Shown here: positions 1 through 58,068 of the stretch, in pieces | Layout: every line of letters begins with the position of its first letter | Position numbering within the stretch: position 1 is the first letter of the stretch | DNA from: Candidatus Zixiibacteriota bacterium | GTDB taxonomy: Bacteria > Zixibacteria > MSB-5A5 > UBA10806 | NCBI GenBank assembly: GCA_020348065.1 | Contig: CP070742.1 | Coordinates: forward strand, 3,019,305-3,077,372 | Length of the DNA stretch: 58,068 nt | Direction: 5' to 3' | Notes under the pieces: generated by a model | The model's database searches: none | The model's input: the letters and a program-made list of their open reading frames with translations, nothing else | What the model was told of the DNA's origin: nothing | Position numbers and translations under genes: made by a program

Positions 1-1292
1 CGATGTTCCGTCCCATAACCAAGTGGAACGCCAGCATCCAGAATCCCAATGTGGTAACAGAGGTGGTGCGCAAGGCATTTAAGCTGGCCGAAATGGAGAA
101 ACCGGGAGCTACCCATTTCGAGCTTCCCGAGGACGTGGCCAAGATGGAATGCCATGAAAAACCAATTCCGCCGAAAAGGCTCCGCCGCGCCGCCCCCGAT
201 TATAAGGCGATGAATGAGGCGTATGAATTGCTCAAAAAATCGAAAATGCCTCTTATTCTTGCGGGCAACGGGGCCATCAGGAAACTGGCGTCGAAACATC
301 TCAGGGAATGGGTCAAAAAGACCGGCATACCGGTGGTGCATACCTTTATGGGCAAGGGCGCCGTAAGCGACATGGAGGAGCATTCGCTTTTCGCCGTGGG
401 CCTGCAGGCCAGGGATTACGTTATGAGGGCGTTCGATAAGGCGGACCTGGTCATAACGGTCGGTTATGACGTCGCCGAGTACGATCCCGAATTCTGGAAC
501 AGGAACAAGGACAAAAAAATCATCCATATCGATTTTCAGCAGGCGGAGGTGTATGAGTATTACCAGCCGGACGTCGAGATCGTGTGTGATGTATCGGCGG
601 CATTGTGTGAGTTGAACAAGCATGATTATAACGGTGATCTGAAATTCGACCGTGAATGGTATAAACCGATCAGGGAAAAGATCCGTACTGACCTGGACTC
701 TTACGCGCTGAAAGACAGCGATGATTTCACCGTTCCCGGGGTGTTGCATATTATCCGCGAGATAATGAATCCCGGCGATATACTGATATCCGACGTGGGC
801 AGCCACAAGCTGTGGGTAGGGCGCAATTACCCGGTATGCCATCCGAACTCGGTTCTGATATCCAACGGGTTCGCCAGCATGGGGATAGCATTGCCCGGCG
901 GTATCGCGGCAAAACTGGCTAAACCTGAAAAGCAGGTGGTGGCCGTTATGGGGGACGGCGGTTTTTTGATGAACTCCCAGGAGATCGAAACGGCCAGAAG
1001 GATCGGGGTCGGATATACGATTATCGTTTTTAACGATAACGATTATGGCCTGGTATCGTGGAAACAGTACAGCCACACTAGAAAGACCTTCGGCACCGGG
1101 CTCACCAATCCCGATTTCAAGAAATACGCCGAGAGTTTCGGGATACCCGCCTATGCGCCTAAGACATTGAAGGAACTGAAAAGCGACCTTAAAAAAGCGA
1201 TAACCGGGCAGAAACTCTGCCTGGTGGAGATAGCGATACAGCCGCGAGTCAATTATGAACTCAGCGAAAAACTGGAAAGAGATTTGAGTTAA
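1..1292 (+). CDS. TPP-dependent decarboxylase, ALS superfamily; probable 2-oxoglutarate decarboxylase (5' truncated by window)
   Basis: The frame is open from the window edge. About 429 residues are visible, and roughly 110-120 N-terminal residues, including the PYR-domain catalytic Glu, lie outside. What remains is the end of the PYR domain, the central domain and the PP domain with its TPP/Mg motif (Gly317-Asp318-Gly319, then an NDNDYG segment about 28 residues later). Databases would call this an acetolactate synthase large subunit. However, the blocks FRPITKWN and VRKAFKLAEMEKPGATH are, as I remember the family, close to the cyanobacterial 2-oxoglutarate decarboxylase, which makes succinate semialdehyde. 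The next gene, 24 nt downstream, is a matching semialdehyde dehydrogenase, and no small regulatory ALS subunit follows. Family membership is firm. The substrate is inferred from resemblance and context; acetolactate synthase or sulfoacetaldehyde-type enzymes are alternatives. Confidence 0.85.
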   Translation, partial: MFRPITKWNASIQNPNVVTEVVRKAFKLAEMEKPGATHFELPEDVAKMECHEKPIPPKRLRRAAPDYKAMNEAYELLKKSKMPLILAGNGAIRKLASKHLREWVKKTGIPVVHTFMGKGAVSDMEEHSLFAVGLQARDYVMRAFDKADLVITVGYDVAEYDPEFWNRNKDKKIIHIDFQQAEVYEYYQPDVEIVCDVSAALCELNKHDYNGDLKFDREWYKPIREKIRTDLDSYALKDSDDFTVPGVLHIIREIMNPGDILISDVGSHKLWVGRNYPVCHPNSVLISNGFASMGIALPGGIAAKLAKPEKQVVAVMGDGGFLMNSQEIETARRIGVGYTIIVFNDNDYGLVSWKQYSHTRKTFGTGLTNPDFKKYAESFGIPAYAPKTLKELKSDLKKAITGQKLCLVEIAIQPRVNYELSEKLERDLS

Positions 1293-1316
1293 AATTGATA
1301 TAAAGGATGTGAGGAT

Positions 1317-2672
1317 ATGAGAGCGATAAACCCGGCCACCAATGAAATGATAAAAGAATATAAAGAGCATACCGACGCTGAAGTAAAAGAGATCGTTGAA
1401 GCGGCGCATAACGCTTATCTGAGCTGGCGAGATGTATCATTTGCCGAAAGAAGCAGGCTGATGCATAAAGCGGCGGAGGTTTTGCGTAAAAATATGGATA
1501 AGTACGCTAAGCTTATCACCATCGAAATGGGCAAGGTGATAAAGGAATCTCGCGCCGAGGTGGAGAAATGCGCCTGGGTGTGCGAGTATTACGCCGACAA
1601 CGCCGAGAGATTCCTGGCTGACGAGATAATCGAGACCGATGCCAGCAAAAGCATGGCGGTTTTTCAGCCCATAGGCGTGGTGCTGGCGGTGATGCCCTGG
1701 AATTTCCCCTTCTGGCAGGTGTTTCGTTTCGCCGCGCCGGCCTTGATGGCCGGTAATGTGGGGATTTTAAAGCACGCCTCGAACGTGCCCGGGTGCGCCC
1801 TGGCCATAGAGGAAGTATTCAATGAGGCCGGATTTCCGCAAAACGCTTTCAGGACCATGTTGATTTCCGCCGGTAAGGTGGAAGCTGTCATAAAAAATCC
1901 CCTCGTAAAGGCCGTAACATTGACCGGAAGCGAGCCGGCGGGAATGCAGGTGGCATCAATAGCGGGGCATGAACTGAAGAAAACGGTTCTGGAGCTGGGC
2001 GGCTCCGATCCCTACGTAGTTCTCGAGGACGCCGATATCCCCGCCTGCGTGAAAACGTCGGTTACCGCCAGGATGATAAACGCCGGGCAGAGCTGTATCG
2101 CGGCCAAGAGGTTCATCGTAGTCGAATCTAAGGTCAAGGAGTTTGAGGAGCAGCAGGTATCCATAATGAAAGCGCTCAAGATGGGGGACACCCTTTCGGA
2201 GGATACCCAAGTGGGAGCCATGGCCCGGATGGATCTTCTGGAGGAGCTCGACCAGCAGGTGCAGGACTCTATCAAGATGGGCGCAAAATTACTTAGCGGA
2301 GGAAAGAAGGCCGGTCCCGGGGCGTTTTATCTGCCTACCGTCCTGACCAATGTCAAAAAAGGCATGCCGGTTTACGAACAAGAGACCTTCGGCCCGGTAT
2401 CGGCCATAATCGCTGTTAAGGATGAGGAGGAGGCCATCAAGGTCGCTAACGACAGCGAGTTCGGGCTGGGCGGTTCGGTCTGGTCGCAAGATATTAAAAA
2501 GGGGGAAAGGGTCGCCCGCAAGTTAGAATCGGGGGCGGTATTTGTTAACGGCATGACCAAATCCGATCCCAGGCTGCCATTTGGAGGAGTCAAGAAATCG
2601 GGTTATGGGCGCGAGTTATCTCATTATGGTATAAAAGAGTTTGTCAATATAAAGACCGTCTGGATAGCGTAG
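1317..2672 (+). CDS. NAD(P)-dependent succinate-semialdehyde dehydrogenase-type aldehyde dehydrogenase
   Basis: A complete 451-residue aldehyde dehydrogenase, close to the length of the short GabD1/YneI-type SSADH group. Visible landmarks are the cofactor-binding block with MPWNFPFWQ (about residues 124-132), the general-base Glu226 in LELGGSD and the catalytic Cys260 in GQSCIAAKR. The motif PFGGVKKSGYGRE near the C-terminus is typical of the superfamily. It should oxidise succinate semialdehyde to succinate in the cytoplasm. The gene sits 24 nt behind the TPP decarboxylase, with a GA-rich ribosome site (GGATGTGAGG) before the ATG, so the two are probably one operon. The pair would convert 2-oxoglutarate to succinate without CoA. 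The aldehyde dehydrogenase call is firm; the substrate is inferred from the sequence blocks and the neighbour. Confidence 0.88.
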   Translation: MRAINPATNEMIKEYKEHTDAEVKEIVEAAHNAYLSWRDVSFAERSRLMHKAAEVLRKNMDKYAKLITIEMGKVIKESRAEVEKCAWVCEYYADNAERFLADEIIETDASKSMAVFQPIGVVLAVMPWNFPFWQVFRFAAPALMAGNVGILKHASNVPGCALAIEEVFNEAGFPQNAFRTMLISAGKVEAVIKNPLVKAVTLTGSEPAGMQVASIAGHELKKTVLELGGSDPYVVLEDADIPACVKTSVTARMINAGQSCIAAKRFIVVESKVKEFEEQQVSIMKALKMGDTLSEDTQVGAMARMDLLEELDQQVQDSIKMGAKLLSGGKKAGPGAFYLPTVLTNVKKGMPVYEQETFGPVSAIIAVKDEEEAIKVANDSEFGLGGSVWSQDIKKGERVARKLESGAVFVNGMTKSDPRLPFGGVKKSGYGRELSHYGIKEFVNIKTVWIA

Positions 2673-2681
2673 CAATTTCCC

Positions 2682-2709
2682 TTGACAGTCGGTTTTGCGG
2701 CAATAAATT
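2682..2709 (+). promoter_or_regulatory. sigma-70-type promoter of the tRNA gene
   Basis: A perfect -35 box TTGACA (2682-2687), a 16-nt spacer and a -10 box TAAATT (2704-2709, 4 of 6 consensus) lie about 40 nt before the first tRNA base. They start directly after the dehydrogenase stop codon. This is the expected place and quality for a stable-RNA promoter. Confidence 0.6.
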
Positions 2710-2749
2710 AGTTTGGTCGGATAGAATTATGTCCGATATTGAGATTAAA

Positions 2750-2823
2750 GGCGGCGTAGCTCAGCTGGTTAGAGCAGAGGAATCATAATCCTCGTGTCCG
2801 GGGTTCAAGTCCCTGCGCCGCTA
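2750..2823 (+). tRNA. tRNA with CAT anticodon (elongator tRNA-Met, or tRNA-Ile2)
   Basis: A 74-nt cloverleaf can be drawn by hand. Acceptor arm GGCGGCG (2750-2756) pairs with CGCCGCT (2816-2822); D stem GCTC/GAGC; anticodon stem GAGGA/TCCTC around loop ATCATAA, giving anticodon CAT; T stem CGGGG/CCCTG around TTCAAGT; discriminator A73; CCA not encoded. The absence of three G:C pairs in the anticodon stem argues against initiator tRNA. Elongator Met and lysidine-modified Ile2 cannot be separated by eye. Position 72 is T, giving a G1-U72 wobble. Two partial copies of this 3' end further along the window have C there, which suggests that the 3' end of this gene was replaced by an integrating element. 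Confidence 0.93.
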
Positions 2824-3150
2824 GTTGTGTTTCAAGTTACCCCTTACAAACAAGCCGTCTTGGGACCTCCGCCGCCACTGTTGTACTTTAAAGAATTTGG
2901 CCATTAGTTTTCTCCTGATTAGACTGTCAAAAAGTATTGATCACGATATTTCTTATATCTTATAAATTAGACTAAACCAGATTAATTTATTGGTAACTAT
3001 GGTCTTTGTTAGTTTTTCGTGAAAACGAGGTCGCGGGTTCAACACCGGGTATCCAAAGTATTTAGCGCACCAAAATCGGATCGGTGATTGAATATTGGTA
3101 GAATACCATTAAATGCGATTAGTTGAAATTAACGTAAAAGATGGAAAAAT

Positions 3151-3192
3151 GAGCAAGTTCGAATCTCGTCAATCCCGTTGTTTATGTAAGTC
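3151..3192 (+). repeat. T-arm/acceptor-like fragment with a partner at 27524-27553
   Basis: The block contains GTTCGAATCTCGTCAATCCC. It is followed by TTGTTTATGTAAG, which is partly repeated at 27524-27553 (TCTCGTCAACCCCGCTTTTTA). The GTTCGAATC core is the typical T loop of a tRNA, and no 5' half is present. It is probably another attachment-site remnant, of a different tRNA from the CAT one. Confidence 0.35.
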
Positions 3193-3295
3193 AACACCAT
3201 ACAACGAGTTATTATTTATAGCCTTGTCGCAACAGGCAGAACTTTTCCAATAAGAGATTATACATTAAACGGATCTGAAGCGAAGCATATTAATG

Positions 3296-3334
3296 GTAAG
3301 GAGAACGGGGATTCGATCCTCCCGTCTCCAGAAA
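3296..3334 (+). repeat. tmRNA/tRNA 3'-end-like fragment
   Basis: ACGGGGATTCGATCCTCCCG followed by TCTCCAG looks like a T arm and acceptor 3' strand similar to tmRNA ends, with four of five T-stem pairs possible. No matching 5' half lies nearby. It is followed 10 nt later by the GNRA-loop hairpin at 3344-3367. Confidence 0.35.
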
Positions 3335-3652
3335 TGTGATAGGCCGTCAGGAAGGAATTCCTGGCGGATCATGAAAAAATTCTTGCGGAATTGGGACCCG
3401 GGACATATTTTAAAATATATATTAATCGGATTTTTTTGCTGTGTACAGCGAATATTAGGGCAAAGTAGATCTATTTTCTTATGCAAATAATATAATTGTA
3501 TCTGGCGACGGAGCCAGAATAGATACTTTAGGTAAGATTGCCCTAAGTTTGGTAAAGTACTATGATTCTAGACGAAAAAGTAATATTTATCAAACCTCGG
3601 TAAACAGCGATGAAATAAAATATATAAATAATCGAAAAGTCAAGATAACAAC

Positions 3653-4057
3653 ATGAAGACCAAAAGACAAAAGTCCACTCAAAAGCCCGAGAAAAAATTG
3701 ATCGAAAGGTGGAAAAGCTGGGTAGCTATAATTACTGCTACGGTCGTTTTGGCGGGTCTGCTTCTCGATTTGCCAGAAAAAATTATCCACTTATGGGTGG
3801 GATTTTTTCCTCCCCCTACTTCCTGCGAATATTATGGTCGGGTGGTGGATGCAAACGGTAACCCGGTAATCGGCGCAGAAGTGATTGTGGTGGGTCAAGA
3901 AGTATCCGGCACCACTGATGACAATGGCGAGTTCAAAATTGAAGTTCAAGAAGAAGCCGGTACGACAATACAGATACTGGTCAAAAAAGACGGGGTGATC
4001 AGAAGGAATACCGCAGAAACCCTTCCCGGTCCGAGTACCATCGCACTAAGAGATTAG
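3653..4057 (+). CDS. Membrane-anchored protein with carboxypeptidase-regulatory-like domain
   Basis: A 134-residue protein. The N-terminus is very basic (many Lys/Arg in residues 1-20), followed by one hydrophobic segment at about 22-40, so it should be a signal-anchored envelope protein. Residues 58-130 form a carboxypeptidase regulatory-like beta-sandwich: GRVVDANGNPVIGAEV followed by the typical T-D-D-N-G-E-F turn. Such domains are structural and common in FCB outer-envelope proteins. Only 2 nt separate it from the next gene, which begins with the same kind of domain, so the two are co-transcribed and probably work together. No strong ribosome site is visible; an in-frame stop shortly upstream rules out a much longer start. 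The function is unknown. Confidence 0.75.
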   Translation: MKTKRQKSTQKPEKKLIERWKSWVAIITATVVLAGLLLDLPEKIIHLWVGFFPPPTSCEYYGRVVDANGNPVIGAEVIVVGQEVSGTTDDNGEFKIEVQEEAGTTIQILVKKDGVIRRNTAETLPGPSTIALRD

Positions 4058-4059
4058 AC

Positions 4060-5766
4060 ATGAAAAATCTCAATATTTTCACTTTCTTTACTATCATTTG
4101 CTGCATTAGCAATATTGCGGTACCGCAGCAGCAGGCGGAAATATATGTAACAGTAGTGGATGGTAATAACAATCCCCTGCCGAACGTCGGCGTGCGAATA
4201 TCCCATATTATCAGCCAGGTAAGCGACGACAACGGCGAATTCAGCTTTGTTTTTAATAAAGGGGTGGGTTCCAGAGTAGAATTTGTATTGGAAACCATCG
4301 TGGTGAACCACGATACCTTGATCATTTATGAGCCGCTCCGCGGTGTTTGGACTGTGGTCAAAGATACCTCGGAATGGAAAGTGAAAATTATATTGCTGCC
4401 CAAAGGGGACCACCGGCTGTTGAGCAAGGAAGAATTGAAACTTCTGATCAAGGAAATGGTGGATCGGCAGACCGGCAAGAAAACCAGGCAACTGCAACAA
4501 CTGGAAATCGAGAATGGCAGGTTGAAGAAAGAACTGCTCAGTCGTGAGGAAGAAAACCCCTTGGGAAAAGAGGCTGAGCGCCTGGGATTCACTAAAGATG
4601 AACTGTTGACTGCTTTGGAAAAAATGAAGGAAGAATTGAAACAAAGTGACGATCCTTATGAGATAGGCCTGGCGGCGCTTTACGAAAAAAAGTTTCCCCT
4701 GGCGGAGAAGATGATTGAAGAATCTATTGAAACGGATGAACAAATCATTGAGGAAATAAGCGAAGCCCTGCCGGACAAATACCTCCGCCTGGGTGAAGCA
4801 TATATTGGTCAAGCCAAGTTAAAAGAGGCTGAAGATTCTTACCGCAAGGTCATTGAACTGCGCCCGGAATATGTTGACGGGTATTTTAACCTGGCGAAAG
4901 TGCTTTATATAGAGGGCAATTTGCGCGGGGCTCTTGAGAATCTGCAGTCATCACTTAGATATTATAAGGAGACGGACGATAGTCTTCAACTGGCACACAT
5001 CAAAAATAATTTGGGGTTCCTTATTCTCTCCGTGGGTAATGACCCTGAGGAGGCAATTTCTAAATTTATACAGGCCAGAGCAATATATGAGGAATACAAT
5101 TCGGAGTTTGAACAATTGGCGATATATAACAATCTTACGTTTGCATATAATATGGCTAAATATTATGAAGAAGCATTGAAGACAGGAACAAAGGGTTTAG
5201 AATTATTCGAGAATAAGTTCAGATTTACGATCCCGTTGTTATTTGAAGACGACTTAAATGAGAAAATGATTTCCGATTCTTTGGTTCAGGAATTTTCGTA
5301 CAGACAGATTCAACTATCCAAGAATGGTGATTTTTATGTAAACCCGGATGGGCAAAGTCGGATATTAAATGATAATAGCCGAAACAAAAAGTATTTTATT
5401 AAAAGAGCTGAAAATCGTTTGGTTGTCATCCAGTATCCGGGATTGTATGCACAGCTTAAAAATAACATAGGCTGTGCATACAACTATTTATCGCTAAGTG
5501 AAAAGAAAGAAGAAAATTTGGAGTTAGCGATCAGAGCCTATATGGATGCTTTGGAAATAAGACAAAAATCCGTGTTCCCATTAGATTACGCGAACCAAAA
5601 CTTTAATTTAGGTTGGGCCTACGAACATCTTGATAATGAAAAACAAGACGAAAATCTGGTTAAAGCCTTGGAATTCTATAATAAGGCATTATATGTTTAT
5701 AGGGAACTCGAGCTTTCTGATGAAATCGAAGAGGTAAAAACACGAATTGAAGTAGTGCAGAAATAA
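4060..5766 (+). CDS. Secreted TPR protein with N-terminal carboxypeptidase-regulatory-like domain
   Basis: A 568-residue protein. A signal peptide (about residues 1-22) is followed by a carboxypeptidase regulatory-like domain (about 25-75, with VVDGNNNPLPNVGV and SDDNGEFSF). A charged, Glu/Lys-rich probable coiled coil follows (about 120-170), then a long tetratricopeptide array from about 180 to the C-terminus. TPR signatures such as LGEAYIGQAKLKEAEDSY and YFNLAKVLYIEGNLRGALE are clear. TPR arrays hold proteins together, here presumably in the periplasm. It starts 2 nt after the upstream gene, which has the same sandwich domain; the pair looks like a small envelope complex carried as cargo on the island. 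The exact role is unknown. Confidence 0.8.
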   Translation: MKNLNIFTFFTIICCISNIAVPQQQAEIYVTVVDGNNNPLPNVGVRISHIISQVSDDNGEFSFVFNKGVGSRVEFVLETIVVNHDTLIIYEPLRGVWTVVKDTSEWKVKIILLPKGDHRLLSKEELKLLIKEMVDRQTGKKTRQLQQLEIENGRLKKELLSREEENPLGKEAERLGFTKDELLTALEKMKEELKQSDDPYEIGLAALYEKKFPLAEKMIEESIETDEQIIEEISEALPDKYLRLGEAYIGQAKLKEAEDSYRKVIELRPEYVDGYFNLAKVLYIEGNLRGALENLQSSLRYYKETDDSLQLAHIKNNLGFLILSVGNDPEEAISKFIQARAIYEEYNSEFEQLAIYNNLTFAYNMAKYYEEALKTGTKGLELFENKFRFTIPLLFEDDLNEKMISDSLVQEFSYRQIQLSKNGDFYVNPDGQSRILNDNSRNKKYFIKRAENRLVVIQYPGLYAQLKNNIGCAYNYLSLSEKKEENLELAIRAYMDALEIRQKSVFPLDYANQNFNLGWAYEHLDNEKQDENLVKALEFYNKALYVYRELELSDEIEEVKTRIEVVQK

Positions 5767-5802
5767 ATCTAAAAACTATCAAAAATAATTGGAGAAAAAA
5801 CA

Positions 5803-6834
5803 ATGCTAAGAAGATTAAAACCAAAATCCATCCTTACGGCAGCCCTCTTGATGATAGTTCCAATTTTATTCATCCAAAGTAGTTGTGCTCCTGAAGAGGA
5901 GAGCGGCCCTGTAGCGAATGGTACTACCACCGGAGCGTGGAATCGATCGCCGGAGGATTCGACCGTTGGCGATCTTGCTAACGAATTCGCGTCAAGCACC
6001 GGTCAACCCATCCGGTTAATCTTTTCAAATCGTTCAATAAATGGTTTTATAGAGGATTTGGAGAATACAACAGCAATATACAATCATGTCGATTTTCTGG
6101 GCTTCTTGGCTGAAGACATCGATCGGTTGATCGAGACAGGTTGGATTACTCCTTATTCGGAACAGATCGATATAAGCATGTTCTCTCCTGCAGCCATAGA
6201 GGCGATGAACCGAAATGATATATTGTATGGGATACCGCTTTTTGAAACTGCAACGGGTATAGTTAAAGGTGTGGGGATTAGCGCCGCGGCAGAACCAGAA
6301 CTTCGGCTGACTGCGCTTTCATTTTTGGCTATGCTTGCCCTGGGTGAAAATATGCAAAAATTGGCTGCCGCCGCGGGCGGAACATCGGTTGAAAACTGTC
6401 TCAATTTTCAAACTATAGACCCATTTCCTCAATACTTTGATTCTGCCACGTTTGCTTTTTCTTTCTCTCCTCTGTACTTTATCAACCCAACAGTTTCCGG
6501 TGATCCCATGCTTATAAGTCTGGAAGATAGGGATCTGGATTCATTACCGGAACTCTGGGTAGAGTTTTCTTCGTCTGTTGATGTTTACGAGCCATTTACG
6601 ATCGAGTTCCCAGTACAAACTTTTCCGGGTGGGATGCAATCCGTATCCGTTGAACTGATGCATACCAACCATTTGTCGCTCATCGCTCGCGATAATCAGG
6701 GAGCGTTTTTAGACTCGATATCATATCCGATTCAGGGTATACGAGATACTTTGCAGCTTAACGGGCCAGGTATACGTGATGTTCAATTTAATGCCGCGGA
6801 AACGCATATTTACAAAATCTGCTGGTCTAATTGA
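5803..6834 (+). CDS. Lipoprotein with a solute-binding-protein-like middle part, otherwise unknown
   Basis: A 343-residue protein with an export signal ending at Cys28 (IQSSC; a weak lipobox). Residues about 60-200 recall extracellular solute-binding proteins of ABC importers. One block (FLAEDIDRLIETGWITPYSE then DILYGIPLF) matches the 'component - long helix - YGIP' pattern, and a second (ALSFLAMLALGENMQKLAAAAGG) matches the C-terminal helix with a missing middle. The last 140 residues look like a beta-sandwich and match nothing I know. At 343 residues the binding fold would be too short to close, so this may be a degenerate or repurposed receptor. A GGAG site 8-12 nt before the ATG supports the start. 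No ABC permease adjoins it. Confidence 0.6.
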   Translation: MLRRLKPKSILTAALLMIVPILFIQSSCAPEEESGPVANGTTTGAWNRSPEDSTVGDLANEFASSTGQPIRLIFSNRSINGFIEDLENTTAIYNHVDFLGFLAEDIDRLIETGWITPYSEQIDISMFSPAAIEAMNRNDILYGIPLFETATGIVKGVGISAAAEPELRLTALSFLAMLALGENMQKLAAAAGGTSVENCLNFQTIDPFPQYFDSATFAFSFSPLYFINPTVSGDPMLISLEDRDLDSLPELWVEFSSSVDVYEPFTIEFPVQTFPGGMQSVSVELMHTNHLSLIARDNQGAFLDSISYPIQGIRDTLQLNGPGIRDVQFNAAETHIYKICWSN

Positions 6835-6840
6835 TTCATT

Positions 6841-6937
6841 TCAATACTTTGATTGCAATATATATTCCCCGCCTACCCCAGGACAACAGCCCGGGCACTG
6901 TGGTTTTCACTGCCACGTGCTGGAGGAAACCGTTTGA
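6841..6937 (+). pseudogene. Remnant of a multicopper-oxidase C-terminal copper motif
   Basis: Reading from 6890, the frame gives PGHCGFHCHVLEE and then a stop. The +1-shifted frame just before it gives PQDN. Joined, they match the C-terminal type 1/3 copper signature of multicopper oxidases (D-N-P-G-x-x-x-F-H-C-H-x-x-E). Nothing else of an oxidase is visible, and the reading frame is broken between the two halves. I therefore treat it as a decayed fragment; a chance match is possible because only about 17 residues support it. The rest of 6938-7212 holds nothing I can name. Confidence 0.35.
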
Positions 6938-7212
6938 AGCCAAGAACATGCCGGCCGGCGAGGTGCCGCTTACTGCCGCGAACTGCTACCGCTTAATCCT
7001 CTTCAACCATAACGTGAACGTCCGCATCAACTGGCTGGAAAGATAAAATCGGCCATTAATGGACGCTATCCTCTGGAACAGACTGCCGAGGCTCACGGGC
7101 ATGTCGAAAAAGGACACAAAGAGGGAAATGTAGTTATAACTTTGGAACATAATAACAAAACCTGACAAAGCGCTGCAGTTGATTGCGAGGGGGTTGTGGC
7201 TTATTATAATAT

Positions 7213-7371
7213 TTCGAAAACCGTCACAATTTGGTCACAATCCAAATGGGAGCCTGTCCACTGCTGCTTTTGGCATCTCGGGAGACAAATGGGAATCCAA
7301 GGAGAGTTTTGAATCAAGATGTTGGGTTCTTTCTCACATTAAGAAACGGCGAAAAAAGACAATCCATATAA
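7213..7371 (+). pseudogene. Integrase C-terminal tail remnant (ENRHNLVT)
   Basis: A frame opening after a stop at 7207 reads ENRHNLVTIQ and stays open for about 50 codons to a stop at 7369-7371. Its first residues match the KNRHNLVT peptides found in at least five other gaps of this island. I interpret it as the end of a decayed tyrosine integrase. No start codon or catalytic motif is present. The last codons overlap the convergent DUF2938 gene by 38 nt. Confidence 0.4.
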
Positions 7372-7825
7372 TCAACCCCAATCCGAAATTCGTATGATTG
7401 ACGAGGCTGGTAACGATGTAAGGTGATTTTCTTGATGATTTCGAAGCCAAAAAACCAAGCCCTATGCTTGGATACAGCCACAACCATGGCAGGAGAACCG
7501 TCGTTAATCCAAATATCAGAGGCATCCACAGTTGATGGCGAATTATCGGCACTTTCAATTCCAGGAGAAGGTAGATCCCCGCCAGAACTATTCCAATCAA
7601 ATAATGAGACAATAATGTCGCTGATTTTTCATTATTCAATGCCGGTGTTTTGCGGATATCCTTATGTATGAATTTTCCCCTGAACATATAAAGAGCCCAT
7701 CGTCCGACAACGTGAGGTTCAATGAGCTGGTGAATGATCTTCAATTTACCAAGAAGGACCGATAACAAATCCATGAAAAGGGTCGCCAAAACACCCATCA
7801 AAATCATTTCTACAAGATTGATCAT
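7334..7825 (-). CDS. DUF2938-family membrane protein
   Basis: A 163-residue integral membrane protein with about four hydrophobic segments. Family features I recognise are the opening EMILMGVLATLFMDLLSVL, the VVGRW motif near residue 40, LLSHYLIGIVLAGIY around 70-85, TTVLLPWLWLYPSIGLGFLAS around 107-128, and NHTNFGLG near the end. These are the conserved blocks of DUF2938, a family of unknown function. The start is supported by AGGGAAAG before the ATG. It stands alone between integrase-tail remnants on both sides, so it looks like a single-gene cargo module. The family call is good; the function is unknown. Confidence 0.82.
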   Translation of the reverse strand: MINLVEMILMGVLATLFMDLLSVLLGKLKIIHQLIEPHVVGRWALYMFRGKFIHKDIRKTPALNNEKSATLLSHYLIGIVLAGIYLLLELKVPIIRHQLWMPLIFGLTTVLLPWLWLYPSIGLGFLASKSSRKSPYIVTSLVNHTNFGLGLIIWIVFFRRFLM

Positions 7826-8110
7826 TTTTCTTTCCCTGGTAGAAAGGTGAATGAATATAGACTCTTGTCTTGGATTATAGGTAAAGACTGCAATAAGTCA
7901 ATTAGTTTTTCATCGAGCGCATAGGAAGCATTGAGGTCAGAATCAACAAACGTGGAGAACAAACGTCATCTACTATCACCCGGGACTGATTCTATCGGAC
8001 AGCCAGAGGCTACATAATGTGTTGGTAATCGATGCGGCATCAAAAGCATTGGTCTTTGAAACCGGGAATCGGTTGCCATCTACTTCTCAAACAGAAGTAG
8101 CAGCCTGATT

Positions 8111-8248
8111 CAAAAAAACCGTTACAATTTGATCACCCAATGTGTTAAGTTGCACTGAACGATACTTGATTTGACAGTCAGTTAAGTTATTGCGGGAAAA
8201 TATGGGGAATGGAGTCGATTCCCCCGCCTCCACCATGTTATCTTATTA
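8111..8248 (+). repeat. Integrase tail plus tmRNA-type 3' end (dispersed element copy)
   Basis: In order: a frame reading KNRYNLITQCVKLH and a stop (8111-8158), a link with TTAAGTTATTGCGGGA, then GATTCCCCCGCCTCCACCA (8217-8235). The last block is nearly the standard 3' end of a tmRNA gene (T-arm 3' side, acceptor strand and CCA). It is followed by TGTTATCTTATTA. The same order recurs at 14026-14115, 21427-21527 and, less well, 22876-22980. No tmRNA body is present, so this is a displaced 3' end such as integration leaves behind. The rest of 7826-8388 holds no gene. Confidence 0.6.
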
Positions 8249-8388
8249 AAAAATTTATACTTGCACCCAAACGGGGATTCTGTACTCCCGGCCTTTGCTT
8301 TTTTTGTCCACAATCCTTAATCGCTTAAAATTACTTAAAACATTTTCGGCACAACCATACCACATTACAAACTCATTCTATCTAATTA

Positions 8389-11300
8389 TCAGCTTCTTTT
8401 AAATATATATTTCAAGAGTTTCCCAACGTCGTGTTGAGCAAGGTATAAACAAGGCAATAATATCAGCGTAAGGGGCGTAGCGAACAAGATCCCATAACCC
8501 AAAGCCAGAGCCATCGGCGAAATAAAGGGATCCGATCCGCCGAGACCGTAGGCCAGAGGCAAAACGCCGGCAACCGTTGTAATCGATGTCAGGATTATCG
8601 GTCGTAAACGCGTAGCTGTACCGTCAGCTACAATCACTAATAACCTTGATTCAGGCTCCCCTTTGCGCCGCTCATTTATATAATTTACCAGAATGAGAGA
8701 ATCGTTAACCACCACTCCCATCAATCCGATAACTCCCATCATTGACATAAATCCTAAAGGTTCAGCGTGCATTGCGAAAGCGCCGATCACTCCTATCATG
8801 CCGAACGGAATGGCTACCATAACCAAAAGCGGCTGAGTTAATGAATTAAACAACAGCACTAAAATAAAATAAATTCCTATTGCGGCGATAATCATTGTAA
8901 AACCCAGGTTTATTACGGAGTCCTGAGTTTCTTCCGCTTCGCCACCAATAACAAACTTCATCCCGGGATAGTCTTTAAGATCAAAATTATTGATTGTAGC
9001 CATAGTTGCTTCAAGAGGCGTTATACCACCTTCTGCCAAATCTGCAGTAATGGCAACAGATCGCTCATTATCGTAGTGAAAATATCTGGAGGGACCGGGA
9101 CCGATCTCGAAGCGGGCAACGTTTTTCAGGGGAATTAACCTGTTTCGCTTATTGGGTATTTTCAAATCTCCCAGATACCCGGGCCTTTTTCGCTCGCTCT
9201 CTTCCAGAATAACCCGGAACCCGACATCCTCGTCTCCATAACGGACCCTGGTGACAACCTGGCCGTCATACGCAAGACGCACGGTCTGCGCGATATCGGC
9301 AACCGTAAGTTCCAACTCGGCCAGCCTGGGATAATTTATTATAATCTCGACCTGTTCTTTACCGAGTTTGTCGTCACGATCAATATCCGATACGCCATCT
9401 ATAGATGCCAGGTAGGATGTTATTGAATCGGCAAGATTAGTTCTCACATCATCGTCGGTTCCGACTACACGTATCGCAATGGGTCTTCCGACGGGAGGAC
9501 CGCCCTCTTCGATTATATATCGTATAGCATCGAATCCCGTCAGTTTATCGGTTTCTGCTCTTAAGCCCTCGACAATATTCTCCGCGCTTCTGTCACGTTC
9601 TGAGTAGGGTGTAAGAGTAGTGAAAATTAGAGCCCAATTTTCGCTTTCGCCCGGGGGAGTGACACCACCGAGGCCGCCCCCCTGGCTTCCTACAAGGGTC
9701 CAGTATGAATCCAGTTCATTTTCAGGCAGCGCGCTTATCATTTTTTCGATTTCCTTTACCTTGTCGGAGGTTGCGTCAAGGGAGGAACCGGTCGGGAGCT
9801 CTATGGTAACAAAAAACGAATCGGAAACGTTACCGGGGAAAAGTATAAATTTCATATGATTTTTCGCATAGAATATCGCTCCCACAAGTAAACCCAGAAA
9901 TACGAAAACGACGATATAGCGAAAAATTAAAACACTTTTTATAAAGTGCCTGAATTTGATTCTTACCTTTTTAAACCAATTGTATTCCGATGACCTCCTT
10001 TCGCCCCTGGCACCCTTTTTTAACAATCTTCTGGCCCTGTTTTGCATTCCTGTCATAATATGCGATGGCAATATTGTCATAGCCTCGCCATAGGAGACTA
10101 AAAGCGCCAGAATGATAACCAGCGGTATGGAAAAAACAAATTTCCCCATCATCCCGGTCATAAAGAACATCGTCCCGAAAGCGAGCGCGGTTGTTAAGAT
10201 TGTAGCGGTCACCGGACGTAATACTCCATATGCCCCATCAACTGCGGCGTCAATTGGCGGTTTTCCCATCTCTTGATGTCTATGTATATTTTCAGCAATT
10301 ACTATGGCGTCATCAACAATCAATCCAACTATTATAACCATACCGATAAGCGACACCAACTCTATATGAACATCAAAAAACGGAGCCAGGAAAACAACGC
10401 CCATAACCGTTAACGGGATTCCCATAGCTACCCAGAAGGCCGTTCGGAAATTTAGAAATATTAATAATACAATACACACCAGCCCCAATCCAATAAAGGC
10501 GTTATTTGCCATAATGCCAAGACGATTTCTCACGAAACGCGACTGGTCGGACGAATACATCAGCTTCACTTCGGCAGGCATATTTTCTTTTTCAGTCTCA
10601 ACAAGTTTCCTGACGGCATCAACCACCCTGATAATATCAGCGCTGCCTTTTTTATAAACCGTAAACGCGATAACCGGCTCGCCGTTCATATGAAAGCGAG
10701 TTTTCTCAGGCTCAAAACCGTCCTCGATATCTGCGACATCTTTAATTTTAATATGCCGCCCTTCAAAGGTCGACCGGACAATTACCTCCCCCGCTTCTCG
10801 AGGTTCTCTAAACTGAGCCATCGTGACTATATTTTTGTCGCTGGTATAGGATTCAAATGAACCACCGGTGGCCTGAATATTCCGAGCCTTTATAGCCGCA
10901 ACGAATTCTCGTAGTGGTATTTGATATTCTTCAATTGCCTTTTTCGAAACTTCGACTTTAATTTCACGATCGAGAAAACCAGTCTTGCTTATTTTTGAAA
11001 CGCCTTTAACGTTTTCAAGTTTCTTCTCAAATTGTTTTGCCAGTTCACGCAGCTCGCTGTAGGGGATATCGCCGCCAATGCCAACCCAGAGAACTTCGAA
11101 ATTTTCGGATTTAATTTCAAATATATATGGAGCTTCCGTAACTTCGGTCGGTAGGTCGGTAACGCGATTTATGGCGTCTCTTATATCTCTTTTTACTTTC
11201 TCCTTATCGCTTTCATCCGGATCGATCTTAATATTAACCACCGAAATGTTCTCAAGAGATGTTGATGTCATTTCGTCGATACCATCGACATTCTTTAACT

Positions 11301-11511
11301 CATCTTCAAGCTTATTGGTGACATTAAGCTCCACATCCTCCGGGGATGCTCCGGGGTAGCGTGTGGTGATTATTAATTCGTCAAGATCGACATTCGGCCA
11401 GGCGTCTCTTTTTATCCTCATCGCCGAGGAAATTCCAAGTATAAGTATCATAACAATTAACAGGTTTGCCAGGAGGTGGCGTTCGACAAAAAAGCGTATG
11501 ATGCTTTTCAT
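8389..11511 (-). CDS. RND-superfamily efflux pump inner-membrane subunit (AcrB/MdtC-like)
   Basis: A full-length 1040-residue RND transporter with the usual two-fold plan: TM1 at about 12-30, a large periplasmic loop, TM2-7, a second periplasmic loop from about 570, and TM8-12. The proton-relay block in TM4 reads GLIVDDAIVIAENIHRH (about residue 400), with the paired Asp. In TM10 the usual Lys is replaced in GLMGVVVNDSLILV. It should drive export of lipophilic compounds with proton force. It is the last gene of a minus-strand operon behind a TolC-type channel (30 nt) and a crotonase-like protein. No membrane-fusion adaptor is encoded here, which is unusual. AGAGGA before the ATG supports the start. 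The family is certain; the substrate is unknown. Confidence 0.93.
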   Translation of the reverse strand: MKSIIRFFVERHLLANLLIVMILILGISSAMRIKRDAWPNVDLDELIITTRYPGASPEDVELNVTNKLEDELKNVDGIDEMTSTSLENISVVNIKIDPDESDKEKVKRDIRDAINRVTDLPTEVTEAPYIFEIKSENFEVLWVGIGGDIPYSELRELAKQFEKKLENVKGVSKISKTGFLDREIKVEVSKKAIEEYQIPLREFVAAIKARNIQATGGSFESYTSDKNIVTMAQFREPREAGEVIVRSTFEGRHIKIKDVADIEDGFEPEKTRFHMNGEPVIAFTVYKKGSADIIRVVDAVRKLVETEKENMPAEVKLMYSSDQSRFVRNRLGIMANNAFIGLGLVCIVLLIFLNFRTAFWVAMGIPLTVMGVVFLAPFFDVHIELVSLIGMVIIVGLIVDDAIVIAENIHRHQEMGKPPIDAAVDGAYGVLRPVTATILTTALAFGTMFFMTGMMGKFVFSIPLVIILALLVSYGEAMTILPSHIMTGMQNRARRLLKKGARGERRSSEYNWFKKVRIKFRHFIKSVLIFRYIVVFVFLGLLVGAIFYAKNHMKFILFPGNVSDSFFVTIELPTGSSLDATSDKVKEIEKMISALPENELDSYWTLVGSQGGGLGGVTPPGESENWALIFTTLTPYSERDRSAENIVEGLRAETDKLTGFDAIRYIIEEGGPPVGRPIAIRVVGTDDDVRTNLADSITSYLASIDGVSDIDRDDKLGKEQVEIIINYPRLAELELTVADIAQTVRLAYDGQVVTRVRYGDEDVGFRVILEESERKRPGYLGDLKIPNKRNRLIPLKNVARFEIGPGPSRYFHYDNERSVAITADLAEGGITPLEATMATINNFDLKDYPGMKFVIGGEAEETQDSVINLGFTMIIAAIGIYFILVLLFNSLTQPLLVMVAIPFGMIGVIGAFAMHAEPLGFMSMMGVIGLMGVVVNDSLILVNYINERRKGEPESRLLVIVADGTATRLRPIILTSITTVAGVLPLAYGLGGSDPFISPMALALGYGILFATPLTLILLPCLYLAQHDVGKLLKYIFKRS

Positions 11512-11541
11512 TCTAGTCCTCTTATTCTTTGTCTAAAAACG

Positions 11542-12963
11542 CTACTTTAATATAGCGTCGGTTAAAGCCAGATACCTTAGGTATAGCTGATGGTACGTTA
11601 GAGCGTTAACCGCATAGTTCAGTTTGGCGTTTTGTTCGCCATCCTGACTCTGTATAACAAAAGTCAAGTCGCTTCGCCCGCGATTGTAAAGTTTCAATTC
11701 CTCGACCGTTTTGGATCTGGCCGATTCTATCTGCTCTAAGTTAAGTTCCAATATATTTTCCATTTCGGTTATTTGAATATAGAGATTGGTTAACGCCGCA
11801 ACGAGGCCGAGCGTAATCTCCTCTCTTTGCATTTCAAGCTGCCTGATCTGCAAATCCGTCCTTGATATATTATATTTCGCTGTTCGTCTTTCGAGCGGCA
11901 GGCTAAATTGTAAACCTCCAATAAAATCCGGCTTATCCAATCCCAGTGCATTGCCGAATCCTTTATCCGCTTTTTTTAAATTGAATTGAGCCAATATAGA
12001 AAGACTCGGTTCCATTGTCTCCTCGAATCCCAGACGAGAATATTCAAGTTGCCTAACACGCGTATTTATTGCAGCAATCAGTCTGGATTTTTGCTTTAGA
12101 TCAGATATTATCTCTTCAAGTAATGGAAGAACTTCGAACTTATATAAATTATGCTCCGGCTTTAAATCATAGAGAGAATTGTTTTGAGTCAGGACTGCCA
12201 GTTCGGCCTGCAATCCTTTAAATCGAGATTCGCCTAAAACCAGATTCTGTTTGGCTATCGCAACCGCGTCCTCGGCCCTTAACAAATCGACCTCATCGAT
12301 TAAATTTGCCTCTCTTTTCTTTGTAGCGTTAACCAGTGCCTCTTCGCTGAGTTTTAATCGCTCTAAAATAATATTGTTCTGTTCATGAAGGTAAACCCAT
12401 TCCAGGAATTTCGCGGCGGATTCCGCTAAAAATCCCTCTTGATTTTCCAGGGCCTGGATTCCCGCAAAATCAATGTCATATTGTTTTAGATTATATTGGA
12501 GCCGGTTTAAAAATCCGGCCTTATTCTGAAGCAGTGGATGCGCATATGAAACAGAAAACTGATTTTGATAATATGAATCGGGTATTCCCAGCATTGGATC
12601 TACTTTCAAATTTACGCGATTAAATGTCAGGGAGGTGTTCAGGAAACCTCCTGTCCTCCAGAACAATCTATCAACGCTTCCGGTTAACGAAAGCGCATCA
12701 GTCCTTTCGGGGCCGAAAATGGCGATCGCGGGCTCCTCATGTGAAAAGATTGCGGATGAGTTGATATTCCAATCCTGGCCGCCGGTGAGACTTTGCTTAT
12801 TTTTTTCTTCGATTCGGGCGGTTAAATTCTCCTTTTCAAACAATGGATGTACACGTTTTAACATCGTAAGGAACTCTTCCTGAGTTATGGTCTGGGTTAA
12901 ACCTGCTGAGGTAATATTGATTAAAACAGCTGGAATAATATAAGTTAGAGAAGCCAATTTCAT
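11542..12963 (-). CDS. TolC-type outer-membrane efflux channel
   Basis: A 473-residue protein with an N-terminal signal peptide (about 1-22) and two long alpha-helical halves typical of outer-membrane efflux proteins. Examples are the heptad-rich stretches around 175-260 and 365-470 (EEALVNATKKREANLIDEVD, EITLGLVAALTNLYIQITEM), with beta-strand segments between. The protein should form a trimeric channel and partner the RND pump encoded 30 nt downstream. GGGAGAGTTATC before the ATG is a good ribosome site. Divergent TolC homologues are often recognisable only by this pattern; the clear helical repeats and the RND neighbour make the call safe. Confidence 0.85.
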   Translation of the reverse strand: MKLASLTYIIPAVLINITSAGLTQTITQEEFLTMLKRVHPLFEKENLTARIEEKNKQSLTGGQDWNINSSAIFSHEEPAIAIFGPERTDALSLTGSVDRLFWRTGGFLNTSLTFNRVNLKVDPMLGIPDSYYQNQFSVSYAHPLLQNKAGFLNRLQYNLKQYDIDFAGIQALENQEGFLAESAAKFLEWVYLHEQNNIILERLKLSEEALVNATKKREANLIDEVDLLRAEDAVAIAKQNLVLGESRFKGLQAELAVLTQNNSLYDLKPEHNLYKFEVLPLLEEIISDLKQKSRLIAAINTRVRQLEYSRLGFEETMEPSLSILAQFNLKKADKGFGNALGLDKPDFIGGLQFSLPLERRTAKYNISRTDLQIRQLEMQREEITLGLVAALTNLYIQITEMENILELNLEQIESARSKTVEELKLYNRGRSDLTFVIQSQDGEQNAKLNYAVNALTYHQLYLRYLALTDAILK

Positions 12964-13006
12964 GATAACTCTCCCGCTATTTTATTTTAAAAAAACTTTT
13001 TAATTA

Positions 13007-13816
13007 TTAATCTGATGGTAGATGGATTTGATAGATGTTGGTTAGCTCCGATTCAATCTTGAAAAACGCCTCTAATTCCTTGATATTAAACTCAAGCAGT
13101 TTCTTTGTGGATGCCAGAACATCAGATGGAATAACTGTATATCTTTTCGCTATTTCTAAACACTTTTTTTCAAATTCATCGGTTTTGACTATCTCATCCA
13201 CCAATCCCAGACGTTTGGCCTCAGTCGCCTGAAGCGGTTCTCCATTAAAAAGAATTTTTTTTGCTCTGGATAGTCCAACATACTTCGGCAGGATATAACC
13301 CAAACCTCCCCGTGGCGGCAGACCGTATTTGATGTGCGGAAAGGAAAATACCGTATCTTCACTGACGATTCTATAGTCGGCAACAAGAATAGCGCCTAAG
13401 AAATCGGTAACTACTGAACCCTGCAATGCGGATATAACGAACTTGTTAAAGCGAAGCATCTTTATTATGATCTGATTCAACATGCTATCGACTCGTGCTA
13501 CTGCCATTGCGGGATCGGTAATTCCATAGAAATCATATGAATCCGTTTCATCACACAAACCGATTATGCAACTCCAATATTGATGATTTTTCTCTTCACC
13601 CAAAATGGAATGATTGCTTTTCATTAATAGTACTTTTATCTCGGGCGATTCTGAGGCAATATTAATTCTCTCCGTGAGCATTGACTGAAGGGAAGAATCT
13701 ACAGACATTTCAAATACTTTGTCTTTGAAATGGATTACGCCGACACCCGAATCAATGTAGCTGTCCAGTGCTTCGCTCTGAAAATCAAATGCCTTTTTAT
13801 TCGATCCATTAACCAT
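13007..13816 (-). CDS. Enoyl-CoA hydratase/isomerase (crotonase) family protein
   Basis: A 269-residue crotonase-fold protein. The segment SALQGSVVTDFLGAILVADYRIV (around residues 128-150) corresponds to the oxyanion-hole block, and SFPHIKYGLPPRGGLGYILP to the second active-site block, with GEPLQATEAKRLGLVDEIV after it. The usual catalytic Glu pair is not obvious, because Pro-Pro-Arg-Gly-Gly occupies the second position; this resembles polyketide-type or decarboxylating crotonases more than beta-oxidation hydratases. It is the first gene of the operon with TolC (43 nt) and RND, and it carries no signal peptide, so it acts in the cytoplasm. A crotonase leading an efflux operon suggests the pump exports, or responds to, an acyl-type metabolite; that is inference. 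Confidence 0.82.
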   Translation of the reverse strand: MVNGSNKKAFDFQSEALDSYIDSGVGVIHFKDKVFEMSVDSSLQSMLTERINIASESPEIKVLLMKSNHSILGEEKNHQYWSCIIGLCDETDSYDFYGITDPAMAVARVDSMLNQIIIKMLRFNKFVISALQGSVVTDFLGAILVADYRIVSEDTVFSFPHIKYGLPPRGGLGYILPKYVGLSRAKKILFNGEPLQATEAKRLGLVDEIVKTDEFEKKCLEIAKRYTVIPSDVLASTKKLLEFNIKELEAFFKIESELTNIYQIHLPSD

Positions 13817-13856
13817 GGCCTAAAACCTCGCTAAATTACTTAGATTTTAAAAGTCA

Positions 13857-13908
13857 TATGGGGCTTTTTTCGGTGTTGCGGTAAACTCTGTCGGCATAAA
13901 GCCCCATA
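13857..13908. repeat. Inverted repeat upstream of the crotonase-TolC-RND operon
   Basis: TATGGGGCTTT (13857-13867) and AAAGCCCCATA (13898-13908) form an 11-bp perfect inverted repeat around a 30-nt loop, about 40 nt upstream of the crotonase start. It could be an operator, a leader hairpin, or a terminator left from an earlier insertion. Nothing in the sequence decides between these. Confidence 0.45.
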
Positions 13909-14025
13909 CGTCTAATACGGTAATATTTATTCAATAAAAACCTGGAGGGCAAGCCTTTTTTAATCGGTGGGAATATCAAGTATAATGCGATCCATTAATC
14001 CTTAAAATTCGGTTCCAATTACTTG

Positions 14026-14115
14026 ATAAAAATCCGTCATAATTTCATCACACCGTAAGTTAAGTCATTGCGGGACGATGGGGGAATGGGATTCGATTCC
14101 CCTCCACTCACCTCC
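14026..14115 (+). repeat. Integrase tail plus tmRNA-type 3' end (dispersed element copy)
   Basis: The frame reads IRHNFITP and a stop (to about 14056). Then come GTTAAGTCATTGCGGGA, GGGGAATGGG and ATTCGATTCCCCTCCACTCA (14091-14110). The T stem GGGA/TCCC around TTCGAT is intact, and the acceptor side is slightly mutated (CTCCACTCACC). It is the same architecture as 8111-8248, in the same orientation, so the efflux operon lies between two direct copies. Confidence 0.55.
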
Positions 14116-14224
14116 AATTAGGCCACTCATTACAATTCAACAACTTACAGGCCGGACGGGGCGTTTAGCACCCCCACCACTGTCTTTGTAAATCTATATC
14201 CCCTAATAACGCTGAATATCGTAA

Positions 14225-14305
14225 CACGGGTTTGGACACAATCTGGTCACCTATGAAAAGGCCGCAGTGAAATCGAGTGAGCGACTATGCTTAAAGGGCG
14301 AGTAA
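14225..14305 (+). pseudogene. Integrase C-terminal tail remnant (FGHNLVTYEKAAVK)
   Basis: The frame HGFGHNLVTYEKAAVK continues to SSERLCLKGE and a TAA at 14303-14305. The core HNLVTYEKAAVK is identical to a peptide encoded on the opposite strand at about 16100-16140. The two copies therefore flank the ankyrin gene as an inverted pair. No upstream integrase domain remains. Confidence 0.45.
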
Positions 14306-14377
14306 TGAGGCGATAATCATTGACGGATTGGCTCTCATCGGTTATATACCGGTGAAAGGGTAGTGGAGCCGAATACA

Positions 14378-15964
14378 GTGAAAGAAACGATTCTTATCAT
14401 CAGTTTGTTGCTGGTGACAGCAATACCAATAAACGCCCAGAAAGAGAGCGTTCAGGACAGACAGAAAATCAAAGATGATCTCTTTTCGGCAGCTGAAAAT
14501 GGGGACTTCAAGACTCTTAGGGAACTGCTGACGAAATATCCCGACATGAAGGATGTCAAAATAAATGGCGGTTGGACCCTGCTTCACATAGCCCTGAGTA
14601 GTAGGGAAACGGTCGAATACCTGATCAAAATCGGGGCGGATATAGAAGCTAAGAGCGGCGCTCTTTGGACTCCTCTTCACAGACAGGCTTACGCCGGGCA
14701 CAAGGACGGAGTGGAACTCCTTCTTGAGTACGGGGCGGACATTGAAGCCAAAACTTCCTTCGGCATCACCCCTCTTATGAGTACTATCCGTTGGGATCGG
14801 GTTGAAGTAACAAGACTCTTGCTTCATAAGGGAGCGAAGGTCGATCCCGTAACCGAACTGGGACGAACTCCACTGATCATCAGCGCCATCGAAGGCAATT
14901 CAGAAATGGCCATGCTTTTCCTGGAAAACGATGCGGACATGAGCATCAAGGACAATAACTATAAAATGACGGCGCTGCACTTCGCCGCCTTGTTTGGTCA
15001 ACTTGATATTGTCGAGGCGCTGTTGAATAACGGTGCAGATGTAAATGAAACGGATGCGGCCGGGAAAACGCCCCTCGATTACGCTAACAAATACGGTCAC
15101 GAAAAGGTGGCGAAACTGTTAAAATCCTCGGGAGCCGAGGGGGAAATCGACTCAACACATTTCGGATTTTCTCCTTACCTTACAAAAGCCTTGAAAGAAG
15201 GCGAGGCTTATGCCTGGTATATGGGTGATGCCGGTTATGCCGTAAAAACGAAAAACCGCTTCCTGCTGTTCAACTACAGCTACAACTCCGGTGCCGGTCT
15301 CCCGGTGGACCCTCGCCTGGCCAATGGGCGTATCAATCTCAGCGAGATCGCCGATTGCCACACCATTGTTTTTGCCGGGAGCCCGCATCACCGGAATCAC
15401 CATCCCGAGCAATACAATATCTGGCAGAAAATCCACCAGGACATCTCTTTTATCTACAGCTTCAAGGACAAGGTCGGTAGGAATCCCACATACTTCCTGG
15501 ACGTGGAAGGGCCTGAATACATCTATCTGCCCGTCGGGGAGAAAAAGACCATTCAAGGCGTGGAAGTGGAATCCATGCCGGTTTCGGGTTTCGGTCCCCC
15601 GGGATCAGGTTTTCTGGTGAAAACCGACGGCCTGGTGATCTATTACGGTGGTAACCACCTGTTGGGGGATGAATCTGAAAGAGAAGCCTTCCGCAAACCG
15701 ATTGATACACTTCGGGATAGAGGCGTAGAAATCGACATACTGATCCTTCCGGGCAATTTCGTTTTGGGCCGGATCTTTCCGATCAACCTGGAGGGAGTCA
15801 ACTATGCCGTTAAGACGCTCAAACCCAAGGTCTATCTTGCCTCGGGAGACGATTCGACCGAGTTTGTTCTAGTGGAAGTGGCCGCCACTTTAGAGAAATA
15901 TAAAAACCATACCAAGATCTTCTGCCCCGAACACAGAGGAGATATGTTCATATTAGATGATTGA
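14378..15964 (+). CDS. Exported ankyrin-repeat / metallo-beta-lactamase-fold fusion protein
   Basis: 528 residues from a GTG at 14378, chosen because a GGAG site lies 9 nt upstream and the reading then begins with a clean signal peptide (KETILIISLLLVTAIPINAQ). A GTG at 14363 is an alternative. Residues about 35-255 are five to six ankyrin repeats (TPLHRQAYAGHKDGVELLLE, TALHFAALFGQLDIVEALL and others). From about 260 the protein changes to a UlaG-like metallo-beta-lactamase fold: AYAWYMGDAGYAVKTKNRFL, then SPHHRNHHPEQYN, then FLVKTDGLVIYYGGNH. The metal motif H-x-H-x-D-H is only partly preserved (HHRNHH), so catalysis is uncertain. An exported fusion of these two parts is uncommon. The gene stands alone between two inverted integrase-tail remnants. 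Confidence 0.78.
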   Translation: MKETILIISLLLVTAIPINAQKESVQDRQKIKDDLFSAAENGDFKTLRELLTKYPDMKDVKINGGWTLLHIALSSRETVEYLIKIGADIEAKSGALWTPLHRQAYAGHKDGVELLLEYGADIEAKTSFGITPLMSTIRWDRVEVTRLLLHKGAKVDPVTELGRTPLIISAIEGNSEMAMLFLENDADMSIKDNNYKMTALHFAALFGQLDIVEALLNNGADVNETDAAGKTPLDYANKYGHEKVAKLLKSSGAEGEIDSTHFGFSPYLTKALKEGEAYAWYMGDAGYAVKTKNRFLLFNYSYNSGAGLPVDPRLANGRINLSEIADCHTIVFAGSPHHRNHHPEQYNIWQKIHQDISFIYSFKDKVGRNPTYFLDVEGPEYIYLPVGEKKTIQGVEVESMPVSGFGPPGSGFLVKTDGLVIYYGGNHLLGDESEREAFRKPIDTLRDRGVEIDILILPGNFVLGRIFPINLEGVNYAVKTLKPKVYLASGDDSTEFVLVEVAATLEKYKNHTKIFCPEHRGDMFILDD

Positions 15965-16174
15965 GATGACTCCGCGCTGAATTCTGTTCGTTCCGGGATT
16001 CCAACCCTGGAAAAAAGAGAAGCGAGGATTCAACCCCCGCTTATGTGTAGATGGCACTACAATTACTGCGGTCTGCACCTGTCTGTGATCCTTGACCGCG
16101 GCCTTTTCATAGGTGACCAAATTGTGACGGTTTTTGAGATGCACACGGCATTCAAATTGATTAACCTCATCCAT
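15953..16174 (-). pseudogene. Integrase C-terminal tail remnant (KNRHNLVTYEKAAVK)
   Basis: A minus-strand frame containing KNRHNLVTYEKAAVK runs on into a block with GCGGGGGTTGAATCCTCGC (about 16022-16040), which is T-arm-like. Its peptide core is identical to the plus-strand remnant at 14225-14305. It overlaps the last 8 nt of the selenoprotein reading and is not expected to be expressed as such. Confidence 0.4.
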
Positions 16175-16568
16175 ACCATGGCTTTTCGTCTATCTCAACT
16201 TGCAGGCCATCCATCAGCTTGTTTAATCCGCTGAACAGATCGACCACAGCCATTAGCTCAACAATACCCTCGTCATCCAATCCAAGCTTCCGCACCGCGG
16301 AAGTGTGGACGGTGAGTCAGTACCGGCATCCCATGACTGCTGATACAGCGACTGCAACGATTTCCTTGGTGAGCGTATCGAGTTTTCCTGGAGCCTGCAT
16401 GACTGTCTTAATTTTGTTCCAGTTCGCTTCAAGGAAATCCGGTTTTACCGCCATTGCTCTGTACATATTAGGGACGAAATCAATGCCAAGGCTCGATCGG
16501 ATATCTTTATAGATCGCCCTGGTTTTACCGGTTGCCTCGGACTCATCTATCATTCTGACAGAAGCCAC
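16167..16568 (-). CDS. Probable selenoprotein: AhpD-like / carboxymuconolactone decarboxylase family (UGA at 16319-16317)
   Basis: Read to the first stop this is only 83 residues and ends GCRY. Reading the TGA as selenocysteine gives 133 residues: C81-R-Y-U84-L-T-V-H88, an exact match to the C-x-x-C-x-x-x-H active site of AhpD-like proteins. Glu69 lies 12 residues before C81, as in the family. The 49 codons after the TGA continue the helical family fold (SAVRKLGLDDEGIVELMAVV) to a TGA at 16169-16167. A stem-loop fitting a bacterial SECIS follows the UGA (separate entry). AhpD-like proteins with CxxU or UxxC centres are known; they act as thiol-dependent peroxidase or redox proteins. The ATG is 1 nt after the upstream stop, so the gene is translationally coupled. 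A nonsense pseudogene is the alternative; no selABCD genes are in the window to test it. Confidence 0.72.
16282..16308 (-). promoter_or_regulatory. Candidate bacterial SECIS element
   Basis: Twenty nt after the in-frame UGA lies a three-base loop GGU (16296-16294) closed by a perfect 7-bp stem CTTCCGC/GCGGAAG (16303-16297 with 16293-16287). A lower CCA/TGG stem is separated from it by a 2x2 internal loop. Bacterial SECIS elements recognised by SelB lie within the coding region about 16-37 nt after the UGA and have a small loop with G in the first positions. All of these fit. Confidence 0.62.
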
Positions 16569-16569
16569 T

Positions 16570-17112
16570 CTATTCCCCCTTTATTAGACTATAAGACCCG
16601 TCTTTGACCGGCCGCGTATCCCGCGGCGAGAAGAGTGTTATACTCTCCAGCTCCAGTGATATGTTACCGGGAAGGCTGAATCTCGGTTGAATGCTCATAA
16701 TTCCCTCACTATCCAGTCCCTGAACTACCTTGCAAGAGGTTGAGTTAACTGAATCGCTAATAGTCTGTACAGCCGCCTCACATCCCAGAACAATCATTGC
16801 GTCATATTTCTTCGCGTATTTCAAAAGTTTTTTCCGCCGCCTGGAGGTCCACATACATAGAACGAATTGGTGTATCAGCCTGCTCCGGAGGACAGCGGTT
16901 CTGACTCCTTTTTTCTCCAGGCCTGATTTCAACGATTCTATATAACGTTCATAGGAATCGGTCTTCATAAATCTGCGGAAGAGCTCGATATAAGGCTCAT
17001 TGTTTCTCACGGCCGAACTTGCAGCCGGGCAAAATCTGCACGGAACTATCAGAACAGATTCAAATTGGTAATATTCAGAGATATCCTTATACCCCTTGAA
17101 TATAAACGGCAT
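16570..17112 (-). CDS. Cysteine-containing protein of unknown function (possibly related to MTHFR_C-type domains)
   Basis: A 180-residue soluble protein without signal or membrane segments. Notable are a CRFCPA motif near residue 26, HQFVLCMWTSRRRKKLL around 85-100, and the block YDAMIVLGCEAAVQTISDSV followed by a Cys. This pattern (a Cys at the end of a beta-strand, then Ala-x-Gln-Thr) recalls the iron-sulfur/cobalamin-associated C-terminal domain seen beside methylenetetrahydrofolate reductases, but I cannot assign it with confidence. It belongs to the ECF-sigma operon and its stop is adjacent to the ATG of the selenoprotein gene, so the two are tightly coupled. The next gene upstream ends 92 nt away; that gap holds nothing I recognise. 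A thiol- or metal-linked role is inference. Confidence 0.6.
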   Translation of the reverse strand: MPFIFKGYKDISEYYQFESVLIVPCRFCPAASSAVRNNEPYIELFRRFMKTDSYERYIESLKSGLEKKGVRTAVLRSRLIHQFVLCMWTSRRRKKLLKYAKKYDAMIVLGCEAAVQTISDSVNSTSCKVVQGLDSEGIMSIQPRFSLPGNISLELESITLFSPRDTRPVKDGSYSLIKGE

Positions 17113-17204
17113 CTTGCACCTCCCATCTATGGTCCCCGAAGAATCCCTTGCTGAGATCTGGTATGCAATTATTATCAGACTTCAATTCAGTCATCACCGG
17201 TTTC

Positions 17205-17639
17205 CTATTCTTCTTGTCCTCTACCTACAATAAATTTATATGTAAAATATTTCTTCCGGATATCTCCGGCTTCTTCTTCAATCCAACGATCAATTCCTGC
17301 TTTTTTTATTCGACAGAGATTGAACAGTTTCATGTTGTGTGGGTATCTTTCAGCTCCGTCGGCTAGCGGCGCGAGAAGGGAGCAAGGAAAATCAGTACAT
17401 TCGCAGCAGAACTCTACTCCTTTCTCCCTGGCACAGTTGAGAGTTGCACAGCCTTCCGATGAAAGGTGAAAGTGTTTACCATCCTGCTGTCTGCATCCTT
17501 TACATGGAATCTCCTCTTTCGGAATACCCATTTTCTGATGTATGAACTCAGCCGTCTTTTCGGTTAAGTTTTCCTCGTAAATATCGCAAACGAAGCAGCC
17601 CAATCCGCAAGGAGCTGTAAGGTCTCTTTTGTTATTCAT
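17205..17639 (-). CDS. DUF3795 cysteine-rich protein
   Basis: 144 residues from the ATG at 17639, which has TTAGGAGAAATC directly before it; a reading nine residues longer exists but lacks a ribosome site. The hallmark is the N-terminal APCGLGCFVCDIY, followed by CKGCRQQDG, CATLNCAREKGVEFCCECTDFPC and a C-terminal W-I-E-E-E block. This is the pattern of DUF3795, a family of probable metal-binding proteins with no known function. About ten Cys residues suggest a zinc or iron-sulfur site. It sits in the operon between an O-methyltransferase and the MTHFR_C-like gene, fitting a thiol/metal theme. The family is secure; the role is unknown. Confidence 0.82.
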   Translation of the reverse strand: MNNKRDLTAPCGLGCFVCDIYEENLTEKTAEFIHQKMGIPKEEIPCKGCRQQDGKHFHLSSEGCATLNCAREKGVEFCCECTDFPCSLLAPLADGAERYPHNMKLFNLCRIKKAGIDRWIEEEAGDIRKKYFTYKFIVGRGQEE

Positions 17640-17672
17640 GATTTCTCCTAATAGTATGTAGTCCAAAACTTG

Positions 17673-18680
17673 CTAATCCTCCTTAATCCCCTCAATAATA
17701 CAAACGTTTTCCTCGGTGGGTATTAAGCGCGTAAGCTTGAATCCTGCTAATTCGAATATTTCTTTATATTCCGCTTCCGTTCGTTCACGGCCGCCTGTGG
17801 TAACGAGCATTTCAAGATCCAGAAGCTTGGCCACGGAGGGTTCGTTCCCGGGAGGAATTATCATCTCCATCACCAGCAGCTTTGAATCGGCCTTCATAGC
17901 CTTATAGCAGTTGGTCAAAATTCGATGGCATTTATCATCCGGCCAATCGTGAAGGATATTGGATAGGAGATAAGTGTCGCTTCCCGACGGCATATGATTG
18001 AAAAAATCGCATTCCATTGCCTGACATCGACTTTCAATTCCGCGCGCCCGAATTATCTCTTTTGTTTCTTTAATTACTGAAGGAAGATCAAGGATTATTC
18101 CCTCCATCGATGGATTGGCTGTCAATATTTCCACCGTCAGAAGACCGGTCCCTCCGCCCACATCCGTCAATGTCCTGACCCCTGAAAAATCATAAGCATC
18201 GACAATTGCCCGGTGTGATACCGCAGCTTTTATCGTATTTGCCTCATTGAAAACTCTCGCCGCTTGTGGATTTTTTTCAAGCCAATCCGTAACAGGCATT
18301 CCATGCGCCTTTTCAAAAGGTGTCTCCCCGGTTTTCAGGCTATCCAGGAAATATCCCCAGGCTTTATCACTCCATTCAGAATTAAACATTTGTGCCATAG
18401 AACGCATGGCGCCTGTTTTTAGGAGCTCTGCCATCGGCGTAAGTTCAAATTTCCTTTCTTCGTTCTCTGAAAAAATACCGACACTGGCAAGGGCTCTTAG
18501 CGTTCGGTAAAGAAAGGGTGCATGGGTCTGGCTTTCCTGAGCGAGTTCTTGGATACTTTTGGGGCCTTCTGCAAGCCTATCCGCTATGCCCAGCTCAGCG
18601 ACAACATAGATCGGCTTGCTTATCCATCGGCCTACGATGAACTTCATAAGCCGGGCCGGAGGCGATTCGTTCGAATTCAT
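17673..18680 (-). CDS. SAM-dependent O-methyltransferase (acetylserotonin/hydroxyneurosporene type)
   Basis: A 335-residue class I methyltransferase of the two-domain plant-type family. The N-terminal winged-helix dimerisation domain (about 10-100, with YVVAELGIADRLAEGPKSIQELA) is followed by a Rossmann domain with the SAM motif TDVGGGTGLL (about 167-176). The catalytic His lies in SNILHDWPDDKCHRIL and is usual for this family. It transfers a methyl group to a hydroxyl, or possibly a thiol or other nucleophile, of a small substrate in the cytoplasm. It lies 33 nt before the DUF3795 gene and 30 nt after a small membrane-protein gene, within the sigma-factor operon. In that context methylation of a toxic metalloid or thiol is conceivable but unproven. 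Confidence 0.85.
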   Translation of the reverse strand: MNSNESPPARLMKFIVGRWISKPIYVVAELGIADRLAEGPKSIQELAQESQTHAPFLYRTLRALASVGIFSENEERKFELTPMAELLKTGAMRSMAQMFNSEWSDKAWGYFLDSLKTGETPFEKAHGMPVTDWLEKNPQAARVFNEANTIKAAVSHRAIVDAYDFSGVRTLTDVGGGTGLLTVEILTANPSMEGIILDLPSVIKETKEIIRARGIESRCQAMECDFFNHMPSGSDTYLLSNILHDWPDDKCHRILTNCYKAMKADSKLLVMEMIIPPGNEPSVAKLLDLEMLVTTGGRERTEAEYKEIFELAGFKLTRLIPTEENVCIIEGIKED

Positions 18681-18709
18681 TTTATTGGGTTCCTGTTGTT
18701 TAATATTGG

Positions 18710-18898
18710 TTATTTTCTACTTTTAATTCTTTCCATCTCGTCCTCGAGTTTTCGGATGCGTTCCCCGTAATCATATCTGTCATCAAACGGAGAACAGCAA
18801 GACCAGCGTCCTCTTCTTCTTGAAAATACCATACAGAGAATCATCATCCCGAAAAATACCAACGGAAAAATTACCCAGAAATAAGATCCGCAAAACAT
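18710..18898 (-). CDS. Small membrane protein with C-terminal coiled-coil tail
   Basis: 62 residues: one hydrophobic segment (about 6-25, FWVIFPLVFFGMMILCMVF), a basic stretch RRRGR, a CC pair, and a charged helix (RIRKLEDEMERIK) likely to form a short coiled coil. GGGAGGTGTACT precedes the ATG. It is an operon member 18 nt behind the DUF2892 gene. It resembles the many small SHOCT- or phage-shock-like membrane proteins but I cannot assign a family. Confidence 0.65.
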   Translation of the reverse strand: MFCGSYFWVIFPLVFFGMMILCMVFSRRRGRWSCCSPFDDRYDYGERIRKLEDEMERIKSRK

Positions 18899-18915
18899 AG
18901 TACACCTCCCAATCG

Positions 18916-19146
18916 TTAATTGGCAGTTTTCTCTCTTCTATAGGTATTTATCCCCATTAAGTCATATGGAGGACAATAACCCGAGATACCCGCAATTAAG
19001 GGAATTATTCCCAAAAACCCGAAATATGCCAGGGGTGTCTTAGGACCGAAAAAAGCCAGAGGAATAATCGAAAGAAATATTATTCCCATAGCAATTCTCA
19101 CGATACGATCCGGCATGCCGATGTTTTTCTTTGTAATCATTTTCAT
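18916..19146 (-). CDS. DUF2892 inner-membrane protein
   Basis: 76 residues with two hydrophobic segments (about 15-32 and 40-57) and the family motif NIGMPDRIVRIAMGIIFLS at the start. The GYCPPYDLMGINT motif near the C-terminus is also diagnostic; its Cys sits at the membrane face. DUF2892 is the membrane part of YgaP-type rhodaneses and is often found with sulfur or redox genes. The start overlaps the upstream stop as ATGA (19146-19143); an ATG two codons on is better spaced from AAGGAG. It lies within the ECF-sigma operon. Confidence 0.85.
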   Translation of the reverse strand: MKMITKKNIGMPDRIVRIAMGIIFLSIIPLAFFGPKTPLAYFGFLGIIPLIAGISGYCPPYDLMGINTYRREKTAN

Positions 19147-19373
19147 CGCTCCTTCTTTTTTATTACGATTTTAAACTCTTGCTTCTCGTCTTCCTCTGAT
19201 TGAGGGCAACATCTGTTTGACGTCATTTCACAACAGCTCGACCCGGTTTTGCCAGAATACCCGCTTCCTGTCATCATCCTGAACATTGCCTCAAAGCCCT
19301 TGGCCGGAATCTCGATATTGATTGTCCGTGAATCTTGTGAATTTATTGTTTTCTTTTCTTGAGAGTCAGCCAT
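19143..19373 (-). CDS. Small cysteine-pair protein
   Basis: 76 residues, hydrophilic, no signal. The middle carries two Cys pairs (SSCCEMTSNRCCPQ), and the ends are charged, with a C-terminal KIVIKKKER. The vicinal Cys pairs could bind a metal or metalloid. AAAGGAATGGTGCA precedes the ATG, and it is coupled by a 4-nt overlap to the DUF2892 gene. No family is recognised. It is the first gene after a 191-nt gap with a possible ECF promoter, so it may head its own transcript. Confidence 0.65.
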   Translation of the reverse strand: MADSQEKKTINSQDSRTINIEIPAKGFEAMFRMMTGSGYSGKTGSSCCEMTSNRCCPQSEEDEKQEFKIVIKKKER

Positions 19374-19419
19374 TGCACCATTCCTTTTTTAAATCGATTA
19401 TTTTTATTTTCATTTGTTT

Positions 19420-19445
19420 GGACGAAAGCGAAATTAAAAAGGATA
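19420..19445 (-). promoter_or_regulatory. Possible ECF-sigma promoter
   Basis: Upstream of the Cys-pair gene, TATCC (19445-19441), a 16-nt spacer and CGTCC (19424-19420) lie about 45 nt before the ATG. The spacing and the CGTC-type -10 fit ECF promoters in general. With one site and no second copy to compare, this is weak evidence. The remaining gap (19446-19564) is AT-rich and shows no gene. Confidence 0.28.
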
Positions 19446-19564
19446 CATATTTGGAGGAAATTAATGGAAATTTTTTGGGGGTTTCTAATAATAGAATATC
19501 TCTATGAATAATATAAACTTAATTGAATAAGCGCACCCGATTTCAAACAGGTTATAAGAATATT

Positions 19565-19792
19565 CTACCGAATATTATCGATTTTACGAAAGACTATGTC
19601 CTTTATCGATAGAGGAGGATTAACATCCCTTAAAACATATCGTAATATTCTGGAGCATTTATCAAAACTTTCAAGTTCGTTTCGGCATTTCTCACACGAT
19701 GTAAAATGAAGTTCAAACTCAGCTACTTCTTTGTCATCCATTTCTTTATCAAGAAACGAATCTATAATTGCATTGAATTCTACACAATTCAT
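19565..19792 (-). CDS. Zinc-finger anti-sigma factor (zf-HC2)
   Basis: 75 residues, made almost entirely of the anti-sigma zinc-finger domain. The ligands H-x3-C-x2-C (ELHFTSCEKCRNELE) follow an upstream Cys at position 3. There is no membrane segment, so this is a soluble ZAS-type anti-sigma factor that would release its sigma partner on thiol oxidation or metal loss. It overlaps the sigma gene by 4 nt (ATGA), the usual coupling for a sigma/anti-sigma pair. The assignment is strong from motif and position. Confidence 0.88.
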   Translation of the reverse strand: MNCVEFNAIIDSFLDKEMDDKEVAEFELHFTSCEKCRNELESFDKCSRILRYVLRDVNPPLSIKDIVFRKIDNIR

Positions 19793-20391
19793 TGGTCCTC
19801 ACAATCATCCTTACATGACTTCCTGTCGCAGCAAAGCACATCGTTTTTATCGCGGTAAAAATCGCAATTAGATGCCAGGATAGATTGCAGTTTTTTTCGT
19901 GCTCGGTGCAGGCGAATTTTTACCGTGTCCAGCGAAAAATCCAGAATATTCGCAATTTCGCGATTTTTAAATCCCTCGAGATCATGCAAAATTATGACAG
20001 TGCGATAATCCCCGGGAAGACTTTCAATATAATCCCGAATGCATTCGGCCATCTCAGATTTTATTAGGCCCTCTTCAAGTGATAAAATCTTACTGACATC
20101 ATCGATCTGTGTTTCTTCCGAAAAAAAGTCCTGATCCAACTGATCGGTACTTTTGCTCTTCTTATAACCGGATGTCCGGAAATAATCCAGACATGTATTA
20201 GTGGCGATCTGATAAATCCAGGTGGATATTTTGGAATTACCCTGAAAAGATGATAAATTATTGTAGGTTTTTATGAATATTTCCTGTGAAAGCTCTTCGG
20301 CGATATCATTATTGCGCACCATACGCAGGACATAATTATAAATGGGCTTCTGGTAAGTATTGAATATGTCATTAAACTGAATATCCGGCAT
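19789..20391 (-). CDS. ECF-family RNA polymerase sigma factor with Cys-rich tail
   Basis: 200 residues from the ATG at 20391, preceded by GGCGGGGA. An upstream ATG at 20436 would add 15 residues but lacks a ribosome site. Region 2 (YNYVLRMVRNNDIAEELSQEIFIKTY, seen in two halves) and the KISTWIYQIATNTCLDYFR block are followed by region 4 with the helix-turn-helix GFKNREIANILDFSLDTVKI. The C-terminal 25 residues carry six Cys (NCDFYRDKNDVLCCDRKSC), a tail seen in some ECF groups that may sense redox or metal state. It heads the nine-gene operon running down to the selenoprotein and probably activates it. Confidence 0.92.
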   Translation of the reverse strand: MPDIQFNDIFNTYQKPIYNYVLRMVRNNDIAEELSQEIFIKTYNNLSSFQGNSKISTWIYQIATNTCLDYFRTSGYKKSKSTDQLDQDFFSEETQIDDVSKILSLEEGLIKSEMAECIRDYIESLPGDYRTVIILHDLEGFKNREIANILDFSLDTVKIRLHRARKKLQSILASNCDFYRDKNDVLCCDRKSCKDDCEDQ

Positions 20392-20498
20392 ACAATCCCC
20401 GCCAATTAACTCCTTTTCACAAATTAACATATTCATCGCGATCTTTCAAGCATTATTTTCAGCCAAAAATTAAGGGGTTAGTCCATTCTCATCCCGTC

Positions 20499-21191
20499 TT
20501 AAGCCGCGATCTTCCGCTGGTACAACTCCCATGCTCCGTCGCTGAGACAGACGTCGGTGAACGCTTCCTCCAACACGGGATCGGTCCTTATTTCGCGCGG
20601 CACGAGGTCGCCGAAATCCTCAACGGGAATTTTGGGAGCGCCCCTCTCAGGGTCCTGTTGGCGTGCATGGTAAAAACCGAAAAATACGCCCAACTGTTCT
20701 TGCGGAATCTGCAACATTTCCGTGGGGCGTGCTTCCAATTGTTTAATCGGGCAACCGGGATCATCCAGCCGCCCCTCTCGGCCAACAACGAAATAATTAT
20801 CGGAATCCGGATGCGCCGGGTTGGGGCGTCGGATAAGCGTGCTGTAATCTATTGTGCCATGCATTGCTTCGCCGTGACTGTCTGCGAGTGATAGTGCAGT
20901 TGTAATATTCGTGAGCGTAAAATCGTCAAGTTCGCCCGCATCCTTGAAATACATTACGAGGTTGCAGACGAATTTCCTCAGAAGCGGATTCAGCCTGCGC
21001 CGCGTTGCCTTATCGGCAACAAGCCTGCGGGCGCGTTTGTGCAGAACATTAAAGAGCTTAATGATTGCTTGATCCCCCTTATGAACGCGTAATCCTTCAT
21101 CAAATCCCGTTACTATTGTTGCCGTTTGTTTGATTGTGGCGACACAGTTCTGGTTGCATTCTGGCTGTTGAATCTTATCTGTAATTACCAT
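20499..21191 (-). CDS. Hypothetical protein, no recognised family
   Basis: 230 residues from the ATG at 21191, which has a perfect AAGGAGG seven nt upstream; a reading six residues longer is less likely. The protein is soluble, with a basic helical part (about 50-95, HKRARRLVADKATRRRLNPLLRKF seen in two pieces) and an acidic, Pro-rich C-terminal half. No motif I know is present. It ends 107 nt before the sigma-factor start and could be read through into that operon, but the gap is long enough for a separate promoter. Its Arg/Pro-rich composition differs from its AT-rich neighbours, which fits separate origin. Confidence 0.65.
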   Translation of the reverse strand: MVITDKIQQPECNQNCVATIKQTATIVTGFDEGLRVHKGDQAIIKLFNVLHKRARRLVADKATRRRLNPLLRKFVCNLVMYFKDAGELDDFTLTNITTALSLADSHGEAMHGTIDYSTLIRRPNPAHPDSDNYFVVGREGRLDDPGCPIKQLEARPTEMLQIPQEQLGVFFGFYHARQQDPERGAPKIPVEDFGDLVPREIRTDPVLEEAFTDVCLSDGAWELYQRKIAA

Positions 21192-21426
21192 TATCGTCCT
21201 CCTTATCAATAATCGTGCCTTGATCTTTTTGTCATCGTCATTTTTTTAGACGGAGGTTGCATACGAATGGATACACCCGGCGTAGATTTTATTAATAAGC
21301 GAGTCGGGGTGATGAAATTGGGACCAAAAATGTTTTAAGTTATTCCAAGTTATTGAGGGGTATAGGGCAAAAACCGTAAAATCCGGGATTACGAAACCGC
21401 TGTCCGGAGTATAATCAGCTGTACTG

Positions 21427-21527
21427 TAATAAGATAACATGGTGGAGGCGGGGGGAATCGAAATCCAATCCCGTCATTGTCCCGCAATGACATAATCCAC
21501 AGTGTGATTAAAATAAACGGTTTTTCG
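21427..21527 (-). repeat. Integrase tail plus tmRNA-type 3' end (dispersed element copy)
   Basis: Read on the minus strand: CCGAAAAACCG, ATCACACTGTGG, GTCATTGCGGGACAATGA, then a T-arm-like GATTTCGATTCCCCCC and GCCTCCACCATGTTATCTTA. The last block, including the flank beyond CCA, is the same as at 8221-8248. The frame FILITLWIMSLRDNDGIGF is open across the join and parallels NLITxCV and SLRDD readings in the other copies. The rest of 21192-21809 has no convincing gene; the 70-codon frame at 21578 lacks a ribosome site. Confidence 0.58.
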
Positions 21528-21809
21528 GAGCAATTTTCTAACTGCCGCGGTAGCTGGCTTGGGGAACAGCTCATTTTTTGAGAGGATTATTTAAAAGATC
21601 CAATCCTAATAATAGTCGGATTTGGGTGGATAGATACACAATACAAAGTATCGCTTCAATTATGATGGACTATCATAATATCGATAACGCCGGTGTATTA
21701 TCAATATGTCGCTGCGCCGGAGATAGATCCCTGTTATTGAAACCTATCGCAGGCAATCTCGTATTAGACTATTATATCGACATTAAATGACCAAGGAGGT
21801 GATAGATCC

Positions 21810-22727
21810 ATGAACCCAGTTTGTATTATATCGCTTCTGGCGATGTGTCTTATTATCGCTTTTCCAATTCATTGCGTTCGTGCCGACAATCCGGAGAATA
21901 CCGCCGAATCATATTATCTAAAGGCCCGGGCCGCCTATGAACAAGATAACGTCGATAAAGCAGCCGACTTGATGAAAAAGGCGTTAAAGCTCGATCCGGA
22001 TAATTGCGAGTATCATTGGGTGCGCGGAGATCTCCAGGGTGCCCGGGCTCAAAAGGCATCGATTTTTACCAAGATCGGCAAGGCCAAATCCTGCAAAAAG
22101 CACTGGGAACGGGCCTTCGAACTCTGCCCGGACAGCATCAAATATCTCGAAGGTTTGATGTATTTTAATCTACAGGCGCCCGGCATCGCGGGCGGGGACA
22201 AAGACGAAGCCGAAAGGTTGCTACAAGAAATTTACGCCCGCGATTCAACCCGCGGTTATCTGGCCCTGGCGGATTTCGCCATCAAAGACAAAGATTATGA
22301 AAAAGCAAAAGGCATTTACGACCGGTTGTTGGCCGCCGGTAGGGACACCTTAGATGTGCTCCGCAGGCTGGGTAACATGTATAATTATCATCTTAAAGAA
22401 TACAGCAAGGCCCGTCCATATTACCTGCGCGTTCTGGAGGTAGAACCCGAGGACTGCGAAATAGTTTATCAGGCAGGTCGAACCGCGATATTGAGCGGAG
22501 AATCCACGCGAGAGGCAATCGAACACATGCGGCATTACCTGAACCACCCCGTCGAAAAAAACCTGCCGAGCCACGCCTCCGCCTATTGGCGAATGGGGAT
22601 GGCTTATGAGCAATTGAATAACTTCGATTCAGCTTATACGTGTTACGAAGCATGCCTCAAGTTGGAACCTGATTATAAGGAGGCCAAAAAGGCAATGGAA
22701 GATCTGAAGAAACAAGCAAATAAATAA
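21810..22727 (+). CDS. Exported TPR-repeat protein
   Basis: 305 residues with a signal peptide (about 1-25, ending near VRADNPEN) and tetratricopeptide repeats along the whole mature part: YYLKARAAYEQDNVDKAADL near 35-55, KDYEKAKGIYDRLLAAGRDT near 155-175 and YWRMGMAYEQLNNFDSAYTC near 255-275. It should be a periplasmic scaffold or chaperone-like protein. The ribosome site AAGGAGGTGAT, 7 nt before the ATG, is a full-length match to the usual 16S anti-Shine-Dalgarno, which predicts strong translation. It is a lone gene between two tmRNA-end remnants and so another single-gene module. The specific function is unknown. Confidence 0.82.
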   Translation: MNPVCIISLLAMCLIIAFPIHCVRADNPENTAESYYLKARAAYEQDNVDKAADLMKKALKLDPDNCEYHWVRGDLQGARAQKASIFTKIGKAKSCKKHWERAFELCPDSIKYLEGLMYFNLQAPGIAGGDKDEAERLLQEIYARDSTRGYLALADFAIKDKDYEKAKGIYDRLLAAGRDTLDVLRRLGNMYNYHLKEYSKARPYYLRVLEVEPEDCEIVYQAGRTAILSGESTREAIEHMRHYLNHPVEKNLPSHASAYWRMGMAYEQLNNFDSAYTCYEACLKLEPDYKEAKKAMEDLKKQANK

Positions 22728-22875
22728 TTCTTCTCGATGGTTCAGGATCTGGAGTACAACGCCTTTGGCGGGAGCAATATCGTTTGATTATTCTAAACTA
22801 ATAAGCGAGTTAGAGCAAAAAACCTCAAAATTCAGGGCCAAAGCACCACCGCCTTCTGGACGTAAGCGTTTATTC

Positions 22876-22980
22876 GGTAATTAGAAAAATTACCGCAGGC
22901 GGGTAAAATCGAATTCCCCATAATATATTGTCTCGCAACGAGTTAACACACGATGTGACTATACTGTGACGGATTTTGAT
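22876..22980 (-). repeat. Decayed integrase tail plus tmRNA-type 3' end
   Basis: Minus-strand reading KIRHSIVTSCVNSLRDN matches the consensus of the other copies. It is followed by GGGGAATTCGATTTTACCCG and CCTGCGG, a worn T arm and acceptor strand. A 7-bp hairpin GGTAATT/AATTACC (22876-22894) abuts it. It is clearly related to 21427-21527 but more diverged. The remainder of 22728-23076 shows no gene. Confidence 0.48.
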
Positions 22981-23076
22981 TCCAAAATTTCAAGCTAGCT
23001 ATTGATTCTTGTTGATAGTGCGGCCGCAAAAACTACAGTCGTCTTAATTGCGATTCTTAGTGCTGACGTTGCGTGT

Positions 23077-23931
23077 CTATTTTACCGCAATACCAAAAAA
23101 CTCCACACCGTGCTTATCTTTTGTTCCAACCAACTCAGGGGCGTTTGTCCAACCGCTCTCTTCAAGGAACCCACCGAGTTCCTCAGGTCGAATACTCCAG
23201 AGCCAAGGTTCTCCGCCAGCCCTGAGAATCCACAGAACCAGCCCAGTCCAACGGCCGACATCAGGCCGGCCATCAGCGCCGGTGCCAATATAGGTGAAAG
23301 CAATCCGACTCCTGGTACCGGCGATTGCAGCACACTGGTCAAATAACTCCCGGGGAGCTGGAGGTGGCAAATACATCAGCAAACCCTCGGCGATAATTAT
23401 AGTTTGCGCTGTCTGGTCCCATGACTCGACGTCACTAAGAATGTCTAATAATTTTCGTTTACCAAGGTCCTCTGCGAGCAGATGGAGATTATCCTTTCCT
23501 CCCATCCGCTCTATTCCCCTCGCTTTGATACGGGAAGTGGCTGGGTGGTCGATCTCAAAAAAATTGACTCCTGTAAACTGGGGAGCCAGACGCCATCCAA
23601 GAGTATCGTATCCGGCTCCCAAGACAAGAACCTGGGTGGCACCTGCTCCAATCCCTTCCCTTACCTGGTGTTCACAGAATGCCTTCCTGTAACCAAATGC
23701 CTCAAACTGCCCCGGCATCATCCAATCGAATGCCGCGTGAACGGAAATCATTTTTCGGGAATGATACAAGCTTACTTCAGTCGCACGAGCTGCGCCGGAA
23801 GCAATGAGAAGCTCTTCTGTTGCCTCAATAATCCCGGGAGGAAGAACTTTGTCCATACCGGGTTTTACTCCTAAGGTAACAATATTCAAAGCGACTTTAC
23901 GTGCCGTCTTACTCGGTTTGTCTTTGCGCAA
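23077..23931 (-). CDS. Class I SAM methyltransferase of the leucine carboxyl methyltransferase (LCM/PPM1) family
   Basis: 284 residues starting at a TTG (23931) with AAAGGAG spaced 7 nt upstream. Family blocks are FGYRKAFCEHQVREGI near 78-93, the SAM-binding VLVLGAGYDTLGWRL (about 100-114), the FFEIDHPATSRIKARGIE block (about 123-140) and IIIAEGLLMYLPP (about 173-185). In bacteria this family methylates carboxyl groups of small molecules, often in secondary metabolism; in eukaryotes it methylates phosphatase C-termini. It is a lone gene in the island, with remnants on both flanks. The family is secure; the substrate is unknown. Confidence 0.85.
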   Translation of the reverse strand: MRKDKPSKTARKVALNIVTLGVKPGMDKVLPPGIIEATEELLIASGAARATEVSLYHSRKMISVHAAFDWMMPGQFEAFGYRKAFCEHQVREGIGAGATQVLVLGAGYDTLGWRLAPQFTGVNFFEIDHPATSRIKARGIERMGGKDNLHLLAEDLGKRKLLDILSDVESWDQTAQTIIIAEGLLMYLPPPAPRELFDQCAAIAGTRSRIAFTYIGTGADGRPDVGRWTGLVLWILRAGGEPWLWSIRPEELGGFLEESGWTNAPELVGTKDKHGVEFFGIAVK

Positions 23932-24002
23932 AAAATCTCCTTTGTTTAACTCGTCGTTCCGCCGTTAATCCATAGTACCATATTTTAAATCAGTTCGGCA
24001 AC

Positions 24003-24042
24003 AAGTCAATACACTGTGTCGAAATTGTGACGGTTTTTACTG
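24003..24042 (-). repeat. Integrase tail fragment (KNRHNFDTVY stop)
   Basis: Three bases from the MFS stop codon, the minus strand reads KNRHNFDTVY and a stop. It continues with GTGTATTGACTTGTTGCCG, which parallels GTGTGTTAACTCGTTGCGA at 22930-22950. The tmRNA-type end is not recognisable here. The position at the 3' end of a cargo gene repeats the pattern seen elsewhere in the island. Confidence 0.42.
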
Positions 24043-24045
24043 TTG

Positions 24046-25272
24046 CTATTTCGACAATACCATCTTTTTGGTTTCAGCATCTTTTTCAACCTGCCGCACG
24101 AGATGAGTAGACTGAGCAATCCTTTTCAAAAGGGCTGTGGCACTTGTTCCTGCAACGAGGATGAGAATCCCGGCAATGACGAAAACCGACTCAAAACCCC
24201 ACTCGGTTAAGATCGCTCCATTTAAGAAAGTGCCTATGCCGCCACCTGTGAACATAGTGAAGGAAGCAAGGGACATAGCCGTACCCCGCCGCTTCGGCAT
24301 GAGTTGCTGAGCCTTGGCAACAAGAGTTGGCTGAATCATGATAAATCCGAAACCGAATCCGGCGAGAGAAAGAGAGAGAAGAACCGGGGAATGCCAGGCT
24401 CCCATAAACACCCATGAGGCACATGCCAGAATACCCGAGAGAAAAAGATGCTTGTTTCCCAGTTTTTGCCTTAATGCTCCGCCTTTCCTTCCGCCAAAAA
24501 CCGTGGCCAGGCCGAAGAAGGTAAGGATAAGACCAACCAAAAGTATATTGTAACCGGTTCGGATTTCTACGAATTTTCCCGCATAGGCAAAGCTCCCGAA
24601 AACGGAAAATCCCATTAGGAAAATGATGCCGACTGTTTTTAAGAGACTGCTGTCGGCGAACGCATCTCTATAAGCATCTTTTAGGTTAAAAGCGGAAACG
24701 GCCCCATGCTGTCTCTCCAGAATCTTCAGCATGAGAAAGGCAATAATGAGTTCCGCGAATCCATATACGAGGTAGACCAATCTCCAAGAACCAATATAAG
24801 CCAGGGTGCCACCAATGACTGTAGCCGACGCACCACCGAGGAACATGATGCCAAATATTTTTCCCAATGCGATTTGGACCTTCCTGGGGTCACCATCAAG
24901 GTGATCCCCGATAAGCGACATAGTTACTGGAAGAATGGCAGCCGCAAAAACTCCATTAACCGACCGAATAATGCTGAGGGAAGTAAGGTCATTGGCCACT
25001 GCTCCAAGCCCACTGAATATAGCCGTGCCGAAAGCAGCAATGTTTATGATCCTGGCCTTTCCATACCGGTCGGAAAGAGGCCCGAAAAGAAGGGTGAACA
25101 CTCCGAAGGGAAGCATATAGGCGGTAATGGAAAGGGCTGCCTGGCTTATGCCAAGATGTAAATCTTTGGCTATCTCAACAATAAGGGGCGCTGCCGCATA
25201 GTTGTCCCCGTTGCAAAAGAAAGCCATCATTCCCAGGATCATTATCATTTTGTTTGTACCCGTCTTTTTCAT
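24046..25272 (-). CDS. MFS (DHA1-type) drug efflux transporter
   Basis: 408 residues from the ATG at 25272, chosen because AAGGAGAAGTGCT precedes it; a reading 18 residues longer overlaps the operator. Twelve hydrophobic segments are visible. The loop 2-3 motif is present as LFGPLSDRYGKARII (about 60-75), and the N-terminus NYAAAPLIVEIAKDLHLGISQA is typical of drug:H+ antiporters. It should pump an unknown small compound out across the inner membrane. It lies 46 nt downstream of a MarR-type regulator on the same strand, and a MarR-type palindrome sits between them, so it is very likely the regulated target. Confidence 0.88.
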   Translation of the reverse strand: MKKTGTNKMIMILGMMAFFCNGDNYAAAPLIVEIAKDLHLGISQAALSITAYMLPFGVFTLLFGPLSDRYGKARIINIAAFGTAIFSGLGAVANDLTSLSIIRSVNGVFAAAILPVTMSLIGDHLDGDPRKVQIALGKIFGIMFLGGASATVIGGTLAYIGSWRLVYLVYGFAELIIAFLMLKILERQHGAVSAFNLKDAYRDAFADSSLLKTVGIIFLMGFSVFGSFAYAGKFVEIRTGYNILLVGLILTFFGLATVFGGRKGGALRQKLGNKHLFLSGILACASWVFMGAWHSPVLLSLSLAGFGFGFIMIQPTLVAKAQQLMPKRRGTAMSLASFTMFTGGGIGTFLNGAILTEWGFESVFVIAGILILVAGTSATALLKRIAQSTHLVRQVEKDAETKKMVLSK

Positions 25273-25288
25273 AGCACTTCTCCTTATT

Positions 25289-25302
25289 GTTAGTATGCTA
25301 AC
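25289..25302. promoter_or_regulatory. Second MarR-type operator, before the MFS gene
   Basis: GTTAGTATGCTAAC differs by one base from the core of the perfect palindrome before the regulator gene (GTTAGTATACTAAC). It lies between the marR stop and the MFS ribosome site, suggesting an additional control point. Confidence 0.6.
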
Positions 25303-25318
25303 TAAATAATCAAAAAAA

Positions 25319-25750
25319 CTAGGCACCCAAATTCCTTCTTACGTGTTCCAGGACGCGCTTTACGGTTTCGATCTCCGAAGAATGGACGCCACGATATGCC
25401 TGATTCAGAAGAGATCGGCCAGCCCGGGATATATCATTCCATGCCTTAGCAGCTTTCTTTGTAGGCATCAAGCGATTGACCCGGCCGTCATCCGAATCAG
25501 GTCGCCGAACAACCCACCCATCCCGCTCCATACGATCCACAAGCCTCACAGCAGTAGCCCGCGTAATGAAGAGCTGGCCGGCGAGTTCTGACTGAGACAT
25601 CGTTCCCAGAGCGGTAAGATGCGCCAAAGCGAGGAACTGCACATGGGTCACGCCAGTCCCTTTTAGCTTGTTTTTAAGGTTACTGACAAAGGATTTATAA
25701 GTGAGATTGCAGTGAAAGCCTAAGCTTTCATATGGATCGAGTCGTTGCAA
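25319..25750 (-). CDS. MarR-family transcriptional regulator
   Basis: 143 residues starting at a TTG (25750) with a perfect AAAGGAGG 7 nt upstream. An ATG at 25774 is in frame but would place the operator directly against the start codon and has no ribosome site. The winged helix-turn-helix is clear: TMSQSELAGQLFITRATAVR (about residues 49-68), then LVDRMERDGWVVRRPDSDDGR with the usual Asp/Arg wing. The rest is helical dimerisation. Such proteins repress an adjacent transporter until a phenolic or lipophilic ligand binds. The MFS gene directly downstream and the two matching palindromes support autoregulation plus control of efflux. Confidence 0.88.
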   Translation of the reverse strand: MQRLDPYESLGFHCNLTYKSFVSNLKNKLKGTGVTHVQFLALAHLTALGTMSQSELAGQLFITRATAVRLVDRMERDGWVVRRPDSDDGRVNRLMPTKKAAKAWNDISRAGRSLLNQAYRGVHSSEIETVKRVLEHVRRNLGA

Positions 25751-25774
25751 AATTGCCTCCTTTCTTAAATCCAT

Positions 25775-25792
25775 TAGTTAGTATACTAACTA
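25775..25792. promoter_or_regulatory. MarR-type operator (perfect 18-bp palindrome)
   Basis: TAGTTAGTATACTAACTA is a perfect inverted repeat 25 nt upstream of the TTG start. Its core recurs with one mismatch at 25289-25302 before the transporter. The length and AT-rich form fit a MarR dimer site. Confidence 0.72.
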
Positions 25793-25927
25793 TATCGTAA
25801 TTTGTCAAGGAAAGTTTCATATTTTTTAAATAAATTTACAGGAAAAATCAGGCCGCCCCCTGTATTGCATTGTGTGGCAGACAGATACGATAACAACATC
25901 GCGGGTTAAATTAGCCTCCTTTAATCT

Positions 25928-26010
25928 AACCATTATGATTTTCGAATCGCGATGTAAGGGACGAGGGCAAAAACACCTTTGCTTGTAGTGTGACGAAAAC
26001 GTGACCAAAA
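25928..26010 (-). repeat. Possible integrase tail remnant (FGHVFVTLQAKV)
   Basis: The minus strand reads FGHVFVTLQAKV and continues to ENHNG and a stop. It resembles FGHNLVTYEKAAV at 14229 but is more diverged. It lies between the MarR/MFS module and the next secreted-protein gene, where such a remnant would be expected. This is weaker than the other copies. Confidence 0.3.
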
Positions 26011-26062
26011 GCAATGTAAAAAGGCAGCCAAAGACCGCCCAAATATGCGTATATTGTTTATC

Positions 26063-26959
26063 CTATTTCAATAAAACCATCTTCCTGGTTTCGCTATAAT
26101 CGCCAGCCCGTAGCTTATAGAAGTACGTTCCCGACGGAAACCGATCGGCCTGCCAGGTAACCTGATATTCGCCTGCCTGTTGATATTCATTTAGAAGCGT
26201 TTCAATATGACGACCGAGCAAATCGTAAATATCAATACTGATATTGGATGGCTTAAGTATTATGTAGTTGATAGTTGTAGATGCGTTAAATGGATTCGGG
26301 TAATTTTGAGAAAGTGAGTAATTTTGGGGAATATTATTATCAAATGGCTCTATATCAATCACAGGATCGACATCAATACGAAACGCGCTGGCTGTTTCCA
26401 TATCAACAGGCAGCCAATCTTCACCCTCGCGGCGCAATGTATGCGGGCATGTAAGATCCGGATCAATATTTATACACCACCCGCACCAGGTCGTTTCGCC
26501 GCCAATCGCCCATAACCAGTAACTTTCGCCATTTTGCAGCACGGAGACGTTATTTCCCTGAAGGTGAATCGGGGGGCTCCATTGATCCCAGGATTCGAAT
26601 TCAGTAATAGTCCATTCTTCCATAACGTTTTCAGGAACGGGGGGCATGCCATCGGGATTGCCGGCAAGCCTGATTGTAACCTCGTCCGGAGGCGAACTGA
26701 ATGGAACGTAGAAAAACGCCACCCAGATATCGGTCACCAAACCATCGGCGGTGGATCGGAATTCCATGGCCTGTTCGACACCGTATTGGCCGGCGACATT
26801 CTCCCCGGCAACGGTCCATCCCAGCCCGAAGTCATAATCCCAGCCGCCATGGCCGGGGCCGAAATTGTTATACACGGTTTCTTGCGCTCCTAAACAGGAA
26901 CAAAGTATCGTAATAAAAGCAACCGCATATATAATAGTTTTTGCATTTGGTTTTGACAT
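26063..26959 (-). CDS. Secreted protein with type IX-like C-terminal sorting domain
   Basis: 298 residues. A signal peptide (about 1-26, ending CLGAQ) is followed by a beta-rich domain (about 28-200, with YNNFGPGHGGWDYDFGLGW) resembling the 'choice-of-anchor' surface modules. The last 85 residues are a Por/type IX sorting domain: NYSLSQNYPNPFNASTTI, then IYDLLGRHIETLLNEYQQAG and a C-terminal SGTYFYKLRAG block. It is expected to be exported and released or attached at the outer surface. The ligand or activity is unknown. AAGGGGAAATAAGTC precedes the ATG. It is a single gene with remnant-containing gaps on both sides. Confidence 0.83.
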   Translation of the reverse strand: MSKPNAKTIIYAVAFITILCSCLGAQETVYNNFGPGHGGWDYDFGLGWTVAGENVAGQYGVEQAMEFRSTADGLVTDIWVAFFYVPFSSPPDEVTIRLAGNPDGMPPVPENVMEEWTITEFESWDQWSPPIHLQGNNVSVLQNGESYWLWAIGGETTWCGWCINIDPDLTCPHTLRREGEDWLPVDMETASAFRIDVDPVIDIEPFDNNIPQNYSLSQNYPNPFNASTTINYIILKPSNISIDIYDLLGRHIETLLNEYQQAGEYQVTWQADRFPSGTYFYKLRAGDYSETRKMVLLK

Positions 26960-27096
26960 GACTTATTTCCCCTTTTACACCAGAATTTGCCTCTTTTGGC
27001 CGTGAAAATATATCTTTATGTTATAAATATATCCGGATTACTAAATATGTCAACAATTTTTATATAAATTAAACATTCGTTTTAGTTAGTAAATAG

Positions 27097-27324
27097 CGAT
27101 TACGGTTAAATTTTCCCACTTATCGCATTCCAGATATACTGAAGCGCTTCCTCGGCTTCCTTACGCACTACATAGGCCCGCCAAATGAGTTTCGAGCACT
27201 ACTAAGAAAGACTGATATCAAGGGCGGCCACCATATTATCCGCCACACATTTGGAACCCGGCTCTTAAAATCCGGGGGAATAGAACCCCATACGGATATA
27301 AGTATTTATCCTGTAATAAGATAA
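27097..27324 (+). pseudogene. Tyrosine recombinase (integrase) fragment with active-site box II
   Basis: An open frame of about 75 codons, bounded by stops at 27094 and 27322, contains GGHHIIRHTFGTRLLKSGG. This is the H-x-x-R box of tyrosine recombinases, with RHTFGTRLL in the standard form. Upstream it reads FRALLRKTDIK, also integrase-like. There is no start codon, N-terminal domain or catalytic Tyr, so it is a fragment. Its 3' end runs directly into the minus-strand tmRNA-type end at 27311-27359. It is the best direct evidence that integrases shaped this island. Confidence 0.68.
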
Positions 27325-27359
27325 CGTGTCGGAGTCGGGCGGGAATCGAAAAACGGGAT
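27311..27359 (-). repeat. tmRNA-type 3' end fragment
   Basis: Minus strand: CGTTTTTCGATTCCCGCC, then CGACTCCGACACGTTATCTTA and TTACAG. It matches the end block and flank of the copy at 21427-21472 (GATTCCCCCC, CCTCCACCATGTTATCTTA, TTACAG) with several changes. The integrase fragment on the other strand overlaps its first 14 bases. Confidence 0.48.
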
Positions 27360-27466
27360 TTTCGTAACTTCCAGAGAAACATCAAATTACGTGGCAACTC
27401 GTCGAATCTCATCAAATTCCAATTTTTATTTCGTTTTGTTTGTGTTTGTTTTTGTCTGTTTTGATC

Positions 27467-27553
27467 TCAATTTGGAACAAATATGGCACATTGAAAAGGC
27501 CGCAACCGAAAAGTTCTGTTTTTTGTCTCGTCAACCCCGCTTTTTACGCAACC
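27467..27553 (+). repeat. Tail-like remnant and T-arm-like end
   Basis: TTTGGAACAAATATGGCACA and TTGAAAAGGCCGCA align, with small indels, to TTTGGACACAATCTGGTCAC and ATGAAAAGGCCGCA at 14231-14266. It is followed by TCTCGTCAACCCCGCTTTTTA (27526-27546), the partner of the block at 3163-3183. This again shows the order integrase tail then tRNA-like end. Confidence 0.4.
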
Positions 27554-28050
27554 AATTGATATATATAAAGATATAAACGATTCTAAAATAAGGATGGCTC
27601 CCCAAAAAGGGAGTATTCCGGGGAATAAATAAAAGACCCAATTGTATATGAAATGGCAGCTGCTTCTGCGAGCATGACACCGGTTGATCTTTAATAATTA
27701 TAAGCGGGAGAATATGATAAAAGGTTAATAGGGATTATAGGAGCTACGTAGCATTGATACAAATAACCTATTCGTTATTGAAATGGTTTGAAGTGCATCG
27801 GAATCATCAAGATAAATCTGTAAGGTACTGCCATCCAGTTCAATTTTATGAGTTAATTTCAAATAGATGGTGTTAAATTTGAAAATGGAATCGAGGTTAA
27901 ACCGGAGAAAAAGAAACGCGAGATGGTCGCCACTTGAAAAATAAATATACAAAACCATTGACAAAGACTCCAATTTTTGATATATTTGGAAAAGTGCCCC
28001 AGTAACAATAATCACAGCTAACTTGATTAGCTTTTGTGGAGGTAACACAA
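27554..28050. other. Intergenic stretch without a recognised feature
   Basis: No gene or RNA can be supported here. A short hairpin CCCCAAAAAGGGAG lies near 27600. A minus-strand frame of 107 codons (27725-28048) has no ribosome site or recognisable content. Confidence 0.3.
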
Positions 28051-29883
28051 ATGATCAAATCACTTCATTTAATATGGCAACATCTCCTTGCCATAGCGAT
28101 TCTAACTCTGCCTATCGCGCAGATGACGATTGCAGACCCGCCGAACTTCACTCGTGTCACGACCGGGCCACACGTCAATGACGGAGGAGCATCCTGGGGC
28201 GTAAGTTGGATTGATTACGATAACGACGGCTGGTTGGATATTTATGTGGGCAATTCCGGTGTAGAAAACAACTTCCTGTATCACAACGAGGGTGATGGGA
28301 CCTTTACAAAGATCACAGCCGACCCGATTGCCAATGATGGTTCGAGGTCCTACTCACATGCCTGGGGCGATTACGACAACGATGGTGATGAGGATGTCTA
28401 TGTCGGTCGGCATAACAACATGCCCAACTACTTCTTCGCCAACAATGGTAATGGGACTTTCACCAGGATCGACACGGCAGGCGCTCTCACAATAGACTCC
28501 GCGTGCTCGAACACGCATGCATGGATTGATGTAGACAATGACGGTGATCTGGATCTCTACTCCCAGACTGAATCCTTGAGTTTGCCGTGGTCGGATGTTA
28601 ATGTGATGTATCGCAACGATGACGGGATATTCGTGAGGATCACGACCGGAGAGATTGTAACGGAAGTCAACAATGCTCACGGAATGTGCTGGTCGGATTA
28701 TGATAATGATGGTGACATGGATTTGTTCGTGGCCAATGCCTACTTTGATTATCCTCAGCAGAATCCGGAAGACTATATGTATAAGAACTGTCTTTATCGC
28801 AATGATGGGAATTTCAATTTTACAAAGATCCTGTCGGGGCCGGTGGCAAACGATCTGTCGATATCATTTGCACCCAGTGTGGGCGATTATGACAATGACG
28901 GTGATCAGGACCTTTTTGTCGGCAACGGTGCCATGGATTTAGTGAATTTCCTATACAACAACAACGGTGACGGCTCTTTTACCAGGATTACGACCGGCGA
29001 AATGGTAACCAACGCAACCTCCACGCTTGGCAGCAGTTGGGTAGACTACGATAATGACGGCGACCTGGATATGTACGTGACAACATCGGTGGATAGTCTA
29101 TCTAACCAGTTGTATGAGAACAACGGTGACGGTACGTTCACACGAATAATGAATGGTCCCCTGGTTAATGATGTAGCTCGTAATTTTGGTCCTGCCTGGG
29201 GTGATTACGATCGCGACGGTGATCTGGACGTATTTATTACCAAGTATCAGTATGATAACCGTCTCTATCGCAACGACGGTAATGGCAACAACTGGCTGAA
29301 TGTGAAGTGTATCGGTACGGTTTCCAACGCTACCGCCATCGGTACCAAAGTTCGCCTCAAAGCCACTATCTTCGGTAACCCGGTGTGGCAACTTCGTGAA
29401 ATCACTCCGGCCGCAAGTTACTGCGTGCACCATGCCTTAAACGCTCATTTCGGACTTGGCGATGCCGGTATTATTGATTCAATAATCGTTCAGTGGCCAA
29501 GTGGAATAGAAGAAACTTTATCGAGCGTTTCTATCAATCAATATCTGACCATTACGGAGGGAGAACACACTCTGGTCCCGGATGATGAGGCAAATCCGTT
29601 ACCGGAAAGATATAGTCTATCCATGAATTACCCTAACCCGTTTAACTCCAGTACGTCGATTGAGTATGGGTTGCCCCGGCAGTCGCAAGTGACAGTAACG
29701 GTTTATAACCTTCTCGGCCGGAATATACGATCATTGGTTGACCGTTATGAATCAGCCGGTAATTATACTATCATCTGGGATGGCAAAGATGTTTCCGGAA
29801 AACCTGTTGCATCAGGAATTTATTTCTATCGTTTCGAAGCCGGCCATCATTCAGAGACAAAGAAAATGCTGTTGTTGAGATAA
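28051..29883 (+). CDS. Secreted FG-GAP/VCBS-repeat protein with ASPIC/UnbV domain and type IX-like sorting domain
   Basis: 610 residues from the ATG at 28051, which has GGAGGTAACACAA before it. A signal peptide (about 1-30) is followed by about eight repeats with the calcium-loop motif D-Y-D-N-D-G-D-x-D (such as WVDYDNDGDLDMYVTTSVDS), forming a beta-propeller. Near 410-495 comes an ASPIC/UnbV domain (WLNVKCIGTVSNATAIGTKV, then HFGLGDAGIIDSIIVQWPSG). The last 90 residues are a Por/type IX sorting domain with NYPNPFNSSTSI and a YNLLGRNIRSLVD block. It should be an exported, calcium-dependent adhesion or surface protein. The domain order is very common in FCB and PVC bacteria. Confidence 0.9.
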   Translation: MIKSLHLIWQHLLAIAILTLPIAQMTIADPPNFTRVTTGPHVNDGGASWGVSWIDYDNDGWLDIYVGNSGVENNFLYHNEGDGTFTKITADPIANDGSRSYSHAWGDYDNDGDEDVYVGRHNNMPNYFFANNGNGTFTRIDTAGALTIDSACSNTHAWIDVDNDGDLDLYSQTESLSLPWSDVNVMYRNDDGIFVRITTGEIVTEVNNAHGMCWSDYDNDGDMDLFVANAYFDYPQQNPEDYMYKNCLYRNDGNFNFTKILSGPVANDLSISFAPSVGDYDNDGDQDLFVGNGAMDLVNFLYNNNGDGSFTRITTGEMVTNATSTLGSSWVDYDNDGDLDMYVTTSVDSLSNQLYENNGDGTFTRIMNGPLVNDVARNFGPAWGDYDRDGDLDVFITKYQYDNRLYRNDGNGNNWLNVKCIGTVSNATAIGTKVRLKATIFGNPVWQLREITPAASYCVHHALNAHFGLGDAGIIDSIIVQWPSGIEETLSSVSINQYLTITEGEHTLVPDDEANPLPERYSLSMNYPNPFNSSTSIEYGLPRQSQVTVTVYNLLGRNIRSLVDRYESAGNYTIIWDGKDVSGKPVASGIYFYRFEAGHHSETKKMLLLR

Positions 29884-30034
29884 TCCCGCGTCAACAATAC
29901 GACAACACTCTCTGCGATATCTGTGGTATTTTGCGGTGTTTTCTGGTATCGAAAAGTGCAGTTCGATATCAGGTTAAGTTCTTATATGCTGACGCAATGC
30001 GGCACCCCATAAAGAGTTAGCGAAATAGCGGGGG

Positions 30035-30088
30035 AAGGAGTCATAATTCTCGTGTCCGGGGTTTAAGTTCCTGCGCCGCCAGTTGTGT
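30035..30088 (+). repeat. tRNA-Met 3'-end copy (attachment-site remnant)
   Basis: From GGAGTCATAATTCTCGTG through CCGGGGTTTAAGTTCC to GCGCCGCCAGTTGTGT this matches the intact tRNA (from 2780) and its flank, with five changes in 49 bases. There is no 5' half, so it cannot be a tRNA gene. It reads GCCGCCA where the intact gene has GCCGCTA. CCGCCAG/CTGGCGG (30076-30097) can form a 7-bp hairpin. The rest of 29884-30321 shows no gene. Confidence 0.68.
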
Positions 30089-30321
30089 AGCTGGCGGATC
30101 AGAGGATTCATAGAAAACATATTTTTAAGAATTTTGAAACTTGTCTCCTCTCAATTTATATTTCTTCAACTTCAAATAATTCTGGTGGTTAATAGATGGC
30201 ATGTATTTGTTAACAGTAACGCTATTCAGTATTGCCATCAATATTCGAAGTGAAAAGACTTGAATTTTATATGTTTCCGTTATTTATTTCATATAAAATG
30301 GATTGTATGGGGCATGAAATT

Positions 30322-32301
30322 ATGTTAAATCAGAATTTTCGACGATTAGATACGATTCCCCTGCAGCCGGAGCGATATTTGAAAAATATTATTGTAATTA
30401 TATTTTTACTTTTTCAGACGGCATCGGCTATCGAGGAATTAAACTGGGATACGCCTTCGGACTTATTGTTAACACAGCAATTTTGCCCCATCGACAGCTT
30501 CGCCGATGCTATGGTCGTTCAAAAGGAAACCGTATATAGAATCGAGAGACAAGGTAAATATCCCGTAATTATGACCACGAAGAAAAGAATAAAGATATAT
30601 ACTGAAGCGGGTCTGGAATATGCGGATATTACACTGCCTTATTATCATCATCGGAAAATAGGATCGATCGAGGCAACCTGCTATAATTTTGAGTCCGATA
30701 AGAAGAAACTCGCCAAGAAAGATATATATGATGAATTATGGGTAAAAGATAAACTGAGGGATATTAAAGTGGACGCCAAATCATTCGCGGTTCCCGGCGC
30801 GAAAGTCGGCAGCGTAATTGATATTTCTTATGAACGCAGCCAGAAGTACATTGTTTTCCTTCCCCCGTACGTTTTTCAGGAAAAGATTCCCGTAAAGCAT
30901 GCCAGGGTCGGCGTATATATTCCCGAACATTACCTGTATCAATATTTTATATCCAATCCGGAGCTGATTGACGTTAAGAAATTGAAGAAAAATAAGAATC
31001 CGGTATTGATCGCGACAGCGGATGATATTCCTGCCATCGAGGATGAGATGTTCAGGCCGCCGTTATATAATATCTCGACTAAAATGTGGCTTAAAATGGA
31101 TAAATACGAGACTCCTCACAGGACGGTGGAAATTGCAGGCAGCTGGGAATACTTGCTTAATTTTTATCAATTGCGTGAAAAGTACGCTAAGATATTAAGG
31201 GAATCTGGCAAGGTTAAAAAAAAAGTTGGAAAGATAAAAGAACAATACCCGGACGTAAGGGATCTTATAGAAGCGCTTTTTCACAAGGTCAGGGATGAGT
31301 GGGCCAACAGATTATACGGGTCGGTCTATATACCTCTGGCCACAGCGGATAAAATGCTGGAGATGGAGACCTTAGACGAGGCGAGCAAAGCCACCTTATT
31401 GTGCTCCATGCTGAGACATTCAGGCATCGAAAGCCACGTGATCTGGATATGTTCCGATGAAGACGGCCTGGAGGATTTTCCATCTTTTGCAATGTTCGAT
31501 CACGCGCTTACATATATTCCGCCCCTGGATCTATATCTCGATCCCTGTGACCGGGGATCGGAGGTGGGTGTTATAGATCTGGATTATCACAACAAGCTTG
31601 CCCTGAATATCACGTCCGCTTCCAACGAGCTTTTCTATACGCCGGAAGAAAAATGGAATAACGCAAGCATGATCGATATGATCCTGCGGCCGGGAGAGAA
31701 TAACAATTTAACGGGATCGGGGAGCATTGCGTTTTATTACCAGGATGCCATCGAGGCCAGGAGAATAATGAGGGCCTGTGATGAGGACGAAAAAATGGAA
31801 TTGATGAACGCTATTCTATTTTCGGAATTGAAAGAGGCGGTGCATTCCGCGCTGCCGGCTCCGGATTCGCTTCAATCGCCCGAAGAATTCAGGCTGAATT
31901 TCGAAATCAACCTGGAGAATTTTATTTCGCCGGGCGACGATTACCCGGAGATATTTATATACCCGGGAAATTCCTTTGAAAAAGTCGCAATCGATGACAA
32001 GCCGCCGCGGAAATATCCGGTATATTATGGCTCGAGTTATAAAAATTATTATAAAATTGTGTGGGAGTTCGGAGATTATTTTAAGCCTCAATCGGCAGAA
32101 GATATTAATTTTAAGCGAGGGCTGTCCGTAACCGGCTCATTTATAGCGCACTATGACGAAGATGAGAATAAATTAACCGTAACCAGAGAGTATAAAAACC
32201 TGGCTTCCATTTACAAAGCGTCGGTTGCCCCCAGAATAGAAAAAGTCAGAGAAAAATTGAAAGAACATGATATGACCTCGATTATTCTGGAAAGAAAATG
32301 A
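30322..32301 (+). CDS. DUF3857 / transglutaminase-like protein, apparently lacking the catalytic Cys
   Basis: 659 residues from the ATG at 30322; longer readings from 30271 or 30232 exist, none with a clear ribosome site. A signal-like segment (LKNIIVIIFLLFQTASAIEE) precedes a DUF3857 domain (about 60-260, with YRIERQGKYPVIMTTKKRIK). A transglutaminase-like domain follows at about 310-440. There the usual G-D-C-x-x-K-A is replaced by ETLDEASKATLLCSML, so the active-site Cys is missing. A His (MFDHALTYI) and an Asp (YLDPCD) remain. A beta-rich C-terminal domain completes the usual plan. It overlaps the next gene by 4 nt (ATGA), which encodes a homologue with an intact triad; the two probably form an active/inactive pair in the periplasm. 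Confidence 0.82.
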   Translation: MLNQNFRRLDTIPLQPERYLKNIIVIIFLLFQTASAIEELNWDTPSDLLLTQQFCPIDSFADAMVVQKETVYRIERQGKYPVIMTTKKRIKIYTEAGLEYADITLPYYHHRKIGSIEATCYNFESDKKKLAKKDIYDELWVKDKLRDIKVDAKSFAVPGAKVGSVIDISYERSQKYIVFLPPYVFQEKIPVKHARVGVYIPEHYLYQYFISNPELIDVKKLKKNKNPVLIATADDIPAIEDEMFRPPLYNISTKMWLKMDKYETPHRTVEIAGSWEYLLNFYQLREKYAKILRESGKVKKKVGKIKEQYPDVRDLIEALFHKVRDEWANRLYGSVYIPLATADKMLEMETLDEASKATLLCSMLRHSGIESHVIWICSDEDGLEDFPSFAMFDHALTYIPPLDLYLDPCDRGSEVGVIDLDYHNKLALNITSASNELFYTPEEKWNNASMIDMILRPGENNNLTGSGSIAFYYQDAIEARRIMRACDEDEKMELMNAILFSELKEAVHSALPAPDSLQSPEEFRLNFEINLENFISPGDDYPEIFIYPGNSFEKVAIDDKPPRKYPVYYGSSYKNYYKIVWEFGDYFKPQSAEDINFKRGLSVTGSFIAHYDEDENKLTVTREYKNLASIYKASVAPRIEKVREKLKEHDMTSIILERK

Positions 32302-34103
32302 AATATTTATTGATTACATTCCTGGCGTTCTTCGGGATTTCTGAAGCGGGAGAGCGGAAAAGCGCTTTTCATTCCAGAGAGATTGTGATTGAATTTAACG
32401 GAAAAAAGAAAATAAAAAATTATAGCGATAAAATTGCAATTCAGGATGATATTGCGGAAGACGAATTCAGGCATTTCTGTATATTTTTTCCTTATCAAGG
32501 TAAAGTAAAGGACGTTGAATTGTCGTTGATCAGGGGCGGCTCTGTTATTCGCGAGCAAAACCTGAAAGATGCCGAGAAATATATACATCGTGCCGAATAT
32601 ATCCTGGCGTCGGATGCCTACTATTATTATTGGGATCTTGGCGCGCTGGATCCGGGGGATATAATTAAACGCCGGTATCGGATTGAGTTGAAAGACGCCT
32701 CGTACGGCGATTATGAGCCGATTCTCAGTTTCATTCCGGTTAAAAAAGCAATTGTTACGATTAAATATCCGGTCGATGATTGGGCGCTGAGTTATTGCAT
32801 TGATAACGGCGATTTAAGCCTGGAGGAAAATGAAAGAGAATTGGGTTTTATCTGGGAGGATCTGCCGGGCTTGAAAGATTCGGATTTCGAGAAAGCGCCC
32901 CGGGACGTGTGGCCCGGGATCTGGTATTTGTTTGAATCGAAAAAGGAAAAAAGGGATTTTTCGGATTGGAGCGGCGTTTACGAATGGCATCAGGATCTTT
33001 GTGAGGGCACGTCGCTGACCGAAAAAGATCTGGATTTACTGGATATCGCGAATACTCCGGAAGAGATATTTTCGAAGATAATTAAGGAATGCCGATACGT
33101 AGGGGTCGAGATAAAGGAGGGCAGAGTGAAACCGATGCCTGCCGCCAAGGTGTGGGCCCAGGGATATGGTGACTGTAAAGCTCTTGCGAATCTATATGTC
33201 AGCTGGCTCAAGCTGGCGGGATATGAAGCATGGCCGGTGTTGGTTAGATCCAGGAATTCATGTCTTGGCAACCCGGACTTTCCGTCGCCGTCTCAGTTTG
33301 ATCATGAGATTGCGGCTTTCATCTCGGAAGAGGGGGATACCGTTTATCAGGATCTCACCGCCGAAAGCATACCGTTCGGCGATATACCGATCAGTCATTA
33401 TGGCGATTTCGCTTTACCTTTGAAGGCGAATACGGTCCCGATAAGGTTGCCTTTTTCTCCACGGCATCCGGATACAATAAGATACTCAATACGCGGCGTG
33501 ATAGATGAATCATTTGATTTGAGTGGTCAGGTGGTATACCGCCTCTCAGGACAGAGGGCAAGGCGGGACATATGGAAAGCCCGAAACGTCCAGAAAGGCG
33601 TCGATAGAAAATTAATCGTCAAATCCGATTTTGAATCCGCGATGAAGGGGGCGGTGTTTGACAATATCGAAGAACACTTTCAAGGAGATACTGTCATTAT
33701 TCGAACGGGCGATATAAGAAAACGAAATATAGGCTTTCTGCTGGATACCCTGGTTATATTGAAACCGTGGATAATGGATTATTTGACATATGATATTGAA
33801 ACTGACACCAACAGGACATGGCCCACGATTTTACGGCGCAACGTTATTTATATAGCCGAATATCGCTGCGAACTGAATGGTGTATTGTTGGGAAAATCGA
33901 CCGATAGTGCAATTCCATCTATTTCCGGGGATTTTGAATTTAATTTAATCGATAAGTCTTTTGATGATTCGCTGATAATAAGCGCGATTTTTTATCTGCC
34001 TCCTCGAATATTGGAGCCGGATGATTATCTTTCATATGCGTCGGAAAGGTTATTGGTTTCAGAAGCTCTGAGTAAAGGATTATATTATGAGAAAAAGAAC
34101 TGA
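32298..34103 (+). CDS. DUF3857 / transglutaminase-like protein with intact Cys-His-Asp
   Basis: 601 residues with a short signal peptide (about 1-16, FLAFFGISEAGE). DUF3857 domain about 20-200, then a transglutaminase domain about 250-370. It keeps the catalytic motif GYGDCKALANLYVSWLKLAG, a His in QFDHEIAAFISE and an Asp in VYQDLTAES. It is therefore the candidate active enzyme of the pair, acting on proteins or peptides in the periplasm. A C-terminal beta-sandwich domain follows. The start overlaps the upstream stop by 4 nt. Such genes are frequent and often duplicated in Bacteroidetes and related phyla, but their substrates are unknown. Confidence 0.86.
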   Translation: MKYLLITFLAFFGISEAGERKSAFHSREIVIEFNGKKKIKNYSDKIAIQDDIAEDEFRHFCIFFPYQGKVKDVELSLIRGGSVIREQNLKDAEKYIHRAEYILASDAYYYYWDLGALDPGDIIKRRYRIELKDASYGDYEPILSFIPVKKAIVTIKYPVDDWALSYCIDNGDLSLEENERELGFIWEDLPGLKDSDFEKAPRDVWPGIWYLFESKKEKRDFSDWSGVYEWHQDLCEGTSLTEKDLDLLDIANTPEEIFSKIIKECRYVGVEIKEGRVKPMPAAKVWAQGYGDCKALANLYVSWLKLAGYEAWPVLVRSRNSCLGNPDFPSPSQFDHEIAAFISEEGDTVYQDLTAESIPFGDIPISHYGDFALPLKANTVPIRLPFSPRHPDTIRYSIRGVIDESFDLSGQVVYRLSGQRARRDIWKARNVQKGVDRKLIVKSDFESAMKGAVFDNIEEHFQGDTVIIRTGDIRKRNIGFLLDTLVILKPWIMDYLTYDIETDTNRTWPTILRRNVIYIAEYRCELNGVLLGKSTDSAIPSISGDFEFNLIDKSFDDSLIISAIFYLPPRILEPDDYLSYASERLLVSEALSKGLYYEKKN

Positions 34104-34139
34104 TTATTTTATAAAAAATATATTTAGTTTGAATCGACA

Positions 34140-34170
34140 GCGGGCGGTCTAAAAGATATAAACCGCCCGC
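34140..34170. terminator. Bidirectional terminator-like hairpin
   Basis: GCGGGCGGT (34140-34148) and ACCGCCCGC (34162-34170) form a perfect 9-bp GC-rich stem with a 13-nt loop. It lies between two convergent genes. No long T run follows on either strand. Confidence 0.6.
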
Positions 34171-34179
34171 TTGAAAGCG

Positions 34180-34305
34180 TTATCTTTTCTTTTTGTGCAA
34201 ATAGCAGGTCTTTGACGGCGGCGTTGCCATACGTTTACATCTTTTGCCGTCTTTGGTTTTACCGGCGCAGCGGACTTTCTTCTTAGCCTTCTTCTTTGCT
34301 GGCAT
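34180..34305 (-). CDS. 41-residue basic protein with Cys/His metal-binding motif
   Basis: A short frame with an ideal ribosome site (AAGGAGGACACA) before its ATG. The product is strongly basic (PAKKKAKKKVR at the start, KKKR at the end). It contains C13-x9-C23 (CAGKTKDGKRC), then C34-x2-H37 (CYLH). A C-x-x-x-T-x-x-G-x-x-C...C-x-x-H arrangement is the pattern of a small widespread zinc-ribbon-like motif found in short bacterial proteins. Its size and charge suggest nucleic-acid or ribosome association, but that is inference. It ends 9 nt before the shared terminator hairpin. Confidence 0.72.
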   Translation of the reverse strand: MPAKKKAKKKVRCAGKTKDGKRCKRMATPPSKTCYLHKKKR

Positions 34306-34432
34306 TGTGTCCTCCTTGAATGAAAAGAGTGATTATGCCTGCGTTTTTTATATCGAAAAAATGTTTGTGTCAATAGAAATATTTTAGATCTGCTCTCAAT
34401 TGTCTTAATACTGAGGCGAAAGATATTACGTT

Positions 34433-36745
34433 CTACATCTGAAAGAGATACTGTAGTTTCATAAAATATTGTCTGGAAGTTAACCGGGTCGTTTCATCCA
34501 AACCATCGTCGCCGACATCTTCGAAATGGGTGTATCGGTATGTTGAACCCAGGTATAAAACGGAAAACGGGCTTATTCTGTATGTCAGAAGCGGATCGAA
34601 ATCGAACGTTTCATATATATCATCGTATTGGAATATCATTCGCATAGAGAGCTGGGGATTGAATTGATAATTGATCTTGGTTCTGGTTACATAACCTTTA
34701 TAAAGGTTTTCGCCGGAATCGAGCTGGTCGCTTTTGGTATAATCGAATGATGATTCTATTAGCATCCTGTCCACCGGTTTGATATCGGTTCCGAAGCTCA
34801 AGTAGATCGCTTTTCCCATTACGGGAGGGTCCTGCTGACGGGCTATCAGATGCCCGTGGCTGAGGTAAAAAGAAAAACCCAGCAGCTCAGAAAAGTACGA
34901 TTCAGCGAGAAGCTGAAAATGCCAGATGTCATCGAATTCGATTCCCCTGAATCTCTCATATACCCTGGTAATTGAAGGATTAATTTGGGTTCGTCCTTTG
35001 AGCAACGCGGTGGTACCCACTATTATATATTTTTTCTTGGTTTCGCCCTCGAAATTCCATTTGTAAGATAAATCAAAGTCCGACATTAACTGCTCGATAA
35101 ATTTATCCTCGAAATATATCCTGTAATCCGAGAGAAAGGTTATCTCTCTCTGATTGTTGCTGGTCCGAAATCCGTTATCCGCGCGGTACGTGGGGCTGAA
35201 CTCGATTAAACCGAGATCGAAATTAACATGCCGCGATCTTTCCTCGATATTTGCCAGCAGCCCGTAGCCAGAGAACGATTCCCCGTCCAGAATAGAGGTA
35301 TATTTTCCGTCGTTAAAGGTGGAATCAATAATGCCCCGTTCAATTAGCCCGTTGATCTGCCCGTTCAACACGTCCCGGTCCGGCTCTTTGTTGAAGCTCC
35401 TGATATATTCGAACTGGGTGCGCCAATTTTTGTGATAGCATATCTGGTTATCGATCTGTATGAGGGATCCCGATCCTCCATCGTCCAGACGTCTATCCGT
35501 TATAAGCAGGCCGATATATGAATCGGTTCCAAATGACTGTTTGAACCGGCCGAAGTTCGAGACGCTTTTTTCCGTGAGTATATATGCGCTGCCATCCTCG
35601 AAGGGCACTATTATGGGAGTATGCTCGTCGCGCGCCACCAGATAGGCGATATTGGAGCGGTTGAGCCTGGAGGTGAATTTGCCGGCAAACTCCGGATCGT
35701 TGATGGTCCTCGAATAAAAGGTATTCGACCAGGTGCCGAAAAGATCGCTGCCTTCCTGAAAAAAGGGTCTTCTTTCGGGATAGAAAAGAGCGAAAGTGGT
35801 GTTTAAATCGATCTGCGCCTCGTCGGATTCGACCTGGCTGAAATCGGGATTGTATGTACCCTCGGCGGTGATATTCGAATTAACGGCATACCTGGCGCCC
35901 AGGGAGAACTCGCCGTCGGGATCGTCGTTAATAAAATCAAAGGGATCATTAGAGTCGCCTGCCCCGTCAAGATATCCTGACTGGTAAGTAATAACCGAGG
36001 GAAGAAATTCTATTCCTTTTCCCGGAGTGACATTTTTTATCCCCGATACCGTTCCCCACTGGCAGGGCCAGCAGGGTTCATCGCGATCGTATGCCGCCCA
36101 GGAATACTGGTAATGGCTGTCACGATACCGGTGCCTGTAAAAATCCATTCTCCAGGTTTGAATATCTTTATTGGGGAATCGAAGGCTCGAAAAGGGAATG
36201 GCCATTTCAACCTGGTAACCATGGTCGGTTATTCTCGCGGCGGAATCCCAGATTAAATCGTAGCTGCCGTCCTCCCCACGATAAGGCGACCACAAAGCGT
36301 CCATCTGAACGCCGTACGGATTAACATTAAAAGTATAAGCCCAAATGGCATCACCGTATGTATCAATAAAAACTCCGATATTATCCTGGCCGCCCCAGAG
36401 CTTGTCTCTTTCGCAAAAGGAAGCCCGGATTTCTTCTGGCTTGTCATAGCAAATGAACGCAACATATAATTTGCTGTCGTCATATGTAATGAACGTTTTA
36501 GTCTCGACGTCGGGTTTTACCTGATCTCCGGGATTGTTTTCAACGAACTGGTTTACCGACACTGCGTTTTTCCAGCAATCGTCATCCAGCGAACCATCGA
36601 TCTTCACGGAGCTGTTTATTTTGGATATTTCTAATTCGGGTTTATAAACAGGCTTAAAATTATCGCTATCTGTAATCGCCGGGGCAGCAGAGACTGAGAA
36701 TATTAATAATATAGTGGCGCATTTAAAGTTATCGCAACTGATCAT
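34433..36745 (-). CDS. DUF5916 outer-membrane protein with N-terminal CBM9-like domain
   Basis: 770 residues. A signal peptide (about 1-25) precedes a CBM9-like domain (about 35-230): KIDGSLDDDCWKNAV, then WGGQDNIGVFIDTYGD, then YQVEMAIPFSSLRFP. From about 240 the protein is DUF5916, a beta-barrel with many aromatic-ended strands: NPDFSQVESDEAQIDLNTTF, then LFYPERRPFFQEGSDLF, and a C-terminal strand ending in Phe-Gln-Met. It should sit in the outer membrane and bind or pass glycans or other ligands. Its signal peptide and upstream region are shared with the gene at 37437-40424. GAGAGGAGTAAGT precedes the ATG. Confidence 0.88.
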   Translation of the reverse strand: MISCDNFKCATILLIFSVSAAPAITDSDNFKPVYKPELEISKINSSVKIDGSLDDDCWKNAVSVNQFVENNPGDQVKPDVETKTFITYDDSKLYVAFICYDKPEEIRASFCERDKLWGGQDNIGVFIDTYGDAIWAYTFNVNPYGVQMDALWSPYRGEDGSYDLIWDSAARITDHGYQVEMAIPFSSLRFPNKDIQTWRMDFYRHRYRDSHYQYSWAAYDRDEPCWPCQWGTVSGIKNVTPGKGIEFLPSVITYQSGYLDGAGDSNDPFDFINDDPDGEFSLGARYAVNSNITAEGTYNPDFSQVESDEAQIDLNTTFALFYPERRPFFQEGSDLFGTWSNTFYSRTINDPEFAGKFTSRLNRSNIAYLVARDEHTPIIVPFEDGSAYILTEKSVSNFGRFKQSFGTDSYIGLLITDRRLDDGGSGSLIQIDNQICYHKNWRTQFEYIRSFNKEPDRDVLNGQINGLIERGIIDSTFNDGKYTSILDGESFSGYGLLANIEERSRHVNFDLGLIEFSPTYRADNGFRTSNNQREITFLSDYRIYFEDKFIEQLMSDFDLSYKWNFEGETKKKYIIVGTTALLKGRTQINPSITRVYERFRGIEFDDIWHFQLLAESYFSELLGFSFYLSHGHLIARQQDPPVMGKAIYLSFGTDIKPVDRMLIESSFDYTKSDQLDSGENLYKGYVTRTKINYQFNPQLSMRMIFQYDDIYETFDFDPLLTYRISPFSVLYLGSTYRYTHFEDVGDDGLDETTRLTSRQYFMKLQYLFQM

Positions 36746-36855
36746 ACTTACTCCTCTCGATCGTCAAAACACCACCAGGACCAATAAGATAATCTACACC
36801 AAACACCATTTAATTACGGCAGATCCTAATTTTGGTTTCATCTTAATATTTTTTT
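36711..36855 (-). repeat. Shared leader, copy A (promoter region, ribosome site and signal peptide start)
   Basis: This block covers the first codons of the DUF5916 gene (MI-x-x-DNFKCA) and about 110 bases upstream. It matches 40386-40525 with few changes: TTTAAAGTTATCG, TGATCATACTTACTCCTCTC, CGTCAAAACACCA, CTACACCAAACACCATTTA and TTCATCTTAA occur in both, in the same order. The downstream coding regions are unrelated. Confidence 0.68.
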
Positions 36856-36993
36856 ACACCTATGGCTTGCCGGCTCCGGCAATACTATATTTGAAGTTAG
36901 TCGTGGAGAATGTTAGATTCGCTCGGCTGGAAATCCCTGGCTCGGCCTGCGGAATAGTCCTGTTTTCAATGACTTGAGAAAACGCCGTTTCCG

Positions 36994-37042
36994 AAATCAT
37001 CTCTTGGTATCCGGCCTTCAAGTCCCTGCGCCGCCAGTTATC
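36994..37042 (+). repeat. tRNA-Met 3'-end copy (attachment-site remnant)
   Basis: AAATCATCTC, TATCCGGCCTTCAAGTCCCT and GCGCCGCCAGTT match the intact tRNA from 2781 to 2826 with some changes in the anticodon and T stems. The 5' half is missing. It is the third direct copy. The acceptor strand ends in GCCGCCA, like the copy at 30035. Nothing else is recognisable in 36860-37372. Confidence 0.62.
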
Positions 37043-37372
37043 ATTCAAGGGTTATGGGAATTCAAAGAAGACACAATTATATCAACGCTAAAAAATCGCC
37101 AACATCTTACATAAAAGATAATGCATCTCAGCGGAAAATGGAAAAAACTTATCCCTGCCTATTACGAACTTGTTGTCAACTATCCCCTGTATGTTTTTTC
37201 CAGGGTCATTTTATTAAATGGATTAAACAAACTCCAAAGATAGTAACTAATTGCGCCCCAAACATCGATTGAGAAATATAACTGATTGATTAGCAATAGA
37301 TTTTAGACTCGGTTTGGATTTGTGTCATTGTTCTGCCATTATGGTAGTTAAAGACCGGGTCCCAACAAGAAC

Positions 37373-37396
37373 CGGGCCTCTCGATTGAGAGACCCG
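37373..37396 (-). terminator. Intrinsic-terminator-like hairpin of the Cys-rich protein gene
   Basis: CGGGTCTCTC, a short loop and GAGAGGCCCG on the minus strand form a 9-bp stem with one mismatch, about 40 nt after the stop at 37437. A partly repeated GGGACCCGGTCTTT follows. The T run is short, so termination efficiency is uncertain. Confidence 0.55.
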
Positions 37397-37436
37397 ATTT
37401 TAGAGCTTTAAGGCTAAAACGAAATTTCGGATCGAA

Positions 37437-40424
37437 TTACTTTGAAATAGGTTTCCGCTTAAATATGGTTTTAGTCTTTATTTCCCCGGGTGTTTCCGGC
37501 ACATTGATACCGCCGGTGATGCCGGCGCACGGGGGGCAGTCAACGCATGGCATCGGCGGAGGACCACCCGTGAAGTAGGCGACTCCATAGGTGATATCAA
37601 GACCGTTGTAGTTGCAGCTAGCGTTAACATCGCCACAATAGTCCCAGCTATCGCAGCCATTTACCGCGCAATCCGGGCACAACGGGTCCGGACCGCCCTT
37701 GAAGAAGGCGACGCCGTAGGTGATATCCAGGCCGTTGAAGTGATCGCTGCCATTAACATCGCCGTCAGCATAATCGCAACAGTCGGCGCCGGCGGCCGGC
37801 GCCAGACACAAGCTCATGTCGTAATCGGTAACGGTTAGCGAATCACCGTCCATCCACATCTGGTAAGCGAAGCCTGAACCGGCTTCGCCACTCGAGAGCC
37901 ACATGAACCAGCAGGCGGGATCGCCGGCACCGGCAATGGATATCCAACCGTCCGCGATGGGGCAGCATGGATCGATAACCGTTTCATAGTATTTGGCCTC
38001 GACATCACCCGTATAGATTTGACCGGTACCTACGCCTGAAATTGTGTCGACATGCGTGCAGAGCGGATTGGCGGTATCGGGAATTCCACCATTATCTTCA
38101 TAGAAGGTGAAGACGAACGGCACGGGATCCTCGCCGCAATCATGCCATTCGGGCAACGAATATAGCTGAGCGCCCCAGAAATGGATATTGCAAACTTCAC
38201 CCGTCAAACCGGAGAAGTCCTCGAATATCAGGTATCCGGGACCCGAAACCATGACAGGCTCGGAATTGGTGAATCTCCAGTCGCCGGTCGGGGGAGCGGG
38301 ATCCTGACTGAACAGCGAAGATGAATCGCAGCCGAAAGGCAGGCATTCAAACGCTTCGCATTCCTCACCAATATACCAGGCACCGCCGAGAGCGAGGCAT
38401 TCACCCTGTCGATTAGTAGCGACACATTCGCGAGCCACACAACAGGCGCCGGTAGGCTCGCCGCATCCGGAATTGCCCATATCATATACAATTTCGCCGA
38501 AGCCATATCTGCCGCTGCTTGAATGGACCAGCGCTCCGTCATAATACAGGTAGTAGCGGCAGCCGCCGTCACCATAGGTATCGTAGATATACCAGTCGTA
38601 GCATCCACCCTCATCGACACATATCTCATATACGTAATTAGTGTTGCCATAGCTGTAAGGACCCCCGGAAGCGATCGTACCGACATTGCGTTCGTAGATT
38701 TCCCAGGTGATTTCGCGGGGCCACAAATCGGTTGTCAGATCAACGATTATCTTATCCTGGCCGCCGGGACAGATGGCACACGGATTGTCGATGCAGTTAA
38801 ATAGATCAATCCAGTATCCGCCCAGAGCCATGCAATCCTCCAAAGTTACGTCAGCGCAACTCTGGTCATCGTTGTAGCAGCAACGTCCGATAGGAGCAGC
38901 ACAGTCGGGCGGAGTAGCGCAAGGAATGCCGTCGTCGTAAACGTGCAATACGAAATTGCCGGAATTATTCCAGAATCCACCGACAAGAATTAAATACTCG
39001 GTGCCGGGTTCCGAACACCAGGAGAATGTACTCTGTAAGTAGCCGTGTATGCAATCAAAATCGTCGTCGTTGCCGCCGATGCATATCGGCCTGGTGCAGT
39101 AATTACACCATACCTGTATCTTGGTATCGTAATCTGTAGCCGCGTCGCAAAGAGAAGCCGTAATGGTATTCCCGGTTCCGATCACTTTGTACCAGACACT
39201 ATTGGCGAATTGGTCAACATCGCAGGTCAGGGTATCGGGAGTAGCGCTGATGGTGCTGCCCGGCGTATCTGAAGGCACCGCCACCGTTATAGCGTTCCGG
39301 CAGGAGTCATTGGCAGGGACTGGAGGAGGACACGGATTGGGATCGCAATCCGTCCAATCGCCCTGATAGTTCCAGCCAAGCGGCGTACAGGTTTCCTCCA
39401 GAGTGACGATACAGTTGCCGGTAGCCGGATCACAGCAAGCCCCGGGGATCAAACCGCAAGGCGGATCAAGATCGGCGCAAAGGGTGTTGGGCCAGAACCG
39501 CAACGGAGGAGGACATTGCTGCTGTTGGACATTATCGGTGCAGGAGCCCGTCGCGTCATCACAGCAGGCGCCATGGACATCCATGCTGGTACCGGTAAGA
39601 CAGAGTGAGTTATCATAGTCGTAATCATGCAAACTGCTATTCTTCATGAGCCAGGAGTGACCGTCACCGACAGGCGATGAGAGCCACAGGAACCAGCAGT
39701 CCGGGCCGAACTGCCCCTGTATCGAAACATGCCCGCTCGATAGAGTGCAGGGCACAGGCAACACCGTGCTCCATTCATAAGCGTTGATATAGCCCGAGTA
39801 TAGGCTGTCCATAGGAAGGTCGCCGATCGATATATTATAAGAGTAGACAGGGCCGGGAGCGATATTCGGGCTGCCTGTACCATCGTCAAGCCAGAATTCG
39901 ATCAGGAAGGTCATCGGCTCTTCAAGGCAGTTCTCCCATTGGTCGTTCAGGACAGCCTTCCATCCCCAGAATCGTATATCGGTGATTTCGCCGCCGTTTT
40001 CGAAGCTCTCGAACAGCTTATAGTTACTACCATTTACATTGAGCTCGCTGGCGCCGGCAGACCACGATTCACCGGGAGTATGCGGCGGCTGACTGAAAAG
40101 CGTATTGGTCGGCAGGCATTCCCAGGAGGTAACATCCGTAGGAAGAGCGACGCCGATTCCGGGAGTGCCGTCGGATTCCAGAGCTTCAGCAGGATCGGGA
40201 AGTATCTCCCCGGCTGCACCGGTTATACGGGCGGCCTTGTCGGGCGTAATCTTATCAACGGCAGCGGGTTGCTCTTCGACGACCTTCTGTTTCTTTTCCA
40301 TGGTAACCTGTCGAGCGTAAACAGCCGAGGTTGGTTTCTCGATAGTGCCGGCGACTGTCGAGTTCGCGAAGGTTAAGAAAATGACTAACATAACGGCGCA
40401 TTTAAAGTTATCGTACCTGATCAT
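37437..40424 (-). CDS. Large secreted Cys-rich protein with dockerin-like repeats
   Basis: 995 residues from the ATG at 40424 (GAGGAGTAAGT before it). The signal peptide begins MIRYDNFKCAVMLVIFLTFA. The body alternates beta-sandwich domains (about 95-280 and again about 690-890, both with an FxxGGEITDIRFWG / GLTGEVCNIHFWG core) with Cys-rich modules of the form GACCDxxTGxC...C...GG-x-W...C...PC (at least four). A PPC-like domain (PANDSCRNAITVAV onwards) lies in the middle. Near the C-terminus two dockerin-like repeats, NGLDITYGVAFFKGG and NGLDITYGVAYFTGG, are each preceded by GDVN. It is a surface or secreted protein of unknown ligand. The style is characteristic of Zixibacteria as I know them. 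Confidence 0.85.
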   Translation of the reverse strand: MIRYDNFKCAVMLVIFLTFANSTVAGTIEKPTSAVYARQVTMEKKQKVVEEQPAAVDKITPDKAARITGAAGEILPDPAEALESDGTPGIGVALPTDVTSWECLPTNTLFSQPPHTPGESWSAGASELNVNGSNYKLFESFENGGEITDIRFWGWKAVLNDQWENCLEEPMTFLIEFWLDDGTGSPNIAPGPVYSYNISIGDLPMDSLYSGYINAYEWSTVLPVPCTLSSGHVSIQGQFGPDCWFLWLSSPVGDGHSWLMKNSSLHDYDYDNSLCLTGTSMDVHGACCDDATGSCTDNVQQQQCPPPLRFWPNTLCADLDPPCGLIPGACCDPATGNCIVTLEETCTPLGWNYQGDWTDCDPNPCPPPVPANDSCRNAITVAVPSDTPGSTISATPDTLTCDVDQFANSVWYKVIGTGNTITASLCDAATDYDTKIQVWCNYCTRPICIGGNDDDFDCIHGYLQSTFSWCSEPGTEYLILVGGFWNNSGNFVLHVYDDGIPCATPPDCAAPIGRCCYNDDQSCADVTLEDCMALGGYWIDLFNCIDNPCAICPGGQDKIIVDLTTDLWPREITWEIYERNVGTIASGGPYSYGNTNYVYEICVDEGGCYDWYIYDTYGDGGCRYYLYYDGALVHSSSGRYGFGEIVYDMGNSGCGEPTGACCVARECVATNRQGECLALGGAWYIGEECEAFECLPFGCDSSSLFSQDPAPPTGDWRFTNSEPVMVSGPGYLIFEDFSGLTGEVCNIHFWGAQLYSLPEWHDCGEDPVPFVFTFYEDNGGIPDTANPLCTHVDTISGVGTGQIYTGDVEAKYYETVIDPCCPIADGWISIAGAGDPACWFMWLSSGEAGSGFAYQMWMDGDSLTVTDYDMSLCLAPAAGADCCDYADGDVNGSDHFNGLDITYGVAFFKGGPDPLCPDCAVNGCDSWDYCGDVNASCNYNGLDITYGVAYFTGGPPPMPCVDCPPCAGITGGINVPETPGEIKTKTIFKRKPISK

Positions 40425-40525
40425 ACTTACTCCTCTCAATCGTCAAAACACCACAAAGACCAAAAAATATCTACACCAAACACCATTTAGAATACGCTAA
40501 ATCCCGATTTTGGGTTCATCTTAAA
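40386..40525 (-). repeat. Shared leader, copy B
   Basis: Counterpart of 36711-36855, covering the start of the Cys-rich protein gene and its upstream region. Similarity stops within about 10 bases of the broken end of the IS3 element at 40531, so the IS or its deletion marks the edge of the duplicated block. Confidence 0.68.
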
Positions 40526-40531
40526 TTCGTT

Positions 40532-41055
40532 TCATCCCACGGACCAGCCGACTACCCTCCGAGAATAAAGATCCAGAACTCCGGCGAAATAAAGCCAGCC
40601 CTCGTCAGTCCAGATATAGCTGATATCCGATACCCAGACGGCGTTGGGACGATCCACCGCGAACTTACGATCAAGCAGATTGGGAACAACCGGCAAATTA
40701 TGGCCCGAATCGGTGGTGGCTTTGAATTTACGTCTCATCTTGGCTCTTATCCCGTTTTGCGGCATCAACCTGCCCACCCGGTTCTCGCTGCAACAAACGC
40801 CCTGTGCCCGCAGATCCTCCGTAATACGCGGAGAACCGTAGGTCTGACGGCTCCTCCGGTGCGATAGTCTGATCTGAATAAGCAGACTCCGGTTATCCTT
40901 AGATCGGGCGCTTTCCGGACGATTCCGCCAAGAATAATAACCGCTTTTAGAAACTTTCAAAACCTCGCACATCTTACAGATCCGAAACAGCTTAGCGTGA
41001 TCCCTGATAAAACGATATCTTACCTCGACCGCTTCGAGAAGACAGCTATGGCTTT
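40532..41055 (-). pseudogene. IS3-family transposase OrfB, C-terminally truncated
   Basis: The frame reads VRYRFIRDHAKLFRICKMCE, then KVSKSGYYSWRN and TYGSPRITEDLR (the HTH_21 region). It continues into the rve integrase core with VWVSDISYIWTDEGWLYFAG (the first catalytic Asp). It ends abruptly after SRRVVGWSVG, losing the second Asp and the Glu of the DDE triad, about 130 residues short. In intact elements this frame is reached by -1 frameshifting from orfA. Its upstream part fits exactly that, with a run of seven A at 41059-41053. The fused transposase cannot be functional. Confidence 0.85.
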
Positions 41056-41322
41056 TTTTAAAATGTCGCGCTCCTCCCGAAGATCGGCGTTCTCATACCG
41101 CAAACGCCGCAACTCCTCCTGCTCCGGCACCAGATGACCTTTCCCGACAAAGGCATTACCGCCATCCTCGGCAAACTGACGCTTCCAGCGATGCAATAGA
41201 TTGGGCTGAATCCCCAACTCGCGGGCAACCTGGGCTACCTTTCCCTTCTCCTCCGTAACCAATCGAACCGCTTCAACCTTGAAAGCCCGGCTAAAATTCC
41301 GTCGTCTCTCTTTGCCTGTCAA
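41020..41322 (-). CDS. IS3-family transposase OrfA
   Basis: 100 residues from a TTG at 41322, which has AGGAGGTG six nt upstream; a longer reading starts at 41349. The helix-turn-helix FSRAFKVEAVRLVTEEKGKV, then QVARELGIQPNLLHRWKRQF is the standard DNA-binding part, followed by a leucine-zipper-like helix ELRRLRYENADLREERDILK. The A7 run at 41059-41053 near the end is the expected -1 frameshift site. The gene is complete, but the partner frame is truncated. Confidence 0.88.
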   Translation of the reverse strand: MTGKERRRNFSRAFKVEAVRLVTEEKGKVAQVARELGIQPNLLHRWKRQFAEDGGNAFVGKGHLVPEQEELRRLRYENADLREERDILKKAIAVFSKRSR

Positions 41323-41537
41323 GTTAACACCTCCTGATACCCCTAACATAACACTATCCTTTCCCCGTGTCCACTAAACCGGGGGAACCTTCAACAGTTT
41401 CTACCGATACCGGGCTAACCAGCAGGGATTAAGGGAGAATATCAACCATTTGAATTGCGACGTAATCTATTGAAAATCAGCAAATTATGACCTTAGGTTA
41501 AATAATATCCCGGTTTTCCGCTTTATTATTAAAAATC

Positions 41538-41566
41538 TTAACAAATTTCCTTTTAATCCGTATATT
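41538..41566 (+). promoter_or_regulatory. Promoter of the M16 protease operon
   Basis: TTAACA (41538-41543), a 17-nt spacer and TATATT (41561-41566) form a good sigma-70-type promoter about 108 nt before the ATG. No comparable site is closer. Confidence 0.5.
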
Positions 41567-41573
41567 TAAAAAT

Positions 41574-41617
41574 GAAAATCACGGAAGAATTCGTGGATTT
41601 TTATTTTTGTGATTTTC
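41574..41617 (+). repeat. Leader hairpin upstream of the M16 operon
   Basis: GAAAATCAC and GTGATTTTC form a 9-bp perfect stem around a 26-nt loop; an inner CACG/CGTG is also possible. It starts 8 nt after the -10 box, so it would lie at the very 5' end of the transcript. It may stabilise the mRNA or serve in control. Confidence 0.42.
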
Positions 41618-41673
41618 GAAAGTTAAGATAAAATAGATGTGAATTAAATTATTTTCAAGAGGGAGTTCTTATT

Positions 41674-42966
41674 ATGCGTTTTGCGTTAATGAGCGCCTGC
41701 TTACTATTTTTTCTGCCGTCAATAGCCATATCGGGCGATTGGCAGATTACCGAGCTTGATAACGGTCTCAGGGTGATGATTCTGGAAAATCGTCAGGTTC
41801 CCCAGGTCAATATCTCGACTACAATCAAGGTGGGCGCCAAAAATGAAACGGATTTCTTTGACGGCGCCACCCATCTTCTGGAGCACCTCATATTGTTTCG
41901 CGGTACGGAGAAAATGACCGGCGAAGAGGTGGGAGATGCCATGAAAAGACACGGGGCTTACTTTAACGGATACACGTCATCGGACTGGACCGATTTCGTA
42001 ATCTCGCTCCCGCGTGAAAATCTCGAGTTCGCCCTGGGAATTCATGCCGATATGCTGTTTCGCTCCAATTTCCCCGAAACCGAGATGAATAAGGAAAAGC
42101 AGGCGGTTCTGGAGGAAATTAATATTTCGGAAGATAGACCTTTCTCCAAAGCCTATAGATCCACAGTGGAAGTACTTTTCGAGGGTCACCCCTACTCCAA
42201 GAACGTACTGGGTCCGAAAGAACGGGTCACCAACATTCCGCGCGATTCCGTTTACGCCTACTATAAGCGGTATTACGCCCCCAATAATATGACCATGGTT
42301 ATAGTCGGGGATCTCGATGCCGAAGGAACGCTCGAACTGGTGAAGAATTATTTCGGTGATTTCCCGCGAGGTTCGGTGGCAGAAGACAATTACAATTTAC
42401 CGGTGGAGCGCGATAAAGTCGATGAAATCGAGATAAAAAAGGATATCGGACAAGCGTATTTAATGATGAGTTCCATAGGGCCCAAGGCTGACAGTCCCGA
42501 TCAATTCCCTCTTGATATTATGTCCAGTATTCTCGGTGAAGGCGAATCCAGCAGATTATGGGTGAAGCTCAAGGATGAAATGGGCCTCGTTTATTCCATC
42601 AGTTTCTTTTTTGAAACTAATAAATACGAAGGATTGCTGGCGTCGTTCGCCACCCTGGATCCCGCCAATATACCGCAGGTCGAGAAGGCCGTAAACGAGG
42701 TTTTGAATGATGTAAAGGAAAATGGTTTCACCGAACGGGAGCTTCGCAAGGCCAAGAACAAGATAAAAACGGCGCATTATATCTCGATGGAACGGGGCCT
42801 TGACATTGCCGATAAATACTCGGAATACGATTCCTTTATCGGCTATCAATTTGTGGATGATTATCCCGATAACATCGAGAAAACAACTCTGGTTGAATTG
42901 AACGCGGCCGCGCGCGAATATCTCGATACCGATTCATATGTTAAAACCATGGTGGTGCCCAAATGA
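41674..42966 (+). CDS. M16-family zinc metallopeptidase (catalytic)
   Basis: 430 residues with a signal peptide (about 1-20, ending AISG). The inverted zinc motif H67-L-L-E70-H71 is intact, and the third ligand is Glu147 or Glu148 in AVLEEINISED, 76-77 residues on. These features define active M16 (pitrilysin-type) peptidases of the processing-protease subgroup. Two lobes of the family fold are present. It should degrade or process peptides in the periplasm. GAGGGAG lies 9-10 nt before the ATG. The start of the next gene, an M16 homologue without the motif, overlaps its stop (ATGA). The pair matches the known two-subunit arrangement of bacterial and mitochondrial processing peptidases. Confidence 0.92.
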   Translation: MRFALMSACLLFFLPSIAISGDWQITELDNGLRVMILENRQVPQVNISTTIKVGAKNETDFFDGATHLLEHLILFRGTEKMTGEEVGDAMKRHGAYFNGYTSSDWTDFVISLPRENLEFALGIHADMLFRSNFPETEMNKEKQAVLEEINISEDRPFSKAYRSTVEVLFEGHPYSKNVLGPKERVTNIPRDSVYAYYKRYYAPNNMTMVIVGDLDAEGTLELVKNYFGDFPRGSVAEDNYNLPVERDKVDEIEIKKDIGQAYLMMSSIGPKADSPDQFPLDIMSSILGEGESSRLWVKLKDEMGLVYSISFFFETNKYEGLLASFATLDPANIPQVEKAVNEVLNDVKENGFTERELRKAKNKIKTAHYISMERGLDIADKYSEYDSFIGYQFVDDYPDNIEKTTLVELNAAAREYLDTDSYVKTMVVPK

Positions 42967-44285
42967 GAATAATTAGAGATTATAGAGCGATAGTAATTCT
43001 GCTGGTTATAGCGTTATTGCCGGGCTGCGGCAAACAAACCGCTCAGCTCGATATCGGTCCCGATGGTTACGGCAAGACGATTATGGCCAACGGAATCAGG
43101 GTGCTGGTCAATCATGATCGGTCGACATCACTTACGGCGGCGAGAGTTCTTATGGGCGGCGGGGTTTTGACTGAGAATTCGGAAAATAACGGTATAACAA
43201 ACCTGATGATAAATATGCTTTTAAAGGGCAACGATACCATGACCGCGGCGGAGATTACCGAACAACTCGATTTCCTCGGAGCCGATGTCTCCAGCGTATG
43301 TTATAGAGACTACAGCGCCATATCCTTTACCTCGCTGACCGAGAATTTCGACCGGGTACTGGAGATTATTTCACAGTCTCTTTTATCGCCGACTTTTCCG
43401 GAGGATGAGTTGGGGAAGCTGAAACATGAGGTCGAGGGAGACATTAAGGCATCCAATGACAATCAGGCGCAGGCCTCTAGCAAGCTGTTCTGGAAAACCG
43501 CCTACGGCGATCAATATTACGGCCTGCCCACTCTCGGAACCGAGCAGTCAATATCCTCAATCACGGTCGATGATATCAAAAAACACTATCAGAAATATCT
43601 CGGCGGAAATAATATTATTTTCTCGGTAGCGACCGATTTGCCCGCCGGTCAAATCAACGCTATCATTCATGAACGGCTGGGGGAAATCGCGCCCGAGGCC
43701 GATACCCTTACGCTTCCGGAGCTGAAACTGCAGGATGAGAAATCGGGATTTATAAAATATGACCGAAACCAATCGTTTATTTTTATGGGTGTTATGTTAA
43801 ATCATCTTGAGCCAAACGAAGTACCATATCTTGTTTTACTAAATGAGATTATGGGCAACAATGTGGGTTCGAGGCTGTGGTATCTGCGGCAGAAAGAAAA
43901 ACTGGCCTATTCCGTATATACCCAATACATGACCGATAAATACGGGGGCGTATTCCGCGCCGCAATAGGTACCGATACCACCAAGGTCAAAGTGGCTCTA
44001 AATTCTCTGAACCGTGATTGGAACAGGCTAATCCGGGACGGCGTTACCATGGAAGAGCTTCAGGACGCCAGGATTAACATGAAAAACAACCTGATTTATT
44101 ACATCGATCGCAAGTCCAACAGGGCCAATTACATGGCCTATTATGAATATATGGGCTACGGTTACCGCTTTGTTCCGGATTTAATCGAAATGGCGGATCG
44201 AATCAATCTGGATGAACTGAATGAATTCGTCAAGGATGAATTTACCGAGGACAGGAAGTTTGTCTCAATTGTGGGAAAGAGGTAA
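42963..44285 (+). CDS. M16-family protein, non-catalytic partner, lipoprotein
   Basis: 440 residues. A signal peptide ends in a lipobox L19-P-G-C22, so the protein is membrane-anchored. The fold is M16 (GVLTENSENNGITNLMINML, then DFLGADVSSVCYRDYSAISF), but the H-x-x-E-H motif is replaced by I-T-N-L-M, so no zinc site exists. This is the usual state of the alpha-type, substrate-holding subunit. It overlaps the catalytic gene by 4 nt. The two proteins probably form a heterodimer, with this one tethering it to a membrane. The C-terminal half keeps the R-x-x-x-x-Y...Y motif region (RLWYLRQKEKLAYSV). Confidence 0.88.
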   Translation: MRIIRDYRAIVILLVIALLPGCGKQTAQLDIGPDGYGKTIMANGIRVLVNHDRSTSLTAARVLMGGGVLTENSENNGITNLMINMLLKGNDTMTAAEITEQLDFLGADVSSVCYRDYSAISFTSLTENFDRVLEIISQSLLSPTFPEDELGKLKHEVEGDIKASNDNQAQASSKLFWKTAYGDQYYGLPTLGTEQSISSITVDDIKKHYQKYLGGNNIIFSVATDLPAGQINAIIHERLGEIAPEADTLTLPELKLQDEKSGFIKYDRNQSFIFMGVMLNHLEPNEVPYLVLLNEIMGNNVGSRLWYLRQKEKLAYSVYTQYMTDKYGGVFRAAIGTDTTKVKVALNSLNRDWNRLIRDGVTMEELQDARINMKNNLIYYIDRKSNRANYMAYYEYMGYGYRFVPDLIEMADRINLDELNEFVKDEFTEDRKFVSIVGKR

Positions 44286-44637
44286 ACGAATTTAAATTTT
44301 ATATATTATAGTCTAAAGCGGGATGCTGCCGGGAATTGATGTAATTTTACTTGATTCGCAACGCTGACACCAGGGGAATGCCGAAACTGGAATATTTGAT
44401 AATCCTGGAAGGCAAATTGAAACTACCTTAACCCCCTTTCCCCCCTGGAATACATAATGTTACGCGAAATGCAGAGTACGTTTCGGCAGGGATTTACCTA
44501 TACAGGATTAAAAAGGGTGAATTAGATTAGACCCGGAAAATGGATTTATTGAGATAGCGTTTTAGAATTATATCGAGTGCATGTATGAAATTTCGCGGAT
44601 TTCTGCCAGGTGTTTAAGGTAGTAATAGATCGACTGG
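44286..44637. other. Convergent intergenic stretch without a recognised feature
   Basis: About 350 bases between the M16 operon and the convergent ABC operon. No gene, RNA or clear terminator hairpin could be supported. Confidence 0.3.
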
Positions 44638-45300
44638 CTAATCCTCTATCCATCCGTCGAGAAGTTTTATTATCCTGCTCCCGTACGCGGCGTTTTTCTC
44701 CGAATGGGTTACCTGGAGGATGGTTGTGCCCTCGTCGTTTAATTTTTTCAGCAAGTCCATGATTTCTTTGCCCTGCTCGGAATGGAGATTCCCGGTGGGC
44801 TCGTCGGCCAATAGCAGTTTGGGCTCCGCGATAATGGCCCGGGCGATACCCACCAGCTGCTGCTGGCCGCCGGAAAGCTGATTGGGGAAAAGATCTTTTT
44901 TCCCAACTATTTGAAACCTGTCGAGGGTATCGCAAACCATGCTCTTGCGTTGTGAGCTTTTTATTTTTTTGTATATGAGCGGAGTCTCCAGGTTTTCGTA
45001 TACGGTCAGCTCATCGATAAGGTGATAGCTCTGGAATATGAATCCAATGAACTGCTTGTAGAGATCTACTCTTTTTCTCTCGTTCAACTTTTGTACCGAT
45101 TCCCCGAGAAAATGGTATTCCCCCTCGGACATGGAATCGAGCATACCGATGATATTAAGGAGAGTCGACTTACCGGCTCCGGAGGGTCCCATGATGGTCA
45201 TAAACTCTCCTTCGTTGATCTCGAGATTTATTTTTCTCAGCACATATGTATTTACTTTGCCGGAGGAATAACATTTGGAGACGTTTTTTAAATCTATCAT
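44638..45300 (-). CDS. ABC transporter ATP-binding protein (MacB/LolD type)
   Basis: 220 residues from the ATG at 45300, spaced 9 nt from AAAGG; the ATG at 45309 abuts that site and is less likely. Walker A is GPSGAGKST (about 38-46), the signature is [17 protein letters not shown], and Walker B is [12 protein letters not shown]. The D-loop and switch His (TILQVTHSE) are present, and the size and sequence are those of the LolD/MacB/FtsE group. It would power mechanotransmission-type permeases at the inner membrane. It is the last gene of the operon and the only ATPase for at least six permeases encoded upstream on the same strand. Confidence 0.93.
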
Positions 45301-45350
45301 GCCTTGCATCCTTTGTAAATTATCAATTAGAAATTTCTGATTATCCTGTA

Positions 45351-47777
45351 TTATTCATCCCTGAGTGAATTAACCGGATTTGCCACCGCCGCCTTAACAG
45401 CTTGAAACCCTGACGTAAGCAATGCCAGCGCCAACGCCATGATACCAGCAAGTAAAAAGGTTCCGGCGCCTATGGAAGCTCTAAAGGGAAACCATTGCAG
45501 AAAACTCTGCATCAATGAATAAGCCAGGGGCCAGGCGATGATATTGGAAATGGCTATGAGGATCACAAACTCCCTTGAAAGCATTTTCACTATATTCGGA
45601 ACAGAAGCCCCCAGAACCTTTCTGATACCAATTTCCTTTGTCTTTTTTTCCGCGGTAAAAGATACCAGGCCGAATATTCCCAGGCAGGCAATTAATATGG
45701 CCAGCGCGGAGAGAACCGAAAACATCTTCACGCTTCCTCTATCATCATTATAATTGCTCTCAATCAGATCATCCAGAAACGCGTAATCGAAAGTCTTTCC
45801 CGGAAAGGTCGAATCCCATGTTTCCTTGATGGCGGTAACGGAGGCCGATATATCTTGCGGCGGCAATTTAACCACCAGATTAGTAAGCTCTTCCGGTTCC
45901 GGGCTTAGAATGATTTGAGGCCTGTAGGAATAATTCAAAGGTGTTCCGTGAAAGTCTTTTAATACCCCTACTATCTCAACCAGGCCGTCCTTGCGGTAAA
46001 GTTTGTGGCCGATTGGTTCGGTTATTTTGAGGTCTTTGACTACAGCCTCGGTTACCATGACGGTGTTTTTGCCGTCGACCGAACCGTACTCGGAAAATGA
46101 GCGGCCTTTTATGACGTCGAGACCAAAGGTCGATATGAAGTTATCATCCACGCAGAATTTTTTAAATACTACCCTGGAGCTATCCTCGAACGATTGGTCT
46201 TTGTAATATGTGTAAAAGGTATGTCCCTGCGAGCCGGGAGGATCATTTGTGGCGGTAACGGACAACACCTTATTCTTTTTTTGAATTTCGTTTTTCAATA
46301 TGGCCGCATTTTCGGCGGCTTTTTTGCCGATGAAATTTATGACCAGCATGTTTTCTCTTTTGAATCCCAGCTCCATGTTGGCGATATAATTAATCTGTCT
46401 GTAAATGATTGTGGTCGAGCATATAAAACCGATAGCTATGGTGAACTGAAATACCACCAGCCCCTTTCTCAATAAGGACTTTGAAGACTTAATGCCGGAT
46501 TTTCCCTGTAGTACGGCGATGGGGCGGAACCTTGAAAGATATAAGGCGGGATAAAATCCGGCCAATACTCCGACCGCGATGGTTAAAGCGATCACCAGGA
46601 TTACCATTATGCCATTATGATAAAAATCCGCAAACATCTGCCGCGGAAGGAGATCTTCTATAATGATTTTAAAAATCTCGTAAGCGAGCAAACCCAATAT
46701 AACCGAGATAAATGTTATAATAATAGATTCTCCGATAAACTGCCGGATCAGATGCGATTTATGGGCGCCGAAAACCTTACGCACTCCCACCTCCCTGGTT
46801 CGATCGGACGATCTCGCGGTGGAGAGATTGATGAAATTAGCTATGGCCAGAAGCAGCACAAACCCGGCGACCACGCCGATTTCGATCATCATAGATGCCT
46901 CCCCGTGGGGGCTTAGATCGCCCATGCGACCGGAACCGTAATAGCTGAAATAAATATCTTTCAAAGGCTGAAGCTCAAATTCGTACTTGGAGGCGGTTTC
47001 TTTTCCCACATGCCGCTGGAAAATGGCCGATATTTTCGCTTCAACCTCCGCAAGATTAACATCTTCATTTAAGAGCATATAGACAAAATCACGATCGTAT
47101 TTTTCCCACGAGGCTAAATTTTCATCAATATGTTGAAGGCTGGAATATGATACTATGAACTCACAATTAAGTTGGGTATTAGGAGGGATCTCCTTCAACA
47201 CGCCGGTTATCCGGCAGGTGAGTTTATCGTTGATTTTTACGACCCGGCCGATAGGATTTATGCCCTTGAAATATTTTTGGGCCGCAGGTTCGGTGATCAG
47301 CATGGTGAACGGCTCTCTCAGCGCGGATTTCGGATCGCCGGCGACTAAAGGCAGGGTGAAAATTTCAAGGTATTCGGGATCGGCACAAAAAACGTTAGCA
47401 TCATATTTGAAACCTTCCCGTGCCGCCTCATACCGCTCCATGAAGCTGCCCTCGCCGATGGAGAGATCGATATTTCCGATGACTCTGAAAACCGCGATTT
47501 TTTGGGTCTCGGGAAGGCTCTCCCTTAGCGCCGGCCCCAGGGGCGACATGACCAGGGAGGAATACAGCTCGGTATCCTCGGCCCTGTATTTAAGATTTAC
47601 CCGGTAAATGCGATCCTTATTTTGGTGGAAATCCTCGAAGCTGAGCTCGTAGCTGATATGCCCGATGACGATCAGGCATAACGCCAGCCCGATCGCCAGG
47701 CCGAAAATGTTAATAAGAGAATATATTTTATGCCTTGCCAGCATTCTTAATGCAACCATTATGTAGTTTTTCAACAT
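45351..47777 (-). CDS. ABC permease, FtsX/MacB type, duplicated form (array member 6)
   Basis: 808 residues. The plan is an N-terminal TM (about 20-42), a periplasmic MacB core domain (about 43-285), three TMs (about 290-420), a fourth TM near 440, a second periplasmic core, and three C-terminal TMs (about 680-800). The cytoplasmic signature TAEKKTKEIGIRKVLGASVP precedes the last TMs, and its earlier counterpart is SDRTREVGVRKVFGAHKSHL. Such ~800-residue permeases resemble the orphan permeases of FCB bacteria and Acidobacteria. This gene is 50 nt before the ATPase gene. Its first 35 residues are nearly identical to those of the next upstream permease, suggesting recent duplication or gene conversion. 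Confidence 0.9.
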   Translation of the reverse strand: MLKNYIMVALRMLARHKIYSLINIFGLAIGLALCLIVIGHISYELSFEDFHQNKDRIYRVNLKYRAEDTELYSSLVMSPLGPALRESLPETQKIAVFRVIGNIDLSIGEGSFMERYEAAREGFKYDANVFCADPEYLEIFTLPLVAGDPKSALREPFTMLITEPAAQKYFKGINPIGRVVKINDKLTCRITGVLKEIPPNTQLNCEFIVSYSSLQHIDENLASWEKYDRDFVYMLLNEDVNLAEVEAKISAIFQRHVGKETASKYEFELQPLKDIYFSYYGSGRMGDLSPHGEASMMIEIGVVAGFVLLLAIANFINLSTARSSDRTREVGVRKVFGAHKSHLIRQFIGESIIITFISVILGLLAYEIFKIIIEDLLPRQMFADFYHNGIMVILVIALTIAVGVLAGFYPALYLSRFRPIAVLQGKSGIKSSKSLLRKGLVVFQFTIAIGFICSTTIIYRQINYIANMELGFKRENMLVINFIGKKAAENAAILKNEIQKKNKVLSVTATNDPPGSQGHTFYTYYKDQSFEDSSRVVFKKFCVDDNFISTFGLDVIKGRSFSEYGSVDGKNTVMVTEAVVKDLKITEPIGHKLYRKDGLVEIVGVLKDFHGTPLNYSYRPQIILSPEPEELTNLVVKLPPQDISASVTAIKETWDSTFPGKTFDYAFLDDLIESNYNDDRGSVKMFSVLSALAILIACLGIFGLVSFTAEKKTKEIGIRKVLGASVPNIVKMLSREFVILIAISNIIAWPLAYSLMQSFLQWFPFRASIGAGTFLLAGIMALALALLTSGFQAVKAAVANPVNSLRDE

Positions 47778-47790
47778 ATCAAATCCTCAC

Positions 47791-50172
47791 TTATTCGTAT
47801 TTTAGCGTGTCCACTGGATTAGACATGGCGGCCTTTAAGGCCTGGAAACTAACAGTCAATATCGCAACAAGCAGCACCGCAAGGGCAGAAGCGGCGAAAA
47901 TCCACAGATTAAGATTTATTCTGTAAGGGTAATTTTGAAGAAGCCTGTTCATTATAAGATAAGCGACAGGCCAGGCTATCAAATTCGCTATTGCTACGAG
48001 AACAACGAAATCTTTTGCCAGAAGGTTTATGATATTAAAAACTTTTGCCCCCAGCACCTTGCGTATGCCGATTTCTTTGGTTCGGCGCTCGGTTATGCTG
48101 GAAACCAGTCCGAATAGACCGAGACAGGAAATAAAGATCGCGAGCAGCGTAAATATACTTACAATAATCCTGATTTTATTTTCTTTGCGATAGAGATTTT
48201 TATATGTATCATCGAGTAATTCAAATTCAAAGGGAGTTACTTTGTTAAATTTTTCCCAGGTGTTTCTGATATGTGATAGGGCGCCGTCAAAATTGTCTTC
48301 ACTGAATCTTATCAATACTTTTCCGTGTTCCGAAGCGTCGGCGAAATCCTGAACCGGCCTGTAAACACGCGGGCTGATATCTTTGTATAGCGAGGCTACG
48401 TTCGCGTTTTTTACAACTCCAATTATGGTGGCATCAAACTCCATGTAGCCGAATCTTTTGCCGACCGGATTCTCCAATCCCATTTTTCCGACAGCCTCTT
48501 CATTGATTATAACGGCAGCGCTTGTATCAGTTATTAGTTTTTTAGAAAATAACCTGCCCCGGACAAGCTCAAATCGCAGCGTTTCGAAATAGTCAGGCTC
48601 TACATTGCTCACGTTGAATGTCAAATCATAATTGGGGACGCCTCCTTCCCAGACAAATCCGTTTGTGCTGAAATCCCCGTATGCTTCGAGATTGTACTGA
48701 GAAGAAACGGACTCTATATAGGGGGATTGAAGCAATTCGGATTTTATTGTCGAATATTGCGACCCTGTATTTTCCTTTATGGGTATATGAACGATGTTGG
48801 CTCTGTCAAACCCGAGATCTTTGGTGCTGATATAATTAAGCTGAAGGTAGATAATGGCTGTACCTATAAATAAAGCGATGGAAAGAGAAAATTGAAATAC
48901 GACCAGAATTCTCCTTAGCGATGATTTTCGGGAAACAGATCTTTCTTTCCCTTTCAGAACGGCTACTGGATTAAAAGAAGATAAATAAAACGCGGGATAA
49001 CTTCCGGCTACAATACCGACAATTATTATTATGGCGATTGCCCCTGAAATTAACCCGGGATCGAAGATATTAATGTCCAACGATTTTCCCACCAGGTTGT
49101 TAAACGCGGGAAGGCAAATTTCAACCAGCACAACCGCCAGGAAAAACGAGATGGCAGAAAGGAGAATCGATTCCCCCAGAAACTGCCTTACCAATTGAAG
49201 TCGACGGGCGCCGACCGCTTTTCTCAATCCCACTTCCTTGGCGCGAATCAGTGACCTTGCGGTTGAGAGATTTATGAAATTTATGCAGGCGATTAAAAGC
49301 ACAAACACCGCAATTACGGAAAAGCTATATGCCAGTAAGGAATCGCCTATATCAGTGTAAACGCGATAATTGTTTTTACCGTCGAGATGAACCCGCAGAA
49401 AGGGCTGGAGATCGAAGGAAACTCCGGCCTTAAATTGCGGGCAATTGTTTTTTTCACCTATCTCGTTCATTTTCTTTACTATGCCTTCTATGTCGGCGTT
49501 TGGGTTTATCTCGATATAGGTAACGGTCATAAAAGCGCCCCAGTGAGATTCCAGCTCGGTAAATTCCTCGCCCTTAATTTTCAAAGACGCGATTATGTCG
49601 CATTTAAACGAGGAATTTTTCGGAAAATCTTTCATAACCCCGGAGACAGTAAGCTGATAATTATTATCAGCCACCAGGATTTTTCCCAGAGGATCTTCTT
49701 CGCCGAAATACTTTCTGGCTATTTGTTCGGTTATAACGATTTCATTGGGATTCGATAAAGCGTTTTCCGGATTGCCATAAATAAAGGGAAATGAAAAAAT
49801 GTTGAAAAACGGTTGCTCCGTAAGCATAATGCGCGTTTCGTAAAAGGCTTTATCATTATAACTTATGACCAGTTTGGGCACATCCATAACCCTGGCCACG
49901 TCTATTACGTCAGGTATTTCAGTTCTAATGGCGTTTGCCAGGGGAGCCGGCGCGCCATCAATGCCGTCTTCGAAGTACGCTCCTTTGGCTATAATCCGGT
50001 AAAGATTGTTGACGTCTTTATGAAATTTATCGTAACTCAATTCATCGGTAACCCACAACGCGATTAGAATAAAAACGGTCATTCCCACTGCCAGCCCGGA
50101 AATATTAATAAGAGAATACATTTTATGTCTTGCCAGCGTTCTTAACGCCACCATGATGTAGTTTTTTAACAT
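47791..50172 (-). CDS. ABC permease, FtsX/MacB type, duplicated form (array member 5)
   Basis: 793 residues with the same two-core layout. It opens MLKNYIMVALRTLARHKMYS, matching the downstream paralogue at nearly every position, then diverges (VTDELSYDKFHKDVNNLYRI). The first signature is SLIRAKEVGLRKAVGARRLQ and the second ITERRTKEIGIRKVLGAKVF. The C-terminus MSNPVDTLKYE is the family ending. Spacing to the next gene is 13 nt, and GAGGATTTGAT precedes the ATG, exactly as in array member 6. It should form a dimer in the inner membrane powered by the shared ATPase. Confidence 0.9.
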   Translation of the reverse strand: MLKNYIMVALRTLARHKMYSLINISGLAVGMTVFILIALWVTDELSYDKFHKDVNNLYRIIAKGAYFEDGIDGAPAPLANAIRTEIPDVIDVARVMDVPKLVISYNDKAFYETRIMLTEQPFFNIFSFPFIYGNPENALSNPNEIVITEQIARKYFGEEDPLGKILVADNNYQLTVSGVMKDFPKNSSFKCDIIASLKIKGEEFTELESHWGAFMTVTYIEINPNADIEGIVKKMNEIGEKNNCPQFKAGVSFDLQPFLRVHLDGKNNYRVYTDIGDSLLAYSFSVIAVFVLLIACINFINLSTARSLIRAKEVGLRKAVGARRLQLVRQFLGESILLSAISFFLAVVLVEICLPAFNNLVGKSLDINIFDPGLISGAIAIIIIVGIVAGSYPAFYLSSFNPVAVLKGKERSVSRKSSLRRILVVFQFSLSIALFIGTAIIYLQLNYISTKDLGFDRANIVHIPIKENTGSQYSTIKSELLQSPYIESVSSQYNLEAYGDFSTNGFVWEGGVPNYDLTFNVSNVEPDYFETLRFELVRGRLFSKKLITDTSAAVIINEEAVGKMGLENPVGKRFGYMEFDATIIGVVKNANVASLYKDISPRVYRPVQDFADASEHGKVLIRFSEDNFDGALSHIRNTWEKFNKVTPFEFELLDDTYKNLYRKENKIRIIVSIFTLLAIFISCLGLFGLVSSITERRTKEIGIRKVLGAKVFNIINLLAKDFVVLVAIANLIAWPVAYLIMNRLLQNYPYRINLNLWIFAASALAVLLVAILTVSFQALKAAMSNPVDTLKYE

Positions 50173-50185
50173 ATCAAATCCTCAC

Positions 50186-52576
50186 TTATTCATGCCGTAA
50201 AGCTTCTACCGGATTGGAGAAGGCGGCCTTGAAAGTCTGCGATGCCACCGCGATGATGGCGATAAAAAGGGTGATCGATATTACCGATAGATATATTTCT
50301 GGGCCGATGCCCGTTATGAACAAAAGTCCGGACTGTAGTAATCTGTCCCAGGCCAGGTATATAATGGACAGCCCGACCAGGTTGGCGACGGCGACCAGGA
50401 TTAAAAATTCCCTGGTGATCGTCCAGAAAACCCTGTTTAATGAAGCGCCCAGGACCTTTCTGATTCCTATCTCCTTTGTTCTTCTTTCTATCATGTAGGA
50501 CGTAAGTCCGAAAAGGCCCAGGCTCGAGAAAAATATGGCAATGATGCCGATGAGATTGAAAAAACCGGCAAGTTTGTTCATCATTCCCAGAGTATTCTGG
50601 AAATATTCGTCGAGGGTAACGCATTCGAAGGGCAGATCGGGCGCGATATCCGACCACTGTCTTTCCAATTTTTCGCGAAGCGATTTGAATGTCGTCGTGG
50701 AAGAGAATTTTAGCAGCATATAATTCAGGCTTTCCTGTTCCAGAAATAAAATAGCGGGTTCCATCTCAAAGCCGATATCCCCGAAAACAAAATCTTTCGC
50801 GATACCTATGACCGTACCGGTTTTGTCATCTACAGTCAATCGTTTTCCAAGCGGATCGCCCCACTTTAGCTTCGATGCCGCGGCCTCATTGATTATCAGG
50901 CTGTTATTGTCCGTGAATTCCCTCGAAAAACTCCTTCCCTTAATGATTCCGATATCGAGCATCTCGACAAAGTCGTAATCAACGCCGTATGCCCCCATGG
51001 TCATTGACTCATCGGGGCCTTTATCGGGTACCGATACCCAGGCCGGCGAAATCCATACGATTGGTAAATTCGCGGACGCCGAAACAGAGGTAACCTCGGG
51101 ATTTTGTGAAAAACTGTTTTGCAGCAACTGGCGACTGGAACGGGTTTCCTCAGAAAGAGCGACCGCCGCGATACCGCTTCTATTGAAACCGAAATTCGAG
51201 ATCTTCAGGTTTTCGAACTGGCCGTTGATAATGGCCGCGAAGGCGATAAAAATAATGGAAAATATGAACTGGAATATAATCATTATCTTGCTGGCGAATC
51301 TTTTTTTCCTGCCCGATTGATATCGCTCTTTTAGAATCAGCAGGGGGCGAAAGGAAGAAAGATAAAACGCGGGATAGGTACCTGAAACTAGTCCCGCAAA
51401 AACGGTGGTCGCCAGAAAATACTTGAAAAGGAAGGGATAACCCCACATCGAAAATGAAACATGAGGCATGCCAGAGGATGGCAAAACCTCATTCATATAA
51501 GTCAAAAATAATGGATAAAGGAATTCGAAGAGGACTATGGCCAGGGGCAGGGCAATAAAGGAGATCAACAGAGATTCCCCCAGAAATTGAATAATCAGCT
51601 GGGTCCGCCGGGCGCCTATCACTTTGCGAAGCCCTACCTCCTTTGCCCGGTACATAAATCGCGCAGTCGTCAGGTTAATAAAATTAATACAAACAACCAG
51701 AAGCAGTAAAATACCGATAGATAATATTATGACAATGGCGGTCTTGTTGCTTTGATGGAACAGGGATTCGATATGCCCGGAATCCAATCGGAAATCCAGA
51801 AGAGGGAAAAGGTACAGGCGTTCGGGAGATTTATCCGATTCAGCATAGTATTTTTTTAGAAAAGCGGGAAATTTTTTCTCGAGCTCTACCTTATCGTAAC
51901 CGTCGGGAAGCGTCACAAACGTGGAATGTTGATTTGAAGCCCAATCGTTAGATGGAGCAGATAGAGATCCTGACATTTCCATGGGAACGAGGAAATGAAA
52001 TATAATGGAAGAGGTACCGGTGATATTTTTAGTAACGCCGGTTACGATTAATTCCATATCTTTTTTGAAAGTCAGAGTTTTGTCCACCGGATTTTCTTTT
52101 CCGAAATACTTGAGAGCGGCAGATTCGGAAATGACAATAGAATTGGGATCTGAGAGCGCCGTCTCCGGATTTCCGGATACCATTTCAAACGTGAAAAATG
52201 TAAGGAACTCGGAATCCACAAACATGATATCATTTTCGTAAAAAGCTCTATCGTTGCGTCTGATGGGAATTTTGCCCGCAGGCAGAACGCGTACGGCCTT
52301 TTCAATTTCGGGAAATTCATCGAGCAACGCGTCCTTAAGCGGGGCGGGTGTAAACAACGTATGCGTTTGATCCTGGCTGACGGGCAACACCTGTACGACA
52401 CCGTAAATTCTCTCAGCGTTTTTATGAAACTTTGCGGCGTTCAGTTTAACGCCGGCGGATATGGCGAATATGCCGAAACCAGCCATGCCGACGGCCATTC
52501 CGAAAACGTTTATGATTGAGAAAAGTTTTTGTTTTCTAAGGTTTCTAAGGGCTACTAAAAGATAATTTTTAAGCAT
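50186..52576 (-). CDS. ABC permease, FtsX/MacB type, duplicated form (array member 4)
   Basis: 796 residues, the most divergent N-terminus of the array (MLKNYLLVALRNLRKQKLFS, then AVGMAGFGIFAISAGVKLNA, lacking the usual W-V-x-x-E-L-S-Y). The first signature is RFMYRAKEVGLRKVIGARRT and the second IERRTKEIGIRKVLGASLNR. The periplasmic cores show the common motifs SDPNSIVISESAALKYFGKE and LSSFRPLLILKERYQSG. The ending is NPVEALRHE. The spacing to array member 5 is 13 nt. It probably has a ligand range different from its neighbours because the periplasmic regions are poorly conserved between paralogues. Confidence 0.9.
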   Translation of the reverse strand: MLKNYLLVALRNLRKQKLFSIINVFGMAVGMAGFGIFAISAGVKLNAAKFHKNAERIYGVVQVLPVSQDQTHTLFTPAPLKDALLDEFPEIEKAVRVLPAGKIPIRRNDRAFYENDIMFVDSEFLTFFTFEMVSGNPETALSDPNSIVISESAALKYFGKENPVDKTLTFKKDMELIVTGVTKNITGTSSIIFHFLVPMEMSGSLSAPSNDWASNQHSTFVTLPDGYDKVELEKKFPAFLKKYYAESDKSPERLYLFPLLDFRLDSGHIESLFHQSNKTAIVIILSIGILLLLVVCINFINLTTARFMYRAKEVGLRKVIGARRTQLIIQFLGESLLISFIALPLAIVLFEFLYPLFLTYMNEVLPSSGMPHVSFSMWGYPFLFKYFLATTVFAGLVSGTYPAFYLSSFRPLLILKERYQSGRKKRFASKIMIIFQFIFSIIFIAFAAIINGQFENLKISNFGFNRSGIAAVALSEETRSSRQLLQNSFSQNPEVTSVSASANLPIVWISPAWVSVPDKGPDESMTMGAYGVDYDFVEMLDIGIIKGRSFSREFTDNNSLIINEAAASKLKWGDPLGKRLTVDDKTGTVIGIAKDFVFGDIGFEMEPAILFLEQESLNYMLLKFSSTTTFKSLREKLERQWSDIAPDLPFECVTLDEYFQNTLGMMNKLAGFFNLIGIIAIFFSSLGLFGLTSYMIERRTKEIGIRKVLGASLNRVFWTITREFLILVAVANLVGLSIIYLAWDRLLQSGLLFITGIGPEIYLSVISITLFIAIIAVASQTFKAAFSNPVEALRHE

Positions 52577-52589
52577 TTTATATCACCTT

Positions 52590-55010
52590 TTACTCATATT
52601 TCAACGCCTTCACGGGGTCGGCGAGGGCGGCTCTGATCGCCTGGAAGCTAACAGTTAACAGGGCAATGCCGATAGCAATTACCGCTGAAATAATAAAAAA
52701 GCTCATCTTTATTTCTATACGATAGGCAAAATTTTCAAGCCATCTCGTCATGGCCAGGTAAGCCACAGGCCAGGCTATAATATTTGCTAATAACGCCGGA
52801 AGCATGAACTCTCCCGACAACATGGATGCTATATTTCTAACGGACGCCCCCAGCGCCTTTCGAATGCCGATTTCTTTGGTACGTTGCTCCGTAACGAATG
52901 CCGCCATCGCGAATAGCCCCAGGCAGGCGATGAATAAACCGATTATGGAAAATGTCCCCAGGATCGCGCCCTGTTTTAACTCCGCCGAATATATATTCTC
53001 GTAAAGATCGTCCACGAAATGATATTCAAAAGGGTAATCCGGGAACATGATATCCCACTTTTCCTTAATCGCCGCGAGTGTTGTATTAAAATCGGATGGC
53101 TCGGTTTTAATGATTATGCTGAAATACCAGTTCGGCCTTTGGAATAAAACCAGCGGCTTGATTTTCTTTTTTAAATCGGAAAAATAAAAATCTTTGACAA
53201 CGCCGATTACTCTTCCCGGATTTATGGTAGCGTAACCCGGCCTCAATTCCAGCCGTTTTCCTATAGCCTCCTCAGGCGATACCCGGCCCATGATTTTTAC
53301 GGCGCTTTCATTTAGTATAAAATCCGGCTCGGCATCATCGATCGGCCCGCGGGGGAATCCGGTCCCGGCAAGAAGCTCCAGCTTGAAAAAACCGATAAAG
53401 TTGCTGTCTACGGGTAATATATATGTTACAGGCTGATCTTCCTGCTCGGGCATGCCCTCGGCGATAAAGGCGCTGGCGTCCAGTATCTGCCTGGACGGCG
53501 GTTCCATAACCGCGGTGACCTCTTTGACTCCGCGTATATTTGAAAATTCGGTCTTGACCGTATTATACCGGTCGCGCATGGTGTTTTGCAGATAAGTAAC
53601 GGCTATTACGGGGTCCTCCAGCTTGCACAGTCTTTCATTCAACATAAAATCGCGTTGCCCCCTGGTTACGAAAAAGGATATGATCAGCGCGATCGTAGCG
53701 GAAAGCTGCAGTACAACTAAAACGTTTCGAAGCGTAAACCTCTTCAGAATAATATTTCTGACGGGCAATCGCACTCCCCCGGGGGTGCCCCTGAGAACCG
53801 AGACCGGTTTGAATGAGGATAGAAACAACGCCGGGTAACTTCCCGCGATAATACCGGTGAAAAGAAAAAGGAGAATCAAAATTACAGGATACTGCCAGTT
53901 GCCTAATGGATCAAATGATATGGCCTTGGCAGTAAAATTATTGAAGACCGGAAGGAAAACTTCAATAAGTATAAATGTTATAATCAAAGCGATGAAACTG
54001 TACAGCAGGGATTCTCCCAGAAAATATAAAATGAGCTGGGCCCGGCTTGATCCTATTGTTTTCCTCAAACCGATCTCTATAGCTCGACTGGCCGATCTGG
54101 CGGTCGAGAGATTTATGAAATTGATACAGGCGATCAAGAGGATTATTATGGCCACCAGAGAGAAAATATAGACGTATAATATATTCCCGGTAGGTTCTAT
54201 CTCCCGATCGATGTGCGAATGCAGGTGTATATCGACGAGAGGCTGGAGTTCCAGGATATGCATCGGGGCATATTCCTCCGGAATATATTTGGCCACAAAT
54301 TGGGGAAGACGGCTTTCCAGGTCTTTGTAATCGCTCCCTTCTTTCAGGAGTATGTAAATATAATTCCACTGATCGACATTGGCCGTCCGGGCATCATCGA
54401 AAGAGGCGAGGAAATCAACATGAAAATGCGAATTTTCCGGGATGTCGTTTAGCATTCCTGTAACCTTATACTCCTTTTCTTCGGAGGATTCGATGTTGAT
54501 GGCTGTAATTGTCTTTCCCATTGGGTCGGCATCGCCGAAATACCTGCGGGCGGCGTTTTCTGTCAGGACGACCGAATTGGGTTCCGCGAGAGCTGTCCGA
54601 GGGTCTCCCCTTAAAAGCTCGAAATTGAAGACGTCGAATACATTGGGATCGGTATTATAAAACCGCGTCTCGTTCAGTTTTATGTTGTCTTTCTTGACCA
54701 CTATCTGTTGGTCGTGGTGGAATCGAATCAGGTCGAGGACTTCGGGATACTCCTCGGGGAGAGAATTCACGTAGCCGTAGGGGCTACGGGCAAAGTGAGG
54801 ATTATAATTCGGGCGGTTGAAACGGTAGGTAACCCTGTAAATATTACCGGCGTTTTCATGGTACCTGTCGTAGCTTAATTCATCAATTACCCACAGCATA
54901 ATCAGCGCGCAACAGGCCATACCCACCGCCAGTCCAACGATGTTTATAAAAGAGTAGCCCTTGTTGCGCAAAAGATTCCTGAAGGAGACTTTCAGGTAAT
55001 TTTTAAACAT
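52590..55010 (-). CDS. ABC permease, FtsX/MacB type, duplicated form (array member 3)
   Basis: 806 residues. N-terminal TM block NKGYSFINIVGLAVGMACCA with WVIDELSYDRYHENAGNIYR after it. The first MacB core ends at the signature ASRAIEIGLRKTIGSSRAQL, and the second signature is VTEQRTKEIGIRKALGASVR. It differs in the middle by a 15-residue longer basic linker (GGVRLPVRNIILKRFTLRNV) after the family motif LSSFKPVSVLRG. It ends ADPVKALKYE. AGGAGTCGA before the ATG is a good ribosome site. It is separated by 13 nt from array member 4. Confidence 0.9.
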   Translation of the reverse strand: MFKNYLKVSFRNLLRNKGYSFINIVGLAVGMACCALIMLWVIDELSYDRYHENAGNIYRVTYRFNRPNYNPHFARSPYGYVNSLPEEYPEVLDLIRFHHDQQIVVKKDNIKLNETRFYNTDPNVFDVFNFELLRGDPRTALAEPNSVVLTENAARRYFGDADPMGKTITAINIESSEEKEYKVTGMLNDIPENSHFHVDFLASFDDARTANVDQWNYIYILLKEGSDYKDLESRLPQFVAKYIPEEYAPMHILELQPLVDIHLHSHIDREIEPTGNILYVYIFSLVAIIILLIACINFINLSTARSASRAIEIGLRKTIGSSRAQLILYFLGESLLYSFIALIITFILIEVFLPVFNNFTAKAISFDPLGNWQYPVILILLFLFTGIIAGSYPALFLSSFKPVSVLRGTPGGVRLPVRNIILKRFTLRNVLVVLQLSATIALIISFFVTRGQRDFMLNERLCKLEDPVIAVTYLQNTMRDRYNTVKTEFSNIRGVKEVTAVMEPPSRQILDASAFIAEGMPEQEDQPVTYILPVDSNFIGFFKLELLAGTGFPRGPIDDAEPDFILNESAVKIMGRVSPEEAIGKRLELRPGYATINPGRVIGVVKDFYFSDLKKKIKPLVLFQRPNWYFSIIIKTEPSDFNTTLAAIKEKWDIMFPDYPFEYHFVDDLYENIYSAELKQGAILGTFSIIGLFIACLGLFAMAAFVTEQRTKEIGIRKALGASVRNIASMLSGEFMLPALLANIIAWPVAYLAMTRWLENFAYRIEIKMSFFIISAVIAIGIALLTVSFQAIRAALADPVKALKYE

Positions 55011-55021
55011 TCGACTCCTGA

Positions 55022-57373
55022 TTATTCATATTTCAATGATTTAACCGGGTTTGCCAGGGCCGTTTTAACAGTCTGGAAACTGATTGTAAAAAGAGCCAAA
55101 AGTAAAGCGGCCAATCCCGATGCCGCGAAAACTGTCCAGCCGATATCGACCCTGTAAATGTAGTTTTCCAGCCAGCGGTTCATAAAATAATACGATATGG
55201 GCAAGGCAATTAAATTGGCGATCGTGATTAGAATTACAATTTCGTTTATGAGCAGCCGGATGATGCCGGATACAGTGGCGCCGAGGACCTTGCGTATTCC
55301 GATTTCCTTGGTCCGGCTTTCGGTCGCGAACGTTATCATGCCCAGAAGTCCCAGGCCGGCGATAAATACGGCCAGGATCGAAAAAATACCGATCAGCTTT
55401 TTCATCAATTGCTCTTTGCGATAAAGCTCGGCGTATTTTTCATCCAGAAATCCGAGATCGGCCGATAAGTGCGGGAAATGATCCCCGAATTTAGATTTGA
55501 TATATTCTACCGCGGCTGAAGCATCGCTTCCGGAAATTTTGATTATTATATACTCGGACCAGTCGGGGTAATTCAGTATTGCCAGGGGATCCAGCGATCT
55601 TGTAAGAGGTTTGTAATGAAAATCCTTCACCACGCCGATGATATTAAAAGTCTCATCCCCGTTTCGAAGCGTATTCCCCACGGGATCTTTAAAGCCGATC
55701 AGGCGGGCGGCCTCCTCATTTATCACGATCCCGTTAATGGTGTCCGACGGGTATCTGCGATCGAAAAACCGCCCGCCAACCATTTCCAGGCCCAGGGTAT
55801 TTTCGGTATCATATGAAAACGAGCAAACACCTATAAGTGCCTTTTCGTCGTCGGTTTTGCCGTCCCATTCCCAGCCGCTGCTATTGCTGCCTACATAAGT
55901 GGGCAGATGGGATGATAGACAAACGTTTTTGATATCGGGATTATTGAGCAGTTCATTTTTAAAGGATTCGAATTTTTCCAACGAATTGCCGTTAAACGGC
56001 ATATAGATAAGGTTTTCTTTATTAAGCCCCAGTTTCTTTGTTGTAATCATGTGTATTTGCTGCGATACTATAATGGCGCCGGAAAACAAAGCGATGGATA
56101 TGCAAAATTGCAGAATTACCATTGTCCGTCTTAAGTGAACACGGTTTTTCCCCGGGCCGGCCTGTTTCTTGAAAATGGAAACGGGATTATAAGATGATAA
56201 TACGATTGCAGGATATGATCCCGCCAGAAATCCGGTCCCGACCGTAATCAGGATTATAGTGATCGCCAGTTTAAAGAATCCGATTTTGCCCAACGACAAT
56301 TCTTTGCCGAAAATTCCGCTTAAGTGAGGAAGCGATAGTTCCACCAGCATTACCGCGATAGCCATGCCGCAAACCGCAAACAGGACCGATTCGCCTATCA
56401 TCTGCCAGGCTATTTGACGGCGGGCGGCCCCCACGACTTTGCGCATCCCGATTTCTCTGGCCCGTTTGCCGGCGGAGGAGGTCGTTAGGTTCATAAAATT
56501 CAAGCAGGCGAGTATTAGAATAAAGATCGCCACGATTGAGAAGAAACGCACATACGCGATATTTATGCTATCATCTGCCCATCTGGCGAGGAAATGAAGC
56601 GATTCGAAAGGCAATAAAAATATCTCGATCTTCGTTTCCGGGCCCTTTATTCCTTTATAAAAATATTTTATTTTGTCGCTTACCGACTGGTGAGAGACAC
56701 CGGGCGGGATCTGTACCACCGTGAAGAAATTATTGCCGTCCCAGCGCTCCATGTCATATCCGAGATTCTTGAGAAACGAGAACGGGATAACAAAATCGAA
56801 TCTGATTGTGGAATTATCCGAAACGTTCTCCAGTATTCCTTTTACCGTAAAACTGTAATCGTTATATATGGTGATAGTCTTACCGATCGGTTCGGAGTCG
56901 GCAAAGTACTTTTCCGCAAGCTCCCGGGAGATAAGTATGGAATGAATATCGTCCAGACAGGATTCAGGATCTCCCGATTCTAGAGGAAAGGTAAACATTG
57001 CGAGAAACTGCGGATCAGCCGCGGCTCCCTTGGCTATAAATTTATCGTTGTTCCTGATCATGGGGACATTCTCGAGCGGTTTGAATCGTGCCGTGGATGT
57101 AATCTCGCGGTATTTTTCCCTTAAAGCATCGGCCAGTGGGGCGGGCGTCATAGAAATGGTCATGGTACCAGCGGAATGCTTGTGCCTCATAAATATCATG
57201 TGAGTGCGGTCGATGTCTTTATGGAATTTATCGTAACTTAACTCGTACTGCACCCATACCATTATCAGGAAACAAACAGCCATACCGACAGCCAGGCCTG
57301 TAACATTTATGACCGAAAAGAATTTATTTTTCGATATGGAACGGACAGCAACCTTTAAATAATTCATAAACAT
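55022..57373 (-). CDS. ABC permease, FtsX/MacB type, duplicated form (array member 2)
   Basis: 783 residues. N-terminal TM FFSVINVTGLAVGMAVCFLI, then WVQYELSYDKFHKDIDRTHM. First signature GKRAREIGMRKVVGAARRQI, second ATESRTKEIGIRKVLGATVS. The motif LSSYNPVSIFKKQAGPG marks the link to the second half. The ending is ANPVKSLKYE, 11 nt before array member 3. AAAGGGATTTATC precedes the ATG; a start two codons later is also possible. The gene is intact and would encode a complete permease subunit. Confidence 0.9.
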   Translation of the reverse strand: MFMNYLKVAVRSISKNKFFSVINVTGLAVGMAVCFLIMVWVQYELSYDKFHKDIDRTHMIFMRHKHSAGTMTISMTPAPLADALREKYREITSTARFKPLENVPMIRNNDKFIAKGAAADPQFLAMFTFPLESGDPESCLDDIHSILISRELAEKYFADSEPIGKTITIYNDYSFTVKGILENVSDNSTIRFDFVIPFSFLKNLGYDMERWDGNNFFTVVQIPPGVSHQSVSDKIKYFYKGIKGPETKIEIFLLPFESLHFLARWADDSINIAYVRFFSIVAIFILILACLNFMNLTTSSAGKRAREIGMRKVVGAARRQIAWQMIGESVLFAVCGMAIAVMLVELSLPHLSGIFGKELSLGKIGFFKLAITIILITVGTGFLAGSYPAIVLSSYNPVSIFKKQAGPGKNRVHLRRTMVILQFCISIALFSGAIIVSQQIHMITTKKLGLNKENLIYMPFNGNSLEKFESFKNELLNNPDIKNVCLSSHLPTYVGSNSSGWEWDGKTDDEKALIGVCSFSYDTENTLGLEMVGGRFFDRRYPSDTINGIVINEEAARLIGFKDPVGNTLRNGDETFNIIGVVKDFHYKPLTRSLDPLAILNYPDWSEYIIIKISGSDASAAVEYIKSKFGDHFPHLSADLGFLDEKYAELYRKEQLMKKLIGIFSILAVFIAGLGLLGMITFATESRTKEIGIRKVLGATVSGIIRLLINEIVILITIANLIALPISYYFMNRWLENYIYRVDIGWTVFAASGLAALLLALFTISFQTVKTALANPVKSLKYE

Positions 57374-57384
57374 GATAAATCCCT

Positions 57385-58068
57385 TTATTCATATTTCAGC
57401 GATTTGACCGGGTTTGCCAGGGCCACCTTGATCGATTGGAAGCTGATGGTCAACATTGCTACGGCAAGGGCGATCAAGCCGGCGAAAATAAATATGGAAA
57501 AGTCCAGGTTGATTCTGTAGGCGAAATTCTGCAGCCACCGGTTCAGGGCGTAATAGGCGATAGGCCATGCTATAATAAAGGAGACAGCGATTAAAGCCAG
57601 AACCTCCCTGGAAAGCAGCCGCAGGATATTGGGGACCGTGGCGCCCAGCACCTTCCTGATCCCGATCTCCTTGGTGCGTTGCTCGGCGGCATAGGATGAC
57701 ATGCCGAAAAGGCCCATGCATCCGATGAAAATGGCCAGGATGCTGAAATAAAAGGCTAATCTCCCCATTCTCTCCTCGGCCCGGTACATCTCGTCGAACT
57801 CGCCATCTACAAAGAAGAAATTTAAAGGCTGTCCCGAGGATATCTCGCCCCATCTGTCTTTTATTAGTTCGACAGTGCCGATTATATCGTTTGTAGACAG
57901 CCGGAGAATTGCCAGGCTAAGATTCTCATTATTGTTATATATAAAAACCGGTCCGATTGCCCTGTGGAGGGTTTCAAGATGGAAATCTTTAACTACACCG
58001 ATAACTTTCCTTGTTTCCCATTCGGATCTGTCAATACCCGGCTCCGGGACAGTAAATATTTTTCCGAT
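57385..58068 (-). CDS. ABC permease, FtsX/MacB type (array member 1, cut by window edge)
   Basis: Only the last 227 codons are visible; the frame is open to the window edge. They cover the end of the second periplasmic core (VIGVVKDFHLETLHRAIGPV, then LNFFFVDGEFDEMYRAEERM) and the last three TMs, with the signature AEQRTKEIGIRKVLGATVPN. The ending ANPVKSLKYE is identical to array member 2. It lies 11 nt upstream of array member 2, so the operon continues beyond the window. An internal ATG at 57789 is not the true start, because the family homology extends through it. Confidence 0.88.
   Translation of the reverse strand: MGKIFTVPEPGIDRSEWETRKVIGVVKDFHLETLHRAIGPVFIYNNNENLSLAILRLSTNDIIGTVELIKDRWGEISSGQPLNFFFVDGEFDEMYRAEERMGRLAFYFSILAIFIGCMGLFGMSSYAAEQRTKEIGIRKVLGATVPNILRLLSREVLALIAVSFIIAWPIAYYALNRWLQNFAYRINLDFSIFIFAGLIALAVAMLTISFQSIKVALANPVKSLKYE

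What the first reader, a model, noticed from the sequence alone, without database searches (positions are those of the whole stretch)
16167..16568. Probable new selenoprotein: AhpD-like redox protein with a Cys-x-x-Sec centre
The in-frame TGA falls exactly on the second Cys of the C-x-x-C-x-x-x-H active site. The family fold continues for 49 codons beyond it, including the GLDDEG and C-terminal helices, and a stem with a GGU loop begins 20 nt downstream. A standard gene caller would report only an 83-residue fragment. Selenocysteine in AhpD-like proteins is known; its use in this lineage and operon may not be described.
Basis: partly seen in the sequence, partly recalled or inferred. Interest (0 to 1): 0.82.

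Follow-up and report, generated by a model that had tools for sequence, protein, structure and literature searches.

The report
AhpD-like enzyme with two selenocysteines
A small bacterial redox protein, cut short by ordinary gene callers, is really read through two UGA 'stop' codons to place selenocysteine both in its active site and at its C-terminal tail, and the RNA signal for the second one lies beyond the true stop codon.

Summary
The gene (16568 to 16161, minus strand) encodes a 135-residue AhpD/CMD-fold protein with two Sec residues. Sec84 sits in C81-R-Y-Sec84-xxx-H88. The true stop is TAA at 16163-16161.
In 21 distinct homologues from about seven phyla both sites are TGA; in eight close homologues both are Cys; no mixed case was found. 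The codon after the second TGA is Gly in 19 of 21 homologues, using all four GGN codons. The real stop is TAA, TAG or TGA, but site 134 is always TGA.
Each UGA has its own conserved hairpin. One lies in the coding sequence. The other lies past the stop, with compensatory changes and non-triplet spacing changes. The genome carries selA, selB, selD and tRNA-Sec.
CxxU AhpD-like selenoproteins are known. This two-Sec subfamily, with a bacterial SECIS in the 3'UTR, is not in the 2026 review's catalogue or in NCBIfam. The function (peroxide or disulfide reduction using a selenium tail) is inferred from fold and active-site residues only.

The parts
16161..16568 (-). Two-selenocysteine AhpD/CMD-like protein gene, 135 aa, GTG start at 16568, stop TAA 16163-16161
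   Evidence: PF02627 E=1.6e-16; AF2 pLDDT 88.6 and Foldseek hit 2ouw TM 0.79
16317..16319 (-). UGA codon 84 = Sec of the C-x-x-U active site
   Evidence: TGA in 21 distinct homologues, TGT/TGC in 8
16287..16303 (-). SECIS 1, in the coding sequence: CUUCCGC-GGU-GCGGAAG, loop 20 nt after UGA84
   Evidence: compensatory changes in L031, L032, L033; synonymous conservation peak at codons 89-94
16167..16169 (-).
   Evidence: TGA in 21 of 21 Sec forms, Cys in 8 of 8 Cys forms; next codon GGN in 19 of 21; real stop varies TAG 8, TGA 7, TAA 6
16161..16163 (-). True stop codon TAA
16133..16156 (-). SECIS 2, wholly past the stop codon: UUUGAAUGC-CGUGU-GCAU(C)UCAAA, loop 19 nt after UGA134
   Evidence: conserved in 21 homologues at 16-21 nt with non-triplet spacing; 4 of 7 pairs with changes on both sides; this copy carries a one-base bulge
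16020..16042 (-). Intrinsic-terminator-like hairpin with T run, about 90 nt past SECIS 2
   Evidence: suggests SECIS 2 is transcribed and is not the terminator
16570..17112 (-). Upstream neighbour, 180-aa family with CxxC and further conserved Cys, function unknown; stop codon 1 nt before the GTG start
   Evidence: no Pfam or NCBIfam family; next to or within about 1.4 kb of the two-Sec gene in most Zixibacteria loci, L023 and L030

Best explanation
The gene encodes a two-selenocysteine AhpD-like redox protein. Step 1 (strongly supported): when the ribosome reaches UGA84, SelB carrying Sec-tRNA binds SECIS 1, about 20 nt downstream in the coding sequence, and Sec replaces the second Cys of the AhpD CxxC-xxx-H centre. 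Step 2 (strongly supported): at UGA134 the same thing happens with SECIS 2, which lies entirely in the 3' untranslated region. The ribosome then adds Gly135 and stops at UAA. Step 3 (inferred from fold and residues): Sec84 is the peroxidatic or disulfide-attacking selenolate, activated by the Glu69/His88 relay, and Cys81 resolves it. Step 4 (inferred, weaker): the flexible PWYG-Sec-Gly tail is a second redox centre that reduces or pairs with the Cys81/Sec84 centre, within or between subunits, much as the C-terminal Gly-Cys-Sec-Gly arm works in mammalian thioredoxin reductase. Ribosomes that fail at UGA134 would release a 133-residue one-Sec form. The stated confidence is for steps 1 and 2.
For: Sec machinery in the genome: selB-selA-selD cluster (selD itself holds one in-frame TGA) and tRNA-Sec with anticodon tca. 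Both sites are TGA in 21 distinct homologues from Zixibacteria, Myxococcota/'Delta', KSB1, Krumholzibacteriota, Gemmatimonadota, Planctomycetota and Chloroflexota, and both are Cys in 8 homologues, with no mixed case. Codons 85-133 evolve as coding, e.g. 20 synonymous against 6 non-synonymous codon differences to L023. Codon 135 is GGN in 19 of 21 with all four third bases, and the true stop varies while site 134 never does. SECIS 1: synonymous conservation 0.86 over codons 89-94 against a gene mean of 0.44, with compensatory pairs, one forcing Arg to Gln. SECIS 2: 94.6% of cells paired, 4 of 7 pairs changed on both sides, covariation 0.303 against 0.185 shuffled (0 of 500 as high), and slid controls far lower. 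Spacing to the loop is 16, 17, 18, 19 or 21 nt, so the hairpin is kept as RNA, not protein. Both hairpins meet the published bSECIS rules on spacing (16-37 nt) and a G early in the loop (PMC13188914). Cys homologue L034 keeps a 15/16 relic of SECIS 2 (0 of 5000 shuffles). selB is over cut-off in 15 of 16 Sec genomes and 4 of 8 Cys genomes. E69, C81, U84 and H88 map without gaps (offset 49) onto E118, C130, C133 and H137 of M. tuberculosis AhpD 1gu9 (roles of those residues from own knowledge).
Against: No protein or Se-labelling data. The window's own SECIS 2 has a bulged stem and is only about -6 kcal/mol over 40 nt (published rule: at most -7.5) with z = -0.95; its support is comparative. 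The Cys/Cys forms are one clade (98/95), so the coupled Sec/Cys state at the two sites may reflect only one or two evolutionary events. The tail is low-confidence in the model (pLDDT about 54), so nothing shows that it reaches the active site. No enzyme assay exists. Nearly all homologues come from MAGs.
Confidence: 0.87

Rival explanations
1. One-Sec protein: UGA84 is Sec, but UGA134 is an ordinary stop, and the downstream hairpin serves another purpose (mRNA stability, terminator).
For: Most catalogued prokaryotic selenoproteins have one Sec (PMC13188914). The window's SECIS 2 is weak alone.
Against: Site 134 is TGA in 21 of 21 although the codon two to four positions later uses all three stops (TAG 8, TGA 7, TAA 6). 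The codon after it is GGN with all four third bases. All eight Cys homologues have Cys-Gly or Cys-Ala at this point. The hairpin sits at bSECIS spacing with a G-rich loop and covariation. The likely terminator lies about 90 nt further on.
Confidence: 0.09
2. Nonsense pseudogene or sequencing error.
For: An in-frame TGA truncates the standard ORF.
Against: The same TGA and the same hairpins occur in 21 distinct genes in about seven phyla under clear coding constraint, and the Sec machinery is present.
Confidence: 0.01
3. The TGA codons are read as Trp or another residue through a changed genetic code.
For: In-frame TGA.
Against: selA, selB, selD and a tRNA-Sec are present. The TGA sites align with Cys, not Trp. 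A scan of the window for one-TGA read-through ORFs with Cys/Ser/Thr-U motifs found no second convincing gene, and TGA ends this gene in several homologues.
Confidence: 0.01
4. The protein is a two-Sec selenoprotein as described, but the C-terminal Sec is not a redox partner of the CxxU centre. It binds a metal or soft ligand, or docks a partner protein such as the conserved 180-aa CxxC neighbour. (This competes with step 4 only, not with steps 1 and 2.)
For: The tail is flexible in the model. Sec in UXX-star and related families is suspected to bind metals (PMC13188914). The Cys-rich 180-aa neighbour recurs beside the gene in three phyla.
Against: The two sites change together between Sec and Cys, which fits a chemical couple. 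No metal-transport genes were recognised beside it in the loci examined (ORFs there were not systematically annotated).
Confidence: 0.3

Closest known systems
CMD domain-containing / AhpD-like selenoproteins with CxxU (Sargasso Sea and GOS sets: PMC1088965, PMC2398784; review PMC13188914)
   Same: Same fold family (PF02627), Sec at the second position of CxxC, bSECIS just downstream in the coding sequence.
   Different: Listed with one Sec; no C-terminal Sec and no 3'UTR SECIS described in the passages read. Whether the listed accession MBW1767730.1 belongs to this subfamily could not be checked.
TIGR01926 peroxidase-related family and R. rubrum AhpD core protein 2ouw
   Same: Closest fold (TM 0.79, 38% identity over 130 aligned columns) and closest HMMs.
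   Different: 75.1 bits, under the TIGR01926 cut-off of 81.8. The 2ouw match ends at profile position 128, before the PWYG-U-G tail.
Mycobacterium tuberculosis AhpD (1gu9, 1knc)
   Same: Glu118/Cys130/Cys133/His137 map onto E69/C81/U84/H88 without gaps.
   Different: 177-aa protein with Cys only; no C-terminal redox tail known to me.
Multi-Sec selenoproteins with an AhpD part: ArsM/AhpD fusion NF041537 (3 Sec) and MduS (2 Sec)
   Same: AhpD-type CxxU plus further Sec in one protein (PMC13188914).
   Different: Much longer methyltransferase-containing proteins; only weak similarity over the AhpD core (21.8 and 16.4 bits against cut-offs of 510 and 380).
Selenoproteins with Sec at or near the C-terminus (UXX-star, KCU-star, SaoC, HgcB)
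   Same: Sec a few residues from the end (judged from their names and motifs), so their SECIS should also reach past the stop (inference).
   Different: Unrelated folds by name. [quoted passage not shown]

Membership tests
AhpD/CMD family (PF02627) | Match to the family profile above its cut-off | tested here: met
   60.4 bits against cut-off 23, residues 43-123, with TGA read through
AhpD/CMD family (PF02627) | Glu-x11-Cys-x-x-Cys-x-x-x-His active site | tested here: met
   E69, C81, U84 (Cys in homologues), H88; ungapped to 1gu9. In the Cys/Cys clade H88 is Tyr
AhpD/CMD family (PF02627) | All-helical AhpD core fold | tested here: met
   AF2 pLDDT 88.6; Foldseek 2ouw E=1.6e-9, TM 0.79
AhpD/CMD family (PF02627) | Peroxidase or reductase activity and oligomeric assembly | not testable with these tools
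   needs protein
TIGR01926 peroxidase-related subfamily | Score above curated cut-off | tested here: not met
   75.1 against 81.8 bits
NF041537 ArsM/AhpD and NF045649 MduS multi-Sec selenoproteins | Score above curated cut-off, methyltransferase domain present | tested here: not met
   21.8 against 510 and 16.4 against 380 bits; no methyltransferase domain found in the protein
Selenoprotein (site 84) | In-frame TGA aligned to Cys in homologues, SECIS downstream, Sec machinery present | tested here: met
Selenoprotein (site 134) | In-frame TGA aligned to Cys, coding evidence beyond it, SECIS downstream | tested here: met
Bacterial SECIS model (PMC13188914 Fig. 2) | Loop 16-37 nt from UGA; 4-16 bp stem; 3-9 nt loop; G in the first two loop positions | tested here: met
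   SECIS 1: 20 nt, GGU loop. SECIS 2: 16-21 nt, CGUGN loop
Bacterial SECIS model (PMC13188914 Fig. 2) | MFE at most -7.5 kcal/mol | tested here: inconclusive
   SECIS 1 -11.3; the window's SECIS 2 about -6 over 40 nt and -8.9 over 57 nt; L027 and L031 -13.2
Bacterial SECIS model | Located inside the coding sequence | tested here: not met
   SECIS 1 is inside; SECIS 2 lies past the stop in 20 of 21 homologues, and in L031 the stop TGA overlaps its stem
Selenoprotein | Selenium shown in the protein | not testable with these tools
   needs mass spectrometry or 75Se labelling

The most novel reading that the evidence does not exclude
This is a distinct, horizontally spread subfamily of AhpD-fold enzymes that work by an internal selenium relay: the active-site Cys-Sec pair is recharged by a second Sec on a mobile C-terminal tail (a diselenide or selenenylsulfide couple). 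The second Sec is inserted by a bacterial SECIS lying wholly in the 3'UTR, so selenium supply sets the ratio of a short one-Sec and a long two-Sec form of one gene.
Probability: 0.35. Interest if true: 0.78.

Novelty: new variant of a known kind. Interest (0 to 1): 0.62.

Why it matters
Gene callers that stop at the first TGA give an 83-residue fragment here, and even Sec-aware callers would probably accept the second TGA as the stop. The case shows that Cys-aligned terminal TGA codons followed by a hairpin in the 3'UTR should be tested for Sec. [quoted passage not shown] The paired Sec/Cys state at two distant sites gives a directly testable case of a selenium-selenium or selenium-sulfur relay in a small helical enzyme.

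Tried and rejected
Nonsense mutation or assembly error: rejected, same TGA in 21 distinct genes. Changed genetic code: rejected. SECIS 2 as a rho-independent terminator: rejected, no T run follows it and a better candidate lies further on. A Sec reading of a third TGA in homologues with TGA-GGN-TGA: not favoured, that TGA is only about 13 nt from the loop and is replaced by TAA or TAG in sister genes. Rfam has no matching family over the gene. Single-sequence folding energy is weak evidence here (z -1.4 and -0.95). A viral-contig scan found nothing. The best plasmid hit is 44% identical and covers only residues 1-127, so no plasmid copy of the full form was seen. The fold of the 180-aa neighbour gave no usable match (pLDDT 67, best E 0.013). 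Two key papers (Haft and Gwadz 2023; Haft and Tolstoy 2025) are not held, so the novelty claim rests on the 2026 review and on NCBIfam 20.0.

Full report
WHAT IS THERE. On the minus strand, a GTG-started frame at 16568 runs through TGA at 16319-16317 (codon 84) and on to a second TGA at 16169-16167 (codon 134), then GGT and TAA at 16163-16161. A standard caller gives 83 residues. Read through, the product matches CMD/AhpD (PF02627, E=1.6e-16) and folds as an AhpD core (AF2 pLDDT 88.6; Foldseek 2ouw TM 0.79). Glu69, Cys81, residue 84 and His88 fall on Glu118, Cys130, Cys133 and His137 of M. tuberculosis AhpD with a constant offset of 49 (active-site roles from own knowledge).

SEC MACHINERY. 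The window lies in a 3.74 Mb single-contig genome. It holds selB (C1:41879-43735), selA (43783-44847) and selD (45177-46118, itself with one in-frame TGA) side by side, plus a tRNA-Sec with anticodon tca.

HOMOLOGUES. A scan of 84,980 species genomes and searches of six phylum or relative sets gave 21 distinct Sec-type genes, counting the window. They come from Zixibacteria, 'Deltaproteobacteria' (Myxococcota in the taxonomy used), KSB1, Krumholzibacteriota, Gemmatimonadota, Planctomycetota and Chloroflexota, at 69-88% identity. Eight close Cys homologues come from Chloroflexota, Aminicenantes, Planctomycetota and others at 52-61%. Residue 84 is TGA in the first set and TGT/TGC in the second. 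The distribution is patchy: 8 of 133 Zixibacteria genomes and one or a few of several hundred elsewhere, which suggests lateral transfer (inference).

THE SECOND SEC. In every one of these genes the codon at position 134 behaves in the same way as codon 84: TGA in all Sec forms, Cys in all Cys forms, within an invariant W-x-G-[U/C] context. If it were an ordinary stop it should drift among TAA, TAG and TGA, as the real stop a few codons later does (TAG 8, TGA 7, TAA 6), yet it is TGA 21 times of 21. The next codon is GGT, GGA, GGC or GGG in 19 cases, GCT in one and AGC in one. That is the signature of a translated glycine.

TWO SECIS HAIRPINS. SECIS 1 (16303-16287) is CUUCCGC-GGU-GCGGAAG with its loop 20 nt past UGA84. 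Codons 89-94, which it covers, show 0.86 identical codons among divergent genes with the same residue, against a gene mean of 0.44. L031 and L032 replace a C-G by a U-A pair, at the cost of Arg to Gln, and L033 replaces U-A by G-C. SECIS 2 (16156-16133) is GAAUGC-CGUGN-GCAUUC in consensus and lies past the stop codon (in L031 the stop TGA overlaps its stem). Its loop is 16, 17, 18, 19 or 21 nt from UGA134, so its frame relative to the gene shifts and it cannot be kept for its protein meaning. Four of seven pairs show changes on both sides; paired cells are 94.6% and covariation is 0.303 against 0.185 shuffled, with slid controls at 16-50% paired. L077 has a partly rewritten stem (GGAUAC/GUAUUC) that still pairs. 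Both hairpins meet the published spacing and loop rules (PMC13188914). The window's own SECIS 2 carries a bulge and is weak in isolation. A terminator-like hairpin with a T run lies about 90 nt further on, so SECIS 2 is probably transcribed and is not the terminator.

EVOLUTION. The PW-x-G-[U/C] subfamily is one clade (100/99) apart from AhpD relatives without the tail, and the Cys/Cys forms are one clade within it (98/95). L034, a Cys/Cys gene, still holds a 15-of-16 match to SECIS 2 after its site-134 codon (0 of 5000 shuffles), and L034 and L035 keep 13 of 17 positions of SECIS 1 in register. These look like fossils of Sec decoding, so at least this lineage probably went from Sec to Cys. 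selB is over its cut-off in 15 of 16 Sec genomes and 4 of 8 Cys genomes; the one Sec genome without it (L024) is a fragmented MAG.

HOW IT WORKS. Shown by comparative evidence: two Sec insertions, each with its own SECIS. Inferred: Sec84 is the reactive selenolate, resolved by Cys81; the flexible tail (pLDDT about 54) carries Sec134 as a second redox centre that exchanges with the first. The coupled change of both sites (21 Sec/Sec, 8 Cys/Cys, none mixed) favours a chemical couple but rests on few events. In E. coli only 30-40% of UGAs before a SECIS are recoded (PMC4513850). If that held here, full-length product would be a minority and a 133-residue one-Sec form would accompany it (inference). 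In the window the operon also holds a 180-aa CxxC protein with no known family and, further upstream on the same strand, an ECF sigma factor with a zinc anti-sigma resembling RsrA (2.5e-07) and a YgaP-like membrane segment. Parts of this order recur in L017, L018, L020 and L042, which fits thiol or oxidative stress control (inference).

KNOWN OR NEW. CxxU AhpD-like and CMD selenoproteins date from 2005 (PMC1088965; PMC2398784). The 2026 review lists them with one Sec, and the multi-Sec proteins with an AhpD part are long methyltransferase fusions. NCBIfam 20.0 has no model whose cut-off this protein passes except the general AhpD core domain. [quoted passage not shown] C-terminal-Sec families such as UXX-star and KCU-star imply exceptions, but I could not read their source papers. 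I therefore call this a new variant of a known kind.

Noticed in passing
16570-17112 (-): 180-aa protein with invariant CxxC (C25, C28) and C86, C111, C127; no Pfam or NCBIfam family. It recurs beside or within about 1.4 kb of the two-Sec gene in most Zixibacteria loci, L023 and L030.
   Followed up: partly
19565-20436 (-): ECF sigma factor plus zinc-type anti-sigma factor resembling RsrA, followed by a Cys-rich 76-aa protein and a YgaP-like membrane protein; order kept in L017, L018, L020 and L042. Possible thiol-stress operon.
   Followed up: partly
L034 2744-3190: Cys/Cys homologue from Chloroflexota that keeps a 15/16 relic of SECIS 2 downstream of the gene; L034 and L035 also keep 13/17 of SECIS 1. 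Fossil SECIS elements.
   Followed up: yes
L110: Planctomycete AhpD relative with TGA at the CxxU site only and no C-terminal PWYG-U tail; a one-Sec cousin.
   Followed up: partly
L108: Gene with Sec at site 1 whose similarity breaks off after about residue 117; assembly break, frameshift or decaying copy.
   Followed up: no
L019 and L021 (one genome); L033 and L042 (one genome): Two paralogous two-Sec genes in the same Zixibacteria genome, so the family can duplicate.
   Followed up: no
L111 (genome C1:45177-46118, minus): selD in the window's genome has its own in-frame TGA, so it is itself a likely selenoprotein.
   Followed up: no
L024 2603-3214; L030 4757-5917: Genes next to the two-Sec gene that join an AhpD-like segment (AAAFAVNCT) to a histidine-kinase-like segment; possible redox-sensing kinase.
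   Followed up: no
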